Source: Actinomyces faecalis (GTDB lineage: Bacteria; Actinomycetota; Actinomycetes; Actinomycetales; Actinomycetaceae). From it: 64,000 nt of DNA. Each line of letters begins with the position of its first letter. Position 1 is the first letter of the stretch. The stretch lies in NCBI RefSeq assembly GCF_013184985.2, contig NZ_CP063418.1, forward strand, positions 2,604,001-2,668,000, in the 5' to 3' direction. Positions 1-64,000 of this stretch are shown piece by piece. The translations under genes and the position numbers were made by a program. The notes beneath the pieces are model-generated. The model saw nothing but the letters and a program-made list of their open reading frames with translations. It searched no databases and was not told where the DNA came from.

Positions 1-848
1 AGCGTCGACAGCACCGTCTCGACCGCCGCGCGCACGACGTCGGGAGCCGGCCGGTGCGCCGACCTCGCGTCCTGGCTCGGAGCGGCTGCAGCACGCCGGC
101 CGGTGCGCCGACCAGAGGCTCCCGGGTGCGTCGCGACCACGTGGTCGACGTAGGCCAGGCCGGACACGCGCACACCACGTCCCGCCAGGGTCATCGCCTC
201 AGCCACGCTGTCCATGACGACGGCGTCGGCCCCCAGCCGGCCGACGATCGCAGCCTCCGACCTGCTGGGACGCACCGGACCTGGCACGAGCCCGACCACG
301 CCCATACCTCGCACCCCGCCGATCCGGGCAAGGTCCTCCGCCAGGTCCTCGTCCCACACAGCCTCCAGGGGGGCAGTGGCAGGGAAAAGGGGTGCGCCGG
401 TGAGGTTGAGGTGGTCAGCGACGGCCAGGAAGTCACCCAGGGACGTCGCACCCAGGCTCGAGGCCCGCGTCACCAGCACAGCCGCGCGCACACCCGCGCC
501 CGCGGCCAGCCGTGCCAGCCCCGTCACACGGCGCGAGGGCTTGCCCTCGTACAGGCAGGTGCGTCCGCGAGCCACGAGGACTCCCAGGCCTCCGCGGTCG
601 TAGGAGGTCAGCAGATCCTCCTGACCCGGCACCTGCGGGGCAGAGACGCCAGGGAGGAAGGACAGGCGCACGCGGGAGGCGGGGCGCCCCCAGGCGGCGT
701 CGAGCTCGGTCAGCAGAGCAGGCTCAGCCACGACCAGCAGGTCGTGACGAGGCCGACCCGTGGCGAGGAGGATGGAAGCAGCCGTGGGGTCCTCGTCCCA
801 GGTACCGGGGTGAGCGCCTGCGGTAACGCCGGTGGGCTTGGGCGACAC
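1..848 (-). CDS. Purine nucleoside phosphorylase family protein (partial, runs off the left edge)
   Basis: Reverse-strand reading frame open from a GTG at 848 to the window edge, about 282 codons. A GAGGAGG Shine-Dalgarno lies 5-6 bases before the GTG. The family signature DHLNLTGAPLF is near residue 145, followed by a conserved-looking VRGMGVVGLVPGP stretch; trimeric PNPs have the equivalent SDHINLTG motif. These enzymes split purine nucleosides with phosphate into free base and ribose-1-phosphate in the cytoplasm (purine salvage). The visible C-terminal part (from about residue 250) is alanine/arginine-rich and less typical, and the end of the protein lies outside the window. The gene upstream on the same strand is only a regulator remnant, so a former regulator-enzyme arrangement is possible. 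Function is from family motifs; substrate preference cannot be read. Confidence 0.75.
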   Translation of the reverse strand, partial: MSPKPTGVTAGAHPGTWDEDPTAASILLATGRPRHDLLVVAEPALLTELDAAWGRPASRVRLSFLPGVSAPQVPGQEDLLTSYDRGGLGVLVARGRTCLYEGKPSRRVTGLARLAAGAGVRAAVLVTRASSLGATSLGDFLAVADHLNLTGAPLFPATAPLEAVWDEDLAEDLARIGGVRGMGVVGLVPGPVRPSRSEAAIVGRLGADAVVMDSVAEAMTLAGRGVRVSGLAYVDHVVATHPGASGRRTGRRAAAAPSQDARSAHRPAPDVVRAAVETVLST

Positions 849-960
849 GGCTCCTCCTCATCGCGTGGGTGAATGCCTCCGACCTCGAGGGTACCTGTCG
901 CCCACGTCCCGGGAACCCGCTGCCAGGTGGAGCACAGCGCGGGACGGCTCACACCCGCGT

Positions 961-1150
961 CTACGAGGTGACGTAGCTTCCGGCGCGCTCGAAGAACTCC
1001 TCGATCCTGCCCGCTCGCTCGTCAGCGCCCTCCACACGTACGGAGATCGCGTCCAGGAGGGCTTCCAGCACGGCCATGAGCGGGACCCGGCTACGGAACA
1101 TCGGGCTGGCCTGGCTCGTGATCGCCAGCAGGTGGTCAGCCTCTGCCGTG
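961..1150 (-). pseudogene. C-terminal remnant of a MurR/RpiR-type (SIS domain) regulator
   Basis: About 60 codons ending in TAG at 961-963 read like the end of an RpiR-family sugar-phosphate-sensing regulator: EADHLLAITSQASPMFRSR, then LMAVLEALLDAIS, then RIEEFFERAGSYVTS. Such proteins have an N-terminal HTH and a C-terminal SIS domain, normally around 280-300 residues. Here the frame stays open for some 50 more codons upstream but becomes the antisense of a different gene at about 1150 and stops at about 1302, so the HTH and most of the SIS domain are absent. The family call rests on the pattern of the tail only and is moderate; the truncation itself is clear. Confidence 0.5.
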
Positions 1151-1401
1151 GTGCCGAGCTGGAGGGGCCCCTTCTTCTGACCGAGCACGTCCTCATGGAG
1201 CTCGCTCCTGCCATCGGCCACGAGAAGGCGCACGACGTCCTGCAGGAGTACGTCACGCAGTACCAGCGCACAGGCGTGAGCCTGCGTGAGTACCTGGATT
1301 CACGTCCGGACACCCGCGAGGCTGTGGCTGGTATCGACCTGGAGGCCGCCACGGACCTGCGCAGCTACCTGGGCCTGGCTCGCGAGGTCGCCAGGCTCTA
1401 G
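1144..1401 (+). pseudogene. C-terminal remnant of an adenylosuccinate lyase / carboxymuconate cycloisomerase family enzyme
   Basis: The last about 85 codons of a forward frame ending at 1401 read as the helical tail of the fumarase/ASL/PcaB superfamily: GPLLLTEHVLMELAPAIGH, KAHDVLQEYVTQYQRTGVSL, then RSYLGLAREVARL. Intact members are about 450 residues and carry a GSS-type signature loop upstream, which is missing. The frame continues upstream of 1144 but there it is only the antisense of the regulator remnant. So this is the 3' end of a lyase gene lacking its catalytic body and start. It ends 76 bases before hrpB. Confidence 0.6.
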
Positions 1402-1441
1402 GAGCACCACCCCCTCAACCGGCTGGGCCGGACAGCAGTGC

Positions 1442-1471
1442 CTGACACTCGCTGTCCGGCCCGGTCACAAT
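1442..1471 (+). promoter_or_regulatory. Candidate promoter of hrpB (leaderless)
   Basis: CTGACA (1442-1447), an 18-base spacer and CACAAT (1466-1471) lie exactly six bases before the GTG at 1478. No Shine-Dalgarno is present, so transcription would start at or next to the start codon. The same CACAAT + 6 bases + start arrangement precedes the M20 gene at 4298. Confidence 0.45.
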
Positions 1472-1477
1472 GGCCGC

Positions 1478-4174
1478 GTGAGCAGCACGCCGTCCGGACC
1501 TCCCCCCGACCCCATCGCCCGTCTGCTGGCCGACCCGCCGCAGCTGCCGGTCGTGGCCGGCCTGCCGCACCTGCGTGAGCTGCTCACCACGGCGACGACG
1601 TCGGGGCAGGCCAGGTCCGTCGTCGTCACCGCCCCGCCCGGCACAGGAAAGACGACCCTCGTGCCCCCGCTCGTGGCTGACGTCGCGCGCCAGTCCGCTG
1701 ACGTCCCAGGATCTCCAGTCCCCGGCCGCGTCCTGGTCACCCAGCCGCGTCGCATGGCCGCTCGCGCCGCGGCACGGCGCCTGGCCAGCCTGCTGGGGGA
1801 GAAGGTCGGACAGAGCGTGGGCTACGCCGTGCGCGGCGACCGACGCGCAAGCGCCTCCACCCGGATCGAGGTGGTGACCGCAGGACTGGCGCTACGCAGG
1901 CTGCAGGCCGACCCGGACCTGCCGGGCGTGTCCGCCGTCGTCCTGGACGAGGTCCACGAGCGCTCCCTGGAGGGCGACCTCCTGCTGGCGCTGCTGCTGG
2001 ACGCCCGGGCCCTGCGCGAGGACCTCATGGTCGTGGCGATGTCCGCGACCGTGGACCTCGCGCGCCTGCCGCGGATGCTGGGCGAGGACGGCGCTCAGGC
2101 CCCGGTCCTCGACGTCCCCTCCGCCCTGCACCCGCTCCAGGAGCGCTGGGCGCCACCGCCCACGAGCGCCCCACGGCTCGGGCCCCGCGGTGTTCCTCGC
2201 GAGTTCCTGGCCCACGTCGCCGCCACGACGCTCCAGGCGCTTGAGGATCCCGGGGACGTGCTGGTCTTCCTTCCCGGCGCTCGCGAGGTTGACGACGTCG
2301 TCACCCGGCTGCGCGCGCAGGCTCCCCGCGACGTGGACGTCCTGCCGTTGCACGGCCGCCTGGGGCCCAAGGCTCAGGACGAGGCGCTCGCTCCCTCACT
2401 GTCGGGACGACGCCGGGTGGTCGTCTCCACGAACGTTGCCGAGTCCTCCCTGACGGTTCCGGGAGTGCGGGTCGTCGTCGACTCCACGCTGGCGCGCGAG
2501 CCTCGCGTGGACGTGGCCTCCGGTATCTCCGGCCTGGTGACGGTGGGTGCCTCCCGGGCCGAGGGAACCCAGCGTGGTGGGCGCGCCGGGCGCGAGGGCC
2601 CGGGTGTGGTGGTGCGCTGCTGCTCCCCGGCGGACTGGGCCCGCTCCCCTCAGGCGCCTACGCCGGAGATCCTGTCCTCAGACCTGACACGTACCGCGCT
2701 GGAGCTGGCGGTCTGGGGCGCCCCCGGCGGGCACGGACTGGCGTGGATCGACGCCCCGCCGCCGCCGGCGATGGCGGTGGCGGCCCGCGCTCTGGACGAT
2801 CTGGGCCTGGTCACGCAGGACGGCGGTGTGACGCCCCTGGGACGTGCTGTGGCCGCGGTACCGACGGAGGTCAGGCAGGCACGGGCGCTGCTCCTGGCCT
2901 CCAGGATCCTGGGGGCGCGTCGTGCCGCGGAGACGACGGCGTTGCTGACCTCCGGTCTCAGGGCGAGCGGAGGGGACCTCACCGCGCTGGCTCGCTCGGT
3001 GCGGCACGGTGGCGAGGGTGCGAGCCTGTGGCGCGAGGAGGCCAGGCGCCTGGAACGAGCCGCCGGTCATGGTGAGCTCCTGGGGGTGGACGAGCTGGAC
3101 GCCGTCGTCACCGTGCAGGCTGGTGGGGAGACGGGCGAGCCCTCCTGGTCGGGCGCTGACGCCGTCGGGCTCGTGGCGGCCCTGGCCCACCCGCAGTGGA
3201 TCGCGCGCCGCCGTGGTCCTGTGCCCGCCGCTGGCCAGGAGGCACGGTACGTCAGCGTCGGAGGCGTCGGGATGCGGGTCGCAGCCGGCTCTGCGCTGGC
3301 AGCCTCCCAGTGGCTGGCCGTGGCTGAGGTCGACCGGGCCCCTGGCCGCTCCGAGGCCCTGGTGCGAGGCGCAGCCCCTGTGGACCAGGACCTGGCCCTC
3401 GCCGTCGCCGGAAGGTGGCTGGAGGAGAGCGAGGAGGTAGCCTGGGAGGAGGACCGGCTACGAGCGCGACAGGTCCGCTCCCTCGGTGCCATCACGCTGT
3501 CCCAGACCCCGTTGTCCGCGCCATCAGCCGACGCCGCGGCCAACGCCGTCGTCGCGCGCTGCCTTGAGGAAGGGCTGGGCTTCCTGCCCTGGGGCGGCGG
3601 CAAGCACCCTGCCAGCGTCCTGCGGGCTCGGCTGACGCTGCTGCACAAGGCGCTTGGTGAGCCGTGGCCTGCTGTGGACGACGAGGCCCTGCTCGCACGC
3701 GTGGATGAATGGCTCGTTCCGGCAGTGCGAGCTGCTGCGAGCAGGGACAAGCGTCTGGACGTGGGGCGCATCGACCTGACCGAGGCCCTGCGCGGCCTCC
3801 TGCCCTGGCCAGAGGCTGCCAGGCTCGACGAGCTGGCTCCCGAGCGGCTCACGGTCCCCTCCGGGTCGCAGGTCCGCCTGAGCTACCTCGACGAGCAGGG
3901 TGAGGTCCTGGAGCGGCCGGTCCTGGCGGTACGGGTCCAGGAGTGCTTCGGCTGGAAGGACACTCCGCGAGTGGCTGACTCCCGCGTCGGCGTGCTGCTG
4001 CACCTGCTCTCGCCCGCGCGCCGGCCCGTGGCAGTCACTGACGACCTGCGCTCCTTCTGGGAGGGGCCCTATCAGCAGGTGCGCCGCGAGCTGCGCGGAC
4101 GCTACCCCAAGCACGCCTGGCCCGAGGACCCGTGGACGGCTCCGGCCGTCCGGGGGACCAGGCGTCGGGGCTGA
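1478..4174 (+). CDS. hrpB: ATP-dependent helicase HrpB (DEAH/RHA family)
   Basis: 898-residue superfamily 2 helicase. Motif I (Walker A) is APPGTGKTT at about residues 52-60, motif II is DEVH at 157-160 and motif III is SAT at 189-191; motif VI appears as QRGGRAGREGPG. The long C-terminal part ends in the HrpB-specific block with DTPRVADSRVGVLLHLLSP and DLRSFWEGPYQQVRRELRGRYPKHAWPEDP-like spacing, which separates it from HrpA. The frame stays open upstream, but the GTG at 1478 is preferred because a -10-like CACAAT sits six bases before it and the homology to HrpB starts there. Cytoplasmic RNA/DNA-dependent ATPase; its precise cellular role is poorly defined in bacteria. Monocistronic, bounded by a hairpin at 4207-4251. 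Confidence 0.9.
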   Translation: MSSTPSGPPPDPIARLLADPPQLPVVAGLPHLRELLTTATTSGQARSVVVTAPPGTGKTTLVPPLVADVARQSADVPGSPVPGRVLVTQPRRMAARAAARRLASLLGEKVGQSVGYAVRGDRRASASTRIEVVTAGLALRRLQADPDLPGVSAVVLDEVHERSLEGDLLLALLLDARALREDLMVVAMSATVDLARLPRMLGEDGAQAPVLDVPSALHPLQERWAPPPTSAPRLGPRGVPREFLAHVAATTLQALEDPGDVLVFLPGAREVDDVVTRLRAQAPRDVDVLPLHGRLGPKAQDEALAPSLSGRRRVVVSTNVAESSLTVPGVRVVVDSTLAREPRVDVASGISGLVTVGASRAEGTQRGGRAGREGPGVVVRCCSPADWARSPQAPTPEILSSDLTRTALELAVWGAPGGHGLAWIDAPPPPAMAVAARALDDLGLVTQDGGVTPLGRAVAAVPTEVRQARALLLASRILGARRAAETTALLTSGLRASGGDLTALARSVRHGGEGASLWREEARRLERAAGHGELLGVDELDAVVTVQAGGETGEPSWSGADAVGLVAALAHPQWIARRRGPVPAAGQEARYVSVGGVGMRVAAGSALAASQWLAVAEVDRAPGRSEALVRGAAPVDQDLALAVAGRWLEESEEVAWEEDRLRARQVRSLGAITLSQTPLSAPSADAAANAVVARCLEEGLGFLPWGGGKHPASVLRARLTLLHKALGEPWPAVDDEALLARVDEWLVPAVRAAASRDKRLDVGRIDLTEALRGLLPWPEAARLDELAPERLTVPSGSQVRLSYLDEQGEVLERPVLAVRVQECFGWKDTPRVADSRVGVLLHLLSPARRPVAVTDDLRSFWEGPYQQVRRELRGRYPKHAWPEDPWTAPAVRGTRRRG

Positions 4175-4195
4175 ACCCCACTCCACCATCGCAAT

Positions 4196-4272
4196 CGTGG
4201 TTTTCTGTTCTGGATCGGGGGTTACGACGCGCGTATCCCCCGGTCCAGAACACGAAACCCCGGTTCTGATGG
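4196..4272. repeat. Long imperfect hairpin element, copy A of a pair flanking the M20 gene
   Basis: Core inverted repeat 4207-4251: arms GTTCTGGATCGGGGG and CCCCCGGTCCAGAAC (one G-U type mismatch), extended by flanks GGTTTT and AAACCCC. The same organisation, with matching flanking bases CCCCGGTT(C/T)T.ATGGT to the right, recurs at 5751-5832. It can act as the hrpB terminator, but its sequence relatedness to the second copy suggests a repeated element. Its right end runs into the promoter of the next gene. Confidence 0.6.
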
Positions 4273-4297
4273 TCCGGGAGCCGCGCACAATGTGCTC

Positions 4298-5734
4298 ATG
4301 AGCCAGCTGCGCGACCTGTCCTGTCCCACGACCCCCTCCAGCGCCGTCCAGGAGCTCATGGCCTCCGAGACGGCAGTGCGGCAGGAAAGCGTGCCTGCCG
4401 CCGCCGCGCTGTCAGAGGCCTGCGGGGCCCAGGCGGAGGTACGCGCAGAGCTGGCCAGCATCGTCGAGGGGCTGGCCCCCGAGATCGTCGCCCTCTCGCG
4501 GGACGTCCATGCCCACCCAGAGGTCGGCTACACCGAGCACCACGCCGTCGCGGCCGTGGCAGCCCTGCTGCGCAGGCACGGCATCGAGCCGGACGAGGGC
4601 GTCTTCGGGATGGAGACCGCGCTGCGCGCGCAGGTGGGCCCGGCCAGGTCCGCAGAGACAGGGCGCACCCACGGCAGCACAGCTGATGGGGCCAAGGCGG
4701 GCGTCGGCACTGAGGCGAGCGACGGCGTCGGCACCATCGCGATCCTGGCGGAATTCGACGCCCTGCCCGGCATCGGGCACGGTTGCGGGCACAACGTCAT
4801 GTGCGCCAGCTCGGTGGGTGCCTTCCTCGCGCTGGCCGAGCTGGAGCGCTGCCGTCCCGGGACCCTTCCCGGCCGCGTCGTGCTACAGACCACCCCGGCC
4901 GAGGAGAGCGACACCGCCAAGGAGCGCCTGGCCGTGGCCGGGATGCTCGACGGCGTGGACGCCGCCATCCAGACCCACTCCTACGCCCACGACGTGGTCG
5001 ACCAGCCCTGGCTCGGCGTGCGCCGGATCCGGGCCGTGTTCACCGGCGTGCCCGCGCACGCCGCCTCCCAGCCCTTCATGGGGCGCAACGCCCTGGACGC
5101 CGCCACCCTGACCCTGACGGGGATCGGTCTGCTGCGCCAGCAGATCACGCCCTGGGACCGGGTCCACGCCGTCGTGGTCGACGGCGGACAGGTCGCCAAC
5201 ATCATCCCCGAGCGCACCGAGCTGTCGATGTTCGTGCGCTCGAAGTACGCCGCCACGCTCAAGGACCTCGTCACGAGGGTCGAGGACGTGCTGCGCGGTG
5301 CCGCGCTCATGACCGGGACCGGTCTGGAGATCATCACCGCCGACTACTCCAACGAGATGCCGGTGCGCTCCAACGGCCCGCTGCTGGAGTCCTGGACCCG
5401 TGCCCAGCGCGCCCGGGGCCGCGACCCGCTGGCTCCCGGCGTCCTGCCGGAGCAGGTCGCCGCGGGCACCGACTTCGGCAACGTCTCTCAGCGAGTGCCC
5501 GGCATCCACCCGCTCGTCAAGGTCACCGAGAGCGGGGACGTCGCCCTGCACACCCGTGAGATGGCGGCGGCTGCGGGCTCCACCACCGGTGACGCCGCCG
5601 CTGTCGACGGTGCCTACGGCCTGGCAGCAGTGGCGCTGGACTGGCTCTCAGACACCGACCTTCGCGAGGCCGTGCGAGCCGATTTCGAGGCCAGTGGGGG
5701 CGTGGTCGACGTCGAGCACTTCTGGGACGAGTGA
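4298..5734 (+). CDS. M20 family amidohydrolase (AbgB / M20D-like)
   Basis: 478-residue cytoplasmic metallohydrolase. The zinc-binding block AEFDALPGIGHGCGHN spans about residues 149-166 (HGCGHN at 161-166), with the catalytic/metal Glu region PAEES and the dimerisation lid segment beginning FTGVPAHAASQPFMGRN. This is the subfamily of indole-acetyl-amino-acid hydrolases and p-aminobenzoyl-glutamate hydrolase subunit AbgB, which remove amino acids or acyl groups from amide-linked substrates; the substrate here is unknown. A glycine/alanine/threonine-rich insertion of about 30 residues (near 112-142) precedes the metal motif, and the N-terminus carries about 55 extra residues. Start: ATG at 4298, six bases after CACAAT (4286-4291), implying a leaderless mRNA; a GTG at 4292 is in frame but less likely. 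Flanked on both sides by related hairpins. Confidence 0.8.
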   Translation: MSQLRDLSCPTTPSSAVQELMASETAVRQESVPAAAALSEACGAQAEVRAELASIVEGLAPEIVALSRDVHAHPEVGYTEHHAVAAVAALLRRHGIEPDEGVFGMETALRAQVGPARSAETGRTHGSTADGAKAGVGTEASDGVGTIAILAEFDALPGIGHGCGHNVMCASSVGAFLALAELERCRPGTLPGRVVLQTTPAEESDTAKERLAVAGMLDGVDAAIQTHSYAHDVVDQPWLGVRRIRAVFTGVPAHAASQPFMGRNALDAATLTLTGIGLLRQQITPWDRVHAVVVDGGQVANIIPERTELSMFVRSKYAATLKDLVTRVEDVLRGAALMTGTGLEIITADYSNEMPVRSNGPLLESWTRAQRARGRDPLAPGVLPEQVAAGTDFGNVSQRVPGIHPLVKVTESGDVALHTREMAAAAGSTTGDAAAVDGAYGLAAVALDWLSDTDLREAVRADFEASGGVVDVEHFWDE

Positions 5735-5750
5735 GACTGCCACCTTCAGT

Positions 5751-5832
5751 AACGGGGTTTTGTGTACTGGATCGGTGCCTACGCAGGTCGTAGGCACCGA
5801 TCCAGTACACAAAACCCCGGTTTTCATGGTTG
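5751..5832. repeat. Long perfect hairpin element, copy B (31-bp arms)
   Basis: Arms 5753-5783 and 5789-5819 are perfectly complementary over 31 bases around a 5-base loop (CAGGT). It lies between the converging M20 gene (ends 5734) and the DUF885 gene (ends 5850), so it can terminate both. Sequence and flanks resemble the element at 4196-4272. Confidence 0.8.
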
Positions 5833-5849
5833 GTCTCCAGCTCTCAGAT

Positions 5850-7559
5850 TCAGCTCGCAAGCGCCTGCCGCAGGACGTCCAGGCCCACGCTGCCCAGGCG
5901 CAGGGCGCGCATGTGGAAGTCCTTGAGGCTCGTGCCCCGGGCGACCGCCTCGTCGCGTACCTGCTCCCACAGCCGCTGGCCGACGGCGTAGCTCGGTGCC
6001 TGCCCCGGCCAGCCGAGGTAGCGGTCAAGCTCGAAGCGCAGGAACCCTTCGCTCATCGCCACGTTCTCACGCAGGAACGCCCAGGCCGACCCATAGTCCC
6101 AGCGCCCCTCGCCGACCCCGGGCAGGGACGCCAGCTCAGCAGGACGCTCCTTGCCCAGGTGCACGCCGATGTCAAGCACGACGCGAGCCGCACGCAGGCG
6201 CTGGGAGTCGAGCATGCCCATCCGGTCACCCGGGTCGTCCTGGAAGCCGAGGTCCGCCATGAGCTTCTCGGCGTACAGCGCCCATCCCTCACCGTGCCCG
6301 GAGACCCAGCAGCCCAGCCGCCGCCAGGAGTTGAGCTCCTCGCGCACGTAGGTCTGCATACCCACCTGCAGGTGGTGGCCGGGCACTCCCTCGTGGAAGA
6401 CCGTGGTGCGCTCCTGCCACGCGGCGAAGGTGTCGGTCCCCTCAGGCACTGACCACCACATCCGGCCAAGTCGGCTGAAGTCGTCCGAGGGGCCGGTGTA
6501 GTAGATGCCGCCAGTCGCCGAGGGCGCGATCATGCACTCCAGGGTCCGTAGCGGCTCGGGGACGTCGAAGTGGGTGCCGTCCAGCGCGGCGACCGCCGCG
6601 TCGGAGGTCTCCTGCATCCACTGCCTGAGGGCCTTCGTACCGTGGATGGTGCGAGCCGGGTCCTCGTTGAGGCGGTCCAGGGCCTCGCGCACGCTCGTGC
6701 CCGGCCCGTAGAGCCGGCTCGCGATCTCCCGCTGCTCCGCGTCGATCGCCGCCAGGCGCTCGCGGCCCCACTCGTAGGTCTCGTCCAGGTCGACGACGGC
6801 GCCCAGGAACTCTCGGCTGAAGCGAGCGTAACGCTCAGGCCCCACGCCGTCGGCCTCGCCCGCGACCGGCAGGATCTCGGCCTCCAGCACCCGGGCGACC
6901 TCCTCGTAGCCCTGGCGCGCGGCCGTGGAGGCCGCCTCGAGGTCAGCCTTGAGGGCCTCGGACAGCTCGCCGCCGTCGGCCAGACGGGCCTCGGCGACCA
7001 GGGTCGTGTACGAGCTCGTGGCCACCCCGGCCTGGTCCCGGGCCTGCTCGATGCAGGCACGTACCTGGCGCTGGGCGGCGACGTCTCCGCGGGAGGCTGC
7101 CAGGCGCAGAGAGGTGGCGTACTCGCCCAGGGCGCGCGGGACGTCGCGCAGGCAGGAGGCGAAGTCCGCCCAGTCCGCCTCGGTGGCGGTGGGCAGGTTG
7201 TCGAAGAGGTCGCGCAGCCCCTGGATCGGCGAGGCGATGTTGTCCAGCGAGCGCAGACGCTCACCAGCCTCAGCCAGCTCGATGGCGACGCCAAGGCGCT
7301 CGCGCATGGCCGCCACGGTGACGCGGTCGACGTCATCAGTCGGCTCGACGCCGTCAAGCTCCGCCAGCGTACTGCGGTCGAGCTCGGTAGCGGCCTGAAG
7401 GGCGTCAGGCGAGTACCCGTCCAGGACACCGCGCCTGCCGGGCAGCCCGACGGAGACGGCGAGCTCAGGGGAGATCTCGCACAGGCGGGCCATGTAGCGC
7501 TCGGCGACCTCGTCGACGGCAGTGGGGCGACGCGAAGGCAGGGGCTGGGTCTCAGTCAT
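5850..7559 (-). CDS. DUF885 family protein (putative zinc metallopeptidase)
   Basis: 569-residue protein, typical for DUF885. The family hallmark HEGVPGHH is at residues 389-396 (HExxxGHH arrangement), followed about 40 residues later by a GHGEGWALYAE block that supplies a further acidic residue; together these look like a gluzincin-type zinc site. No signal peptide is visible, so it is probably cytoplasmic. Members of this family are annotated as carboxypeptidase-like or oligopeptidase-like, but few have been characterised. Start: ATG at 7559 (MTETQPLPS), because the frame upstream reads as arginine-rich non-homologous sequence. A distant paralog is encoded at 18965-20791. Peptide hydrolysis is inferred. 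Confidence 0.75.
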   Translation of the reverse strand: MTETQPLPSRRPTAVDEVAERYMARLCEISPELAVSVGLPGRRGVLDGYSPDALQAATELDRSTLAELDGVEPTDDVDRVTVAAMRERLGVAIELAEAGERLRSLDNIASPIQGLRDLFDNLPTATEADWADFASCLRDVPRALGEYATSLRLAASRGDVAAQRQVRACIEQARDQAGVATSSYTTLVAEARLADGGELSEALKADLEAASTAARQGYEEVARVLEAEILPVAGEADGVGPERYARFSREFLGAVVDLDETYEWGRERLAAIDAEQREIASRLYGPGTSVREALDRLNEDPARTIHGTKALRQWMQETSDAAVAALDGTHFDVPEPLRTLECMIAPSATGGIYYTGPSDDFSRLGRMWWSVPEGTDTFAAWQERTTVFHEGVPGHHLQVGMQTYVREELNSWRRLGCWVSGHGEGWALYAEKLMADLGFQDDPGDRMGMLDSQRLRAARVVLDIGVHLGKERPAELASLPGVGEGRWDYGSAWAFLRENVAMSEGFLRFELDRYLGWPGQAPSYAVGQRLWEQVRDEAVARGTSLKDFHMRALRLGSVGLDVLRQALAS

Positions 7560-7605
7560 GTCCCGAGGGTACGGCCCCTGGGCACGACGCACCCGCCATC
7601 TGACC

Positions 7606-7640
7606 TCGCTCCTCATCTGACCTCGCTCCTGCGGCCTCGC
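7606..7640. repeat. Short tandem repeat
   Basis: The 16-mer ATCTGACCTCGCTCCT occurs at about 7599-7614 and again at 7615-7630, back to back, in the divergent gap between the DUF885 gene and the phosphatase gene. It could be duplicated operator sequence; nothing else in this 167-base gap is recognisable. Confidence 0.4.
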
Positions 7641-7726
7641 CCGGGTCCAGGCCGGCGTCTCCAGGAGCCCACCTGGAGCCACGCTGCCGTCACCGCACGG
7701 TCAGCCCGGCTTGGAAGGCTCGCACC

Positions 7727-8410
7727 ATGAGCGAGACCATGACCCTCATGTCACCTGTCATCACGCCCGCCGACCTGCCCGCCCCACGTACCGCTGACGC
7801 CCCTTACCGGGTGGTCATGGTGTGCACCGGCAACATCTGCCGCTCCGCCATGGCCGAGATGGTCCTCATTGACCGCCTGACGGCTGCAGGCGTCCCCACC
7901 GACGGCGCCGACGGCGTCCTGGTCACCTCCGCGGGGGTCTCAGACGAGGAGCTGGGAAACCCCGTGGACCGCAGGGCCCGCCGGGTGCTTGCTGACCACG
8001 GCTACGGCACCGGGTCCTCCCCCACCGACCTCGCTGTCTCAACCGCGATCGCCACGCACCACGCCCACCGCCTATCCGACTCTGAGCTGGCTGGAGCCGA
8101 CCTGCTGATGGCCATGACCTGTGCCCACCGGCGCGAGATGCTGAGTCGGGCCGAGAGGCTGGGCGTGGAGACCTCACGTGTCCGGATGTTCCGTGAGATG
8201 GATCCACGCGTCCTGGCTGAGCGCCAGGCGATCGCCGACGGGGCCAGCCACCGCTCCCTGGGCACCCTGGACGTCCCGGACCCGTGGTACGGGACGGTGG
8301 ACGACTTCATTCAGACCCTGGAGGTGGTGGAGCGGGTGAGTGACGCCCTGGCGCCGGCGCTGGTGGAGCTGGCTGCTGAGAGGAGCCGGGCCTCTCAGGT
8401 CAGGCCCTGA
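7727..8410 (+). CDS. Low-molecular-weight protein-tyrosine phosphatase
   Basis: 227 residues. The P-loop CTGNICRS (C33, R39) is the LMW-PTP signature CX5R, and the general acid is in VPDPWYG (D185). The enzyme removes phosphate from protein tyrosines, in bacteria often linked to polysaccharide export or to stress signalling, though no tyrosine kinase is encoded nearby. The protein is longer than the usual 150-165 residues: about 25 extra N-terminal residues and a longer C-terminal helix. Start at 7727 has a GGAAGG-type ribosome site. Stands alone between two divergent/convergent genes; the hairpin at 8458-8530 follows. Confidence 0.85.
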   Translation: MSETMTLMSPVITPADLPAPRTADAPYRVVMVCTGNICRSAMAEMVLIDRLTAAGVPTDGADGVLVTSAGVSDEELGNPVDRRARRVLADHGYGTGSSPTDLAVSTAIATHHAHRLSDSELAGADLLMAMTCAHRREMLSRAERLGVETSRVRMFREMDPRVLAERQAIADGASHRSLGTLDVPDPWYGTVDDFIQTLEVVERVSDALAPALVELAAERSRASQVRP

Positions 8411-8457
8411 GCAGCCGGGCTGCGCCCGCACCGACGTCGTCCCCTCTCCCGCATCTT

Positions 8458-8530
8458 GTCGCTTCAGGCCCTGAACAGTCGAGCCCGGTGCCGCGAGCAC
8501 GGAGATCGACTGTTCAGGGCCTGAAGCGAC
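8458..8530. repeat. Intergenic inverted repeat, family B copy 1 (25-bp perfect arms)
   Basis: Arms 8458-8482 and 8506-8530 are perfect complements, each containing GCTTCAGGCCCTGAACAGTC. The same arm sequence is found at 47349-47423 with a different spacer. Both copies sit at the 3' ends of genes, here between the converging phosphatase and hydrolase genes. Probably a bidirectional terminator and a repeated element. Confidence 0.8.
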
Positions 8531-8538
8531 GGGAGTCC

Positions 8539-9543
8539 TCAGCCCAGACGGGCGGTGAGCCAGGTTGTCAGCGCCTGGACATACTGTGTGCGGGCGGGTT
8601 CTGGACTAAGCGCGAGGTCATGAACGCCTCCCTCGATCTGACGGACCGTGACGTCATTGCCCAGGTAGGGAGCGCGGGCAATCATCTGCTCCACGCTCAG
8701 GACGACGTCGCAGCGCAACGCCTCCTCGCGCGTGACCTTCGGGCCCGCGGACGCCGTCGAGCAGCACAGCAGGATCGGGACCTCGATACCCAGGCCGTGG
8801 TGGACCTCGCGCTGAAGCCGACGGATTCCCGCCAGGAAGCCGGCACGCACCGGGAAGGAGGGGCTGGGCTTGAGGGTGAGGTCCCAGTCCCACTCGCCGC
8901 CCCACTGGCGGTGGAGGCTGCGGACGTAGACATCTGTCTCCTCGGCCTCAGCTTCGGCGGGGTTGGCGACCTCCCGCTCCGGGTCCCGTCGTGAGAGGAG
9001 GTCAACGAAGGCAGAGCCGTAGGAGCGCATGAGGGCGGAGGAATTGAGGTCCAGCCACGGGGAATTCAGGGTGACCGCCTCAACACCGCCCGGGTGGTCC
9101 GCCGCCCAGATGACCGCCTGCAGGCCGCCGGTGGAGTGGGCATTGAGAACGACGACGTCGTGCCCGTGCTCCTGACGGATGATCCGCAGGGACTCGGCCA
9201 CCTCCTCGTCGTGGACGCGCAGGTCCCGTACGTCATGCGGTGACCAGTAGCCCAGGCCAGCACGTCCGCAGGCGCGCAGATCCAGGGCGTAGAACTCATA
9301 GCCCGCCTCATCTAGAGCGTCGGCCAGCCAGGTCTGGAAGAAGTAGTCGCTCCGGCCGTGGATGTAGAGCACGGCACGTGAGTGCCGTGGCCTGGCACCC
9401 GCCGGCGTAGCGGCCTGGCGGCGATAGACCAGCATGGCGTGGTCGGCGCCGGGAGCAGCCGCGGACTCAGCCACGGTGATGCGGTGGGCGAGCCAGGGTT
9501 CGCCCAGGATGTCGGTCGTGACATTCGCGCTGGTGACACTCAT
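8539..9543 (-). CDS. Alpha/beta hydrolase (serine esterase/lipase-like)
   Basis: 334-residue single-domain hydrolase. HGRSDYFFQTWLADAL is the oxyanion-hole region, the nucleophile elbow is NAHSTGG (A-H-S-T-G in place of GxSxG) and the catalytic His is in GGVHDLALS close to the C-terminus; the acid is probably in the preceding strand. Resembles monoacylglycerol-lipase/lysophospholipase-type alpha/beta hydrolases. No signal peptide. Start ATG at 9543 (MSVTSANVT) with CAGGAT six bases before it, again leaderless-looking; the frame continues far upstream without homology. The substrate cannot be stated. Confidence 0.75.
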   Translation of the reverse strand: MSVTSANVTTDILGEPWLAHRITVAESAAAPGADHAMLVYRRQAATPAGARPRHSRAVLYIHGRSDYFFQTWLADALDEAGYEFYALDLRACGRAGLGYWSPHDVRDLRVHDEEVAESLRIIRQEHGHDVVVLNAHSTGGLQAVIWAADHPGGVEAVTLNSPWLDLNSSALMRSYGSAFVDLLSRRDPEREVANPAEAEAEETDVYVRSLHRQWGGEWDWDLTLKPSPSFPVRAGFLAGIRRLQREVHHGLGIEVPILLCCSTASAGPKVTREEALRCDVVLSVEQMIARAPYLGNDVTVRQIEGGVHDLALSPEPARTQYVQALTTWLTARLG

Positions 9544-9653
9544 ACCCTGATCCTGACATCCCACAAGGGATGTCTGCAGCATGTGCATCGTCCACCGGGC
9601 CCGCCCCACCCCGGCAGTCCCGCGTGACGTTCGTCCCACTGGAGGGTGCGCAC

Positions 9654-9683
9654 TTGAACAGCTCTGTCTGCGCTGCCTATCGT
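9654..9683 (+). promoter_or_regulatory. Promoter of the metNIQ operon
   Basis: TTGAAC (9654-9659), 18-base spacer, TATCGT (9678-9683). The predicted start, about 9690, coincides with the first base-paired stem of the riboswitch that follows. Confidence 0.55.
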
Positions 9684-9691
9684 TGCCGTGG

Positions 9692-9778
9692 CCATCCAGA
9701 GCAACCGAGAGACCTGGCTCGACGACGTTGCAGCAACCCCCGCTCACGCGGTGAGGGTGCTTCCGCCAGGACCGATGG
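9692..9778 (+). ncRNA. SAM riboswitch (SAM-I clan, SAM-I/IV-like)
   Basis: The leader has the hallmarks of the actinobacterial SAM-I/IV-type aptamer: CAACCGAGAGACCTGGCTCG, then GCAGCAACC, then GGTGCTTCCGCCAGGACC. Pairings visible: P1 CCATC (9692-9696) with GATGG (9774-9778), P2 CCTGGC (9713-9718) with GCCAGG (9765-9770), and a hairpin CTCAC-GCG-GTGAG. It stands directly upstream of the methionine importer, the expected target. The 3' strand of P1 runs straight into the Shine-Dalgarno (GGAGGAG), so SAM binding would most simply block translation. The exact Rfam class needs a covariance-model search. Confidence 0.85.
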
Positions 9779-9786
9779 AGGAGAGT

Positions 9787-10866
9787 ATGAGCGCAGTCTC
9801 GGCACATCCCACTGCCATCGGCGTCCCCGACGGCACTGACGCGGCGGACGCCCGCACGGCAGGGTCCAGCGAGCCCATGATCTCCTTGCGCGACGTCCAC
9901 AAGGTCTACCGTCTGTCCGACGGCCGCGAGGTCCGCGCCCTGGACGGACTGAGCCTGGACATCCAGCCCGGCACGATCCACGGCATCGTCGGCACCTCGG
10001 GTGCCGGCAAGTCCACCCTGGTGCGGTGCCTGACCAGCCTGGAGCCTGTGACGAGTGGGACCGTGCGTGTGGCAGGCAAGGACATGTCCTCACTGTCACC
10101 ACGCCAGCTGCGTGAGGCCCGCCGTTCCATCGGCATGGTCTTCCAGCACGCCAACCTCCTGGAGCAGCGCACCACCGCCCAGAACATCGCCTACCCGCTG
10201 GCCATGGCCGGGGTGCGCAAGGGCTCACGCCATGAGACCGTGGAGAGGATGCTGGACCTGGTGGGTCTGGCTGACCGCGGCGCCTCCTACCCCGCTCAGC
10301 TCTCCGGCGGTCAGAAGCAGCGCGTCGGCATCGCCCGCGCACTGGCCGATCAGCCCTCGGTGCTGCTGTGCGACGAGCCAACCAGTGCCCTGGACCCCGA
10401 GACCACGCGCGCGATCCTGGAGCTTATCCGTGACGTGCGCGACCGCCTTGGCGTCACCGTCGTCATCATCACCCACGAGATGAGCGTGGTCCGCGCGATC
10501 TGTGACTCCGTGAGCCTGCTGGAGGCGGGCCGCATCGTCGAGTCCGGCCCCATTGAGGAGGTCGTCTCGAATGTCACCTCACGCTTGTCCCACGAGCTTG
10601 TCCCGGTGCCGGTCATCCCCGACGGTGCGGTGCACGAGGGCGAGGCCGTCATCGACGTTGCCCTGACAGCCCACCCCGGCCAGCCCGCGGCCGCCCAGGT
10701 CCTGGCCCTGGTCGCCGAGCAGGGCGCGGACGTGGCCGGCGGTGTCTTCGAGACCCTTGGCCAGGCCCAGATCGGCCGCCTGGCACTGACTCTTCCCGCC
10801 GAGCGGGCTCAGGAGGCCCTTCGCGTCCTAGCAGACGCCGGCGTCGTCGCGGAGGTGCGCGCATGA
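9787..10866 (+). CDS. metN: Methionine ABC importer, ATP-binding protein MetN
   Basis: 359 residues. Walker A GTSGAGKST at 69-77, signature LSGGQ at 172-176, Walker B with DEPTSALD at about 198-205, and an H-loop in ITHEMSVV. The C-terminal about 90 residues form the NIL/ACT-like domain that binds methionine and inhibits the transporter, typical of MetN. Start ATG at 9787, after GGAGGAGAGT; an upstream in-frame GTG at 9688 lies inside the riboswitch and is rejected. First gene of a metN-metI-metQ operon and overlaps metI by four bases. Confidence 0.95.
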   Translation: MSAVSAHPTAIGVPDGTDAADARTAGSSEPMISLRDVHKVYRLSDGREVRALDGLSLDIQPGTIHGIVGTSGAGKSTLVRCLTSLEPVTSGTVRVAGKDMSSLSPRQLREARRSIGMVFQHANLLEQRTTAQNIAYPLAMAGVRKGSRHETVERMLDLVGLADRGASYPAQLSGGQKQRVGIARALADQPSVLLCDEPTSALDPETTRAILELIRDVRDRLGVTVVIITHEMSVVRAICDSVSLLEAGRIVESGPIEEVVSNVTSRLSHELVPVPVIPDGAVHEGEAVIDVALTAHPGQPAAAQVLALVAEQGADVAGGVFETLGQAQIGRLALTLPAERAQEALRVLADAGVVAEVRA

Positions 10867-11594
10867 GCATCCTGACCACTGCTGTGGCGAGCCCACTGGC
10901 CACCAGCCTGCTCGCCACGGCTGAGGACGGCACCTGGTTCGAGCGCAAGGTCATCCAGCGCAAGCTCGTCTCCGCCACCATGGAGACCCTGGGCATGACC
11001 TTTGTGTCTGGCGCGCTCACGATTGTCTTCGGCCTGCTGCTGGGCCTGGCGCTGGTGTCCACGGGCAAGCGCGGCCAGCACCGCAACCGGGCCGTCTACG
11101 AGGTCCTGTCCCAGATCGTCAACTTCGGCCGCTCCATGCCCTTCATCATCCTGCTGGTCGCCATCATGAGCTTCACCCGCTTCCTGCTGGGGACCTCGAT
11201 CGGCTGGCAGGCGGCCTGCGTGCCACTGACGGTTGGCGCGATCCCCTTCTACGCCCGGTTGGTCGAGACCGCGATCTACGACGTCGACCACGGCAAGGTC
11301 GAGGCCGCCCTCATGATGGGGGCCTCGGGCCGCCAGATCACCTGGGGCGTGCTCGTGCGTGAGGCCTTGCCCACCCTCATCTCCTCGGCCACCGTCACCA
11401 TCGTGACGCTGTTGGGCTACTCCGCTATGGCTGGCACGGTCGGCGGCGGCGGTCTGGGGGACCTGGCGATCCAGTACGGCCACAACCGCAACTGGACCGA
11501 CGTCATCATCATCACCGTCGTCGTCATCGCCGTCATTGTGGCGGTCATCCAGATCGTCGGCGACATGCTGGCGCGCGTCGTCGACCACCGCTGA
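10863..11594 (+). CDS. metI: Methionine ABC importer, permease MetI
   Basis: 243-residue membrane protein with about five transmembrane helices. The EAA loop that docks on MetN is visible as VEAALMMGASGRQITWGVLVREALP-type sequence near residues 143-167, and the last helix is strongly hydrophobic (VVVIAVIVAVIQIVG). Start ATG overlaps the metN stop (ATGA), indicating translational coupling. Forms the transmembrane channel of the D-/L-methionine importer. Confidence 0.93.
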   Translation: MSILTTAVASPLATSLLATAEDGTWFERKVIQRKLVSATMETLGMTFVSGALTIVFGLLLGLALVSTGKRGQHRNRAVYEVLSQIVNFGRSMPFIILLVAIMSFTRFLLGTSIGWQAACVPLTVGAIPFYARLVETAIYDVDHGKVEAALMMGASGRQITWGVLVREALPTLISSATVTIVTLLGYSAMAGTVGGGGLGDLAIQYGHNRNWTDVIIITVVVIAVIVAVIQIVGDMLARVVDHR

Positions 11595-11691
11595 CGGCCA
11601 GTGCCATCGCACCGTCATCATCCGCACCTCGGCACCAACCTCTGACCATCACAGACTTCCTGATCCCATCAAGAGAATAGGAACTGACACT

Positions 11692-12582
11692 ATGTCCCTC
11701 ACGATCTCCCGCCGCTCCGCCGTCGCCGGTGGCCTGGCCGCTGCCCTGGCCGCCACGCTCGCTGCCTGCGGCAAGGGCTCCGACTCTAGCTCTACCTCAT
11801 CAGCTGCCTCTGGCAGCTCCGACAGCGCGGTCAAGGGCATCACTGTCGACGGTGACGTCACCACCATCACCGTCGGCGCCACCCCCAACCCGCACGTCGA
11901 GATGCTGCAGTGGATCCAGGACAACCTGGCTGCTGACGCCGGCCTCAAGCTGGACATCGTCGAGATCACTGACTACCAGACCCCCAACTCCTCCCTGGCG
12001 GACGGCTCCCTGGCGGCGAACTTCTACCAGACCCCCAACTTCCTCAAGCAGCAGGAGGAGGAGAAGGGCTACGACTTCGAGGCCATCGCAGACGTCCACA
12101 TCGAGCCGATGGGCATCTACTCCGCGAAGTACGCCTCGCTCAGCGAGATCCCCGAGGGCGGCCAGATCGTCCTCAACAACGACCCAGCCAACACCGCCCG
12201 AGGCCTGAAGCTGCTGGAGCAGGCTGGCCTCATCAAGCTCGACGGGTCCGTTGAGCTGGCCTCGGACCTCGACGTCACCGACAACCCCAAGAACCTCACC
12301 TTCACCACGGTTGACGGTGCCCAGGTTGCTCGCGCCATGGAGGATGCCGACGCCGCGGTCATCAACGGCAACTACGCCCTGGAGGCCGGTCTCAAGCCCA
12401 ACGAGGACGCCCTGGAGCTGGAGAAGGCCGAGGGCTCGCCCTACGTCAACCAGCTCGTCGTCCGCACCGAGGACAAGGACAACGAGGCTCTCAAGAAGCT
12501 TGCCAACCTCATGAGTGACGACGCCTTCCGCACCTGGATCAAGGAGAAGTGGACCGACGGCTCGGTCCTGCCCGCTTTCTGA
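11692..12582 (+). CDS. metQ: Methionine-binding lipoprotein MetQ (NlpA family)
   Basis: 296 residues. Signal peptide with SRRSAVAGG (a weak Tat-like twin arginine) and lipobox LAAC with the lipidated cysteine at 26, followed by a serine-rich linker. The mature part is a NlpA/MetQ-type binding domain: VGATPNPHVEMLQW, then FYQTPNFLKQQ, then PNDPANTARGL-like NNDPANTARGLKLL, all standard in this family. Captures methionine outside the membrane for MetNI. Start ATG at 11692 with AGGAACTG upstream; a longer frame begins inside metI and is rejected. The 97-base gap after metI contains no terminator. Confidence 0.95.
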   Translation: MSLTISRRSAVAGGLAAALAATLAACGKGSDSSSTSSAASGSSDSAVKGITVDGDVTTITVGATPNPHVEMLQWIQDNLAADAGLKLDIVEITDYQTPNSSLADGSLAANFYQTPNFLKQQEEEKGYDFEAIADVHIEPMGIYSAKYASLSEIPEGGQIVLNNDPANTARGLKLLEQAGLIKLDGSVELASDLDVTDNPKNLTFTTVDGAQVARAMEDADAAVINGNYALEAGLKPNEDALELEKAEGSPYVNQLVVRTEDKDNEALKKLANLMSDDAFRTWIKEKWTDGSVLPAF

Positions 12583-12651
12583 TCCTCTCCCACCCATCAG
12601 GCTCGACGGCGTCGCCCGCCTCGCGAACGCCCGTTCCGATGCCCTGGGTCG

Positions 12652-12696
12652 CGACGACGGCGGGGAGCAGCTCAATGCTGCTCCCCGCCGTCGTCG
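12652..12696. terminator. Bidirectional terminator between metQ and upp
   Basis: Perfect 19-bp stem, CGACGACGGCGGGGAGCAG (12652-12670) and its complement (12678-12696), 7-base loop CTCAATG. No U tract, as usual in this genome. Lies between two converging genes. Confidence 0.85.
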
Positions 12697-12721
12697 TTGA
12701 GGTCCTTGGCTCCCCTCAGGG

Positions 12722-13360
12722 TCAGTCGACGATGCCGTAGAGACGGTCGCCGGCGTCACCCAGGCCGGGGACGATGTAGGAGTGCTCGTTGAGGCGTTCG
12801 TCCACTGCCGCGGTCACCACCGTGACGTTCGCGCGGCTGCCGACGGCCTTCTCCAGCTGCTTGACCCCTTCGGGCGCGGAGATGAGACAGATCGCGGTCA
12901 CGTCGCGGGCGCCGCGCTCCAGGAGGTAATCGATGGCAGCGACGAGGGTGTGGCCGGTGGCGAGCATAGGGTCGACGACGAAGCACTGACGTCCAGATAG
13001 GTCGTCCGGGAGCCGGTTGGCGTAGGTCTCGACCTCAAGGGTGTCCTCATCGCGCTTCATACCTAGGAACCCAACCTCAGCGGTGGGCAGCAGGCGCGTC
13101 ATGCCCTCCAGCATGCCCAGGCCGGCGCGCAGGATAGGCACGACGATCGGGCGCGGGCCGGCCAGGTGGCGGCAGCTGGCGACGGCGACCGGGGTCTGGA
13201 TATCAACCTCCTCCGTACGCACGTCCCGGGTGGCCTCGTAGGCCAGGAGGGTCACCAGCTCATCAACGAGCTGGCGGAAGACGGCAGAGGGAGTCTCCCT
13301 GTCCCGCAGGACGGAGAGCTTGTGGTCGATGAGCGGGTGGTCGGCAACGTGCAGGCGCAT
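12722..13360 (-). CDS. upp: Uracil phosphoribosyltransferase
   Basis: 212 residues, normal length. [12 protein letters not shown] is the PRPP-binding loop and the C-terminal [15 protein letters not shown] is the uracil-binding flap typical of Upp; [14 protein letters not shown] is the other conserved block. Converts uracil and PRPP to UMP (pyrimidine salvage). Single gene between hairpins at 12652-12696 and 13455-13494. Confidence 0.95.
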
Positions 13361-13454
13361 AGGGCCAGGTTACGGCGTCGGACGCCCTTGTGTGATCCAG
13401 GCAGTGGTCCGAGCTGCTCCCGCCTCCGAGCCGCCCCTGAGCCGGGGCACAGCG

Positions 13455-13494
13455 GCGCTCTGGACCGGGGAGCGTGATCTCCGGTCCAGAGCGC
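13455..13494. terminator. Hairpin between the BCCT gene and upp
   Basis: GCGCTCTGGACCGG (13455-13468) pairs perfectly with CCGGTCCAGAGCGC (13481-13494), with a further short GGAG/CTCC inner pairing. Placed just after the end of the leftward BCCT gene and before upp, so it would end BCCT transcription. The CTGGACCGG core also occurs in the element at 4196-4272. Confidence 0.7.
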
Positions 13495-13537
13495 GACCGT
13501 GAGGCCCGGGTGGCAGGCTCCGGGCGAGGCTTCCAGG

Positions 13538-15736
13538 TCAGACTGTCTCGCTGGCCCCCAGGTACTCGACCCAGCGCTCGTAGTGGTCCAGGACGTCATG
13601 GGCTACCTGGTCGGCTGTCCACCCCATGACGTCGTAGCCCACGCCACCGCCCCGGGGCCGGACCTCGAGGCGGGCCGTAAAGTCAGCCGCCTCCTTGAGG
13701 CCCACGCCGCCGTAGGTCGGTGCCGGGACCTCAACGATCCTCACGACGTAACGGAAGACTCGCTGACCTTCCGCCTGCTCGACGGCGTCGGTCTCGATCT
13801 CACCTTCTCGCGCCTCATTGTTGGGGTCACGCACGAACAACGTGGCCCGCCCCAGGAAGGTGCGCTCGTCGTCGGGGTCGACGGCCTCCTCCCCCTCGGT
13901 GTAGACCTCGGCCTCCCACTCCTCCTTGCGCAGCTCGTCCGCGACCGCCTCCAGGGCCGGCACCACGCTGCGCTGCATGGCCTTGCGCGCCTGTGCCGGG
14001 GAGACGGCGTCGAAGGTGTGGGCCAGACGGTCACGCCAGTGCACCCGCCGCAGACCCGCTGCCGTACCGGTGAAGCCAATCGCGCGGTTGCGATAGGCAC
14101 GAGAGCGGGCCTCATTCCAGCTCATCTCGGTACGCAGTGCCTTGAACAGGCAGAACCCGATCATGGCGATGACAAAGCTGAAGGGCAGGGCCATCACCAG
14201 CGTGGCCTGCTGGAGGATGGAGATCCCTCCCGCCGCCAGCATGGCGATCGTCAACGCTCCGGTCAGGGCCGCCCAGAAGATACGCAGCCAGGCAACAGCG
14301 TCCTCCCGCTCCCCCTTGATCCGGCTGGAGAGGTTGGCCATCACCAGCGCGCCGGAGTCGGCGGACGTCACGTAGAACAGGATGCCAATGAACAGCGCCA
14401 GCGCAATGAGGAAGGCGCCACCGGGCAGGGCATCAAGCATGAGGTACAGCCCCTGCTCAGGTGCCTCCACGACCGTCTCCGCGAAGCCCTGGGCACCAGA
14501 GCGCACGAGGTACATCGCATTATTTCCGAAGATCGACACCCACATGGCGACGTAGGTGAAGGGCAGCACCAGGGCTCCCAGGACGAACTGGCGGATGGTC
14601 CGTCCACGGGAGATACGCGCCAGGAACATGCCTACAAAGGCTCCCCAGGTGATCCACCAGGCCCAGAAGAACAGCGTCCACCCGTTGAGCCACTCCTCAG
14701 GCCGGTTGTATGCGTATGTCTCCATGGTGAGCCCTGGGAACTGGGTGATGAAGTCACCCACACTGCCAATCAGGGAGTCGATGAGGAAGGCAGTGTTCCC
14801 GGTGACCAAGACCCACAGGGCCAGGCCGATCGCCAGCAGCACATTGATATTGGACAGGACACGCACGCCCTTGTCCACGCCGGTGGTTGCCGAGACCGTC
14901 GCCATCAGCACACTCAGGACGATGAGGCCGATCTGCGTACCAGTGCCCTGGGGCAGGCTGAACAGGATCTCCAGCGCGACATTGAGCTGGACCACGCCCA
15001 CGCCCAGCGAAGCAGCGATACCAAAGACGCCGCCCACCAAGGCGGCTGTGTCGATCACGTCACCGACCCAGCCGTCCACACGGTCACCGAACAAGGGGCG
15101 CAGGGTTGAGCGCACCGCGAGGGCGTCCCGACGCCGGTAGGCGAAGTAGGCCATGGCCATGCCCATGATGCAGTAGATCCCCCACCCGGAGATTCCATAG
15201 TGGAACAGTGTCAGGACCACGGCGTTGCGCGCCGCCTCGATGGTCTCGCCCTGGCCGGTGGGCGGGTTCATGTACTGGGCCACTGGCTCAGCCACGGCGA
15301 AGAACATGATCCCGGTGCCGATACCAGCCGCAAAGAGCATCGCGGCCCAGGAGAAGGTGGAGAAGTCCGGGGTGGAGTTGTCCGGCCCCAGCTTGATGCG
15401 ACCGTAGCGAGTCAGCGCCAGCACGACGACGAAGACGAGGGCGGCCGTCAGCAGGAGGATGTAGAAGGATCCGAACCATCGTCCAGCCCATGCCACGGCT
15501 GCGTCGAACATGGTCTGGACAGTGGTGGGCGTGATGAGAGCAGCGACAGTGACGCCAGCAATGATGAGGGCTGACGCCGCTAGGACCACCCAGTTGACAG
15601 GCTGACCCGTTCGAGGCGAACGCGGGTCCGAAGGCTCTTCCTCACTCGGGGCCTGGCGGCGCGAGGCTCCTGGCGGTGGCTGGGTCACGCTATCAACGGC
15701 CACGCCCCGGGAAGGCTGAGGGCGATCGGTCATCAT
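13538..15736 (-). CDS. BCCT family choline/glycine betaine transporter
   Basis: 732 residues with about 12 transmembrane helices between residues 45 and 540. The BCCT tryptophan-rich signature is present (GWTLFFWAWWITWGAFVGM), as is the glycine-rich TM1 region AAMLFAAGIGTGIMFFAVAEP. The cytoplasmic C-terminal tail of about 180 residues is long and charged, as in BetT-type transporters, where it senses osmotic state. Imports quaternary ammonium compounds with a cation; which one is not readable. Start ATG at 15736 (or 15733); followed by a hairpin. Confidence 0.85.
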   Translation of the reverse strand: MMTDRPQPSRGVAVDSVTQPPPGASRRQAPSEEEPSDPRSPRTGQPVNWVVLAASALIIAGVTVAALITPTTVQTMFDAAVAWAGRWFGSFYILLLTAALVFVVVLALTRYGRIKLGPDNSTPDFSTFSWAAMLFAAGIGTGIMFFAVAEPVAQYMNPPTGQGETIEAARNAVVLTLFHYGISGWGIYCIMGMAMAYFAYRRRDALAVRSTLRPLFGDRVDGWVGDVIDTAALVGGVFGIAASLGVGVVQLNVALEILFSLPQGTGTQIGLIVLSVLMATVSATTGVDKGVRVLSNINVLLAIGLALWVLVTGNTAFLIDSLIGSVGDFITQFPGLTMETYAYNRPEEWLNGWTLFFWAWWITWGAFVGMFLARISRGRTIRQFVLGALVLPFTYVAMWVSIFGNNAMYLVRSGAQGFAETVVEAPEQGLYLMLDALPGGAFLIALALFIGILFYVTSADSGALVMANLSSRIKGEREDAVAWLRIFWAALTGALTIAMLAAGGISILQQATLVMALPFSFVIAMIGFCLFKALRTEMSWNEARSRAYRNRAIGFTGTAAGLRRVHWRDRLAHTFDAVSPAQARKAMQRSVVPALEAVADELRKEEWEAEVYTEGEEAVDPDDERTFLGRATLFVRDPNNEAREGEIETDAVEQAEGQRVFRYVVRIVEVPAPTYGGVGLKEAADFTARLEVRPRGGGVGYDVMGWTADQVAHDVLDHYERWVEYLGASETV

Positions 15737-15853
15737 TATCTCCGTTCATTGACACATGTCGCCGTCAAAGACTGGCAGGCAAGGTGTCGGGACGCAAAGT
15801 CCCCAGCTGGTCACCCAGGCCCACAGGACCTCAGGCCGTGCCAGGCTGAGCAC

Positions 15854-16318
15854 ATGAAGGTTGTTGAGGAGCGCTACCGCACAGCGATGGACAGAGCCCT
15901 CACGCTGGCCCGGGCCGCCGGTGAGAGCGGAGAGGTGCCCGTCGGCGCCGTCGTCATCTCCCCTGGGGGACAGGTCATTGCCGAGGCAGGCAACGCTCGG
16001 GAGGTGGAGCACGATCCGACGGCGCACGCCGAGATCCGGGCACTGCGTGCGGCCGGTGCGCGGCTGGGTCACTCGCATCTGGATGGCTGCACGCTCGTGG
16101 TCACTCTGGAGCCATGCACCATGTGCGCCGGCGCTATTCAACTCGCCCGGATCCGTCGCGTCGTCCTGGGGGCCTGGGAGCCCAGGACCGGTGCATGCGG
16201 GTCAGTGCGTGATGTGCTGCGGGACTCGAGGAGCAACCACCAGGTCGAGGTACTTGCCGGCCTGGGGGCGCAGGAGTCAGAGGAGCTGCTGCAGGGCTTC
16301 TTCGCGCGGCGCCGGTAA
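15854..16318 (+). CDS. tadA: tRNA adenosine(34) deaminase TadA
   Basis: 154 residues. Zinc/deaminase motifs HAE at 58-60 and PCTMC at 87-91 (Cys88 and Cys91), GAVVIS strand and the C-terminal helix with ELLQGFFARRR match TadA. It converts A34 of tRNA-Arg(ACG) to inosine. Start ATG at 15854; an earlier in-frame ATG at 15749 is not supported by homology. Faces away from the BCCT gene and lies about 120 bases before tRNA-Ser. Confidence 0.93.
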   Translation: MKVVEERYRTAMDRALTLARAAGESGEVPVGAVVISPGGQVIAEAGNAREVEHDPTAHAEIRALRAAGARLGHSHLDGCTLVVTLEPCTMCAGAIQLARIRRVVLGAWEPRTGACGSVRDVLRDSRSNHQVEVLAGLGAQESEELLQGFFARRR

Positions 16319-16441
16319 ATCAGTGGTGCACGAGGCTGCGTGAGGCAACCTCGTGCCTACCTGCCCAGCAACCTGCGTGAGCGACTTCGCAGTGCAATGG
16401 AATTGGGGATAGGCACGCTGACGTGTACCCTCTGTCTGCAA

Positions 16442-16530
16442 GGTAGCGTGTCCGAGCGGCCGAAGGTGCAGATCTCGAAAGTCTGTGTGGTTCATAGCCA
16501 CCCTGGGTTCGAATCCCAGCGCTACCGCCA
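16442..16530 (+). tRNA. tRNA-Ser (anticodon CGA), CCA encoded
   Basis: Acceptor stem GGTAGCG / CGCTACC, discriminator G and genomic CCA end. Anticodon stem CAGAT / GTCTG with loop CTCGAAA gives anticodon CGA (codon UCG). A long variable arm (GTGGTTCATAGCCAC) marks a class II tRNA, and the T arm is CTGGGTTCGAATCCCAG. The sequence after it is gene-poor with phage-like pieces, so the tRNA may have served as an integration site. Confidence 0.95.
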
Positions 16531-16533
16531 CGG

Positions 16534-16576
16534 GAAGCCCCGCCATTCCAACGAAAAGTCGGAGTGGCGGGACTTC
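16534..16576 (+). terminator. tRNA-Ser terminator hairpin
   Basis: GAAGCCCCGCCATTCC (16534-16549) pairs with GGAGTGGCGGGACTTC (16561-16576) with two wobble positions; starts four bases after the tRNA CCA. Confidence 0.7.
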
Positions 16577-17103
16577 TGCATGTAGCGCGCCGAACATATG
16601 CAGAACTCTGACAGCGGCGCCTCCTGATGTTTCTTGCGCTCACACAGTCCCGGAGGGACTCTCCGGGATGACCACCGGCTCAACTCCGGCCACCCTCCGC
16701 TACGACGGCCGTGGGGCGCTCGCGGGACGGTCTCACGTCACGGCGCAGACCCCTACGTGTAGGGGCGTTCAAGGAACACTCAGCCTACAGGCGGCCAGGT
16801 GGGGGGGCGGGCAGTGGCCTCCCCTCCCCCGTGCCTGAGGGGGGTCGCGCGCGCGTGATACCACAGACAGCGGAAGGTGTGGCCATGACGCCCACACCTT
16901 GCCTTGTGGTAGCACAGGCGCTGTCACGAGACCCTGCACCCCGGCCTGCGACGGGGCCAGCACGCCCCCATGCTCCTCGGACCTGCCACAGGCCCCCAGG
17001 CCCTGAAAAACAGACGGTTGACGACGCACGCAGGTCCGGGGCTGCTATCCAGCGGTTATGGGGCCCCTGGGGAGGGGGAGTCACCCCCACCCCGTTTGTC
17101 GTG
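16577..17103. other. Gene-free GC-rich stretch with small hairpins
   Basis: No convincing protein is seen in any frame. Structures present: TCCCGGAG...TCTCCGGGA near 16648, CCCCTAC-GT-GTAGGGG at 16750-16765, and a nested double hairpin at 16859-16911. Runs such as GGGTGGGGGTGACTCCCCCTCCCC-like sequence near 17080 follow the HNH remnant. The stretch resembles non-coding phage-end sequence but holds nothing diagnostic. Confidence 0.5.
16859..16911. repeat. Nested inverted repeat
   Basis: Outer arms TACCACA (16859-16865) and TGTGGTA (16905-16911); inner arms AAGGTGTGG (16874-16882) and CCACACCTT (16892-16900). Could fold as one RNA or be a nested operator; no adjacent gene explains it. Confidence 0.5.
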
Positions 17104-17370
17104 TCATTTCGCGCCGGGATGTTTTTCCTGCGGTCTGCGTCGGAGTGCGGCGCGGTGTCTGGCTAGCTGGGCTGACTCGTGGGCAGTCTTGGCCCGGTGG
17201 CAGGCGGTGGAGAGGGCTTGGAGGTTGTTGGGGTGGTGGTTGTCGCCGGGGTTGATGTGGTCGACGTCGGTTGCCTTGCCATCGCAGCGTGGGTCGTGTG
17301 TGGTGGCTTGGCATTGGCCGTGTGCTTTGGTGAGAGCTTGGGCGCGGATGGAGGGCCAGTTGCGCGGGAG
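17104..17370 (-). pseudogene. HNH endonuclease remnant without a usable start
   Basis: An 88-codon reverse frame ending in TGA at 17104 contains a textbook HNH core: C-x(n)-C spacing in GQCQATTHDPRCDG, then ATDVDHINPGDNHHPNNLQA, then LSTACHRAKTAHES. HNH proteins of this form are common beside the terminase genes of actinophages. No ATG, GTG or TTG occurs in the frame after the two adjacent stop codons (TGATGA) just before 17370, although upstream codons in the same frame still read plausibly (CLGVYLRPR). So the gene has probably lost its 5' end to stop codons or a frameshift. Confidence 0.6.
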
Positions 17371-17425
17371 TCATCATCGGGGTCTCAGGTAGACGCCGAG
17401 GCAGGCACCGCAAGGACGACTGAGA

Positions 17426-17464
17426 GGTGGGGTTGGTGATTCCAGTACTATCACCAACCCCACC
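17426..17464. promoter_or_regulatory. Perfect 15-bp inverted repeat, candidate operator or terminator
   Basis: GGTGGGGTTGGTGAT (17426-17440), 9-base spacer, and its exact complement (17450-17464). It lies between the leftward HNH remnant and the rightward two-gene unit whose second member is a small DNA-binding protein, a good position for autoregulation. Confidence 0.55.
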
Positions 17465-17498
17465 CCCTCAGGGTAGGGCATCGGCCTCCACGGAAGGA

Positions 17499-17681
17499 AT
17501 GATGATGGGGACAGCGCCGAAGATCATGACCGGCCTGCTAGCCGGTTGCGCGATCGCCTTGGTCTGGGCCACGCCGAACCTACCCAGTAGGGGCATGGCG
17601 GTATCCGTGTGGACCTCGTGGGTCCTCGCCGCCGGGGTCACGGCGTGGGCCGCCCGTCAGACCAGAGACCACCATGAGTGA
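17499..17681 (+). CDS. Small membrane protein, two predicted helices, unknown function
   Basis: 60 residues from the first of three consecutive ATGs, after a GGAAGGA ribosome site. Two hydrophobic segments are visible (ITGLLAGCAIALVWAT-like and VWTSWVLAAGVTAWAA), separated by a short PSRG turn, then a charged tail RQTRDHHE. Size and topology resemble small phage membrane proteins or holins, but no family is recognised. The stop overlaps the start of the HTH gene (ATGAGTGA), so the two are translated together. Confidence 0.5.
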   Translation: MMMGTAPKIMTGLLAGCAIALVWATPNLPSRGMAVSVWTSWVLAAGVTAWAARQTRDHHE

Positions 17682-17895
17682 GCCGGTCCGCTACCTCGGA
17701 CGCATCGACCTGGCGGCACGAGTCGGCATCACGGCCAAGACGGCTGAGAACTACCAGCGCGACGGCTACCTGCCGTCCCCCGACGTAGTCATCACCAACG
17801 GCGCCAGGTCGGTGAAGGGCTGGCTGCCTGAGACGGTGGACACCTGGCTCGCGAATCGTCCTGGCCGTGGTGCTCGGACGGACCTGCGCCGCTAG
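17674..17895 (+). CDS. Small helix-turn-helix protein (AlpA/MerR-like, excisionase-type)
   Basis: 73 residues. DLAARVGITAKTAENYQRDGYLP is a winged-HTH core: helix, turn, recognition helix, then the LP.PD wing typical of AlpA/excisionase and phage regulatory proteins, followed by RSVKGWLPETVDTWLANRPG, a tail found in similar actinobacterial proteins that ends in a W...W pair. Likely binds DNA. Start ATG at 17674 overlaps the preceding small membrane protein gene. Supports a prophage or integrative-element origin for the region. Confidence 0.6.
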   Translation: MSEPVRYLGRIDLAARVGITAKTAENYQRDGYLPSPDVVITNGARSVKGWLPETVDTWLANRPGRGARTDLRR

Positions 17896-18245
17896 GGCTG
17901 ACGGCCCCCGCTCTACCTCTGCGCTGGCTCGGGCGGGGGCGTCGTTTCCCTGTTCCCTCTTCGGGTTGAGCCCGTGTCGGCCTCGCTCACCGGGGCGAAC
18001 CACTCGTCGCGTGTGTGAGGTGGCAGCACCTCGCGCTTGTCCGGCTGAGCAGGCAGGTGGGCTCGGTGCCTGCGCCGGGATTCACCCCCACCCCCATCCG
18101 CGAGCGCCATTCACTGCGATGTTGACAGCGGCGACAGTGGCGCGAGCGCTGGGTTAGATTGGGTGCGCCTTCACCCGGCAACTCTCCCCCGGAACACCGC
18201 TGTCCGATGCTGGGGAGGAGAGGAGTCAGGGAGGAGGTGAGGGCC
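17896..18245. other. Non-coding stretch
   Basis: Begins with a GC-rich stem (GGCCCCCGC ... GCGGGGGC, about 17903-17943) that can terminate the preceding unit. A TTGACA (18122-18127) and TTAGAT (about 18154-18159) occur upstream of the small gene at 18246, but 26 bases apart, too far for a standard promoter. No gene is seen. Confidence 0.5.
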
Positions 18246-18389
18246 GTGACCAAGCCGAAAGGTCGTCACGTCAAACCCCGAGAGGACAAGGATACGGCCC
18301 GGAAAGTGAGCGAGTTGTTGAACGCGATCGCTCGACTTATCCGGGCCGTTGCTGTCCTTACGGATGCCCTCAGCAAGTGGCTCAGCTGA
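18246..18389 (+). CDS. Tiny basic/amphipathic protein, unknown
   Basis: 47 residues from a GTG at 18246, preceded by a strong GGGAGGAGGTGAG ribosome site. The N-terminus is basic (KPKGRHVKPREDKD) and the C-terminal about 30 residues (ARKVSELLNAIARLIRAVAV and onwards to KWLS) form a continuous amphipathic helix. The tight ribosome site and a terminator 15 bases after the stop argue for a real gene. No family is recognised; a membrane-active peptide or a small structural protein are both possible. Confidence 0.5.
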   Translation: MTKPKGRHVKPREDKDTARKVSELLNAIARLIRAVAVLTDALSKWLS

Positions 18390-18403
18390 AGCCTCTTGCT
18401 AGG

Positions 18404-18439
18404 AGGGGCCTCGCCTGGTTACAGCCGGGTGAGGCCCCT
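18404..18439 (+). terminator. Terminator of the tiny gene
   Basis: AGGGGCCTCGCC (18404-18415) pairs with GGTGAGGCCCCT (18428-18439) with one mismatch, followed by TTCATTAT. Confidence 0.7.
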
Positions 18440-18730
18440 TCATTATGGACCCGCCCCTGCTCCACGGCAAGGGGGTACGCAGATCGTGCGTGCCCCTCCC
18501 AGGCCGCCACCAAGGGGACATATTGTGTACCCCCTGTTGGGGGATCCCTCATGTGTCCTGAGGGTGCCCCGGAACCATCCCTAGGGTAGGTGGATGATGC
18601 CCACCCCAGGAGTCCTGGATCGGGCTGGTCGTGAGGCTGGGGGCAGGCACCGTCTCGCTATCCTGGTTGTGAGCACTCCAGTCCTTCACGGCCTCGATGG
18701 GCAGTCCCAGCAGAAGAGCAAGCTCCTCCT

Positions 18731-19066
18731 GTGAGCCGCGTAGCCGGCTCTCGGAGGTCCTCGGTGGTTGCGCGATATATAGCCGGGGAACGTATCGGAG
18801 TGACCCGTAACGGCAAGCTCGCCGCCGCCGTCGGCGTGGCTGACCCCAAGGCGCTTGAAGCGCTCGAGATGGCTCAGGACGTGACCACCTACCGTCACGT
18901 GGTCACCGTCGATGACGGCGTGCGTGTGAACCTTGTGAACCCCACACCACCCACCTCCCCAGGTTCAAGAGGAGCCAGGCAGGGGAGCCGTCTCTCCCAG
19001 CTCCCGCTCAAGCAGGTCCAGTCCCACAGACCCCAAGGCGATAGCACGGTCATGGAAGTCCCGTAA
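18731..19066 (+). CDS. Phd/YefM-like antitoxin, probably an orphan remnant
   Basis: From a GTG at 18731 the first about 60 residues resemble a Phd/YefM antitoxin N-domain: RRSSVVARYIAGERIGVTRN then GKLAAAVGVADPKALEALE, where intact proteins have LR...VV.RV..GE.I.VTRNGK.AAV. The beginning is odd (MSRVAGS rather than the usual V.ELR strand), suggesting loss of the first residues. After VRVNLVNP the frame runs on without homology into the antisense of the DUF885 gene. No toxin gene is visible on either side. Could equally be a decayed fragment. Confidence 0.35.
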   Translation: MSRVAGSRRSSVVARYIAGERIGVTRNGKLAAAVGVADPKALEALEMAQDVTTYRHVVTVDDGVRVNLVNPTPPTSPGSRGARQGSRLSQLPLKQVQSHRPQGDSTVMEVP

Positions 19067-20791
19067 CGCCTGCCCCTCGCTGACCCCTCGGCCCCTGAGG
19101 CGCCGCAGTGCCACCTCGCGCCCAGACAACCACACCCGCTCACCCAGGACATAGGAAAGTCCCTGAGCCGGCCAGCCCAGCTGCTTGTCGACCTCGAAGT
19201 GAAGGAAACCCTCACCCAGTACGGTGTGAGCGCGCAGCACCGCCTGCGCCGTCGCCCGATCCCACCTCGGCGCTCCCGAGGCGCCCGGTAGCGCTGCGAC
19301 CTCCGGCGGCACCGGCAGCCAGCAATGGATTCCCAGGTCCACAAGGATCCGGGCCACCCGCCACCGTCGTGCCGCCAGCCAGCCAAAGACCTCCTCAGGC
19401 CGCCAGATCAGTCCGTGCTCCACCGCAAGCGCCTCGGCATACAGCCCCCATCCCTCGTTGCAGCCGGGCACACGTGCCAGATGACGCTGCCACACGGTGA
19501 GCCGGGGATCAACGGACTGCGCACCACTGTGGATGTGATGGCCCGGTGTGGTCTCGTGGAGAACCGTGGTCCGCTCCGCCCAGGGCCACAGCACCTCGTC
19601 ACCTGCCGCCAGAGACCGCAGCATCCTCCCGGGCGAGCCTGCCCTGGGCTCAGGCTCGTCATAGTGGACCCCGCCACCGGGCGCGTCCAGCTCAACCTTC
19701 GCCCGTCCCAGTGACGATGGCGCACTGACCACGGGGCCAACCAGACGCTCCCACGCCTCGTCAGCAACCTCCTGCGCCCAGGGCACGAAGTCCTGCGGTC
19801 GCAGTCCTCGCTCAGGCTCAGCACGCAGGTAGGAGTCATAGGCCGAAGCGGCCTCTCCCAGCCGGTTACCCGCGCCTGGCCCCAGCACCTCGCGGGCCAG
19901 TGCATCCTGCCGGGCTGTGACGGCCCGCAGCTCCTGCCGGGCCCACTCGCAGATCTGCACAGGCTCTACCTCAGTCCCCAACAGCCTGCGGACCCACAGC
20001 CGGTGGCGTTCGGGCCCAACCCCCTCACGCGTGGAGGCGACGGGCGCGATCTGGTGACGCATAAGGCTAGCCAGAGCATCCGCAGCCTGCCGAGCACGTG
20101 ACACAGCTCTGCCGAGCCGACGCCGTCGCTCCACCGGCGCTGTATCTGGCTCGATCACCGTGCGCAACGGTCCGCGCTCGTCCGCCAGCGCGTCAACCTG
20201 CCCGGCCACGAGCAGCACCTGGCTTCGCGGAGCAACCACTCCGGCACGTGCTGACGATCTCAGGCCGTCACCGAGCGCCTCCAGGGCCTGAGGCAAGGCC
20301 TCAAGCACACGATCGGCATGCTCCTGGTCCTCCTGGCCCGTTCCGGCCTGGTTGACGGCCCGGACGAGCTCACGTCGCAGGCGCTGGAACGACGAGGTGA
20401 GGTTGCCCAGGTGAGCACTATCCTCCCCCAGCTCAATCATCTGGCTGGAGGTCTCCAGCCGGTCGATGAGGTGGTTGCGAAGCACGCGTGCACGTGTCTG
20501 TTCGCCCAGCAGGTCCGCGCCTGTGTGGCGGTCCGACGCCGTAGTCTCCAGCGTCCTCCAGCTCACCTGCCGTGCGCGTCGAGCCAGCTCCCGCTGCGCC
20601 CTCGCCTTGTCCGCGAGCACACCTGGTGCCAGCAGCGGCAAGGGCGGCGCGTCCTGTCGCTGCGGCAGGCCTGCGGCACGTGCGGCGGCGGGGTCATAAG
20701 CGGCTTCCAGCCTTGCCGCCTGCTCGGCGATCGCGGTCAGCTCCGTGAGCGCGGCTGCTGTGGCGGCCGTCTGGCCGCGTTTCCGTGCCAC
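18965..20791 (-). CDS. DUF885 family protein (putative zinc metallopeptidase), last gene of the transport operon
   Basis: 608 residues. HETTPGHH at 412-419 and GCNEGWGLYAEAL about 40 residues further on correspond to the HEGVPGHH and GHGEGWALYAE sites of the paralog at 5850-7559, but overall identity looks low. Also conserved: RVARILVDLGIHC and the terminal ALGSVGLDLLERELG. No signal peptide. Start: GTG at 20791 (MARKRGQ) with AGGAGAG seven bases upstream; it begins 40 bases after the amidohydrolase gene ends, so it belongs to the same leftward operon. Likely hydrolyses imported peptides or amino-acid conjugates (inference from family and context). Confidence 0.75.
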   Translation of the reverse strand: MARKRGQTAATAAALTELTAIAEQAARLEAAYDPAAARAAGLPQRQDAPPLPLLAPGVLADKARAQRELARRARQVSWRTLETTASDRHTGADLLGEQTRARVLRNHLIDRLETSSQMIELGEDSAHLGNLTSSFQRLRRELVRAVNQAGTGQEDQEHADRVLEALPQALEALGDGLRSSARAGVVAPRSQVLLVAGQVDALADERGPLRTVIEPDTAPVERRRRLGRAVSRARQAADALASLMRHQIAPVASTREGVGPERHRLWVRRLLGTEVEPVQICEWARQELRAVTARQDALAREVLGPGAGNRLGEAASAYDSYLRAEPERGLRPQDFVPWAQEVADEAWERLVGPVVSAPSSLGRAKVELDAPGGGVHYDEPEPRAGSPGRMLRSLAAGDEVLWPWAERTTVLHETTPGHHIHSGAQSVDPRLTVWQRHLARVPGCNEGWGLYAEALAVEHGLIWRPEEVFGWLAARRWRVARILVDLGIHCWLPVPPEVAALPGASGAPRWDRATAQAVLRAHTVLGEGFLHFEVDKQLGWPAQGLSYVLGERVWLSGREVALRRLRGRGVSEGQALRDFHDRAIALGSVGLDLLERELGETAPLPGSS

Positions 20792-20830
20792 TTGTCGCTC
20801 TCCTGACCCACACAGCCCACCACCCATCTC

Positions 20831-22246
20831 TCACACCTGCGGATGACGGTGACGCACCGCCGCCTGCTCTCGCCACAGGGCGAGGACGGCTGCGGGTCCA
20901 CGCACCTGACCGTCGTCGATCTCGGGGGCAAGTCCTACCACGCGGTCCGGCACGAACTCGCGTCCCTGGGCGACGACAAGCCTGAGATCGTGTAGCACGC
21001 CCAGGTCCGTGCGAGGGTCTCCGGCCACGGCGATGAGGTCGGCCGCAAAGCCCTCGGCAAGGACCCCTGTCACACCAGCCAGTCCAATCCCGGCTGCTGC
21101 ACGGGAGGTAGCGGCTAGCAGCACCTCGGAGCGAGGCAGGCCCACAGCCTCCAAGGCCTGGAGCCCGCCAACGTAGGCACGCTGGGGGGATCCTGGGATC
21201 CCGGCATCGTGGCCGGCAACGATCCTGACGCCGTGCTCCCACAGGAACCGTGCCGGCGGTGAGAAGGAGCTGTCTCGCTCGATCATGGCGGGCAGGCTCG
21301 CCGTCACGGTGCAGTCCACATAGACGCCCGCCTGCGCCATGAGGTCAGCGAGCGCAGGGTCGGGGACACTACGCCCTTCGGCGGTGATGAAGGAGGCGTG
21401 GGCGATGTAGTCGACTCCCGCGCGCACCGCCCGTTCGATGCCCTCACTGCCATGGGCGTGGGCAGCCGTCCATCGGCCCAGTCGGTGGGCCTCGGCGACG
21501 AGTACGGTGAGCTCGTCCTGGCTGAACTGAGCGAACCAGGGAGCAGAGCCCCCGGTCATGAAGCCACCGGTCGCCATGACCTTGACGGTGTCGACGCCCA
21601 TCTTGTGGTGGTGGCGCACCTGGTGGCGAATATCGTCCAGACCATCCGTCTCGGCACCCGCGTGCCAGGAGTGCCCTGCTGTGGTCGTGATCTGCGGACC
21701 CGCGGCCCGCACCCGGGGTCCACGCACCTCGTCAGCCGCGATCGCCTCGCGCACAGCGACGTCGACGTAGTGGCGTGCACCCAGGCTCTGGACGCTGGTG
21801 ACACCTTCGCTGAGCAGCTCACGGGCGGCACGCGTGGCATGGAGCGTCAGGCGCGCGACCTCGTGCGGACCGTAGTCGGGGTACTCCACCGCCGTGCCAG
21901 AGGTGGCGAGGTGAGCATGGGTCTCGATGAGTCCGGGCATGAGGGTGGTGCCCGGCAGACTGAGATGACTCACCTCCCTCGCTCCCGCCCCAGCGCGCCC
22001 CGCCAGCTCACCTAGCCTGGCAAGGAGCTCGGCCTTGGTCCCGACGGCGAGGATCTGGGTGTCGTCAACCAGCACCGCGCCGTCGGGACCTTCAATCGTC
22101 TCCAGGCTTCCCGGTGCGTCCCCACGCCGCCCGGTCAGCACCCGGTCCGCGACCAGGAGGGTCAGCCCCTGACCCGACAGGCGCTCTGCGCCGTCGGACG
22201 GCGGGGTGATCCACGCGCGTTCGTCATCACGAACCTGCTGTGCCAC
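20831..22246 (-). CDS. Metal-dependent amidohydrolase (imidazolonepropionase / Xaa-dipeptidase-like)
   Basis: 471 residues of the amidohydrolase superfamily: metal ligands in ETHAHLATSG (HxH), DTVKVMATGG (the lysine position, possibly carboxylated), AAHAHG and IAHASF, and the last aspartate in IVAGHDAGIPG. The closest recognisable group is the Xaa-Pro/Xaa-Arg dipeptidase and imidazolonepropionase-related cluster. The flanking composite beta-sandwich is formed by residues near both ends (LLVADRVLTG, FAADLIAVAGDP). Start: GTG at 22246 with AAAGGAT upstream; a longer frame to 22600 lies inside the previous gene. Role inferred: hydrolysis of a small amide or peptide taken up by the ABC transporter. 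Confidence 0.75.
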   Translation of the reverse strand: MAQQVRDDERAWITPPSDGAERLSGQGLTLLVADRVLTGRRGDAPGSLETIEGPDGAVLVDDTQILAVGTKAELLARLGELAGRAGAGAREVSHLSLPGTTLMPGLIETHAHLATSGTAVEYPDYGPHEVARLTLHATRAARELLSEGVTSVQSLGARHYVDVAVREAIAADEVRGPRVRAAGPQITTTAGHSWHAGAETDGLDDIRHQVRHHHKMGVDTVKVMATGGFMTGGSAPWFAQFSQDELTVLVAEAHRLGRWTAAHAHGSEGIERAVRAGVDYIAHASFITAEGRSVPDPALADLMAQAGVYVDCTVTASLPAMIERDSSFSPPARFLWEHGVRIVAGHDAGIPGSPQRAYVGGLQALEAVGLPRSEVLLAATSRAAAGIGLAGVTGVLAEGFAADLIAVAGDPRTDLGVLHDLRLVVAQGREFVPDRVVGLAPEIDDGQVRGPAAVLALWREQAAVRHRHPQV

Positions 22247-22292
22247 AACGGATCCTTTCTGTCTCTTGCCGAGAAGGAGGCTCGTCTCCCCC

Positions 22293-23411
22293 TTAAGCCA
22301 CCTCGGCGCGGCCGTGCTGGGTCCAGCCCCGCAGCTGCTCCCAGCTTCCCGCGCCGCCAGGCCCGGAGAAGAGCGGCGAGCCAGCCAGGTGCTCACGGCC
22401 GGCCGGTGCGTGCCACCGCTCGGTGGGGTTGCCGTCAACCGGCTTGCCGTCACCCGGCCCACCAAAGGCTGAGCGCCAGGTTCCGTCCTCACGCGGCAGG
22501 ATGCCGTTGGCTCGGTCCTCACGGTCGATAGCGAATCCAGGCGTGGCATGCAGGTCGCGCGCATAGGCCCACAGGTGCGGGAAGTCGGTGATCCGGGCAC
22601 TCGGTCCGATCTCGGCCGGGAAGCTGGGCCGGTAGCCCTGGTCGAAGGAGGCCAGGGTGACGAACAGCCGGATGTCAGAGTCCGTCAGGCGGTCTCCGAA
22701 GAGGTAGCGACGGGTCGCTAGACGGAAGTCAAGCTCCGCCAGACGCGCCTCCCACACCCCCCGTGCCACACGGGCCGCCTCTAGCGACTGGGCGAACAAG
22801 ACCTTGTAGGGGCCGTTGTTGACGTCGTCGAACAGCTGCTGGTTGAGGGCGTCGATGTCATCACGCAGGTCCTGCGGGTACAGGTCGGGAGCCCCGTCCC
22901 TGTGCAGCGGCTTCCACGCGGTCTCCCACTCATAGGTCAGCAGGTGGTAGTCGTTGGAGACCACTCGCTTGTCCTTGAGGTCGTAGACCGTGGGAACCGT
23001 GGCCCGCCCCTCATAGCTCGGCTCGGTGGCGCGATAGAGGTCATCAAGCAGGCGGGCACCGGTCACCGGGTCCACTCCACCGGGCTGGCTGTTGAAAGTC
23101 CTTCCCTCCCGCGTCCGTCCACCGGTCCAGCCGATGGAGATGTGCTTATCCAGCCCGAGCAGGCGCAAGGTGATGGTCTGGCGACGCGACCAGCCGCAGC
23201 CGGCGTCCACAAAGAGACGGTAGCGCCCGGACTCCACCGGTGCCTGGCCCGGACGGTCACCGAATCGAGTAGTGAAGTAGTTGGTCCGACGGCGGAAGGC
23301 GCCGTCGGGAGTCTGTTCCACAACCCGCTCCGGAGCAAGCGGATCGGGACTGGCGGCCAGGGAGCAGGCGGCTGAGGAGGAGGTCGCAGGTGCTGGAGTC
23401 GTCAGGGTCAT
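22293..23411 (-). CDS. Glutathione S-transferase family protein (Xi class / glutathionyl-hydroquinone reductase-like)
   Basis: 372 residues. The N-terminal thioredoxin-like domain has DAGCGWSRRQTITLRLLGL with Cys72 in the place of the CPWA cysteine of Xi-class enzymes; ATVPTVYDL and VSNDYHLL are the cis-Pro and Ser-Asp-type thiol-binding sites. The C-terminal all-helical domain contains YLFGDRLTDSDIRLFVTL and FPHLWAYARDLHATPGF. Such enzymes remove thiol adducts from quinone-like conjugates. The linked GNAT protein has a related C-terminal domain. Actinobacteria of this group do not usually make glutathione, so the thiol partner is unknown. The gene is between the binding protein and amidohydrolase genes of the operon. 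Confidence 0.8.
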   Translation of the reverse strand: MTLTTPAPATSSSAACSLAASPDPLAPERVVEQTPDGAFRRRTNYFTTRFGDRPGQAPVESGRYRLFVDAGCGWSRRQTITLRLLGLDKHISIGWTGGRTREGRTFNSQPGGVDPVTGARLLDDLYRATEPSYEGRATVPTVYDLKDKRVVSNDYHLLTYEWETAWKPLHRDGAPDLYPQDLRDDIDALNQQLFDDVNNGPYKVLFAQSLEAARVARGVWEARLAELDFRLATRRYLFGDRLTDSDIRLFVTLASFDQGYRPSFPAEIGPSARITDFPHLWAYARDLHATPGFAIDREDRANGILPREDGTWRSAFGGPGDGKPVDGNPTERWHAPAGREHLAGSPLFSGPGGAGSWEQLRGWTQHGRAEVA

Positions 23412-23486
23412 GATGTCGTCCTTGGAGCTGAACAGTGTTGACTGTGTTGCCGGGGGTGGCAGGGGCAGGGTGGGCAGGGTCCTGGC

Positions 23487-25142
23487 TCAGCCGGCCAGAG
23501 AGATGTTGTAGGCGCTGAAGATGCTGCCCGACCCGGTGTCCACGAGCGTGCCCTGAACCTTGTCGGAGTAGGCCAGAGAGTTGCGCGGAACGTACAGCGG
23601 CAGAAGGTAGGCCTGCTCCGTGACGGTGTAGGTCTGGAACTGGTCATAGATCTGTGCGCGCTGCTCCTGGTTGGTCTGTGAGCGGGCGCTGTTGAGCCAC
23701 TGGTCAATCGTGGTGTCGTTGTAGCGGCCCCGAGCGATGACACCCTTGGCAGGGTCGGAGTTGTAGAGCAGGTCTAGCGCCAGCGCCGGATCGGGCGAGT
23801 TGTAGGTGTTGTCAAAGACCTCGTAGTCGTTTGCGTCCGCTCGCTCAGTCTCGGTGCCGGAATCCACCGGTTCAAAGACATAGTTGATACCCACGTTCTT
23901 CTTCATCGCATCAGCGATCGCGAGGTTGAGGGTGTCACGCGAGTCGCGCACATAGATCGCGCCAGACACGAGCCGCACGGTCAGGCGCTCTCCGTCCTTG
24001 GTCCTAAAACCCTCCTCGTCCCGTCCAGTCCAGCCAGCCTCGTCAAGCAGGGCGTTGGCGGCGTCGACGTCATACGTGATTGAGCCTGCCTCCAGCTCCT
24101 GGTTGTAGAAGGACGAGGTGGGGGACAGTGATGACCAGGCACGCTTGGCAGTGCCGTAGTAGATGGAGGTGATGATGGTGTCCAGGTCCACCGCCTTCTG
24201 GAAGGCCTGGCGCACGCGCAGGTCCTCCAGAGGGGACTTGGAGACGTTGAGGTAGAGGCTGTAAGGGGTCCCGGAGTTGAGGACCTCCTCGTAGGCGAAT
24301 CCACCAGTACTGAATCCCTTGACGTTTTGCGCGGGTACGCCGTAGATCATGTCCACCTGCCCGGACTGCAGCGCCCCGGTGCGGGTGGCGGCCTCGGTGA
24401 GGAAGGAGACCTCAATCCCGTCCAGGTAGGCGGCCCCGTTGCGGCCAGTGAGTGCCTCCGGAGCCCAGTTGTAGTCCTCACGCTTGGAGAAAGTCAGGCT
24501 CGATCCCTGCTGGTAGGCGGTGATGGTGAAGGGACCGGTCCCGGCGATCGTCGGACCACCACCCTTGAGGCCACCATCGTCCAGCGAGGCCGGGCTCAAC
24601 GGGGTCGATCCCAAGGCCGAGAGGTAGGCGATGAAGAGATTGTCCGGCTGGGACAACGTGAAGATGACGGTGCGCTCGTCCTCCCCCTTGGCCCAGCCGG
24701 TGAGGTTGGAGCGGCCCACGGAGTTAGTAGCGGTGTAGTCAGACTGAGCGAGCTTGTCAAAGTTTGCCAGGACGGCGTCGGCATCCAGGGCGCTGCCGTC
24801 AGAGAAGGTGACGCCCTCCTTGAGCACAAGGGTGACGTTCAGGCCGTCCTCACTCACCTCGTAGGACTCAGCGAGCCACGGGTGGTAGACCCCCTCCTCA
24901 TCGCGGTAGAGGTAGGAGTCAAAGGCGTTGCGCAGCAGTGGTGCCACGGTGTCCTGGCTGGAGAGCTGGGGGTTGAGAGTCGCCGGCTCGGTCTCGTAGC
25001 CCAGCCGCAGTGTCCCGCCTGTGACCGGAGTGGTTACAGCCACGCTGGTGCTGGAGGAGGGGGATCCGCATGCGCTCAGACCTGCGGCGGTGATGGTGGA
25101 CAGGGCAGACAGCTGCAGGAAGCTGCGGCGGTTGAGGGACAT
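23487..25142 (-). CDS. ABC transporter substrate-binding lipoprotein (family 5, peptide/nickel/opine type)
   Basis: 551 residues. Tat-type signal NRRSFLQLSAL and lipobox LSAC with Cys25, then a full SBP_bac_5 domain: GTLRLGYETEPATLNPQ at the start, LKEGVTFSDGSALDADAVLANF, and GTGPFTITAYQQGSSLTFSKREDYN. This is the DppA/OppA/glutathione-binding protein family. Delivers substrate to the DppBC-type permeases of the same operon. In most such operons the receptor gene is first; here it is fifth, after the ATPase and GNAT-GST genes. Confidence 0.88.
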   Translation of the reverse strand: MSLNRRSFLQLSALSTITAAGLSACGSPSSSTSVAVTTPVTGGTLRLGYETEPATLNPQLSSQDTVAPLLRNAFDSYLYRDEEGVYHPWLAESYEVSEDGLNVTLVLKEGVTFSDGSALDADAVLANFDKLAQSDYTATNSVGRSNLTGWAKGEDERTVIFTLSQPDNLFIAYLSALGSTPLSPASLDDGGLKGGGPTIAGTGPFTITAYQQGSSLTFSKREDYNWAPEALTGRNGAAYLDGIEVSFLTEAATRTGALQSGQVDMIYGVPAQNVKGFSTGGFAYEEVLNSGTPYSLYLNVSKSPLEDLRVRQAFQKAVDLDTIITSIYYGTAKRAWSSLSPTSSFYNQELEAGSITYDVDAANALLDEAGWTGRDEEGFRTKDGERLTVRLVSGAIYVRDSRDTLNLAIADAMKKNVGINYVFEPVDSGTETERADANDYEVFDNTYNSPDPALALDLLYNSDPAKGVIARGRYNDTTIDQWLNSARSQTNQEQRAQIYDQFQTYTVTEQAYLLPLYVPRNSLAYSDKVQGTLVDTGSGSIFSAYNISLAG

Positions 25143-25205
25143 GGTGGTTCTCCTTGGAGTATGAGGTGTCAGGGTCAGGGGTCGACGGCGAAGCCGCCGC
25201 CGGTA

Positions 25206-26210
25206 TCACTCGGTAGCCAGGCCGGTGGACAGGTAGTCGCGGTGGGCAGGCTCGCTCCACAGGGCAAGTGGGTTGTGCTCTGGCTGCACACGTGCGGCGT
25301 AACGACCGTCCGCGCCGGTAAGCACGCCGCTGTCGACCAGCTGCTCAGCCGTGACCTGGCCAGGACACGCAAGCAGGTCTCGGGCGTAGGCCCACAGCTG
25401 GGGATAGTGGGTCAGCGGGCTCGGGTCCGGGCCATAGTCCTGAAGCAGGGCGGCCAGGAGCCGGCTATCTGCGGCAGTGGGCCGGGGTCCCTCCAGGTAG
25501 CGGGAGGAGCCCAGGTACTGATTGAGACGCTTGAGCCGGTGCTCGTCTTCAGCATCCTGCCGGTCAGACTCGCGGCGCCTGTCACCTGCCAGGCTTTCAG
25601 CGTCGGCGAGCGCCGTGGACGCGCGTGCTGCTCGCCAGGCCGCGGCCTCCTGCCCCAGCTGCCGGGTGTAGACCAGCAGCCGTTGACCAGAGTCGACAAT
25701 TCGGTCCTCGCGCTCCGGACGGCGGATGTAGCCCAGGTGCTCGTACATGCGATGGGCGCCGTGCATCTGGGGGCCGGAGTGGATAGCGATCCGGGTGGCA
25801 CCGCGCGCCTGAGCGAGCTGCTCCACGTGCTCCAGTAGTGCTCGGGCCACACCACGGCCACCAGCACTGGCTCTGACCGCAAGACGCCCGAAGGACTGTT
25901 CCAGCTCACCATCAGGGCCGGCCTGCACGGTGCGTGGGATGAAGACGGCACCCAGGATTTCTTCTCCCCGGCCCTGGCCCACATGGGTGGCACGCACCTC
26001 AATAGCGAGGTAAAGATCCTCCCCTTGCTCCAGGTGCCCCTCAATGTCACACAGGTTGGCCCGGTAGCCGGGGGTGATCCAGAAGCGGGAGGTGAAGGCC
26101 TCGAGCAGCAGGGCCCGTACCTCCTCGTACTCGCTGGGCTCAGCACGGCGCAGTGTGACAGGCAGGTGGGCGGCGGGTGCAGGTGCAGGTTCCAGGACTG
26201 TGCTGGTCAT
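25206..26210 (-). CDS. Fusion protein: GNAT acetyltransferase + GST C-terminal-like domain
   Basis: 334 residues. Residues about 15-180 are a GNAT N-acetyltransferase: acetyl-CoA loop in RASAGGRGVARALLEHVEQL and the MYEHLGYIRR end motif. Residues about 185-334 resemble the helical GST C-terminal domain of the neighbouring gene: RYLEGPRPTAADSRLLAALL and YPQLWAYARDLLACPG align with YLFGDRLTDSDIRLFVTL and FPHLWAYARDLHATPG. No thioredoxin-like GST N-domain is present. Start ATG at 26210 overlaps the ATPase stop by four bases. Acetylation of an imported amine (for example an S-modified cysteine) is inferred from context; the architecture is unusual. Confidence 0.75.
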   Translation of the reverse strand: MTSTVLEPAPAPAAHLPVTLRRAEPSEYEEVRALLLEAFTSRFWITPGYRANLCDIEGHLEQGEDLYLAIEVRATHVGQGRGEEILGAVFIPRTVQAGPDGELEQSFGRLAVRASAGGRGVARALLEHVEQLAQARGATRIAIHSGPQMHGAHRMYEHLGYIRRPEREDRIVDSGQRLLVYTRQLGQEAAAWRAARASTALADAESLAGDRRRESDRQDAEDEHRLKRLNQYLGSSRYLEGPRPTAADSRLLAALLQDYGPDPSPLTHYPQLWAYARDLLACPGQVTAEQLVDSGVLTGADGRYAARVQPEHNPLALWSEPAHRDYLSTGLATE

Positions 26211-28078
26211 CGTTGCTCCTCAGGTAGCTGGGGAAGAGCGGCCAGCAGCCGCTTGGTGTAGGGGTGCTGCGGGTGGTGGAAGACTTCATCCACCTCTCCG
26301 CTCTCAACAACCTGGCCGTCCTTCATCACCAGGACGTCATCTGCCAGGTGGTGGATGACGCCGAGATCGTGGCTGATGAACACGATGGCGGCACCCGTAC
26401 GGGCACGCAGATGCACCAGGAGGTCGAGGATCTGGGCCTGGATGGAGACATCAAGGGCCGAGACCGCCTCGTCGGCGATGATGACGTCCGGCTCGCTGAC
26501 CAGGGCCCGGGCGATCGCCACGCGCTGGCGCTGTCCACCAGAGAGCTCCCGCGGACTGGCCTCCAGTCGGCTCGCTGGAAGCCCAACGAGTCGGGCCGCC
26601 TCCTGGACCTTGTGCGCAATCTCGTGACGTGTCAGTCGGGTGCCCGGGGACGGGACCCCATGCCGGCCCGCCGCGACGCGTAGGGGCTCGCTGATTACCT
26701 CGCGGACGCTGTAACGCGGGTCGAAGGAGCTCAGTGGGTCCTGGCTGATGATCTGGATGCGGGGACGGCGCGCACGCCGCTGCTGTTCAGCGAGCGGTAC
26801 CCAGGGCTCGCCGTCGAGGGTGACGGTGCCGGAGTCGGCAGGTGCCAGGGCGATGAGCAGGCGTGCCAGGGTGGACTTCCCGGACCCGGACTCACCAACG
26901 ATCCCGAGCGTCTGGCCGGGCAGGACCTCCACGTCCACATCCCGCACCGCCTGGCGCCGTGTCCCGGCAGGCCCAGCAAAAGACTTGGACAGACCCGCCG
27001 CAGCCAGGACCGGGCTGGCTGCGCGGTCGATGGGAGCGCGCTGCGGCTCACGCTCGCCTGAGGCAAGCAGGGTCCCACGGGAGGAGGCTGAGGGAACGGC
27101 AGCAAGCAGGCGGCGGGTGTAGGGGTGGGAGGGGCGGGTGAGGACCTCGTGGCTCGGGCCGGCCTCCACCACCTCGCCGTCCTTCATGACCAGGACCTGA
27201 TCGCACACCTGCCCGACGACGGCCAGGTCGTGTGAGATGAGCAGGAGCGCCGCCCCTGCCTCACGCCGGTCCGCCAGTACCTCCAGGACCTGGGCCTGGA
27301 CCGTGACGTCCAGGGCGGTGGTGGGCTCATCAGCGATGATGAGGTCTGGCTTACCGGCGATGGCCGAGGCGATGAGGGCACGCTGACGCAGGCCTCCCGA
27401 CAACTCATGCGGGTACTGGTCAACCCTCAGCTCAGGATCGGGCACGCCGACCTCCTCCAGCAGGGCGATCGCCCGCTCACGCTCTGCCGCGCGCAGAGCA
27501 GCGCCACCAAGTGGGCGGCGTCCCGCAGCCTCGCGCTCCTCGTTAAGGACACCGGTCAGCCGCAGGGTCTCCGTGATTTCCTGGCCCACCGTCCGCAGAG
27601 GGTCGAGGCTCGTCAGGGCGTCTTGGAGAACCAGTCCGATACGGCGCCCGCGGATGGTACGCCACTGCCGGTCACTGAGGGCGGCAGCATCGTGGCCCAT
27701 CACCTCCAGCTGGGCAGCTGTGATCCTGCTGCGTCCTGAGGTCAGGCCCACCAGCGTGCGTGCGGTGACGGACTTTCCTGATCCAGACTCACCGACGATG
27801 CCGATGGCCTGGCCAGGCAGGATCGTCAGGTTGAGACCGCGCACGGCGTCGACCACCTCATGGGCCCGCAGGCCCTGGTGCTGATGCTGACGACGCCGGC
27901 TCCAGCCTCGGCTCGGCGGATCGAAGGAGACGGACAGGTCGCGAACCACGACCAGGGGATGGGGGCTGAGCCTCGCGTCCGTACTCTGCTGTCCAGCCCA
28001 CGGCAAGGCGTCTGCCCCGCTTCCTGGCTCACGGGCAGGCAGGGTGGGCACGTGTGCCGGGGTGGTGACGGCGCTCAT
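26207..28078 (-). CDS. Fused double ABC ATPase (DppD-DppF type)
   Basis: 623 residues with two complete nucleotide-binding domains. Domain 1: Walker A GESGSGKSVTA, signature LSGGLRQR, Walker B region IIADEPTTALD. Domain 2: Walker A GESGSGKSTLA, signature LSGGQRQR, Walker B region IIADEAVSALD. Such fusions drive Dpp/Opp-type peptide importers. The end PYTKRLLAALPQLPEEQR is the usual oligopeptide ATPase tail. In domain 2 the Walker B-following proline of DEPTSALD is replaced (DEAVSALD), which is common in the DppF half. Overlaps the preceding permease and following GNAT-GST genes by four bases each. Confidence 0.92.
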   Translation of the reverse strand: MSAVTTPAHVPTLPAREPGSGADALPWAGQQSTDARLSPHPLVVVRDLSVSFDPPSRGWSRRRQHQHQGLRAHEVVDAVRGLNLTILPGQAIGIVGESGSGKSVTARTLVGLTSGRSRITAAQLEVMGHDAAALSDRQWRTIRGRRIGLVLQDALTSLDPLRTVGQEITETLRLTGVLNEEREAAGRRPLGGAALRAAERERAIALLEEVGVPDPELRVDQYPHELSGGLRQRALIASAIAGKPDLIIADEPTTALDVTVQAQVLEVLADRREAGAALLLISHDLAVVGQVCDQVLVMKDGEVVEAGPSHEVLTRPSHPYTRRLLAAVPSASSRGTLLASGEREPQRAPIDRAASPVLAAAGLSKSFAGPAGTRRQAVRDVDVEVLPGQTLGIVGESGSGKSTLARLLIALAPADSGTVTLDGEPWVPLAEQQRRARRPRIQIISQDPLSSFDPRYSVREVISEPLRVAAGRHGVPSPGTRLTRHEIAHKVQEAARLVGLPASRLEASPRELSGGQRQRVAIARALVSEPDVIIADEAVSALDVSIQAQILDLLVHLRARTGAAIVFISHDLGVIHHLADDVLVMKDGQVVESGEVDEVFHHPQHPYTKRLLAALPQLPEEQR

Positions 28079-28977
28079 GCGGTCCTCCTCTCATAGGCTG
28101 TCTTGAAGGCGCGACCCAGAACGTTGGCGGAGACGACGGTGGCGGTCAGGACGAGTCCTGCGACGATCCCGGTCCAGGGAGCGATCTGGAGGAAGTCGCG
28201 GGCGTCAGCGAGGATCGCGCCCCACTCCGGCGTAGGCGGTTGAGGTCCCAGACCGAGGAAGGACAGGGAAGCCGCGCCGATAATTGCCGAGCCCAGCTCG
28301 ATCGTGGCGATCACTGGGAGGACCCCCAGGGAGTTCGGCAGTACGTGACGAAGGACGAGGGGCAGGGAGGGCAGGCCGAAGCTACGTGCCTGGGCGACGT
28401 ACTCGGAGGCGACCACGCGCCGGGTCTGCGTACGTACAACCCTGGCGTAGGTGGGCACGGTGGCAATGCCGAGGGTGACAGCGAGGTTGCCAATACCTGC
28501 CCCCGTGATGCCAATGACCACCAGGGCTAGGAGGATAGAGGGGAAGGATGCCAGGACGTCAATGAGGCGGGAGAGCAGGGTATCGACCCGTCCGCCCGCG
28601 ATACCGGCAACCAGTCCGACGACGAGGCCGATACTCACAGCAACCAGCGTCGCCGTGACACCGATGGTCAGCGAGTAACGCGCGCCGTAGACAATACGGC
28701 TGAGCAGATCGCGTCCCAGGTAGTCGGTCCCCAGGAGGTGCTCGGCCGAGGGAGGATGGTTGAGCCGCAGCGGGTCCGTGGTCAACGGGTCGGTCGAGGT
28801 GAACAGTGAGGGAACCACAGCGGCCAGGACGACGACGCCCAGGACCGCTGCCGCCAGAACGGTGGAGGGACGCGGCCGGTGACGTGCGAGCCGTCGGAGG
28901 TGATCGGCCAGCTCTGGTGAGTGGGCCAGGCTCACGGCGATCAGTGGTGAGGTGGGGCGGATCGTTGTTGTTGTCAT
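28075..28977 (-). CDS. ABC transporter permease (DppC-like)
   Basis: 300 residues, about six transmembrane helices. DPLTTDPLRLNHPPSAEHLLGTDYLGRDLLSR is the family pattern in which HLLGTDYLGRDLLSRI marks DppC/OppC permeases; the EAA loop reads SEYVAQARSFGLPSLPLVLRH. C-terminal end GAILADARDFLQIAPW is also standard. Second permease of the peptide/opine importer; the preceding gap of 126 bases holds no terminator. Confidence 0.9.
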   Translation of the reverse strand: MTTTTIRPTSPLIAVSLAHSPELADHLRRLARHRPRPSTVLAAAVLGVVVLAAVVPSLFTSTDPLTTDPLRLNHPPSAEHLLGTDYLGRDLLSRIVYGARYSLTIGVTATLVAVSIGLVVGLVAGIAGGRVDTLLSRLIDVLASFPSILLALVVIGITGAGIGNLAVTLGIATVPTYARVVRTQTRRVVASEYVAQARSFGLPSLPLVLRHVLPNSLGVLPVIATIELGSAIIGAASLSFLGLGPQPPTPEWGAILADARDFLQIAPWTGIVAGLVLTATVVSANVLGRAFKTAYERRTA

Positions 28978-29103
28978 GATCGTCTTTCAGTGGCACGTGT
29001 GCTCAGGGAGGGGGTCGTGACAGGGGTGGCAGCGGCAAGGACGCCGGTGGGTAGAGGTGCAGACAGGGCGGGACGCCAGCTTCAGGAGGCTGCGCCGTCG
29101 TGC

Positions 29104-30159
29104 TCAGCGGCGCCGACGCATTCGCGGGTCGATCCACAACGCGACCAGGTCCACCACGGTCGAGGCGATGACGAACACCGCCGAGGCGAAGAAGGACAGG
29201 CCGAGGATGACGGGGACATCCTGGGAGTGGACCGCCGCCACCGCGATATGACCCAGGCCGGAGCGGCCAAAGACCTGCTCGGTGATCGCCGCCCCGCCCA
29301 GCAGTCCGCCCACGATGAGACCACCGATCGTCAGGGCTGGCAGACAGGCGTGACGCAGCGCATGGACAATCTTGACGCGGGCCACCGAGGCGCCTCGGGA
29401 GCGGGAGGTCAGGACGTAGGGAGCCGCCAGCTCGGCGTCGAGGTCCTCGCGCAGGACCTGGGTGAGGTAGGCACCGGTCGGCACACCAATGGCCAGAGCC
29501 GGCAGGACCAGGGCACGCAGGCCGTCCGTGCCAACCACAGGGAACCAGCGCAGCTGGAAGGAGAAGAGCGTCAGCAGGAGCAGGCCCAGCCAGAAGCTCG
29601 GCACGGACAGGATCATCAGCTCCAGGGCGCCGGCCACCCGACGCAGGAGGCCACGGCGTCCCGACAGGCTCAGGGACAGCAACAAAGCAATCACGACGGC
29701 GATCAGCAGCGCGGCCCCAGCGAGCTGGAGGGTGGCACCGATCTGGGAGGAGAAGATCTCTACAACGGGACGGTTCTGGACGTAGGAGATACCGAAGTCC
29801 CCACGGAGAAGGCCACCGAGGTACGCCAGGTACTGGACGAGGACGGGGCGGTCCAGCCCCCACTCGGCGATGACGCGTGAGCGCAGCTCAGGATCGTTGC
29901 GCTCCAGCCCCAGGAGGGTGTCCACCGTGTCGCCGGGGGCGAGGTGGATGCCGATGAAGGTGAGGGTGACTGCGAGCCAGACCACGACCACCGCCTGGAT
30001 GGTGCGCCCAGCCAGGAGACGTGCCAGGTGCTGGCGCCGCTGGCTGCGCTGCTCCCGCGCGTCTTGGTTCTCGCGGGTGGCAACACCCGGGGTAGGGGTC
30101 GACGTCGTCGCGACGTCATGGTCAATCGCTGTCAGGGTGGGGGTGGCGGCTGCGCTCAC
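29104..30159 (-). CDS. ABC transporter permease (DppB-like), first structural gene of the operon
   Basis: 351 residues with about six transmembrane helices after a charged N-terminal tail of about 50 residues that is longer than usual. Family marks: HLAPGDTVDTLLG, WGLDRPVLVQYLAYLGGLLRGD, and the EAA loop APYVLTSRSRGASVARVKIVH. Start: GTG at 30159 after GAGGACC. The 117 bases between the cysteine-rich leader ORF (ends 30277) and this start carry no clear terminator. Confidence 0.9.
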   Translation of the reverse strand: MSAAATPTLTAIDHDVATTSTPTPGVATRENQDAREQRSQRRQHLARLLAGRTIQAVVVVWLAVTLTFIGIHLAPGDTVDTLLGLERNDPELRSRVIAEWGLDRPVLVQYLAYLGGLLRGDFGISYVQNRPVVEIFSSQIGATLQLAGAALLIAVVIALLLSLSLSGRRGLLRRVAGALELMILSVPSFWLGLLLLTLFSFQLRWFPVVGTDGLRALVLPALAIGVPTGAYLTQVLREDLDAELAAPYVLTSRSRGASVARVKIVHALRHACLPALTIGGLIVGGLLGGAAITEQVFGRSGLGHIAVAAVHSQDVPVILGLSFFASAVFVIASTVVDLVALWIDPRMRRRR

Positions 30160-30276
30160 GGTTGGTCCTCATGTCCCGGGCTGGTGGCCGTGGCGCCAGG
30201 TACGACAGCACGCACGGCCCTGGTGGGAGGGGACGCCCGCGCGAATGGATGTGAGCCGTCAGTGAGAGTAACCCTC

Positions 30277-30417
30277 TCAGCGGTGGTGGCTGCCAGCTGC
30301 GCGGACGCCCTTGGGCATACAGCAGCGACAACAGGCCATCGGCAGGCCGAGGGCACGGACCTGGGCAGCACGAGCGTCACGCGGAAGCGCCTGGGAGAGG
30401 CGATCGGTGCACGTCAT
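30277..30417 (-). CDS. Cysteine-rich leader peptide (candidate attenuation uORF)
   Basis: 46 codons from an ATG at 30417 preceded by AAAGGACCTGAC, a good ribosome site. The peptide contains MTCTDRLSQALP at its start and the cluster MACCRCCMPKG at residues 31-41, with four cysteines in five codons (TGT TGT CGC TGC TGT). It is the first open frame of the transcript of the eight-gene operon. Short ORFs ending in or containing cysteine clusters are known in actinobacteria as cysteine-responsive leaders upstream of sulfur genes. The regulatory role here is inferred; the ORF and ribosome site are directly visible. Confidence 0.55.
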   Translation of the reverse strand: MTCTDRLSQALPRDARAAQVRALGLPMACCRCCMPKGVRAAGSHHR

Positions 30418-30463
30418 GTCAGGTCCTTTGGTGGGGCGCGGCCAGATACCGCGAGGTGGCCGC

Positions 30464-30495
30464 AGTGTAGGCAGAAACGACCTGAGGCTTGTCAA
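30464..30495 (-). promoter_or_regulatory. Candidate promoter of the transport operon
   Basis: On the reverse strand TTGACA (30490-30495) and TACACT (30464-30469), separated by 20 bases, which is longer than optimal; transcription would start near 30457, about 40 bases before the leader peptide ATG. Confidence 0.4.
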
Positions 30496-30546
30496 GTGCG
30501 GTCGTGGTTCTCTGTGCCGCTTCTACGGCGGGATAGGAGTAAGAAC

Positions 30547-30589
30547 GATTCCCTGTGTCTCCAGCTTTTCGCTGGAGACACAGGGAATC
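30547..30589. terminator. Hairpin between focA-like gene and the operon promoter
   Basis: Perfect 19-bp stem GATTCCCTGTGTCTCCAGC (30547-30565), loop TTTTC, complement at 30571-30589. It is 120 bases beyond the end of the leftward formate/nitrite transporter gene and just upstream of the operon promoter, so it isolates the two. Confidence 0.8.
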
Positions 30590-30710
30590 CTTGGTTGGAG
30601 GCCAGGCGGTCGAGACACGCAATGTATGAGACGTCACATACACGTGGCGTCTTACGAGGTGGTCATCGCCTCAGGCCTGCTGTGCCCGCAGGCGCGGTCG
30701 GCTACGGGGC

Positions 30711-31550
30711 TCACGAGGTCGTGGCGGCCTCCTTCCGGCTCTGCTCCTGCTCCGCACGCGCCTGCGCACCGCCCTCCTCGATCTTGTGGGCAGCCAAGTA
30801 GGCCAGGGCTACGAAGACCGCCCCGCCCACGATGTTTCCGGCTCCCACGATGAGGATGTTGCGGGCTGCCGCAGCCAGGGTGCCGCCGTCGACGCCCTCG
30901 AAGATTCCTAGGGCGAAGGTGGTCATATTGGCCACGACGTGCTCGAAGCCAGAGGTCACGAAGGCAGCCAGGCACCATGCCATGGCGATCATCTTGGCCA
31001 CCTCACTGGTGGATCGGGTGACGCACCAGATCGCCAGGCACACCAGCACATTACACATGATGCCGCGCGTGAAGAGCTGGATCGCGGTGTAGTGACTGCC
31101 CTTGTTGAGCACGGCAGCAGCCAGCATCGCACCGCCCGCCGTCTCGGGCCCGAGCACCCCGGCTAGATGAACCAGGTAGGCCAGGACAATCGATCCCAGG
31201 AGGTTGCCCACGAGCATGAACAGCAGGACGCCGGCACCCTTGGCCCAGGTGATGGTTTTGCGCGCCCCACCGATCGTGAAGGTCATCATGGCGCTGGTGG
31301 CCAGCTCGCCTCCGGCGAAGACGCACAGGATGAGGCCGATACCAAAGACGAGCCCGCCCACGAGGGGGGCCCAGGGATCACCGGCCTCCTTCATGGGGCC
31401 TGCGGCGGTGAACATGAAGACGTCGGCGATCCCGATGTAGGCGCCGGCGAGCATGGTGGAGATCAGGAAGGGGAAGGGTTTGCGTGCCCCGCCAGTACGG
31501 GTGACGGCATAGCCGCCCTGGTACTCGACGTTCTGAGTGACGGTCAGCAT
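30711..31550 (-). CDS. Formate/nitrite transporter family channel (FocA/NirC)
   Basis: About 279 residues with six transmembrane helices. Family signature blocks: FLISTMLAGAYIGIADVF near the N-terminus, GGELATSAMMTFTIG (broken helix after TM2), LVCLAIWCVTRS and GFEHVVANMTTFALGI (broken helix of TM5, containing the conserved EH.VANM). Forms a pentameric channel for formate, nitrite or hydrosulfide. The conserved pore histidine is in GFEHVVANM-type context. Start chosen at ATG 31550 (MLTVTQN); an ATG at 31568 is also in frame. Which anion it carries cannot be told; no nitrite reductase or formate lyase is nearby. Confidence 0.85.
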   Translation of the reverse strand: MLTVTQNVEYQGGYAVTRTGGARKPFPFLISTMLAGAYIGIADVFMFTAAGPMKEAGDPWAPLVGGLVFGIGLILCVFAGGELATSAMMTFTIGGARKTITWAKGAGVLLFMLVGNLLGSIVLAYLVHLAGVLGPETAGGAMLAAAVLNKGSHYTAIQLFTRGIMCNVLVCLAIWCVTRSTSEVAKMIAMAWCLAAFVTSGFEHVVANMTTFALGIFEGVDGGTLAAAARNILIVGAGNIVGGAVFVALAYLAAHKIEEGGAQARAEQEQSRKEAATTS

Positions 31551-31628
31551 AAGAAGATGATCCCTCACCCTGGGGCTCGGCGCATGACTTTTGACCCAAG
31601 GGCTCTGACTTCCGGGCTCGCAACAGCC

Positions 31629-32612
31629 TCAGTCGGTGACGTGTCCGTCCGGGATGATGAAGGAGCAGCCCAGGGCAAAGGGGAAACCGGGCTGGAGGAT
31701 CACGTCAACGACGGGCTGCGCCATAGCGATCAGCCTCTCGACGTCCAGACCCTGCTGGGACGGCTCTCCCTGGTCGCCGCCTTCCTCGGCCTCCGCCAGG
31801 AGGCTGGAGTAGGGCACATCCAGGTCGAGCAGCGCCATCCCCCCGGAGTGCTGCGCCCGCTCCCACGCACCGCCCTCCACCTCCAGCAGGGTGCCGAGGT
31901 GAAAGTGCAGCACACCGTCGTCATCGACCTCACTAGGTGCCGACAGCAGGTGGTGCGCCTCAGGATCGTCAGGCGCCCGGAGCGTGAGCAGGAGGATGGC
32001 GCGGTCACGCGCCGCACGCAGCATGAGCCGCGCGATATGGACCGAGAACCCGGTGATGTCAAAGTCGCCGGCCGTCTCCCCCATGGCCTCCTGGATGCTC
32101 AGCGCCTCCGACAGGGGCACAGAAGCCCCGGAGCCAGGGTCGTTAACAGCCCGTCGGCCCGACGGCGTAGCAGCACGCAGCGTCAGGACCGGACCGACGG
32201 CGGAGCCAGCCTCCGCTCCTGACGCTGCGGCTGCGTCGTCGTCCGGCACGGGAGACGAATCAGCATCAGGTACGGTGGGAGGAAGGAGCGTTCCGGTCTC
32301 GACCCGCTCGCTCCACCCCTGTGGCACGGGCGAGGGTCCGGCCTCGGTCTCGACGTGGCCCAGACCCAGGACCTGGGCGAGGTCAGTGCCGTCCAGAGAG
32401 CGGTGCCAGGTGATCTGGGTGCCGTCGTGCCAGATCGGGACGACACCGTTGAAGGGCACACCGAAGCGCACGTGCTCCGGGCCCTCGGGCAGCCCGTCCG
32501 CGCAGGAGCCTTGGCCGTCGGCGTCGTCCTGCGGCGGCAGGCCGGGGATCGCGGGCTCCACCGTGTCCTGAGCCCCGCCCTGATCCGCCTGACCCACGAA
32601 GTACTCACTCAT
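31629..32612 (-). CDS. Hypothetical protein, acidic low-complexity middle, unknown function
   Basis: 327 residues, no family recognised. The N-terminal 45 residues are rich in D, G, Q and P; a first conserved-looking block (VRFGVPFNGVVPIWHDGTQI) is followed by an acidic disordered segment (about residues 100-150), then an alpha/beta-looking part with HIARLMLRAARDRAILLLTL and a GGAWERAQHSGGMALLDLDV segment. No signal peptide or membrane helix. ATG at 32612. It sits between the formate/nitrite channel gene and the broken fic gene, all on the same strand. Possibly a bacteriophage-independent cytoplasmic protein of unknown role. Confidence 0.55.
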   Translation of the reverse strand: MSEYFVGQADQGGAQDTVEPAIPGLPPQDDADGQGSCADGLPEGPEHVRFGVPFNGVVPIWHDGTQITWHRSLDGTDLAQVLGLGHVETEAGPSPVPQGWSERVETGTLLPPTVPDADSSPVPDDDAAAASGAEAGSAVGPVLTLRAATPSGRRAVNDPGSGASVPLSEALSIQEAMGETAGDFDITGFSVHIARLMLRAARDRAILLLTLRAPDDPEAHHLLSAPSEVDDDGVLHFHLGTLLEVEGGAWERAQHSGGMALLDLDVPYSSLLAEAEEGGDQGEPSQQGLDVERLIAMAQPVVDVILQPGFPFALGCSFIIPDGHVTD

Positions 32613-32639
32613 AGCCGCAAGCCTACGGGCTGACGAGTG

Positions 32640-33839
32640 TCAGGCCTCCTTCAGCAGGACGTCCAGCACCTCAGGCGCCACGAAACGTCTGGGCTGCCTC
32701 CCGGCCCCCTCGATCGCCGTGAGCATGCCCAGATCAACCAGCTGAGCGACCAGGCCATTCGCTCGGCTGTAGGACAGATGCAGAGCCTCCTCCACCCTCT
32801 TGACCGTGAAGGTCGGGTTAGCAACCGCGATGTCCACCAGCGCAGGCGCCTGGGCTGAACGAAGCGGAGACCCCGCAATCTGCTCCTTCATACGCTCCTG
32901 GACCTTGGCCAGGGCGAGCATCTGCCGACGTGTGGTTGTCGCCGCCTCAGTAAGCCCTTGCGCGAAGAACGACAGGAAACGGTCCCAGTCTCCATCAGTC
33001 GAGACCGCCAGGAGTGAGTCGTAGTACTCCGTCCGGCAGGCCTCGAACCACGGGGAGACCGCCAAGGTGGGCTCACTCAGAACCCCCTCATGCAACAATG
33101 ACAGGACAATAAGGTAGCGTCCCAGTCGGCCGTTGCCGTCCCGGAACGGGTGGAGAGTCTCAAATTGGTAGTGGGCCATCCCTGCGGCAACCACCGGGTC
33201 GATACTTGCCGTGTGCTCACGTGCCATCCAATCCAAGAGCTGCCTGACTCCGGCGCGCAACTGGTCTCCCGGCGGTGCGGGCACAAAACGCGCGCTCTCG
33301 ATCAGGGGAGCACGGGGGTCTCTGATGTCACGTCGTCCAATGACTACCTGCCCCGTGCGAAGCCGCCCAGACTCCACTTCAACGTCGGTTCCTCGCATGA
33401 GACGTCCCTGGAGGTCCTCAAGAAAGCCAAGCGTGACCGGACGTCCTTCCTGGACCCAGGAGAATCCGCTGTCCGCCATCGCGACGTAGTTCAGAACCTC
33501 GACCATCTCATGACTCGCCGGAGTGCCGTCGTCGGCGATGAGGACATCTGCGAGCGACGCATAGGTCCCCTCTAACGCCGAGGTAGACTATGCTTCGCGT
33601 CGAAGCGACGGCGTGCGCAACAGATACGGGTTGGGCAGCTGGCGGGCCGTGGCATCCAGCGCGGCAAGCGCACGACCCGCAGCGGCCACGGCTCGATAGG
33701 TCGCACCGGACAACATAGGCTCGTCCATCCCCAGTGGTGCGGGGACAAAGGCCTTGTGCGTCCATGAACCCCGTAGGTCCGACCCACTGATATCGACGAG
33801 TTCCCCCATAGCAGGGTTGGAGAACATCGTCAGATCCAT
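32640..33839 (-). pseudogene. Fic family protein interrupted by one in-frame TAG
   Basis: A single reading frame of 399 codons codes for a Fic_N + Fic + winged-HTH protein. The N-terminal part (from ATG 33839, MDLTMFSNP) contains WTHKAFVPAPLG and ARQLPNPYLLRTPSLRREA; then TAG at 33588-33590 (codon 84), after which the same frame continues STSALEGTYASLADVLIADD, exactly what follows Q in intact Fic proteins (RREAQSTSALEGTY). Catalytic motif HPFRDGNGRLGR begins at about residue 230. Fic enzymes usually AMPylate proteins. The STSALEG segment is the family's inhibitory-helix region. Translation could restart at a downstream ATG (33506) to give a 288-residue protein with the complete Fic motif but no N-domain. 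Confidence 0.85.
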
Positions 33840-33878
33840 ATATTCCCCTTCCAGCACTTCACGGTAACGACCCGACCA

Positions 33879-33956
33879 TTGATGACTGACAAGTGGCATT
33901 TGTCAGTCATCAACACGCCCATGATTGAACACAAGTGGCACTTGTCAGTCATCAAC
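33879..33956. repeat. Palindrome and direct repeat upstream of fic
   Basis: A perfect 14-bp inverted repeat, TTGATGACTGACAA (33879-33892) and TTGTCAGTCATCAA (33900-33913), spacer GTGGCAT. Its right part recurs 42 bases downstream as a 26-bp direct repeat (33889-33914 and 33931-33956, one mismatch), where the inner ACAAGTG-G-CACTTGT is itself a palindrome. Lies 40-120 bases upstream of the fic start; candidate operator or a small repeat element. AT content is higher than the surroundings. Confidence 0.65.
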
Positions 33957-34001
33957 GTGGTCGAGATGCCGCACAACAGCTCTTTCTCAGGCATCACAGG
34001 A

Positions 34002-34043
34002 CGTGTGTGCTCCCCGAGCACTTACGCTCGGGGAGCACACACG
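34002..34043. terminator. nrdF terminator
   Basis: Perfect 18-bp stem CGTGTGTGCTCCCCGAGC (34002-34019) with its complement at 34026-34043, loop ACTTAC, 27 bases after the nrdF stop. Confidence 0.85.
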
Positions 34044-34069
34044 CCTTGCAGGATCGGCTCAGTCGAGCG

Positions 34070-35080
<1,011 letters not shown>

Positions 35081-35220
35081 CTACCGACCGGTACCGACAG
35101 GAACGGGCCGCCCCGACCCGGCCCGGCAAATCTCACCTGTGCCGGTCACCTCACGGGGCCACCGTCACGCGCCCACCCGCTTGGGCCCCTCTCAGCCGCA
35201 CGCCCCTCATACTGAGGCCC

Positions 35221-35892
35221 ATGAGCAGCTCCTCCGCCTTCGCTCCCCGGCTTCCTGAGACTGTCACCCGGCTGGAAGCCATGCTCGACGACGGCGCCAG
35301 CCGTGTCGTCGTCGGCCTTACCGGGGGCCCAGGGTCAGGGAAGTCCACACTGGCCCGGCTCCTGGCCAGTGAGCTGGCGAACCGTGGCCTGTTGGCCGGT
35401 GAGGTCCCCATGGACGGCTTTCACATGTCCAACACGGTTCTGGACGAGCTGGGCCGTCACGGACGCAAGGGGGCGCCGGACACCTTTGACGTGGCCGGCT
35501 ACCTGGCGCTCCTCGACAGGGTGCGCCTGACAGGGCCTCACGGTCCGACTGAGGTCCTCGCCCCCGTCTACCGACGCGACCTGCACGAGCCCGTGGCCGC
35601 AGGCACGCGGGTGTCCGGGCCCGGCGTCGTCGTCACCGAGGGCAGCTACCTGGCCCTGGACTCCCACGGATGGGAGGAGGCTCGCAAGCGCATCGACCTC
35701 CTCATCATGCTTGAGGTCCCCGAGCACGACCTCATCTCCCGCCTCATACGCCGACACAAGGACTTCGGCCGCTCGCACGTCGACGCCGCCCACTGGGTGC
35801 GCGCTGTCGACGTCCCCAACAGCCGGGTCGTGGCCTCGTGCGCTGATCGCTGCGACGTGGTGTGGCGCTCGGAGGAGACCGAGCAGAACTGA
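35221..35892 (+). CDS. P-loop nucleoside/nucleotide (sugar or pantothenate) kinase family protein
   Basis: 223 residues. Walker A GGPGSGKSTLA, then PMDGFHMSNTVLDELGR (substrate-binding DGFH common to pantothenate kinase, uridine kinase and the YggC/FrcK-like kinases), APVYRRDLHEP, and VVTEGSYLALDSHGWEEAR. Cytoplasmic phosphotransferase; substrate unknown, though the YFH-type sequence is closest to the fructokinase-like YggC group. Start ATG at 35221 has CATACT seven bases upstream (leaderless-looking); an upstream in-frame start lies in non-homologous sequence. Antiparallel between nrdF and nrdE. Confidence 0.75.
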   Translation: MSSSSAFAPRLPETVTRLEAMLDDGASRVVVGLTGGPGSGKSTLARLLASELANRGLLAGEVPMDGFHMSNTVLDELGRHGRKGAPDTFDVAGYLALLDRVRLTGPHGPTEVLAPVYRRDLHEPVAAGTRVSGPGVVVTEGSYLALDSHGWEEARKRIDLLIMLEVPEHDLISRLIRRHKDFGRSHVDAAHWVRAVDVPNSRVVASCADRCDVVWRSEETEQN

Positions 35893-36064
35893 GCCAGTCA
35901 GGAGACAACCATCAGGTGGCCGACGACAGAACAGACTGAGGAACGGGCTCCTCTGCCGTCTTTGAGGGGGCCAGCGCCCGCACCGCCGAGCGTCAGGAGC
36001 GCCCCTGGGACGGCAGGCAGCCGGAGGCTCACTCAGGATCCCCGAGCCGCCTGCAGATGCTGAT

Positions 36065-36113
36065 GACGACGGCGGGGCTCACCTTCCCGGAGAAGGTGAG
36101 CCCCGCCGTCGTC
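36065..36113. terminator. Terminator after nrdE
   Basis: Perfect 22-bp stem, 36065-36086 with 36092-36113, loop CCGGA; ends 22 bases before the nrdE stop codon at 36135 and also serves the converging kinase gene. Confidence 0.85.
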
Positions 36114-36134
36114 GGCTCCGGACTGCTCTCCGGA

Positions 36135-38288
36135 TCAGAGCATGCAGGACACGCAGCCCTCGACCTCGGTACCCGTGAGCGCGGCCTGGCGCAGACGGAT
36201 GTAGTAGAGGGTCTTGATGCCCTTGCGCCAGGCGTAGATCTGGGCCTTGTTGACGTCTCGCGTGGTCGCGGTGTCCGGGAAGAAGAGCGTCAGGCTCAGC
36301 CCCTGGTCCACGTGCTGGGTGGCCACGGCATAGGTGTCGATGATCTTCTCGGGGCCGATCTCGTAGGCGTCCTGGTAGTACTCCACGTTCTCGTTGGTCA
36401 TGTAGGGCGCCGGGTAGTAGACACGCCCGATCTTGCCCTCCTTACGGATCTCGATCTTGGCCACGATCGGGTGGATCGAGGAGGTCGAGTTGTTGATGTA
36501 GGAGATCGAGCCGGTAGGCGGCACCGCCTGGAGGTTGCGGTTGTACATACCGGTCTCGTGGATCCGCTTGGCCAGGGCAGCCCAGTCCTCACGGGTGGGG
36601 ACGGTGATCGAGGAGCGCTCGAAGAGCTCCTTGACCTTGTCCGTCACCGGCACGAAGTCCTGGGTGGTGTACTTCTCGAAGAACGTGCCGGAGTAGTAGT
36701 CCGAGTCCTCAAAGCCCACGAAGGACTCCCCGCGCTCCACCGCCAGCTCGTTGGTCGCGGTGAGGGCCGCGTAGAGCACGCAGGCGAAGTAGACGTTGGT
36801 GAAGTCCAGGCCCTCCTCGGACCCGTAGAAGATGTGCTCGCGAGCCAGGTAGCCGTGCAGGTTCATCTGGCCCAGGCCGATGGCGTGGGACTCGTGGTTA
36901 CCACGGTTGATGGAGGGCACCGAGGGCAGGTCCACCTGGTCCGAGACCGCGGTCAGCCCTCGCACGGCGGTGCGGATGGTGCGCATGAAGTCCGGGGAGT
37001 CCATCGTCTTGGCGATGTTGAGGGAGCCCAGGTTGCAGGAGATGTCCTTGCCCACGTGCTCGAAGGACAGGTCCTCGTTGAGCGTGGAGGCCTCGGAGAC
37101 CTGAAGGATCTCCGAGCACAGGTTGGACATGATGACCTTGCCCTTGATGGGGTTGGCCCTGTTGACCGTGTCCTCGAACATGACGTACGGGTAGCCGGAC
37201 TCGAACTGGATCTCAGCCAGGGTCTGGAAGAACTGGCGCGCGTCGATACGCGTCTTGTGGATACGCGGGTCGTCCACCATCTCCCGGTACTTCTCCGTCA
37301 CCGAGATGTCGGAGAAGGGCACCCCGTAGACGCGCTCGACGTCGTAGGGGCTGAACAGGTACATCGGCTCCCTGTTCTTGGCCAGCTCGAAGGTGATGTC
37401 CGGGATGACCACGCCCAGCGAGAGGGTCTTGATGCGGATCTTCTCGTCCGCGTTCTCACGCTTGGTGTCCAGGAACCGCATGATGTCCGGGTGGTGGGCG
37501 TGCAGGTACACCGCTCCCGCACCCTGACGGGCACCGAGCTGGTTGGCGTAGGAGAAGGAGTCCTCCAGCAGCTTCATGACCGGCACGACGCCGCTGGACT
37601 GGTTCTGGATCCGCTTGATAGGCGCGCCCATCTCACGCAGGTTGGTCAGCAGCAGGGCCACGCCGCCGCCACGCTTGGACAGCTGGAGCGCAGAGTTGAT
37701 GCCGCGCGCGATGGACTCCATGTTGTCCTCGATACGGACGAGGAAGCAGGAGACAGGCTCACCGCGCTGGGCCTTGCCCTCGTTGAGGAAGGTCGGGGTC
37801 GCCGGCTGGAAGCGACCGGTCATCATCTCCTCGATGAGGTCGAGCGCGAGCTGCTCGTCGCCGTCGGCAAGAGCGAGGGCCACCATCGACACACGGTCCT
37901 CGAAGCGCTCCAGGTAGCGCTTGCCGTCGAAGGTCTTGAGCGTGTACGAGGTGTAGTACTTGAAGGCACCCAGAAAGGTCTGGAAACGGAACTTGTGCGC
38001 GTAGGCGGCCTTGAAGGCCTTCTTGACGAAGTCCGGGGAGTACCTGTCCAGGATGTGGCCCTCGTAGTAGCCCTCCTCGACCAGGTACTCCAGCTTCTCC
38101 TCCAGGTCGTGGAAGAAGACGGTGTTCTGGTTGACGTGCTGGAGGAAGTACTGACGCGCGGCCTCATGGTCGGCGTCGAACTGGATCTGGCCGTTCGCGT
38201 CGTAGAGGTTCAGCTTGGCGTTGAGGGCGTGGTAGTCGAGGCTCGGGTCAACCGTCTCAGAGCCAGTGTCCGTCAGCGTGTCTGCCAA
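36135..38288 (-). CDS. nrdE: Class Ib ribonucleotide reductase, alpha subunit NrdE
   Basis: 717 residues. Active-site features: SNLCSEI (redox Cys), ACVLYAALT (second Cys region), [39 protein letters not shown] and the C-terminal redox pair CVSC in EGCVSCML. Reduces ribonucleoside diphosphates with the radical from NrdF and electrons from NrdH. Start: no ATG or GTG is available at the right place; the frame upstream is antisense of nothing known and lies inside nrdI, so the TTG at 38288 (GGACACGTTTTGGCA), overlapping the nrdI end by 16 bases, is chosen; it gives the normal length. Confidence 0.93.
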
Positions 38289-38746
38289 AACGTGTCCAAT
38301 CCTTCTGTGACGCGTGCGACGTCGGTGGGGGTGCCAAGAAGCTCGTAGCGGTACAGGAACGGCACCTTGAGCTTGGCGGAGATGATGTCTCCGGCGAGGC
38401 AGTAGGCCTCGCCGAAGTTGGTGTTGCCCGAGGAGATGACTCCCCGGCACAGCATGCGGTTGTCCTCGTTGTTGAGGAACTTGATGACCTGCTTGGGGAC
38501 AGCACCACGGATGCTGCCACCCCCGTAGGTGGGGACGACAAGCACGTACTCGCGCTCCACCGTCAGCGGCTCGTCCTGTGGGCGCAGCGGGATCCGTGCG
38601 CTCGGATAGCCCAGCTTGGTGACGAAGCGGTGAGTGTTCTCCGAGGTGGAGGAGAAGTAGACGAGGAACGGGCCGTCGTCAGCCTCAGGCCCTGAGGTGG
38701 CTGAGGCTGACGACGCAGCCTCGTTCTGGGTGGTCGAGAGGCTCAC
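38273..38746 (-). CDS. nrdI: Class Ib RNR flavodoxin NrdI
   Basis: 157 residues. FMN-binding loop [17 protein letters not shown] and [12 protein letters not shown] are characteristic of NrdI, which supplies oxidant for the manganese-tyrosyl radical of NrdF. Start GTG at 38746 (VSLSTTQNE). The N-terminal about 25 residues are a Ser/Ala/Glu-rich tail not found in minimal NrdI proteins. Lies between nrdH and nrdE, overlapping nrdE. Confidence 0.92.
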
Positions 38747-38765
38747 GGCTGCGAGTCGCCCCGGC

Positions 38766-39011
38766 TCAGATCGCGACAGCCTCGACAGCGGTAGCCAGAG
38801 CCTTGATCTTGTCCGGGCGGAAGCCTGACCAGTGGTCCTCACCGGCCATGACGACCGGCGCCTGGGCGTAGCCGAGGGCCTTGACCTGCTCCAGAGCCTC
38901 GGCGTCCACGGAGATGTCCACCGTGGAGTACTCCAGGCCAGCCTTGTCCAGGGCGCGGTAGGTGGCGTTGCACTGGACGCAGTTGGGCTTGCTGTAGACG
39001 GTGATCGCCAT
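38766..39011 (-). CDS. nrdH: Glutaredoxin-like protein NrdH
   Basis: 81 residues. Active site CVQC (C11, C14) in [16 protein letters not shown], and [11 protein letters not shown] at the C-terminus, the standard NrdH marks. Passes electrons from thioredoxin reductase to NrdE. ATG at 39011; first gene of nrdH-nrdI-nrdE. The 19-base gap to nrdI suggests one transcript. Confidence 0.95.
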
Positions 39012-39155
39012 GTCAGTCACTTCCTGGCTCTGGTGTGGACGGGTGGTCACGATGGTTCCGCAAGCCTGACTGAGGGGCACCCTGGTGGGATTCCAACGGT
39101 GTAAGCACACGGATGTAGTTCGCGGGAGGGCAAGGGCGCCTCGCGAGGCAAGACA

Positions 39156-39171
39156 CTACCCCTTGGGGTAG
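39156..39171. promoter_or_regulatory. 16-bp palindrome upstream of nrdH, candidate operator
   Basis: CTACCCCTTGGGGTAG is a perfect palindrome of NrdR-box length (16 bp), 145 bases before nrdH, but its centre (CCCCTTGGGG) does not match the usual AT-rich NrdR consensus. A second less perfect ATCACCCCAAGATGATG lies 25-30 bases further, a spacing similar to paired NrdR boxes. Assignment to NrdR is speculative. Confidence 0.35.
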
Positions 39172-39401
39172 GAACTCGCCATCACCCCAAGATGATGTGG
39201 CCGATGTGTCGTTGTGCATCACAACCTTCCTTCCTGTGGACAGCGTTCCAACCCCTGTGGGCAAGTGCTTCGAGCGCCTTCCAGCGCTCTCTCACCGATC
39301 CCCTCCCGGAGGTCCTCGAAACGGCAGAACCATCGTCACCCGAGGGTCCGACACAAATTCCTGCGCTCCACCCGCAGACGTCTCCGCCACCCCCACGACC
39401 G

Positions 39402-39422
39402 TTGTCCCCACCCTGGGGACAA
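39402..39422. promoter_or_regulatory. Inverted repeat upstream of the 3H-domain repressor gene
   Basis: TTGTCCCCA (39402-39410) and TGGGGACAA (39414-39422) with a 3-base spacer, about 135 bases before the ATG at 39557; a candidate autoregulatory operator. Confidence 0.4.
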
Positions 39423-39556
39423 GACGGGCGAACTCGCCTTGCTCACACCCCCACCCTCGGCGTGTCGCTCCTGCCCGGACCGCGTGCGACCACCGTGCTA
39501 GGTTCCAGGCGCCCCACCACAGTCGGGGCCGCAGAGCCTCACGAGGAGGAAGGACT

Positions 39557-40069
39557 ATGGAGGCCACCCAGCGCCGCGCGGCGATCCTGACCCGGCTCTC
39601 TCAGACCAGCACCCCGGTACCTGCCGCCGTGCTCGGCGAGGAGATGGGAGTCTCCCGCCAGATCGTCGTCGGCGATATCGCTCTCCTGCGGGCAGCAGGC
39701 CACCCCGTGCGGGCAACCAATCGCGGCTATGTCCTGGCACGCCCGTCCCACGCACCTAGGCGCTCAGTCACCGTGCGCCACAGCAACGAAGCTGCCGCCC
39801 GTGAGCTGCGCACCATCCTGGCAGCCGGAGGGAGCGTCCTGGACACCTCAATCGAGCACGGCCTGTACGGACAGATCACCGTTGACCTCCTTATCCGCTC
39901 ACAGGAGGACCTAGAGGACTTCCTCGCGCGCCTGAGCACCACACCACATGCCTCTCCCCTATGCACCCTCACCGACGGCTGGCACACCCACACCATCGAG
40001 GCCGCCAACGAGGAGGTTCTTGACGCCGTCGAACAGGCTCTGGATGAGCTCGGGATCCTGCAGAGGTAG
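39557..40069 (+). CDS. Niacin-responsive transcription repressor (HTH_11 + 3H domain, NiaR/NadR type)
   Basis: 170 residues. Residues 1-60: HTH with GEEMGVSRQIVVGDIALLRAAGHPV and a winged segment ending RGYVLARP. Residues 70-170: 3H domain, whose conserved histidines appear in VRHSNEAAARELR, EHGLYGQITVDLLI and HTHTIEAA; this domain binds a metal and nicotinic acid. Proteins of this kind repress NAD biosynthesis and niacin uptake genes. Start ATG at 39557 follows a strong GGAGGAAGGACT. No target gene lies next to it, so its regulon is elsewhere. Confidence 0.85.
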   Translation: MEATQRRAAILTRLSQTSTPVPAAVLGEEMGVSRQIVVGDIALLRAAGHPVRATNRGYVLARPSHAPRRSVTVRHSNEAAARELRTILAAGGSVLDTSIEHGLYGQITVDLLIRSQEDLEDFLARLSTTPHASPLCTLTDGWHTHTIEAANEEVLDAVEQALDELGILQR

Positions 40070-40081
40070 CACCGCCTAGTC

Positions 40082-40159
40082 CGACCGCCAACGCCCCACC
40101 CGACCGCCAACGCCCCACCCGACCACCGAATTCGCGTGAATACGATGGTCGGACGGGGC
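40082..40159. repeat. Tandem 19-bp repeat merging into a hairpin
   Basis: CGACCGCCAACGCCCCACC at 40082-40100 and 40101-40119 (identical), then a partial third unit. The second unit's end (GCCCCACCCGACCA, 40112-40125) pairs with TGGTCGGACGGGGC (40146-40159), two mismatches, with an inner ATTC/GAAT pair. Between the 3H repressor gene and the converging GH13 gene; likely a terminator built from, or invaded by, a duplicated unit. Confidence 0.5.
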
Positions 40160-40216
40160 ATTCGTGGTCACTGAGGGCGTTAGGGGGCGGCACAGGCCTG
40201 ACGGCATCGCAGCACC

Positions 40217-42067
40217 TCAGGATCGACACATCCAGACCGTCGTCGCCGCAGGCAGTACGCGGCCGTGCCCTGCACAGGCATCCCCAGGACGTGGGTTGCT
40301 GGACACAAGAACCTCACCCACCGGCAGCTCAGCGTCCTGGTCGAAGGCCGTCCAGCACTCGACCCCACCGCGCGCGAACGCCAGGACGTGCTCGTCGCGC
40401 CGCAACCAGGTTAGTGGCTCCCGGTTGGCCGCGCCCCACAGCTGGTGACGCAGCGCCAGCCCACGCCGGTACAGCACCAGGGTCGAGCCAGAGTCCCCCT
40501 CCTCGACGTCGACGGCGTGGCTCCCCCACCCTGCCGGCTGCGGCAGGTGCGCCTCAGCCCCGCCGTCGGGCCCGAAGCCGTAGCTCGCCCCCTCAGCCGT
40601 CCAGGGCAGCGGCACCCGGCAGCCGTCGCGTCCCTTCTCCACCTCGCGGTTGCGCGAGGCGATGGGGTCCTGCAGCCGCTCCTGCGGGATGTCAGGCACC
40701 TCGGGCAGACCGAGCTCATCCCCCTGGTAGATATACATGCACCCCGGTAGCGCCATCATCAGCAGGGCACCGGCCCGCGCCCGCCGCTCTCCCAGCCCGG
40801 CGTCCTGAGCCGGGGACTCGCCGTCGGCCAGCACCCACAGGCGCGACAGACGCATCTGCCGGCCAGCCGGCGCACCGTCCGCGCCCGCTCCCGCGTCATG
40901 GGCCTGGTCGCGGTCAGCACGCACCTGCTCGACCACCTTCTCCTCAGGGTCGAATCCATAGCGCGTGGCCACCCGGAAGGTGTCGTGGCACCCCAGGACC
41001 CAGGTGGTCGAGCCACAGGCAGCCTCGTCAGCCAGACCGGCGTCGATCGCCCAGGCGTAGGAGGAGGCCGTGAAGTCAGCGTCCTGGAGCTGGAAGTTGA
41101 AGGCCTGCCCGATGGAGGCGACGTAGCGCGCACGGCGGGCCGGGTGGACACCAGCCTCGGCGACGGCGAAGCGCGGCGGGTCGTAGGAGTCCAGCACGGT
41201 ACGCCACTGGGCGTAGACCTCGTGGACCTCGTCGCGGTCAAAGAGCGCGTGGGAGCCGTCATCCGGCAGCGGCCAGTAGGGCATCTGCGCGAAGGGGCGC
41301 TCGAGCTGCTCCATGTCCTTGGTCATGCCGTGAGCCACGTCCACGCGGAAGCCGTCGACTCCGCGGTCGCACCAGAAGCGCAGCGTGTGCTCAAAGTCCT
41401 TGCGTACCGCAGGGTTGGCCCAGTTCAGGTCGGGCTGCTCGGGCGCGAAGATATGCAGGTACCACTGGTAGGGGCGCCCCGTCCCCGGTCCAGTCAGGGG
41501 CGTACCGTCCTCAGCCTGGTCCTCGACCCGCTCCCAGATGGGGCCGCCGAAGAGGGAGCGCCAGTCGTTGGGAGGCTCCACGCCACCCTCGCCTCGGCCC
41601 TCGTAGAAGTGGTAGAGCCCGCGCTCGGGGGCGTCTGGCCCACCCGCCAGCGCCGCGCGGAACCAGGCGTGACGGTTGGAGGTGTGGTTAGGCACGAGGT
41701 CCACGATCACCCGGAGCCCGACCTCGTGGAGCGCGGCGACCATGGTGTCGAAGTCCTCCAGCGTCCCGATCTCCGGGGCGACGTCGCGGTAGTCGTCGAC
41801 GTCGTAGCCGCCGTCAGCCAGGGCGGAGGGGTAGAAGGGCGAGAGCCACACGGCGTCCACGCCGAGGCGGGCCAGGTAGGGCACGCGGCTGGTGATGCCG
41901 GCGAGGTCGCCGATGCCGTTGCCGTCCGCGTCCGCGAAGGAACGCGGGTAGATCTGGTAGACGACGGCGTCCTTCCACCACTGGCGGGAGGCGGCCTCAG
42001 AGGTCTGGGAGGTCTGGGAGTCAGGAGCGGCGCCAGCGGGTGCGGTCGCGTAGGTCGAGCTAGTCAC
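40217..42067 (-). CDS. GH13 family alpha-glucosidase / oligo-1,6-glucosidase
   Basis: 616 residues. GH13 conserved regions: [44 protein letters not shown] (nucleophile Asp), [12 protein letters not shown] (general acid Glu). Region IV, normally NHD, is GCHDTFR. The C-terminal part has a beta-sandwich-like end ([12 protein letters not shown]). Probably splits small alpha-glucosides in the cytoplasm; no signal peptide. Start: GTG at 42067 ([10 protein letters not shown]), seven bases after CAGGAT; an ATG at 42076 is also in frame but lies inside the long palindrome. Follows sdaA on the same strand. Confidence 0.85.
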
Positions 42068-42068
42068 G

Positions 42069-42120
42069 GGCGGCATCCTGCCAGGTTTTGGTGTAGCGCA
42101 AAACCTGGCAGGATGCCGCC
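42069..42120. promoter_or_regulatory. 22-bp perfect palindrome between sdaA and the GH13 gene
   Basis: Arms 42069-42090 and 42099-42120 are exact complements, spacer GTGTAGCG. It is both after the sdaA stop (42136) and immediately before, or overlapping, the start of the GH13 gene, whose -10-like CAGGAT (rc) falls within it. It may terminate sdaA and at the same time carry the promoter or operator of the sugar gene. Confidence 0.7.
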
Positions 42121-42135
42121 GCTCTTGCCCCGTAC

Positions 42136-43752
42136 TCAGCACTCGACGACGTTGACGGCCAGTCCCCCGCGCGAGGTCTCCTTGTACTTGGCGAGCATGT
42201 CCTCACCCGTCTGACGCATGGTCTCGATGACGGTGTCCAGGCTGACCTGGTGGCGTCCCTCGCCCCACAGCGCCATCCGCGCCGCGTTGATCGCCTTGAC
42301 CGCGGCCACCGCGTTGCGCTCGATGCAGGGGATCTGCACCAGACCCCCCACCGGGTCGCAGGTCAGGCCGAGGTTGTGCTCCATAGCGATCTCTGCGGCG
42401 TTCTCCACCTGCGCCGGCGTGCCCCCCAGAGCCTCAGCGAGCCCTGCCGCAGCCATGGACGACGCCGAGCCGACCTCACCCTGGCAGCCCACCTCCGCCC
42501 CGGCGATAGAGGCGTTGGTCTTGATGAGTGCACCCACGGCGGTGGCGGCGAGCAGGAACCGGCGAGCGCCTTCGTCGTCCGCTCCGGGGATGAACTGCTC
42601 GTAGTAGCGCAGGACCGCCGGCACGATCCCGGCCGCACCGTTGGTCGGAGCGGTCACCACACGCCGGCCCGCGGCGTTCTCCTCGTTGACCGCGAGCGCG
42701 AACAGGTCCACCCAGTCCATGCCGCGCAGGGGGTCAGCCGTCGTGAAGGCAGCCGCCGGCCCGCTGGCCTGGGCCAGCAGGCGCTCGTGCAGACTCTTGG
42801 CCCGACGGCGCACCCCCAGCCCGCCCGGCAGGGTCCCGTCCGCTGTCATACCGGCCTCGATGCACGCCGTCATGGTCTGGCGCAGGCGGTCGAGGTAGCC
42901 CACGACCTCATCCTCCTCACGTACCGAGACCTCGTTGGCCATGACGACCTCGGACACGCGCAGTCCCTCGCGGGCGCAGATCTCCAGCAGCTCGGCCGAG
43001 GAGGAGAAGGGGTAGGGCGCGGGGGTGGCGTGAGCCTGTGCGACGACCGCGGTGGCCAGGGCACGGATCGAGGGCGAGCCGGGCCTGCCGACGTCCTCCA
43101 TGACGAAGCCGCCGCCCACGGAGTAGTAGGTGCGCCGCAGGACCTCGCCGCCAACGGCGCAGTAGGCGGTCAGTGTCAGCCCGTTGACGTGATAGGGCAG
43201 GACGCGTCCGGGCAGGAAGTGGATGTCGCTGGAGGGGGTGAAGGGGACCGCGCCCACGCCACTAACCTCCAGGCGCCCGGCCTCCTCGACCTCCTCCATG
43301 AGGTTCTCGCACACCTGGCTGGGCACGGTCTCCGGCTCGTAGCCGGCCAGCCCCATGACGACGGCACGATCGGTGGCGTGCCCGCGGCCGGTGGCACCCA
43401 GCGACCCGTAGAGCTCGACGGTGAGGCGGCTGACCGGCTCGGTGCACTGGCCGTCGCCGTGGTCGGGAGCGGGTGAGGAACCGCGCCCGGCCTCACCACC
43501 AGGCTCCAGCAGGTCCCTCACGGCCGCGTCCGCGGCGACGACGGCAGCCAGCTCGGTGGCAAAGGCCCGCCCGGCGCGCATCGGTCCCACGGTGTGCGAG
43601 GAGGAGGGCCCGATGCCGATGCGCATGAGGTCGAAGACGCTCAGCGGGCGCGAGGCCTCCTCGGCGGTGATCTCTCCGGCCAGCAGGGCAGCCGGTGTCG
43701 CGGCGTCCAGGGCGGTGGGGTGCAGGGTCGTGTCGACGGCGTCGGCGGTCAT
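42136..43752 (-). CDS. sdaA: L-serine ammonia-lyase (single-chain, iron-sulfur)
   Basis: 538 residues. N-terminal beta domain: [24 protein letters not shown], the classic SdaA start. C-terminal alpha domain with cluster cysteines in [14 protein letters not shown] and [19 protein letters not shown], the usual Fe-S-binding positions. Converts L-serine to pyruvate and ammonia. Between about residues 95 and 115 there is a glycine/serine/proline-rich insert ([19 protein letters not shown]). Start ATG at 43752. Single gene between two GH13 genes, all leftward. Confidence 0.93.
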
Positions 43753-43806
43753 GAGCCCATCATGCCCGCCTCGGCCTGCGCGCCGCACTCCCCGCGCTGG
43801 CAGCAC

Positions 43807-45843
43807 TCAGTCCGTCGAGCGCACGAGCCACCAGGCGGCGAAGGGAGGTACCGGCACCATGCCGTCGCCGCTGCCCTCCAAGGTCGCAGAACCTGCCGGG
43901 ACCGTGTCGGTCAGGGCGTCGACGGCGCCGAGGACGCCGTACTCGGCCAGGCGCCAGGCCGGGACCGCTCGCCAGTCGCCGGTGACGTTGTAGACGCCGA
44001 CGAAGCTGCCGCGCGGGTGCTCACGCACCGTGACCAGCACGCCGTCGTCATCCACCGGGGCGACGACGGTACGTACCTGCGCCCCCAGCTGCGGCAGGCT
44101 GGCACGCACCTTGCCCAGGTGCGCCAGGTCGCTGAAGACCCGGCCGGGGACCGTCGTCGGGTCGTGGCGCTGGGCCACAGCCTCATCACTGAGGACCGGG
44201 CGCCCGGCCCAGCGCGAGTCCGCCTCGTGGCCTGACTCGGTGTCCCAGTTGGGGTCGTTGAGCTGGCCCAGCTCGTCGCCGCTCCACAGTACCGGGACGC
44301 CTCCCCATCCGTAGATGATGGCGTTGGCCAGGCGCAGGGCGTCCAGCCTCTGGGCGAGCCAGTCTCGCAGCTCCTCCTCGCGCCAGGCCGGCGTCTCCTC
44401 CCCGATCCCGGCGACCGCCTCGGCAGCCGCCTCGATGCCGATGAGGGAGGCGGCGGTCCCGGAGATCCGGCGGTCCTGGGTGACCGGGTTGTACTGGAAG
44501 ACCAGGCCGCGTGCGTCAGACATGGGGTAGACGCCGCGGTACCAGTCGGCCAGGAACTGGCGGTGCCAGTAGCCGTTGAGCCCCACGGCCTCGGCGTCGG
44601 CGTCGTCGATCGCCCAGCCGATGTCATCGTGGCAGCGGATGTAGGTGATCCAGGTAGCGCTGGGCGGCTCGACCGGCAGGGCGGACAGAGCCCGGGCGGC
44701 CAGGCGGACGTTCTTCGAGGCCAGCATCGACCACACCTGCACCATGAGGGAGTTGTGGTAGGCCAGGTCGGAGACCTTGCCGGTGTACTTGCCCTGCCCC
44801 AGGTACTGGAGCAGCTCGGTCGGTGCCACGATGGCCTCTGCCTTGAGGTCCACTGCGGGGCACGCGATCCGGGTCAGGGCCTTGAGTACCTCAGTGATCG
44901 CGTGGACCTCAGGCTGGCCCTGGCAGTCCGTGCCCTTGCGCTTGATGGTGAAGGCGATGGCGTCCAGGCGCAGGACCTCCACCCCACGGTTGGCCAGGTC
45001 CAGGACGATCTGGGCGTACTCCTCCATGACGTCGGGGTTGCGCCAGTTGACGTCCCACTGGAAGGAGTTGAAGGTGGTCCACACCCAGCCCTTGGCCTCC
45101 TCGTCCCAGGTGAAGTTTCCGGGGGCGAAGTCCGGGAAGATCTCCGGGAGGGTCTGCTCGTAGGCGTCCGGCTCGGTGCGGTCGGGGAAGATGTAGAAGT
45201 AGTCGCGGTAGCGCTCCTCGCCGGCGCGGGCTCGCTGAGCCCACTCGTGCTCGCGGGCCACGTGGTTGAGGACGAGGTCGACGACGAGGCTGATCCCCTC
45301 ATGGCGCAGCGCCCCGGTCAGGTGCTCCAGGTCCTCCATGTCACCTAGGTCCGGGCGCACGCTGCGGTAGTCGGCGACGGCGTAGCCGCCGTCAGAGTCG
45401 CCCGGGCGTGGGGTCAGCAGCGGCATGAGGTGGAGGTAGCTGACGCCCAGCTCGCGCAGGTAGGCGATACGGTCCTCGACCCCGCGTAGGTTCCCGGCGA
45501 ATCGCTCGGTGTAGGCGGCGTAGCCGATCCGTGAGGGGTCCTGCGCCCACAGCGGGTCGAGCGTGCGCTCCAGGTCCAGGCGTCGCAGCTCCCCGGAGCG
45601 CTCAACGTAGGCCCGGGCCGCCTTCGCAGCCAGATGAGCGGCTGTCACCTCGGCCCTCTCCCCGTAGAGGGTCTCCAGGCCGTCCATGAGATCGGGGCAC
45701 CAGTGCCCTAGTCGCGTCAGGAAGACCTCACGCCTGGTCGCTCCCATACCCTCCAGGACCGGAGCAACGGCGTCCCGCACGGCTGGCGGCAGACCGTCAG
45801 CAGTCTGGGTGCCCGTGGCTGGTGAAGACGTGTTCGCGCTCAT
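43807..45843 (-). CDS. GH13_4 amylosucrase-family glucosyltransferase/hydrolase
   Basis: 678 residues. N-terminal helical domain (residues about 1-110), then the GH13 barrel: SDGGYAVADYRSVRPDLG, VVDLVLNHVAREHEWA, GVEVLRLDAIAFTIKRKGT (nucleophile Asp), LKAEAIVAP (acid Glu) and YIRCHDDIGWAI (region IV as RCHDD, as in amylosucrases). These enzymes move glucose from sucrose to glucan or hydrolyse sucrose. Start ATG at 45843 (MSANTSSPATG), a few bases after a TATAG-like sequence (leaderless-looking). Intracellular; no signal peptide. Ends 54 bases from sdaA. Confidence 0.88.
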   Translation of the reverse strand: MSANTSSPATGTQTADGLPPAVRDAVAPVLEGMGATRREVFLTRLGHWCPDLMDGLETLYGERAEVTAAHLAAKAARAYVERSGELRRLDLERTLDPLWAQDPSRIGYAAYTERFAGNLRGVEDRIAYLRELGVSYLHLMPLLTPRPGDSDGGYAVADYRSVRPDLGDMEDLEHLTGALRHEGISLVVDLVLNHVAREHEWAQRARAGEERYRDYFYIFPDRTEPDAYEQTLPEIFPDFAPGNFTWDEEAKGWVWTTFNSFQWDVNWRNPDVMEEYAQIVLDLANRGVEVLRLDAIAFTIKRKGTDCQGQPEVHAITEVLKALTRIACPAVDLKAEAIVAPTELLQYLGQGKYTGKVSDLAYHNSLMVQVWSMLASKNVRLAARALSALPVEPPSATWITYIRCHDDIGWAIDDADAEAVGLNGYWHRQFLADWYRGVYPMSDARGLVFQYNPVTQDRRISGTAASLIGIEAAAEAVAGIGEETPAWREEELRDWLAQRLDALRLANAIIYGWGGVPVLWSGDELGQLNDPNWDTESGHEADSRWAGRPVLSDEAVAQRHDPTTVPGRVFSDLAHLGKVRASLPQLGAQVRTVVAPVDDDGVLVTVREHPRGSFVGVYNVTGDWRAVPAWRLAEYGVLGAVDALTDTVPAGSATLEGSGDGMVPVPPFAAWWLVRSTD

Positions 45844-46202
45844 ACCCCTATAGTCGCTGATTTTGCTCGCAGATGGGCCCAGGCGGGGAAGGATGCTCAC
45901 GCAGCGGACCGCCAGGCACCGGCGTCTCTCCTCCCCGGCGTCGCCCACCCCGACCTCCGCACCAGGTCTTGGCGGCGTGCTTTGCACCATGGGGGCGTAC
46001 TTACACCCCACGAAGGCGTACTTCCATCTTGGCGGCGTGCCCACACACGTTCTGACGAACGCCCTCACATCCCAGGCACGCCACAGCATCAGGGAAGCAC
46101 GCCGCCACTAGAAGAACACGCTGCCAGACTGCGGAAGCACGCCGCCAGGGGCAGTGGTGGCGGCTCAGCTCGGGCTGCGCCCTGCCGCGCGCCTCCATCT
46201 CG
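45844..46202. other. Intergenic region with repeated GGCGGCGTGC-type motifs
   Basis: No gene. TCTTGGCGGCGTGC occurs at 45967-45980 and again at 46027-46040; GAAGCACGCCGCCA, its inverted form, at 46094-46107 and 46134-46147. Between them, GGCGTACTT occurs at 45994-46002 and 46014-46022. Possibly a bidirectional operator array or an eroded repeat. The leaderless start of the amylosucrase-family gene lies at its left end. Confidence 0.6.
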
Positions 46203-46592
46203 TCACACCACCGCGGCGTCGTGCCTCTCACGGCGCGCCAGCACCTGACCGGCATGATCCTGCACCCAGTCACGCAGGGTCGCCAGCGGCCCGGTCAGAC
46301 TACGACCGAGCTCAGTCAGCTCATAGTCGACGCGAGGTGGGACCCCGGGAGTCTGGGTACGCGCCACGAGCCCGTCGCGCTCCATCGAGCGCAGAGTCTC
46401 GGTGAGGACCTTGGGGCTCACTCCCCCGACCTCACGCCGCAACTCGCTGAATCGCCTGGGCCCCTCAGACAGCACGACGACGACCAATGGCGTCCAGCGG
46501 TCGACGACGTGGCGCAGCACCGTGCGCGAGGGACACTGGGGCGAGAGGACGTCGAAGTCCACGAGAGGCGCCTGCTGTGTCACGATCCACAC
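46203..46592 (-). CDS. HxlR family transcriptional regulator
   Basis: 129 residues. Winged HTH with CPSRTVLRHVVDRWTPLVVVVL, RRFSELRREVGGVSPKVLTETLR and DGLVARTQTPGVPPRVDYEL, the standard HxlR pattern; Cys20 or so, preceding the first helix (SPQCPSRTVL), is the conserved redox-sensitive cysteine position of HypR/YodB-type members. Starts at GTG 46592. Divergent from the NAD(P)-binding protein gene at 46712, a common arrangement in which HxlR represses the oxidoreductase. Confidence 0.88.
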   Translation of the reverse strand: MWIVTQQAPLVDFDVLSPQCPSRTVLRHVVDRWTPLVVVVLSEGPRRFSELRREVGGVSPKVLTETLRSMERDGLVARTQTPGVPPRVDYELTELGRSLTGPLATLRDWVQDHAGQVLARRERHDAAVV

Positions 46593-46606
46593 CCTTAGTT
46601 ACGTTG

Positions 46607-46621
46607 AGGTACCTAGTACCT
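46607..46621. promoter_or_regulatory. HxlR operator candidate
   Basis: AGGTACCTAGTACCT is a perfect 6+3+6 palindrome in the 119-base divergent gap between hxlR-type and oxidoreductase genes; GTAC-spacer-GTAC half-sites are typical of this regulator family. Confidence 0.55.
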
Positions 46622-46711
46622 AAAACATGACCATGAGGTCATCGCAACCGCCTTGCCCACATCCGAGGCACCACCAACCACCGGGGCCGCACCCCAAGAC
46701 AAGGAGCCATC

Positions 46712-47326
46712 ATGAAGATCACCGTCATCGGAGGAACCGGTGCCACCGGATCGGCCGCCGTCGCCGAGGCCGCCAAGCGCGGGCACGAGGTCACCTCCGT
46801 CTCCCGCTCCGGCAGGAAGCCCGAGGGCGCCACCCGCGCCCTGGCCGTCGACTTCACTGACACCGCCTCGGTCGTCGACCTGGTGGACAAGGCTGACGCC
46901 ACGATCATCGCCGTCTCACCCAACCGCACCGGCGGCTCGCCCCAGCCGGTGATCGACGCCTTCAAGGCCCTCATCGACGCCCGTCCCACCAGCCGTCTCG
47001 TGGTGGTCGGCGGCGCCGGATCGCTCCTGGACGCGTCCGGCAAACGCCTCGTGGACGACCCCTCCTTCCCTGAGGCCTACCGCAGCGAGGCTCTGGCCTT
47101 CTCCGAGGTCCTGGAGCTCTTCCGCGCGGCCGGCAGCTCGATTGCCTGGACCCTGCTCTCCCCAGCCCCGGCCTACCCGGTCCCCGCGTCCTCGGGCTCC
47201 TACGTCACGACCACTGACACCCCTGCCGGCGAGACCCTCTCTGCCGCGGACATGGCCATCGCGCTCGTCGACGAGGCCGAGCAGGACGCACACCGCGGCG
47301 CCCGCTTCGCCATCGCCAGCGCCTGA
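46712..47326 (+). CDS. NAD(P)-binding Rossmann-fold protein (NmrA/SDR-like)
   Basis: 204 residues. Nucleotide loop VIGGTGATGSAAV at 5-17 with R35-type residues SRSGRK for NADP preference; LVVVGGAGSLL is the fourth strand and SIAWTLLSPAP the later signature of atypical SDRs. Putative quinone- or carbonyl-stress oxidoreductase, given the HxlR partner and divergence; activity is inferred. Start ATG at 46712 preceded by AAGGAGCC. Confidence 0.82.
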   Translation: MKITVIGGTGATGSAAVAEAAKRGHEVTSVSRSGRKPEGATRALAVDFTDTASVVDLVDKADATIIAVSPNRTGGSPQPVIDAFKALIDARPTSRLVVVGGAGSLLDASGKRLVDDPSFPEAYRSEALAFSEVLELFRAAGSSIAWTLLSPAPAYPVPASSGSYVTTTDTPAGETLSAADMAIALVDEAEQDAHRGARFAIASA

Positions 47327-47348
47327 CGGCTGCGGAAGGTACCCGTGA

Positions 47349-47423
47349 CGTCGCTTCAGGCCCTGAACAGTCGATCCCCACGCTCACAGCACAGGGATCG
47401 ACTGTTCAGGGCCTGAAGCGACG
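47349..47423. repeat. Intergenic inverted repeat, family B copy 2 (30-bp arms)
   Basis: Arms 47349-47378 and 47394-47423 are perfect complements and share GCTTCAGGCCCTGAACAGTC with the repeat at 8458-8530. After the oxidoreductase stop, as the other copy follows the phosphatase gene. Confidence 0.8.
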
Positions 47424-47456
47424 AGGTGGGGAGCGAGAGCGACGTCAGTGCGGACA

Positions 47457-47486
47457 GGATCCGACTGTCCAGAGCCTGATACGACG
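47457..47486. repeat. Diverged half-copy of family B
   Basis: GGATCCGACTGTCCAGAGCC and the following TGATACGACG match one arm of the adjacent hairpin with several substitutions; no opposing arm is present. Confidence 0.45.
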
Positions 47487-47552
47487 CCGAAGCAGGCGAG
47501 ACACGCGGGCAAGCACCACGTGCGGAGACCAGCCAGGGGGCAGGCTTCACCC

Positions 47553-48392
47553 ATGACTAGCACGCACGCGACCACCCGCCCCGACAACCCACCCATCGCC
47601 CTAGCCATCGCGGGCTCCGAGGCCTCCGGAGGCGCCGGCGCCCAGACTGACCTCAAGACCTTCGCCCAGCTCGGTGTCTTTGGCTGCGTGTCCCTGACCT
47701 GCATCGTCTCCTTCGACCCCAAGAACGACTTCGCTCACCGCCTCCACGCCATAGACCCGCAGGTCCTGGCCGACCAGATCGAGGCAGCCGTAGGTGTGCA
47801 CGGCACCATCGACGCTGTCAAGATCGGCATGCTCGGCACGATTCCCACCATCGAGACCGTCGCCCAGGCCCTCGAGCAGTACAACCTACCCAACGTCGTC
47901 GTCGATCCCGTCCTCATCTGCAAGGGCCAGGAGGCGGGCGCCGCCCTCGACATTGACAACGCCCTGCGCGAGAAGGTCCTGCCCTACGCCACCATCACCA
48001 CCCCCAACCTCTTCGAGACCCAGGTACTGGCTGGCGTCGAGGAGATCACCACGGTGGACGCCCTTAAGGACGCCGCCAAGCGGATCTACGACCACGGTGT
48101 GCCGAACGTGCTCGCCAAGGCCGGCACCCTGCTCGGCACCGGCACCGCCCTGGACGTCTTCTACGACGGCGAGACCCTGGAGGTCCTTGAGGTCCCGGCC
48201 ATCGGCCAGGAGCGGGTCTCCGGCGCCGGCTGCACGCTGGCCGCCGCCATCACGGCAGAGCTGGCCAAAGGCGCTAGCCCGTTGGACGCCTGCCGTACGG
48301 CCAAGGACGTCGTCGTCTCCTCCATCGAGAACCGGATGCACGGCAACGCCCCCTTCGACTGCGTCTACCAGGGGCGTTACGGACGCCAGTGA
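47553..48392 (+). CDS. PfkB-type vitamin kinase (pyridoxal / hydroxymethylpyrimidine kinase)
   Basis: 279 residues. [20 protein letters not shown] is the ThiD/PdxK substrate and phosphate loop; [18 protein letters not shown] and [12 protein letters not shown] follow in ThiD order, and the anion hole/catalytic base is in [13 protein letters not shown] (GAGC with the usual D replaced by C/G arrangement seen in some PdxK-like members). Phosphorylates HMP(-P) for thiamine or pyridoxal for vitamin B6; the choice cannot be made. Start ATG at 47553. No thi or pdx genes are adjacent. Confidence 0.78.
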
Positions 48393-48445
48393 GGCGTCAG
48401 CAGCCGGACGTACCCGCGGCCTGGGGTCGCACCTCCTTCAGGAGG

Positions 48446-48475
48446 CCAGGTCTCCGTCCTTGGACGGAGACCTGG
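48446..48475. terminator. Terminator between the vitamin kinase and dnaB
   Basis: CCAGGTCTCCGTCC (48446-48459) pairs perfectly with GGACGGAGACCTGG (48462-48475), then TTGGCTT. Between two converging genes. Confidence 0.85.
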
Positions 48476-48601
48476 TTGGCTTAGGGGCAGGACACATCAA
48501 CATGTGGCGCGATTCTACGGAGAACCGGGCTCCGCTAAGAGTCCCAGCCGGCACGCCCCGGAAGCGAAGTCACCCAGGCCCCGGTGCAGCTGCCTCGCGG
48601 A

Positions 48602-50131
48602 TCAGTACTCCGGCTCCGGGGCCATGTCCCGTGCCATGTTGGCAAAGCGGGACAGGTGCCCCTGGAAGGCGACGGGGATCGTGCGGGTCGAGCCGTTACG
48701 GTGCTTGGCCACGATGATGTCCGCCTCACCAGGGCGCTCCTCGGGCTGGTAGTACTCCGGACGGTGCAGCAGCATGATGATGTCCGCGTCCTGCTCCAGC
48801 GAGCCGGACTCACGTAGGTCAGACATCTGCGGCTTGTTGCCGGTGCGCTGCTCGGGGCCACGGTTGAGCTGGGCGACGGCGACCACTGGGATGTCCAGCT
48901 CCTTGGCCAGAAGCTTGAGCGAGCGGGAGAACTCACTGACCTCCTGCTGACGCGACTCCACCCGCTTGCCTGAGCTCATGAGCTGGAGGTAGTCGATCAC
49001 CATGAGCCCCAGCCCCTGCTGCTGCTTGAGGCGCAAGGCCTTGGACCGGATCTCCGGCATCGTCAGGTTCGGGGAGTCGTCGATGAACAAGGGCGCCTCA
49101 CTGACCTGGTGGTAGATCGAGGCGACGTCCTTCCAGTCGCGGTCGTCCATCGACTTGCCGCCACGCAGCTTGGTCATCTCCACCCCGGACTCGGCCGAGA
49201 GGATGCGCATCATCAGCTCCATGCGGCCCATCTCCAGGGAGAAGTAGCAGCTGGTGAACGGGTTGCCGTTGTGGTCCCGGGCGTGGATGGAGGCTGAGCG
49301 GCAGAAGTCGACGGCAAGGGTCGACTTACCCATCGCCGGACGCGCCGCGACGATGATCATCTGCCCGCCCTTGAGGCCGCCGGTGAGCTCGTCAAGCTCG
49401 GCGAAGCCTGTGGCCACGCCCGTCATCTGGCCGTGCTCGCGTGACTGGCCGGCCTCGATCTCCATGTTGGCGTCGTTGAGCAGCTCGCCGACGGCGGAGT
49501 AGTCCTCCCGCTCCCCCTCACGGTGAGCGACGGCGTAGACCTCAGCCTCTGCCATCGTCACCAGCTCGTCGATGTCACCGGCGTCAGTGGAGTAGCCCAG
49601 CTGGGTGATCCGCGTGCCGGCCTGGACCAGCCCGCGCATGAGCGACTTCTCCTTGACGATGCGGGCGTAGTAGCCGGCATTGGCCGCAGTGGGCACCTGA
49701 CCCATGAGGTCAGCGAGGTAGGGAGCACCTCCGACTAGCTCCAGCTCGCCGCGCTTGGCCAGCTCGTCTCCCACGAGCAGCGCGTCCGCAGGCTGGGAGC
49801 GGTTGTAGACCTCGACGATGGCGTCAAAGATCATCTCGTGGGCCGGCTTGTAGAACTCCGGCCCGCGCAGTACCTCGATGACGTCAGTGACAGCCTCCTT
49901 GCTCATGAGCATGCCACCTAGGGTCGCCATCTCGGCTGCCAGGTCCTGAGGCGGCACACGGTCGAAGACGCCGTCGAAGCGGGCTCCGCCCGAGGGAGCC
50001 GCGTCGCCCGAGCGTCCCAGAGCGTGGTCGCCGCGCGGACGCGCTCCCTCACGACGCTCCCACCGTCCCGGGCGCTCACGTCCGGGACGCTCCTCACCCA
50101 CCGGCTCGACTGCCGGCTCCATCTGCGTCAT
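48602..50131 (-). CDS. dnaB: Replicative DNA helicase DnaB
   Basis: 509 residues. N-terminal domain (residues about 55-160) with LAAEMATLGGMLMSKEA; RecA-type ATPase domain with Walker A AARPAMGKSTLAVDF near 261-275, then CYFSLEMGRMELMMRIL, IDYLQLMSS, FSRSLKLLAKEL and LRESGSLEQDADIIMLLHR. An N-terminal 50-residue charged, arginine/glycine-rich extension precedes the usual start of homology. ATG at 50131 after CAGGAGCAG. Unwinds DNA at the fork. Located close to rplI as in other actinobacteria, with the MATE gene inserted between. No intein is present. Confidence 0.95.
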   Translation of the reverse strand: MTQMEPAVEPVGEERPGRERPGRWERREGARPRGDHALGRSGDAAPSGGARFDGVFDRVPPQDLAAEMATLGGMLMSKEAVTDVIEVLRGPEFYKPAHEMIFDAIVEVYNRSQPADALLVGDELAKRGELELVGGAPYLADLMGQVPTAANAGYYARIVKEKSLMRGLVQAGTRITQLGYSTDAGDIDELVTMAEAEVYAVAHREGEREDYSAVGELLNDANMEIEAGQSREHGQMTGVATGFAELDELTGGLKGGQMIIVAARPAMGKSTLAVDFCRSASIHARDHNGNPFTSCYFSLEMGRMELMMRILSAESGVEMTKLRGGKSMDDRDWKDVASIYHQVSEAPLFIDDSPNLTMPEIRSKALRLKQQQGLGLMVIDYLQLMSSGKRVESRQQEVSEFSRSLKLLAKELDIPVVAVAQLNRGPEQRTGNKPQMSDLRESGSLEQDADIIMLLHRPEYYQPEERPGEADIIVAKHRNGSTRTIPVAFQGHLSRFANMARDMAPEPEY

Positions 50132-50580
50132 CCACTGCTCCTGACCGACCTTGCCACCGCACGATCGCTCCCGACGGTCCCGAACCATGCTTACCGGCGG
50201 TACCCCGCGCGCGTGACCATAACCAGCGACCCGACCTCGCGCAAACACTCACCCACGACCTCATGTGGACAAGCACGGTGCGGTTGTGGAGCATCAACGG
50301 CTTTCTGTGGTGAGGCGGGGGTCGGATATGTGGATAACTCTGGGGTCAAATCCGGCGCAGATGTGGACTCCCCTCCTCGAACCTTGTCATCACAACGAAA
50401 AATCCCGATTTTTCCTGTGTCCTCCTCACAGCCCGATCAGGCCGTCAAGATGTGGATAACGCATCCACTCTGTGGACAAACCTCAAGGTAAGGATGAGAT
50501 TCAGGGCCCGTGAGAGACTGAGGCGTAGCAGATTCTCCTGACGAACCTAGAGCACCTCTCCGACAGGTCTTCCGTTACCC
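50132..50580. other. Intergenic region between dnaB and the MATE gene, with DnaA boxes
   Basis: No gene seen. It contains the DnaA-box cluster described separately, AT-rich compared with the flanks (for example AAAAATCCCGATTTTTCC around 50399). Confidence 0.7.
50264..50479. promoter_or_regulatory. Cluster of DnaA-box-like 9-mers
   Basis: TGTGGA(T/C)AA occurs four times in the same orientation: 50264-50272 (TGTGGACAA), 50329-50337 (TGTGGATAA), 50451-50459 (TGTGGATAA), 50471-50479 (TGTGGACAA); further TGTGG-type partial boxes lie between. TTATCCACA is the DnaA consensus. Suggests DnaA binding, either to control dnaB/MATE or as a remote DnaA cluster. Confidence 0.7.
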
Positions 50581-51951
50581 ATGACCCAGCACCTCCCCTC
50601 GGCCCCTGCAGGTCTGAACCGTCAGATCCTCTCCCTGGCCCTGCCAGCCCTCGGCTCTCTCGTGGCCGAGCCCCTCTTCGTCCTCATCGACTCCGCGATG
50701 GTCGGCCACCTGGGGCCCACGAGCCTGGCGGGACTGTCCCTCGCCTCGACGGTCCTGACCACCGCCGTCGGCCTCTTCGTCTTCCTGGCCTACGCGACGA
50801 CGGCGACCACAGCCCGCCGCTTCGGTGCCGGCGACCGTGCGGGCGGGCTACGTGCCGGGATCGACGGGCTGTGGCTTGCTGCGATCCTGGGACTCGCCGC
50901 ATGCCTGCTGCTGTGGGTGCTGGCCCCCTGGGTGTCCCACGCCCTGGGCGCCCGCGGGGAGCTCGCAGCCGCCGCCGTGGCCTACCTGCGCGCCTCCGCT
51001 CCTGGCCTACCGGGCATGCTCATCGTCTTCGCCGCCACCGGCACCCTGCGAGGCCTGCTCGACACCCGCACGCCCTTTGTGATCGCCGTGGCTGGGGCGG
51101 TCACGAACGTGGCGCTCAACGCCACCTTCCTCTACGGGCTGCGTACAGGAATCGCCGGCTCGGGTGCAGGCACCGCCATCAGCCAGAGCCTCATGGCGGT
51201 GGCACTCACCCTGCCCGTCGCACGGGCGGCGCGGCAGGCCGCGGTCTCGCTACGTCCTCACCGTGCCGGACTCGGTACCTCGCTGAGCGCCGGGCTCCCC
51301 CTGCTGATCCGCACCCTGTCCCTTCGCGTAGCCATCCTCGCCACCGTGTGGGCGGCGACGGCACTCGGCCAGGTACCACTAGCAGCGCACCAGGTCGTCA
51401 GCGCCCTGTGGAGCTTCTCCGCCTTCGCGCTGGACGCGCTTGCCATCGCTGCTCAGGCGCTTATCGGCACCGCGCTCGGACAGGCAGAGGCAGACCTGGC
51501 CTCGACGGCACGTACCAAGGGCGCCCGGGTACCGGGGGTCGACGCCGTCCTACGCCGGTGCCTGGCCTGGGGCCTGGCTACCGGTGCCGTCATCGGCGCC
51601 ATCCTGGCCGCTGCCTCCCCCTGGCTGCCGCACCTGTTCTCCTCCGACCCGGCTGTCATCGCTACGGCCCGGCCAGCGCTCCTGGTCACCGCCTCGGCCA
51701 TGCCTCTGGCTGGCGCCGTCTTCCTCTTCGACGGCGTGCTCATGGGTGCCGGCGACGGTCGCTACCTGGCTGTGGCCGGTCTGTCCACGCTCGTGCCCTA
51801 CCTGCCCGTCGCTATCGCGGTCGGACGAGGCCTCCTTGGCACCGGGGCAGCGGGCCTCATCGCCCTGTGGGTCGGTTTTGCCTGGGTCTTCATGGCAGCC
51901 CGCGGCCTGACCACTGGCCTGCGCGCCCGCACGGATGCGTGGCGCCACTAG
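50581..51951 (+). CDS. MATE family efflux transporter (DinF-like)
   Basis: 456 residues, about 12 transmembrane helices in two six-helix repeats. NRQILSLALPALGSLVAEPLFVLIDSAMVGHLG is the characteristic N-terminal helix 1 region of DinF-type MATE proteins; residues VGHLGPTSLAGLSLAS and FGAGDRAG follow. Exports drugs or small metabolites with Na+ or H+; the substrate is unknown. ATG at 50581. Oriented away from dnaB; terminated by the strong hairpin at 51967-52017. Confidence 0.88.
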   Translation: MTQHLPSAPAGLNRQILSLALPALGSLVAEPLFVLIDSAMVGHLGPTSLAGLSLASTVLTTAVGLFVFLAYATTATTARRFGAGDRAGGLRAGIDGLWLAAILGLAACLLLWVLAPWVSHALGARGELAAAAVAYLRASAPGLPGMLIVFAATGTLRGLLDTRTPFVIAVAGAVTNVALNATFLYGLRTGIAGSGAGTAISQSLMAVALTLPVARAARQAAVSLRPHRAGLGTSLSAGLPLLIRTLSLRVAILATVWAATALGQVPLAAHQVVSALWSFSAFALDALAIAAQALIGTALGQAEADLASTARTKGARVPGVDAVLRRCLAWGLATGAVIGAILAAASPWLPHLFSSDPAVIATARPALLVTASAMPLAGAVFLFDGVLMGAGDGRYLAVAGLSTLVPYLPVAIAVGRGLLGTGAAGLIALWVGFAWVFMAARGLTTGLRARTDAWRH

Positions 51952-51966
51952 GGAGCCGACACGGCC

Positions 51967-52017
51967 ACACAGGCTGAGGGCCTGCCACCGTGACGGTGGC
52001 AGGCCCTCAGCCTGTGT
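51967..52017. terminator. Bidirectional terminator between MATE gene and rplI
   Basis: Perfect 24-bp stem, 51967-51990 with 51994-52017, around a TGA loop. Serves the two converging genes. Confidence 0.9.
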
Positions 52018-52042
52018 CTCAGCGTGGCCGAGTCAGATGCGC

Positions 52043-52498
52043 TCAGCGAGCGGGAACGACGTTGACCTCAAGGGGAGCAACGACGTCGGTGTGCAGACGC
52101 ACGGTGGCGCTGTGGCGTCCGGTCGACTTGATCGGGGGAACGACCTCGATCTTGCGACGGTCGATCACCGGGCCGCCAGCGGCCTTGACGGCGTCAGCCA
52201 GGTCCGCGGTGGTGACGGCGCCGAAGAGGCGGCCGTTGGCACCAGCGGTGGCGGAGACGGTCACGACGTTCTCGTGCAGCCAGGCGCGAGCGGTCTGGGC
52301 CTGCTCCATGGAGTCGATGGCGCGCTTGCGGCGAGCCTCGGCCATCTGGTCGATCTGACGCTGAGCGCCCTTGGTCCACGGGGTGGCCAGCTTGCGGGGC
52401 AGGAGGTAGTTACGAGCGTAGCCGTCCTTGACCTCCACGACCTCGCCTGCAGCACCGAGGTGGGAGACGTCGTGGGTGAGGATGAGCTTGGTGGTCAT
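52043..52498 (-). CDS. rplI: 50S ribosomal protein L9
   Basis: 151 residues. N-domain KLILTHDVSHLGAAGEVVEV and DGYARNYLLPRKLA, long connecting helix (RKRAIDSMEQAQTARAWL) and C-domain with GRLFGAVTTADLADAV, as in all L9 proteins. Last gene of rpsF-ssb-rpsR-rplI. Confidence 0.97.
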   Translation of the reverse strand: MTTKLILTHDVSHLGAAGEVVEVKDGYARNYLLPRKLATPWTKGAQRQIDQMAEARRKRAIDSMEQAQTARAWLHENVVTVSATAGANGRLFGAVTTADLADAVKAAGGPVIDRRKIEVVPPIKSTGRHSATVRLHTDVVAPLEVNVVPAR

Positions 52499-52513
52499 AT
52501 CCGCATCCTCCGA

Positions 52514-52750
52514 TCAGCGAGCAGAGCTCGAGTAGGGCAGGAGGGCCATCTCACGGGCGTTCTTGACGGCCTTGGCGATCTTGCGCTGCTCCTGGACGGA
52601 GACGCCGGTGACGCGGCGGGCACGGATCTTGCCACGGTCCGAGATGAACTTCCGCAGGGTAGCGGTGTCCTTGTAGTCGATGGTGCCGACCTTGATGGCC
52701 TTCACCGGGCCGATCTTCTTCTTCGGCTTACGAAGCTGAGGCTTCGCCAT
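52514..52750 (-). CDS. rpsR: 30S ribosomal protein S18 (cysteine-free form)
   Basis: 78 residues; [19 protein letters not shown] and [19 protein letters not shown] are the S18 signature. No cysteine is present, so it belongs to the zinc-independent class of S18. Between ssb and rplI. Confidence 0.97.
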
Positions 52751-52851
52751 AGTGGTACTCCTTGCTATCGAGCGCCCGAGGCGCTCATACGAGATGGTGT
52801 GTGGTGCGCAGCACGTGCCGCGCGAGATGGGAACGGAAGCCAGGCCCTGGA

Positions 52852-53436
52852 TCAGAACGGGGGCTCGTCACCGAAGGACGTGCCGCCGCCTGTGGCCCAC
52901 GGGTCGTCCACGGCACCGCCGGCAGGAGCGTTGTAGCTCGGCTGCTGCTGACCGCCACCGTTGTAGCCGCCCTGGTTGGCGTTGTAGCCACCCTGGTTGC
53001 CCTGGCCGGTGTTGTTGTAGCCGCCCTGGCCCTGCGGGGCCCCACCGCCGAAGCCGCCCTGGCCGCCGCCGCGCGACTGCCGGGTGACCTGGGCCTTGGC
53101 GTAGCGCAGGGAGGGGCCGATCTCGTCGACCTGCATCTCCACCACGGTGCGCTGCTGGCCCTCGCGGTCGGTGTAGGAACGCTGCTGGAGACGGCCCTGC
53201 GCGATCACGCGCGTGCCCTTGGTGAGGGACTCCGCCACGTTCTCGGCCGCGTCACGCCAGATCGAGCAGCGCATGAACAGCGTCTCGCCGTCCTGCCACT
53301 CATTGGCCTGGCGGTTGAAGGTCCTCGGGGTCGAGGCGATCGTGAAGGACGCCACGGCCGCACCCGAGGGGGTGAAGCGCATCTCCGGGTCCGAGGTGAG
53401 GTTCCCGATGATGGTGATGACGGTGTCGCCAGCCAT
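52852..53436 (-). CDS. ssb: Single-stranded DNA-binding protein
   Basis: 194 residues. OB fold from residue 1 ([20 protein letters not shown]) to about 112, then a Gly/Gln/Asn/Tyr-rich flexible linker with GGYN repeats, and the acidic tip GDEPPF that recruits replication and repair proteins. ATG at 53436. Middle gene of the cluster. Confidence 0.96.
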
Positions 53437-53462
53437 GCGTGTCTCCGTTCCCTGACCCGGGC

Positions 53463-53750
53463 TCAGGCCTCGGGGCGCAGCAGCTTGGTGCGCAGGACGG
53501 TCTCGTTGAGGCCGAGCTGGCGGTCAAGCTCCTGGGCGATCTCGGGCGTGGTGGTCATGTCGACGACGACGTAGAAGCCCTCGGACTTCTTCTTGATGTC
53601 GTACGCAAGACGGCGCTTGCCCCAGACGTCGACCTTGTCGACGGTGCCCCCGTTGCTGGGAACGACCTGCAGCAGCTTCTCGAGGGACGCAGCGACGGTG
53701 CGCTCGTCGGTCTCGGGCTCGAGGATGATCATGATCTCGTAGTGACGCAT
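53463..53750 (-). CDS. rpsF: 30S ribosomal protein S6
   Basis: 95 residues; [19 protein letters not shown] and [18 protein letters not shown] are the S6 hallmarks. Start ATG at 53750; the frame continues 12 codons upstream without homology. First gene of the ribosomal/ssb cluster. Confidence 0.96.
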
Positions 53751-53901
53751 GCTTGGTACCCACCTCCTCTGGTCTGTGGCGGTCACGGTCTTTCCGTGAC
53801 AGGAGGGTGATGCGTGTCGGTCGCCCCGCCCGACGGGTTGTCAGACGACGCAGCCAGTCCACGAGCCTACCGGAGCCGGCCCCGGCTCGGAAGGCGGGAC
53901 G

Positions 53902-53941
53902 ACGACGGCCCCACGTGCCGTCAGACACGTGGGGCCGTCGT
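53902..53941. terminator. Terminator after the PBP gene
   Basis: ACGACGGCCCCACGTG (53902-53917) pairs perfectly with CACGTGGGGCCGTCGT (53926-53941), 8-base loop; 33 bases after the PBP stop. Confidence 0.85.
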
Positions 53942-53973
53942 GGCTCTCCCGGCCAGGCGGACGACGTCGTCGC

Positions 53974-56325
53974 CTAGCCGTTGCCTCTCTCGATGCCGCC
54001 GCTCTCAGTGGGCTCGGTCGAGGGCCGCTGAGTCACTGCTGGCGCCGGGTCCTGCTGGGCCGGCTCAGTGTCCTCCGTGGTCTCCGTCTCCTCCTCGGCC
54101 TGTTGCTCTTCCTCCTCAGGCTCGACGTACTCCTCCTCAGGCTCGACGTACTCCTCCACCGGGGCGGCGGTGCCGTAGAGGCTGCCGCGCCTGTAGGAGC
54201 CGGAGGTACGGTCCGGGAAGGCCTCGACCGGCAGGCCCGCCAGCGCAGTGCTCATGTACTGGGTGAAGATGTCAGCCGGGTAGGTGGAGCCGGTGATCTC
54301 GTTATACATGCCCCACGGGGTGATCGACTCCTCCGAGCCGTCCGCACCGCTTTGGTAGAGCGTGACGGCGGTGGCGATCTGCGGGGTGAAGCCCACGAAC
54401 TGCGCGGACTTGTTCTCCGAGGAGGATCCGGTCTTCGCGGCCACCGGGCGCCCCAGCGCCCTGGCAGTGCGACCCGAGCCCTCGTTGACCACCTGCTGCA
54501 TGGCGTAGGTGGCGTCTGCCATGACCTCGTCGGAGAAGACCTTCTCACCGGTGGTGTCGGCCGTGTAGATCACGTCACCACCGGAGTTGGTCACCTGCGC
54601 CACCACGTGCGTGTCATGGCGGGTTCCCTGAGCGGCGAAGGTCGCGTAGGCCGTGGCGATGTCGATCGTGTGCGGGGAGGCCGAGCCCAGAACATTTTGG
54701 AGCGTGTCGTCCAGGCCCACCGTGTCCGTGGGGTAACCCGCACGCACAGCGACGTCACGAGTCACCTGCGGCCCCAGGTCCCGGTTGAGCTGGACGTAGG
54801 GAGTGTTGATCGAGTAGGCGGTGGCCTTGACGAGGCTGGACCAGCCGTAGGAGATGTTCCCGTAGTTCTGGAAGGTCGCCCCGTCGATCGTCATCGGCGA
54901 GGAGCCGCTGTAGCCGTTGGACAAGGTCGCTCCCTTCTCCAGGGCCCCGACCAGGGCGAAGGGCTTGAAGGTCGACCCGGCCTGGGCGACGGCGTCGGTC
55001 GCCGAGTTGACCTGGCTGGTCAGGTAGTCCGCACCCCCGTACAGCGCCAGGATGCCGCCGTTCGTGGCGTCGATGGACACCAGCGCCGCGCGCAGGTTCT
55101 CCGAGTGCCCCTCTGGCAGGGCCTGGACCGCAGCAACGGCAGCGTCCTGCTTGGCCTTGTTGATCGTCGTCGTGATGCGGTAGCCGCCGGTGTCGATCTC
55201 CTCGCCGTCGAGCCCCGCCTTGGCCGCCAGCTCGGAGCGCACCAGCTGCAGGACGTAGCCGTGAGGACCGGCATAGACCTCGTTGGTCTGCTCAGCAGCG
55301 GTCTGTGGCATCTCTGCCGCATCGTACTCAGCCTGCGTGATGTAGCCGTCGGCGAGCATGAAACCGAGGACCCGCTGGAAGCGGACCTCGGCCTGCTCCG
55401 GGTCGACGGCGGGGTCCCAGGCGCTGGGGGCAGGCATGATTCCGGCCAGCAGCGCGGACTCCGAGACCGTCAGCTCACTGGCGCCGTGGCCGAAGAAGGC
55501 CTGCGAGGCTGCCTCAATGCCGTAGGCACCGCGTCCGAAGTACACGGTGTTGAGGTAGGAGTCGAGAATGTCCTGCTTGGACATCTCCCGGTCGATCTTG
55601 ATGGCCATGATGGCCTGCTTGAACTTACCCACGTAGGAGCTCGTGGTGTCCACGTAGTAGTTCTTGATGTACTGCTGCGTCAGGGTCGAGGCCCCCTGGG
55701 TCGCCCCGCCGCGCAGGTTGTTCCAGAAGGCGCGCACGATGCCCTTGGGATCCACACCGTTGTTGGTGTAGAAGGTGCGGTCCTCCGAGGCGATGACGGC
55801 GTTGCCCACGTAGTCCGGCAGGGCTGAGGCGTCGATGATGGTGCGGTTGACCTCCGCGAAGGTCCCCATCTTCGTCTCGCCGTCGGCGTAGTAGACCGTG
55901 GTGGACTGGGCCTGCGCGAACTCGCTGGGGGCGGGGATCTTGATGACGTTGTAGGCGATGATGAAGGTCGTGGCCATCACCGCGACCATGAGCAGGAAGG
56001 CTCCCAGGAGGAACCTCCAGCCCGGGAGCCAGCGCAGGACCGGCCCCTTGCCGGCACGCGGGTAGTTCAGCCGCCGGCCTTTGCTGGACGACGCCCCCGC
56101 AGCCGCGCCACGAGTGCTCCGGGACCGCCCTCCTCCTGAACGGCTGGCCGACCTGGAGGAGGCCTTGGACGGGCCCGAGCGCCGGCCCCGTCCACCATCA
56201 TCGCGCCTACCGTTCTTGGCCGCCTCGGCGAGCTTCCCGCCTCGGCGGCTGGAACTGCTGGGCTTCGCGCTGTCTACCACGCGCTCCTCGTTTCTGTCCG
56301 CGGACACTGGCTGAGAAGGCGTCAC
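53974..56325 (-). CDS. Class A penicillin-binding protein (bifunctional transglycosylase/transpeptidase)
   Basis: 783 residues. A basic, Ser/Arg/Gly-rich cytoplasmic tail (about 95 residues) precedes one membrane helix (FLLGAFLLMVAVMATTFIIAY). Glycosyltransferase domain: ASEDRTFYTNNGVDPKGIVR and GGATQGASTLTQQYIKN, EXXKQDILDSYLNTVYFGRGAYG. Transpeptidase domain: SXXK in GSTFKPFALV, SXN-type region and KTGSS in AAKTGSSSENKSAQF. The C-terminus (last about 65 residues) is acidic, with two EEYVEPEE-type repeats encoded by a 24-bp direct repeat at about 54118-54160. Polymerises and cross-links peptidoglycan. Start at 56325. Confidence 0.93.
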   Translation of the reverse strand: MTPSQPVSADRNEERVVDSAKPSSSSRRGGKLAEAAKNGRRDDGGRGRRSGPSKASSRSASRSGGGRSRSTRGAAAGASSSKGRRLNYPRAGKGPVLRWLPGWRFLLGAFLLMVAVMATTFIIAYNVIKIPAPSEFAQAQSTTVYYADGETKMGTFAEVNRTIIDASALPDYVGNAVIASEDRTFYTNNGVDPKGIVRAFWNNLRGGATQGASTLTQQYIKNYYVDTTSSYVGKFKQAIMAIKIDREMSKQDILDSYLNTVYFGRGAYGIEAASQAFFGHGASELTVSESALLAGIMPAPSAWDPAVDPEQAEVRFQRVLGFMLADGYITQAEYDAAEMPQTAAEQTNEVYAGPHGYVLQLVRSELAAKAGLDGEEIDTGGYRITTTINKAKQDAAVAAVQALPEGHSENLRAALVSIDATNGGILALYGGADYLTSQVNSATDAVAQAGSTFKPFALVGALEKGATLSNGYSGSSPMTIDGATFQNYGNISYGWSSLVKATAYSINTPYVQLNRDLGPQVTRDVAVRAGYPTDTVGLDDTLQNVLGSASPHTIDIATAYATFAAQGTRHDTHVVAQVTNSGGDVIYTADTTGEKVFSDEVMADATYAMQQVVNEGSGRTARALGRPVAAKTGSSSENKSAQFVGFTPQIATAVTLYQSGADGSEESITPWGMYNEITGSTYPADIFTQYMSTALAGLPVEAFPDRTSGSYRRGSLYGTAAPVEEYVEPEEEYVEPEEEEQQAEEETETTEDTEPAQQDPAPAVTQRPSTEPTESGGIERGNG

Positions 56326-56544
56326 GCCGTCTCAGGACTGTCGTCCAGTATGACCACACCAGAGCGAGGAGAACAGCATGCAGCGCCTGTGACATGGTCG
56401 GGAGGCACGCCCAGGAAGCAGTCAGGACTCCACGCGAGGCAGCCACCCGCCTCATTGATCCACGCTGGGGCCCACGGCTAGTTCAGAAAATAAGTCCTGA
56501 CAAATTAGGTCGACTGTCCCTGCCCAGATGACCGGGTGAGCCGC

Positions 56545-56550
56545 TAGGGT
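56545..56550 (+). promoter_or_regulatory. -10 element of the PEPCK-like gene
   Basis: TAGGGT at 56545-56550 is six bases before the ATG at 56557; no ribosome site is seen, matching the leaderless pattern of hrpB and the M20 gene. Confidence 0.35.
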
Positions 56551-56556
56551 CGAGGC

Positions 56557-59500
56557 ATGGACACGATCCGCACGACGCAGCGCGCCGACGCTGCCACTGC
56601 CTGCGCCAACCAGGACGCCGCCTTCAACTCCGCTATCGCGCTGCGACTGGACCTGCTGGGTCTTCCTGCTCCTGCTGGTGCTGGCGACCCGGTCACTGAC
56701 CGCCTCATGTCCCCCATCCTCGCCCGCCAGCGAGAGATGAGCCGGCGCCTGTCCGGCCGCCTGTGCGCCGCCGACCGCCGCGTCCAGGCCTTCCTCGACC
56801 TCTACCTTGAGGACGCCCCGCTCCACCCGCACCTGCCGGCTGACACCTTCGTCCTTGACAAGCCCGGCCTGGCGCGTGCGCTCTCACTGCCCCTGGACTC
56901 CACCAGCTTCACCTCTCCCTACGTCGAGAGCTACCGCACCCTGCAGGGTGTGCTGCACAACCCCCGCAACGACCGCCGCACCACCGCCGGCGTCTTCCAC
57001 GTGGCCGAGGGCGGTCTGCCCGTCCCGGACGACAAGAAGGCCGTCCCCCGTGACGTCTTCGCCCGGATCCTGGCGGCCGCCGTCGACGCTCCGCAGGACC
57101 TGCTCACTCTCCCCTGGTCCTCGACCCAGGAGGAGCCTGCCCGCTGCTTCGTCTCGCTGCTGCTGCGACCCGTCGTCGTCCCTGAGGTCACGGGCTTCTC
57201 AGCCGAGCGCCGCATGGAGATCCGCTTCATCGCTCCTGGCGGCCTGGTCTCGAACCTCGACTTCGTCGAGGGCATCTTCGGCAACGCCGGTGACCCCTTC
57301 CTCCCCGAGAACGACGCCTCGCTGGCACCGGAGGGATGGACCGGGCACACCGGCTGCGTCATCCTCGCCCCCCACCTGACGACGCTGACCAAGAAGGAGC
57401 TCGGCCTGCCGTCCTGGGACGAGGCCACCGAGCGCCAGCGTCGTGACGGCATGTGCTGGAAGGACGCTGACGAGCAGTACAACGACGGCAAGCCCTTCAA
57501 GCTGGTCGCCCGCGACGAGCGCGGCGTCATCGTCACGGTCATCGCGGACAACTACTTCGGCTACTGCAAGAAGGAGGTCAAGACCCAGATCGGGTACTCG
57601 GTCAACCTCTTCGGCTGCGTGGAGGAGGAGCACGCTGGTGGCGCGATCGCCTTCCCCCGCTACGACCTGGGCCGCGAGTTCCGCGACGTCCACACCCCCG
57701 CCTCCTGCACGCTCGCCCACGTGCTTGCAGTCAACCCTGGCCGCTTTGAGCTCCAGGCCGAGGGCCACGCACTGGACCTGACCGACGACTCGGTCATCCT
57801 CGTGCCAGGCGGCGCCTTCTACTCCATGCTCACCCAGACCATCACCTGGAACGCCGACGGCGAGGAGCGGTCGATCCCGATGCGTGCGGGCAAGACCTAC
57901 ATCACGCCGTCGGGCTACCAGGTCCACTGCAAGGCCGCCGTCGGCAGTCCCAAGCAGTGGCACATGATCGGTACCGCACCGTGGCACACCCAGCTGCACA
58001 AGCCCGCCACCGTCTCCGGAGGCGGCAAGTCCGAGATCTCCAAGTCCATCCTGGACGCCTTCGTCTTCGGCGAGGCCTACGTGGGCGACCTGGAGGCGGA
58101 CCTGGACGCCGTGCAGCGGATCTTCGACGGCGACTACACCCACCGCTTCGTGGACAAGGCCAACGAGTCCGCTCACCACCGCCACATCCTGTCCGAGCGC
58201 CGCTCGCTGGGCAGCGTCATCAAGCTGCTGACCCCCTCGACGATGTACACCGAGGAGTACAACGCCTTCCTGGAGTCGATCCCGGCACACATCAAGGAGC
58301 TCATCTTCACCGTCAAGCGTTACTACCGCCCGGAGTGGGGCGAGGAGTGGCGCTCGCACTTCTCGGTGAGCATCATGAACGGCCGCCCGGGTAACGCGGT
58401 ACGTATGGACGGCGACACCGTCAAGATCAACATGCTGCGCGTGGGCTTCGAGGAGGACGGCTCCTGGCGCCTGTTCTCCCTGCGCCCGGACTTCGCCGCT
58501 GCGGCCAAGGTCCAGACCGAGGACGACATCACGGCCTCTACGGTGGCACCGGCCGGCGCTGACGAGCCCGCCTTCACCCAGCACCTGTCACGCAAGTACG
58601 TCACCAACGCCGAGTCGCTGCTCTTCCAGCGGCCCGACGACGCCATTGTGCGCGGCTACGACAAGCAGACCGAGCTCGACATGTCCGGCACCGGCCTGTT
58701 CCTGTCCAACTACGCGCCGCTGACTCCTGCCGACGCCCGGGCGATGGTGGACGACGCCCCGGGGCTCTCACAGTTCACCGAGCCGATGCAGGACCTGGTG
58801 CGCCGCGCCGCGGCCGTCGAGGAGTCCGACGACCCCAGGAAGCAGACCTACTGGGTCTCCACCGCCAATCCCCGGATCGTCGACGGCACCCCGACGAAGA
58901 ACCCGCGCTACCTCCAGGTCCGCCCTGACATCGCCCGCCCGCAGGAGGCCCACCTGGCCGAGCTGGCAACCCACCTGTACTCTGACATCCCGCTGGACGA
59001 GCCGATTCGCCACAGCGTGGACATCGTGGCGGCCGGACGCCGCAACAACCCTCCGGAGGAGGGCGTCCCCGCACTGTGCGCCTACAACCCGCTGCACTTC
59101 ATGGAGCTGCCTGAGCTGTTCATGGAGTTCATCTCCTCGATGACGGGCAAGTCGCCCTCGACCACAGGAGCCGGCAGCGAGGGGGCCCTGACCAAGTCGC
59201 CGTTCAACGCCCTGCCCCCGGTCTACGACCTCAACGCGGCCCTGCTGTCCTACGCCCTGAGCGGCTACGACGGCTGGCTGTCCTCAGCGGGCTACATCGG
59301 ACCGAGGGTGAAGGTCGCCCACGACATCTCCATGCTCGTCCCCGAGGTCTTCTCCCGTATGGAGCCTGAGGAGCGCGACGCCCACCACCTCCTGGAGGCC
59401 GGGTACCTGGAGAAGCTGGAGGACTACGAGCTCGACGGCCGCACGGTACAGGCCTCGCGGCTCGGGTATCGCATGAACAAGGCCTTCGCCTCAAACTTCT

Positions 59501-60036
59501 TCGGCCGGATCTTCCTCCACCCCGACGTCGTCTTCACCGAGGCGATGCTCAAGCCCGAGCTACAGGACCCAGAGGTCTTCGCTGACTCCGTGGACGTCAT
59601 CGTCACCACCCACCAGGTGGTGGCCAGGCACTACGTCGACGACGGCTCGATCTCCCAGGCTGTTCCTCCCATCCGGGCGCTGCTGGAGATCATGTACTCC
59701 GGCACCTCCTCCGAGGGCTGGACGCTGGCGAGCCCGGAGCTGCGCGCGCTGTTCGAGCGGGAGAACATCCTGGCCTCGCAGTGGTACGCCGAGCGTCTGG
59801 ACGCCAAGGTGGAGCGTGACCGCAAGCAGGCCGAGGCCTCGATCCGTGCGCTGACGCGCTTCATCGAGACCGAGGGCAACCAGGGCGTGTCCGACCGCCT
59901 GGACATCAACACCCGCCTGGAGGCCGCACGCGCGTGGCTGGAGGAGGTCACCTCACCGGCCTACCGTGCGGGCCTCGTGGGCACACTCGGCCTCCAGCCC
60001 GAGCTCGCCAAGGGCGAGCCGGTCGACGGCAAGTAG
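56557..60036 (+). CDS. PPi-dependent phosphoenolpyruvate carboxykinase candidate
   Basis: 1159-residue protein. The size and general pattern match the large PPi-type PEPCK known from Propionibacterium, Actinomyces and Entamoeba, which turn PEP, CO2 and phosphate into oxaloacetate and PPi (or the reverse). A modified P-loop-like motif, GGGKSEISKS at 488-497, takes the place of the GTGKTT loop of ATP-type PEPCK; downstream are YYRPEWGEEWRSHFSVSIMN and RMDGDTVKINMLRVGFEED. Helical N- and C-terminal parts (residues 1-130 and 990-1159) are extra to classical PEPCK. No membrane segments. Assignment is by length, the lineage association and motif recall; it was not searched. Confidence 0.6.
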   Translation: MDTIRTTQRADAATACANQDAAFNSAIALRLDLLGLPAPAGAGDPVTDRLMSPILARQREMSRRLSGRLCAADRRVQAFLDLYLEDAPLHPHLPADTFVLDKPGLARALSLPLDSTSFTSPYVESYRTLQGVLHNPRNDRRTTAGVFHVAEGGLPVPDDKKAVPRDVFARILAAAVDAPQDLLTLPWSSTQEEPARCFVSLLLRPVVVPEVTGFSAERRMEIRFIAPGGLVSNLDFVEGIFGNAGDPFLPENDASLAPEGWTGHTGCVILAPHLTTLTKKELGLPSWDEATERQRRDGMCWKDADEQYNDGKPFKLVARDERGVIVTVIADNYFGYCKKEVKTQIGYSVNLFGCVEEEHAGGAIAFPRYDLGREFRDVHTPASCTLAHVLAVNPGRFELQAEGHALDLTDDSVILVPGGAFYSMLTQTITWNADGEERSIPMRAGKTYITPSGYQVHCKAAVGSPKQWHMIGTAPWHTQLHKPATVSGGGKSEISKSILDAFVFGEAYVGDLEADLDAVQRIFDGDYTHRFVDKANESAHHRHILSERRSLGSVIKLLTPSTMYTEEYNAFLESIPAHIKELIFTVKRYYRPEWGEEWRSHFSVSIMNGRPGNAVRMDGDTVKINMLRVGFEEDGSWRLFSLRPDFAAAAKVQTEDDITASTVAPAGADEPAFTQHLSRKYVTNAESLLFQRPDDAIVRGYDKQTELDMSGTGLFLSNYAPLTPADARAMVDDAPGLSQFTEPMQDLVRRAAAVEESDDPRKQTYWVSTANPRIVDGTPTKNPRYLQVRPDIARPQEAHLAELATHLYSDIPLDEPIRHSVDIVAAGRRNNPPEEGVPALCAYNPLHFMELPELFMEFISSMTGKSPSTTGAGSEGALTKSPFNALPPVYDLNAALLSYALSGYDGWLSSAGYIGPRVKVAHDISMLVPEVFSRMEPEERDAHHLLEAGYLEKLEDYELDGRTVQASRLGYRMNKAFASNFFGRIFLHPDVVFTEAMLKPELQDPEVFADSVDVIVTTHQVVARHYVDDGSISQAVPPIRALLEIMYSGTSSEGWTLASPELRALFERENILASQWYAERLDAKVERDRKQAEASIRALTRFIETEGNQGVSDRLDINTRLEAARAWLEEVTSPAYRAGLVGTLGLQPELAKGEPVDGK

Positions 60037-60101
60037 GGGCGTCCTCGCCCTGGAGTCTCAACAGCGTCACTGGGACGACCGCTGCGCCATGCGACCGGCC
60101 T

Positions 60102-60154
60102 TTGGTGATGGGGGTGTGCCTCCCAAGAACTGGGATGCACACCCCCATCACCAA
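60102..60154. terminator. Hairpin after the PEPCK-like gene
   Basis: TTGGTGATGGGGGTGTGC (60102-60119) pairs perfectly with its complement at 60137-60154; an inner TCCCA/TGGGA stem is also present. Confidence 0.8.
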
Positions 60155-60259
60155 GCCCTGGCCCCATCAGCGAGAGCACAGTCCATTCGGGCCGTTCCAC
60201 GACTCGCACGGCACCGGTCCCATGAGTAGGGTCGCCCGGAAGATGCGGTAGCGCACCGT

Positions 60260-63184
60260 ATGCTTCACATCGTGACCCCTGCAACAACGACCCCCCCCCC
60301 AGCGGCTGAGCACAGGCTTCGTCTTCACGACCAGCGCTTAGCTGCGAGGGCCTTCTCGCAGCGCTGGAGTGGTCACGGGTACGAGAAGGGCGAGACCCAG
60401 GCGTTCTGGATCGACCTGCTCGGCAGCGTCGTCGGGATCGAGGGAGCTGCCACCGCGGCGATCTTCGAGCAGAAGACCTCTGCCGGCGGGTTTATTGACG
60501 TCCTCATTCCTGAGGCCCGCACGCTCGTGGAGCAAAAGGCCTCCCACATCGACCTCGACAAGCCCGAGCTTCGGCAAGGCACCATGGTCACGCCCTATCA
60601 GCAGGCCAAGCGTTACGCAGACAGCCTGCCCAATCCGCAACGCCCTGACTTCATCGTCGTCTGCAACTTCGAGTGCTTCCGCATCCATGACCTGCGTCGC
60701 GAGGACCCAGAGCACAGCTACATCTCCTTCACCCTGGCGGAGCTGGACGAGCAGTACCACCTCCTCGACTTTCTCATTGATCCGTCGCGCTCCCGGTCAG
60801 AACGCGAGCGCCAGGTCTCGATCCAGGCCGGCGAGGTCATCGGGCGGCTGCGCGACGCGCTCCATGAGCAGTACCGCGCTGCCGGGGATGACCACTGGCG
60901 GGACCTCAACGTCCTGTGCGTGCGTCTGGTCTTCTGCCTGTACGCAGAGGACGCGGGCCTGTTTCCCAAGGACGCCTTCGGCACCTACCTGCGCAGCTTC
61001 GGCCCAGCCCAGATGAGGCAGGCGCTGCTGGACCTGTTCTCCGTCCTCGACACCCCGCACGAGGCACGCAGCGCCTACCTGTCCTCCGACCTGTCTCATT
61101 TCCCGTACGTCAACGGCGGGCTCTTTGCGGACCCCATCGAGATCCCTCAGCTCACGCAGGAGATCTGCAACCTGCTGGTCCATGAGGTCTCCACCGGCGT
61201 GGACTGGTCTGGGATCTCTCCGACCGTCTTCGGCGGCGTCTTCGAGTCCACGCTCAACCCGGAGACCCGACGTGCGGGCGGGATGCACTACACGAGCCCG
61301 CAGAACATCCACCGCGTCATCGATCCACTGTTTCTCGACGCACTGACCACGGAGCTTGAAGACATCCTGGCGGATACCACCGTCACCGAGCGCACGCGTA
61401 AGAACCGCCTACGCCGCTACCAGGACAAGCTGGCGTCACTGACCTTCCTGGACCCGGCTGCCGGCAGCGGAAACTTCCTCACCGAGACCTTCATCTGCCT
61501 ACGGCGCCTGGAGAACAAGGTGCTCTCCGTCCTCCAGGGTCCGCAGACCGCGCTGGAGTTTGAGGGCGTGGGGGAGTCCGCGATCAAGGTCCAGCTCGCT
61601 CAGTTCCACGGGATCGAGATCAACGACTTCGCTGCCTCGGTCGCACGCACCGCGCTGTGGATCGCCGAGCTCCAGGCCAACGCTGAGACGGCAGAGATCA
61701 TCCAGCGCGAAGTTGAGGACCTGCCCCTGCGCGACGCCGCCAGGATCGTTGAGGGCAACGCCCTCGACATGAACTGGAACGACGTCCTTCCGGCCGATCG
61801 CTGCTCCTACGTCATGGGCAATCCACCGTTTATCGGCTATTCAAATCTCACGCCAGAGCAGAACGCCGATCGCGCCCGGCTCTTTGGCAAGGTCAAGACG
61901 GTGGACTACGTGGCCTGCTGGTACGTCAAGGCGGCTCAGTACATGCGTGGGACGGCAATCCATACCGCCTTCGTCTCCACGAGCTCGATCTGTCAGGGTC
62001 AGCAGGTCACGCCGATCTGGAAGCCGCTGTTTGACGACGGCGTCGACATCACCTTCGCGCACCGCAGCTTTGTCTGGGGCAACGAGGCCTCCGACCAGGC
62101 ACATGTGCACGTCGTCATCGTGGGCTTCAGCTACGACGCCTCCGGTATGCGGCGTCTCTTTGAGTACGACGGCGAGGCTGCCTTCGTGCGCGAGGTGTCG
62201 CATATTAACGCTTACCTTGTGGACGCCCCGGATGCCTTCATCGAGCGGCGGAGCCAGCCTCTAGGTGATGTGCCAGCGATGCAGGCAGGCGGAAAGCCTA
62301 CTGAGGGCGGGAACCTTCTCATGTCGTCCGCAGAACGCAGTGAGTTGCTGGACCTTGAGCCTCATGCTGCGCAGTGGGTTCGGCGCTTCTCCATGGGCGC
62401 CGAGTTCATTAAAGGACAGGACCGTTACTGCCTCTGGTTGGTGGATTGTCCACCGCAGGAGATCGCGAAGATGCCGCTGGTCCGTGAGCGCGTCCTGGCC
62501 GTCAAGACGATGCGCGAGGCGTCAGCCAAGGCCGCCACCCGCAAGAAGGCGGAGACACCGTGGCTCTTTGACGAGATCCGCGATCCTGGCACGACCTATA
62601 TCGCCATCCCGGCCGTCTCATCGGAGCGCCGTCGGTACATCCCGATGGGGTTCGTACACAACGGCATGATCCCTGGCAACAAGCTCTACTTCATCCCCAC
62701 GGACCGTCTCGACGTCTTCGGGATCCTCATGTCCCAGGTCCACAACGCCTGGATGCGAGCCGTGGCCGGGCGTCTCAAGTCCGACTACAACTACGCCAAC
62801 ACCATCGTCTACAACACACTGGTCTGGCCAACGACCACCGATACTCAGCGCACCGAGATCGAACGTTGCGCCCAGGCCGTGCTCGATGCTCGGGCGCAGT
62901 ATGAAGGAGCGAGCCTGGCAGACCTGTACGACCCGGACAACAGCTTCCTCTACCCGGCGCTCACCACCGCACACTGCGCGCTCGACTACGCCGTCGAGCA
63001 GGCCTACGGCCTGAGCTTCCCCGCGCAGACCAGCAGCGAAGAGAAAGAGCGTGCCATCGTCGCCCACCTCTTCACGCTCTATGCCGAGACCACCACCGCT
63101 CCTACGGCCTCAACGCTGCGACGAGAACAGCCTGTGGACCACTCGTCGTCTTCTCCGTCATCGTGTCCACTGCCCGCAGCGTGA
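60260..63184 (+). CDS. MmeI-like (type IIL) combined restriction endonuclease and DNA methyltransferase
   Basis: 974 residues. PD-(D/E)xK nuclease: FIDVLIPEARTLVEQK with D80, E91 and K93. Gamma-class amino-methyltransferase: motif I LDPAAGSGNF near residue 397, motif IV NPPFIGY at 521-527; between them the helical spacer typical of MmeI. The region from about 640 (VSHINAYLVDAPD through YTYIAIP to NKLYFIPTDRL) is the specificity domain, with a helical C-terminal end. In MmeI family enzymes one protein cuts and methylates one strand of the recognition site. Codons 11-14 contain ten consecutive C (60291-60300). Start ATG 60260 or, more likely, GTG 60272 (TATGCT seven bases before it). Stands alone. 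Confidence 0.85.
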   Translation: MLHIVTPATTTPPPAAEHRLRLHDQRLAARAFSQRWSGHGYEKGETQAFWIDLLGSVVGIEGAATAAIFEQKTSAGGFIDVLIPEARTLVEQKASHIDLDKPELRQGTMVTPYQQAKRYADSLPNPQRPDFIVVCNFECFRIHDLRREDPEHSYISFTLAELDEQYHLLDFLIDPSRSRSERERQVSIQAGEVIGRLRDALHEQYRAAGDDHWRDLNVLCVRLVFCLYAEDAGLFPKDAFGTYLRSFGPAQMRQALLDLFSVLDTPHEARSAYLSSDLSHFPYVNGGLFADPIEIPQLTQEICNLLVHEVSTGVDWSGISPTVFGGVFESTLNPETRRAGGMHYTSPQNIHRVIDPLFLDALTTELEDILADTTVTERTRKNRLRRYQDKLASLTFLDPAAGSGNFLTETFICLRRLENKVLSVLQGPQTALEFEGVGESAIKVQLAQFHGIEINDFAASVARTALWIAELQANAETAEIIQREVEDLPLRDAARIVEGNALDMNWNDVLPADRCSYVMGNPPFIGYSNLTPEQNADRARLFGKVKTVDYVACWYVKAAQYMRGTAIHTAFVSTSSICQGQQVTPIWKPLFDDGVDITFAHRSFVWGNEASDQAHVHVVIVGFSYDASGMRRLFEYDGEAAFVREVSHINAYLVDAPDAFIERRSQPLGDVPAMQAGGKPTEGGNLLMSSAERSELLDLEPHAAQWVRRFSMGAEFIKGQDRYCLWLVDCPPQEIAKMPLVRERVLAVKTMREASAKAATRKKAETPWLFDEIRDPGTTYIAIPAVSSERRRYIPMGFVHNGMIPGNKLYFIPTDRLDVFGILMSQVHNAWMRAVAGRLKSDYNYANTIVYNTLVWPTTTDTQRTEIERCAQAVLDARAQYEGASLADLYDPDNSFLYPALTTAHCALDYAVEQAYGLSFPAQTSSEEKERAIVAHLFTLYAETTTAPTASTLRREQPVDHSSSSPSSCPLPAA
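60291..60300 (+). repeat. C10 homopolymer tract inside the 5' end of the MmeI-like gene
   Basis: Ten consecutive cytosines at codons 11-14 (T-P-P-P). With ten bases the frame is open. A tract one base shorter stops at a TAG about 17 codons later; one base longer stops at TGA within three codons. Typical site for slipped-strand switching. Confidence 0.8.
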
Positions 63185-63187
63185 GGG

Positions 63188-64000
63188 TCAAGCCTGCGTC
63201 GAGCCCTCCAGCCCCGGCAGCCCCGTCACGGGCCGCGGCCGGTCCCCTAGGCGTCGCACCCCACGGCTGTACCACGCGGCTACGCACCACACGAGGACGA
63301 CGAGCGCGCCCTGGACCACCGGCGACCAGCCGGTGTCCGGCAGCACGAGGATCGCCACCCCGGCCGCCACGCACTCGGCGGTGTTGAACAGGACGTCGTA
63401 GATGGAGAAGGCCCGGCCGCGGTAGGCGTCGTCGGTATCGGCCTGGACGATGGTGTCGACGGCGATCTTCGCTCCCTGCACGCCCACGCCAAAGATGAAA
63501 ATGCCAATAGCCATCGCCACCTGGTGGTGCGTGACCACCAGGACGAGCTGTCCCGCCGTCCCTCCCACCAGGCAGCACACGATCCACGTCGAGGGCGAGA
63601 TCCGCTCGTGAGCGAGCGGCGTGAGGACGACGGACAGGCCGTGCCCAGCCACCATCGCCCCCATGAGGATGCCAAAGATCGCCAGGCCTGCGTCGGCGTC
63701 GCCCCCCGGAGCCAGGAGGTTGCGGGAGGTGAGGATGAGGGTGATGAGCTCCATGCCGTAGACGAAGCGGTGCAGGGCCATCGTGCCCAGCGCCAGGCCC
63801 GGGGTACCTCGCCGGACCAGGTAGCGCACGGCGTCGGCCAGGTCCCCGACCGTTCGGGCCAGCGCACGGCCCAGCCCTCCTCCCTGTCGCAGCCGCTGCG
63901 GCCCGAGCTCGTCGCGTCCGAGCCTGGTCACCACCGCGGCCGCGGCCACGTACAGGACGACCGCGCAGGCCAGGCTCGCGCTGTCCTGCACAGGTCCGGC
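63188..64000 (-). CDS. MFS transporter, C-terminal half (partial, runs off the right edge)
   Basis: About 270 codons visible, open to the window end. At least six transmembrane helices: LALGTMALHRFVYGMEL, GLAIFGILMGAMVAGHGL, VCCLVGGTAGQLVLV, MAIGIFIFGVGVQGAKIA, then VAAGVAILVLPDTGW and VVQGALVVLVWCVAAWY. The loop with IVQADTDDAYRGRAFSIYDVLFN is typical of MFS permeases (DxxxRGR). Substrate unknown. The stop is three bases from the end of the restriction-modification gene, so the two genes converge almost without a gap, and no terminator fits between them. Confidence 0.75.
   Translation of the reverse strand, partial: AGPVQDSASLACAVVLYVAAAAVVTRLGRDELGPQRLRQGGGLGRALARTVGDLADAVRYLVRRGTPGLALGTMALHRFVYGMELITLILTSRNLLAPGGDADAGLAIFGILMGAMVAGHGLSVVLTPLAHERISPSTWIVCCLVGGTAGQLVLVVTHHQVAMAIGIFIFGVGVQGAKIAVDTIVQADTDDAYRGRAFSIYDVLFNTAECVAAGVAILVLPDTGWSPVVQGALVVLVWCVAAWYSRGVRRLGDRPRPVTGLPGLEGSTQA

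Follow-up and report, generated by a model that had tools for sequence, protein, structure and literature searches.

Among restriction enzymes, phase variation is most familiar in Helicobacter, Campylobacter and Neisseria. Single-chain enzymes that switch in this way are already known in both of the first two genera. In Campylobacter jejuni the type IIG enzyme Cj0031 is phase variable and is reported to confer partial phage resistance (excerpted text of PMC8713573, citing Anjum 2016), and in Helicobacter pylori the JHP1272 / HP1353-HP1354 enzyme, which is type IIG and possibly type IIL, is turned ON or OFF at its first homopolymer, a C repeat (excerpted text of PMC3936762). For the Pgl system of Streptomyces coelicolor, the available part of PMC4365076 attributes phase variation to a homopolymer in pglX. 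Here we describe an MmeI-family gene with a run of ten C near its 5' end. Slipped-strand ON/OFF switching at this run is by far the best explanation of what we observed, and we regard it as highly probable.

The gene lies in the window, that is, the whole 64-kb stretch of DNA that was analysed, and its features are collected in Table 1. The sequence-only reading had taken the product for an MmeI-like restriction-modification enzyme, and this identity was borne out by three sets of matches. All five MmeI Pfam models scored above their curated cut-offs within one chain, the PADLOC type IIG model PDLC03598 matched residues 21-946 with 1092.6 bits, and the MmeI chain 5hr4 from the PDB aligned over residues 25-946 at an E value of 1.1e-179. 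The PD-(D/E)XK catalytic residues D80, E91 and K93 are present, and the adenine-methyltransferase motifs DPAAGSGNF and NPPF, which we take to be motifs I and IV, were found both in the sequence and in the alignment. The MmeI-family (type IIL/IIG) identity of the predicted product is, at the level of sequence, certain.

Table 1. Features of the MmeI-family locus, in window positions
Feature	Position	Strand	Basis
Gene for a single-chain MmeI-family restriction-modification enzyme; 974 codons when read from its ATG	60260..63184	+	Pfam, PADLOC and PDB matches
MmeI_N endonuclease domain, residues 29-204	60344..60871	+	PF20464, E 1.8e-36
Nuclease triad D80...E91-Q-K93	60497..60538	+	Aligned with MmeI D70/E80/K82
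MmeI_hel spacer domain	60902..61126	+	PF20465, E 2.3e-20
MmeI methyltransferase domain with DPAAGSGNF and NPPF	61391..62161	+	PF20473, E 3.8e-86
Target recognition domain	62225..62833	+	PF20466, E 3.1e-70
MmeI_C domain	62837..63094	+	PF20467, E 1.3e-16
C10 homopolymer, proposed ON/OFF switch	60291..60300	+	C9 (L009) and C8 (L010) at the same place
GTG, the favoured start (product of 970 aa; probably leaderless)	60272..60274	+	Database entry P0001 begins here; GTG and flanks invariant in three species
-10-like hexamer TATGCT	60259..60264	+	7 nt ahead of GTG 60272; invariant in three species
GTG codon 90, earliest in-frame start past C10	60527..60529	+	Frame scan; P0003 begins at the equivalent residue
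Inverted repeat between genes, probably terminating the upstream one	60104..60152	+	Paired changes in both arms, by eye, in the three-species alignment

The residues expected to determine the recognition site were read by hand from the 5hr4 alignment, their letters were confirmed in the protein sequence, and they were interpreted with the rules in the available part of PMC4833311, which also names D70, E80 and K82 as the catalytic residues of MmeI. On these rules K757 and E772 point to C at position 1, and K679, which is the conserved counterpart of K645, points to C at position 2. Position 3 is left undefined by A785/N807. C would be read at position 4 by K808/N844 (the corresponding pair in PMC4833311 is K/S) and G at position 6 by K840/D842. 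The motif so predicted, and it is a prediction only, is approximately CC?CAG with the A methylated.

Ten consecutive C at codons 11-14 of an otherwise intact 974-codon frame had been the starting observation, and direct reading of the sequence confirmed it. The tract occupies nucleotides 32-41 of ORF 60260-63184, which runs for 974 codons plus a stop codon and has no internal stop; counted from the likely start, GTG 60272, it falls at codons 7-10. The accompanying claim that a single-base change in the tract leads to an early stop holds in substance, as the frame ends after 16 residues when one base is added and after 26 residues when one is removed. C10 is the only C/G run of at least 8 in the window, where one run of length 7, none of length 8 or 9 and one of length 10 were counted, and the same scan found no second long C/G tract in the MmeI-like gene. 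When the codons of this gene were shuffled among themselves, a C/G run of at least 10 arose in 62 of 20,000 shuffles. Across the 2.70-Mb genome, however, there is no excess of long C/G runs, the count of 35 tracts of at least 9 lying below the approximately 99 predicted by a first-order Markov (dinucleotide) model built from the window. What lifts C10 above chance is its placement in a coding frame and its conserved presence with altered length in relatives, not its length itself.

The position of the tract relative to the available start codons decides what a change of length would do. Ahead of C10, the window frame offers starts at codon 1 (ATG 60260) and codon 5 (GTG 60272). The sequence-only reading would have lost its footing if the frame began downstream of the tract, and we found no ATG, GTG or TTG in that frame after C10 until GTG codon 90, which lies within the nuclease domain. 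Since this next start is already past one nuclease residue, full-length translation must cross C10, a homopolymer of at least 8 inside the gene. Just 5' of the tract, the block CCGTATGCTTC-CATCGTGACCC-TGCAACAA, which contains the TATGCT hexamer, is invariant but for two positions in three Actinomyces species, and in the same alignment the sequence farther upstream diverges more. We infer that TATGCT acts as a promoter element and that it forms a leaderless promoter-start unit with GTG 60272.

The later start at codon 90 opens a different way of reading the locus. Its predicted product of 885 residues would be without D80 and would have the methylase and recognition domains, and OFF cells might therefore keep a methylase-only protein if translation restarts there. 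On that account the tract would switch restriction alone, with OFF cells making a nuclease-dead methylase, so that cutting is turned on and off and the methylome stays. GTG codon 90 is indeed the first in-frame start past the tract and lies behind D80, and the database protein P0003 begins at the residue equivalent to it. The start of P0003 may, however, merely reflect the gene caller or a cut contig, and we consider a restriction-only switch improbable.

Evidence for changes of tract length came from comparison with other Actinomyces genomes. Matches at an E value of 1e-100 or better were found in 4 of 49 genomes of the genus; the tract is present in three of them and absent from the fourth (G034, 38% identity). 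A tract invariant at ten C, the observation that the sequence-only reading had named as speaking against a switch, is not what these species have. In the two nearest relatives the run at the same place is C9 in an Actinomyces MAG (L009) and C8 in the draft genome of A. urogenitalis DSM 15434 (L010), with the proviso that homopolymer lengths can be wrong in drafts and MAGs. Tract length thus varies together with frame as C10, C9 and C8 in three species, and again as a G9/G8 pair in genus g34, described below. Read from the conserved start, both L009 and L010 are closed, the frame running into an early stop, and behind the tract 936 and 938 codons, respectively, are open.

These open bodies do not look like neutral sequence. 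Over 933-936 codons, dN/dS was 0.111 between the window and L009, 0.150 between the window and L010, and 0.130 between L009 and L010, so that copies out of frame at the tract retain a selected body (dN/dS 0.11-0.15, with a caveat for L010 given below). Unconstrained substitution simulated at the observed divergence produced a mean of 10.1 and 12.9 stops, and none of 300 runs was stop-free; stop-free runs made up 4% and 2.7% at one-quarter of the divergence and 33% and 27% at one-tenth. Taken together, the dN/dS values and the simulations imply that the L009 and L010 bodies were under selection until recently or still are. The OFF call for L010 is weakened because an in-frame TTG lies beside its tract, six codons ahead of the body, and because P0002, a 944-aa database protein of the L010 type, starts at the residue corresponding to this TTG; L010 may be expressed. 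In L009 the body frame has starts only farther upstream; the nearest is an ATG that precedes the body by 38 codons and lies upstream of the -10-like hexamer.

Similar tracts occur in a minority of other MmeI-family genes. A collection of named genomes gave 105 confirmed relatives, of which 80 were kept. Five of the 80, all Actinomycetota by title, carry a C/G run of at least 8 no more than 2,750 nt from the match start, and the other 75 have none within that distance. Besides L009 and L010, the carriers are Gardnerella swidsinskii (L050), with an in-frame G10 in a gene of 38% GC for which 1 codon shuffle in 20,000 reached that length; Bifidobacterium scaligerum (L078), with an out-of-frame C10; and an Aeriscardovia MAG (L085), with an out-of-frame G9. 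A family-wide search matched 44 of 213 genomes, and among the matches listed a tract lies inside the gene in 4 of the 27 loci examined, all from genus g34. Three of these are in frame (G9 in G204, G9 in G206 and G10 in G208) and one is out of frame (G8 in G205). The genes of G206 and G205 are approximately 91% identical outside the recognition domain; their 25-nt flanks are identical on both sides of the tract, and between those flanks they differ by one G, and therefore in frame. A fifth g34 gene, in G207, is without a long run and is split by approximately 8 kb of other DNA. Separately, we observed that a segment of the recognition domain has been replaced between relatives in this genus.

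Tracts at three or more different positions in the gene probably mean several independent origins. The idea that the switch is a property of the whole family was rejected, given the 75 named relatives with no run of at least 8 over the span searched, the lack of a tract in G034, and the 23 of 27 loci from the family-wide search with no tract inside the gene.

If the out-of-frame relatives arose from errors in sequencing or assembly, or had only just become pseudogenes, they would say nothing about switching. L009 comes from a MAG and L010 from a draft, homopolymers are prone to error, and plain decay does occur: in one Actinomyces DISARM locus (L186, in genome G038) drmD and drmMI are broken without any long tract. 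Against this, both MmeI bodies are under purifying selection, the pairing of in-frame with out-of-frame versions recurs in other genera and in three pairs of drmD genes, and even an error presupposes a long tract in that position. We hold this explanation, too, to be unlikely. Nor do we give much credence to the view that C10 is neutral and essentially stable in a constitutively expressed gene, with the lengths in relatives representing ordinary divergence offset by the use of other starts. The TTG beside the tract of L010 and the start of P0002 at the equivalent residue are what that view would expect, and it is in keeping with the lack of a genomic excess of C/G runs of at least 9. Against it, three species keep their start block almost unchanged next to a tract that does change; mid-gene tracts elsewhere in the family allow a full-length chain no escape through another start codon, and the two g34 genes with identical flanks differ by one G and in frame. 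RNA polymerase slippage can arise at long homopolymers, and slippage during transcription, or ribosomal frameshifting, at C10 that set the frame within each cell, giving graded and non-heritable expression, would account for intact bodies behind out-of-frame tracts, yet such a process needs no change in DNA length, whereas tract lengths differ between relatives, and we think it very improbable.

Slipped-strand switching, as the sequence-only reading had proposed, is supported by the changes in tract length, the purifying selection, the recurrence of tracts in actinobacterial MmeI genes and the undetected MutS. The proposed course of events is as follows. The predicted single chain, which probably marks the cell's own DNA and cuts foreign DNA, combines a nuclease of the PD-(D/E)XK type with an adenine methyltransferase, and both rely on its one target recognition domain. 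The gene would have a promoter of its own immediately upstream, and its message is probably leaderless from GTG 60272. Polymerase slippage at C10 would gain or lose C residues, and, in an actinobacterium that has NucS and in which MutS was not detected, the resulting indels would go largely uncorrected. One length class in three would be in frame and ON for restriction plus modification, and the other classes would stop within approximately 30 codons and be OFF. With cutting and marking on one chain, both would switch together, and a clonal population would contain cells that restrict alongside cells that are permissive, and their methylomes would differ. We infer, accordingly in conditional terms, slippage in this strain, switching within its population, activity of the enzyme, protection from phage, complete loss of methylation in OFF cells and any effect on gene regulation.

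The repair genes of this genome are consistent with such a course. NucS is present, as it is in all four relatives tested, and MutS_V was not found in the genome by a search that gave matches in 11 of 14 control genomes. In Mycobacterium smegmatis, NucS leaves indels of 1-2 bp unrepaired (available part of PMC11551767). Gardnerella is another actinobacterium with a homopolymer of 9-10 that varies between colonies, the one tested homopolymer having been 9 versus 10 in sibling colonies (available part of PMC11287997).

We also considered the other long tracts of the genome. The idea that all 35 C/G tracts are switches was rejected, as for most of them no supported frame running through the tract was found; this assessment draws on ORFs, on composition and on scanning nine chosen frames against Pfam. 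Scoring codon usage in the 120-nt flanks discriminated too weakly to classify tracts. An integrase at a C10 (genome position 1870685) was likewise rejected as a switch, since by eye it resembles a remnant with several frameshifts. Of the other long tracts within a coding frame, the clearest is an in-frame G10 in drmD, and shuffles of the drmD codons gave a run of 10 in 139 of 20,000 cases. This drmD belongs to a complete class 1 DISARM operon of the same genome, in which drmD, drmMI, drmA, drmB and drmC are adjacent (five PADLOC matches).

In the survey of 49 genomes of the genus, drmD carries G tracts of at least 9 in six genomes and at three sites, and each site is represented by one in-frame and one broken version: G10 in G000 and G10 in G037, G10 in G015 and G12 in G026, and G10 in G023 and G9 in G024. 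Compared with their partners, the broken versions show purifying selection on both sides (dN/dS 0.12-0.29). All six G/C runs of at least 8 in ten five-gene loci lie in drmD; drmMI, drmA, drmB and drmC, approximately three-quarters of the operon, have none in those loci, and neither has the partial DISARM locus L187. The picture is not a simple one: among the ten, L186 is the locus with drmD and drmMI broken in the absence of a long tract, and three others (L179, L180 and L181) have an unbroken drmD with no run of at least 8, L181 with a G7 at the third site. Genome G037 is out of phase in drmD and, read from the conserved start, in its MmeI gene as well. Relatives of either the MmeI-family or the DISARM protein were not found on viral contigs. 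Among the literature matches listed, none reports a phase-variable DISARM, and the available parts of PMC12003011 and PMC12926258 contain no mention of DISARM switching.

These observations lead us to think it likely that Actinomyces has a defence "phasome," in which independent switches in the MmeI-family enzyme and in drmD, the first DISARM gene, give several immune states per clone. Such switches would have originated repeatedly, at three drmD sites and several MmeI-family sites, and would be kept alive by NucS-type repair, which ignores small indels in mycobacteria. If this is true, an Actinomyces clone is mixed in its phage susceptibility, DNA uptake and methylomes, and a single reference genome gives a wrong account of which defences are active. 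The genus would also offer a testable case of bacteria with NucS and without MutS favouring homopolymer switches.

Set against the described systems, the locus places the same switching logic in high-GC Actinobacteria, on the well-studied MmeI scaffold, and apparently several times independently. The predicted enzyme resembles MmeI (PDB 5hr4) in all five domains, the nuclease triad, the methyltransferase motifs and the one target recognition domain, over the alignment of residues 25-946; it differs from MmeI in that an N-terminal leader containing C10 precedes the nuclease domain, and in its predicted specificity residues, which are not those of MmeI. With Cj0031 it shares a single restriction-modification chain and, as proposed here, a homopolymer switch, although Cj0031 is a Campylobacter enzyme with a poly-G tract, known here as type IIG. 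In JHP1272 / HP1353-HP1354, according to the excerpted text of PMC3936762, a second tract switches specificity, whereas the window gene has no second long C/G tract. Less expected from these precedents is the pattern in which homopolymer switches recur, in actinobacteria that carry NucS, in two phage-defence systems unrelated to each other. In this respect the Pgl system comes closest, as an actinobacterial phage defence with a homopolymer, although it is a multi-gene system with a tract of 8 G; from the available part of PMC4365076, the G tract of S. coelicolor pglX would be the nearest precedent found for a switch in drmD.

Besides the proposed homopolymer switch, the MmeI-family enzymes may also change in specificity, by exchange of the part that recognizes DNA. 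Comparison by eye of four closely related proteins (P0001, which is the database entry of the window's enzyme, P0002, P0003 and P0070) revealed an apparent partial replacement of the recognition domain, and BLAST comparisons within one MmeI-bearing genus (g34) showed that part of this domain was apparently replaced in genome G206 relative to G205 and G208. Such apparent replacements between close relatives suggest that exchange may be a route of specificity change. In another g34 genome (G207, locus L175), the MmeI-like gene is interrupted by ~8 kb of other DNA and carries no C or G run of at least 8.

The protein encoded next to the window's MmeI gene had no matches in Pfam, PADLOC or NCBIfam. 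Its C-terminal end also adjoins the MmeI gene in the two closest relatives, an Actinomyces MAG (L009) and A. urogenitalis DSM 15434 (L010).

Across the genus, drmD occurs in both in-frame and broken versions, at three tract sites. The gene nucS lies directly 3' of drmC in 3 of the 10 DISARM loci (G000, L126:665-1363; G013, L180; G037, L182), the stretch examined in the others either ending soon past drmC or showing no nucS.

Coordinates of genes and operons in the A. faecalis genome (L096, L121 and L126 are pieces of it outside the window)
Feature	Location	Strand
Gene for 1159-aa protein, directly upstream of MmeI gene	window 56557-60036	plus
Complete class 1 DISARM operon, G10 within drmD	genome C1:1971442-1985629 (L126:1443-15630)	minus
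Acyltransferase-3 family gene, in-frame G9 at codon 228 of longest reading	L121:2240-3268	minus
Rib-domain surface protein frame, G11 at ~codon 8 of longest reading (putative start)	L096:3141-6101	plus

The acyltransferase-3 family gene is possibly a phase-variable surface-modification gene. Elsewhere in the genome (L111), CTTGACAT-C10-GCCATATC is present twice, at 1484732 and 1486024, each copy 5' of one of two paralogous genes and resembling a promoter spacer. The two proteins look secreted, with N-termini that by eye are similar to Tat signals.

Genome-wide, the C run of 34 of the 35 C/G tracts of at least 9 is on the minus strand below ~1.3 Mb and on the plus strand above, as if it were tied to replication direction, a putative link. 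This bias much exceeds the GC skew of sampled genome pieces (0.06 and -0.03).
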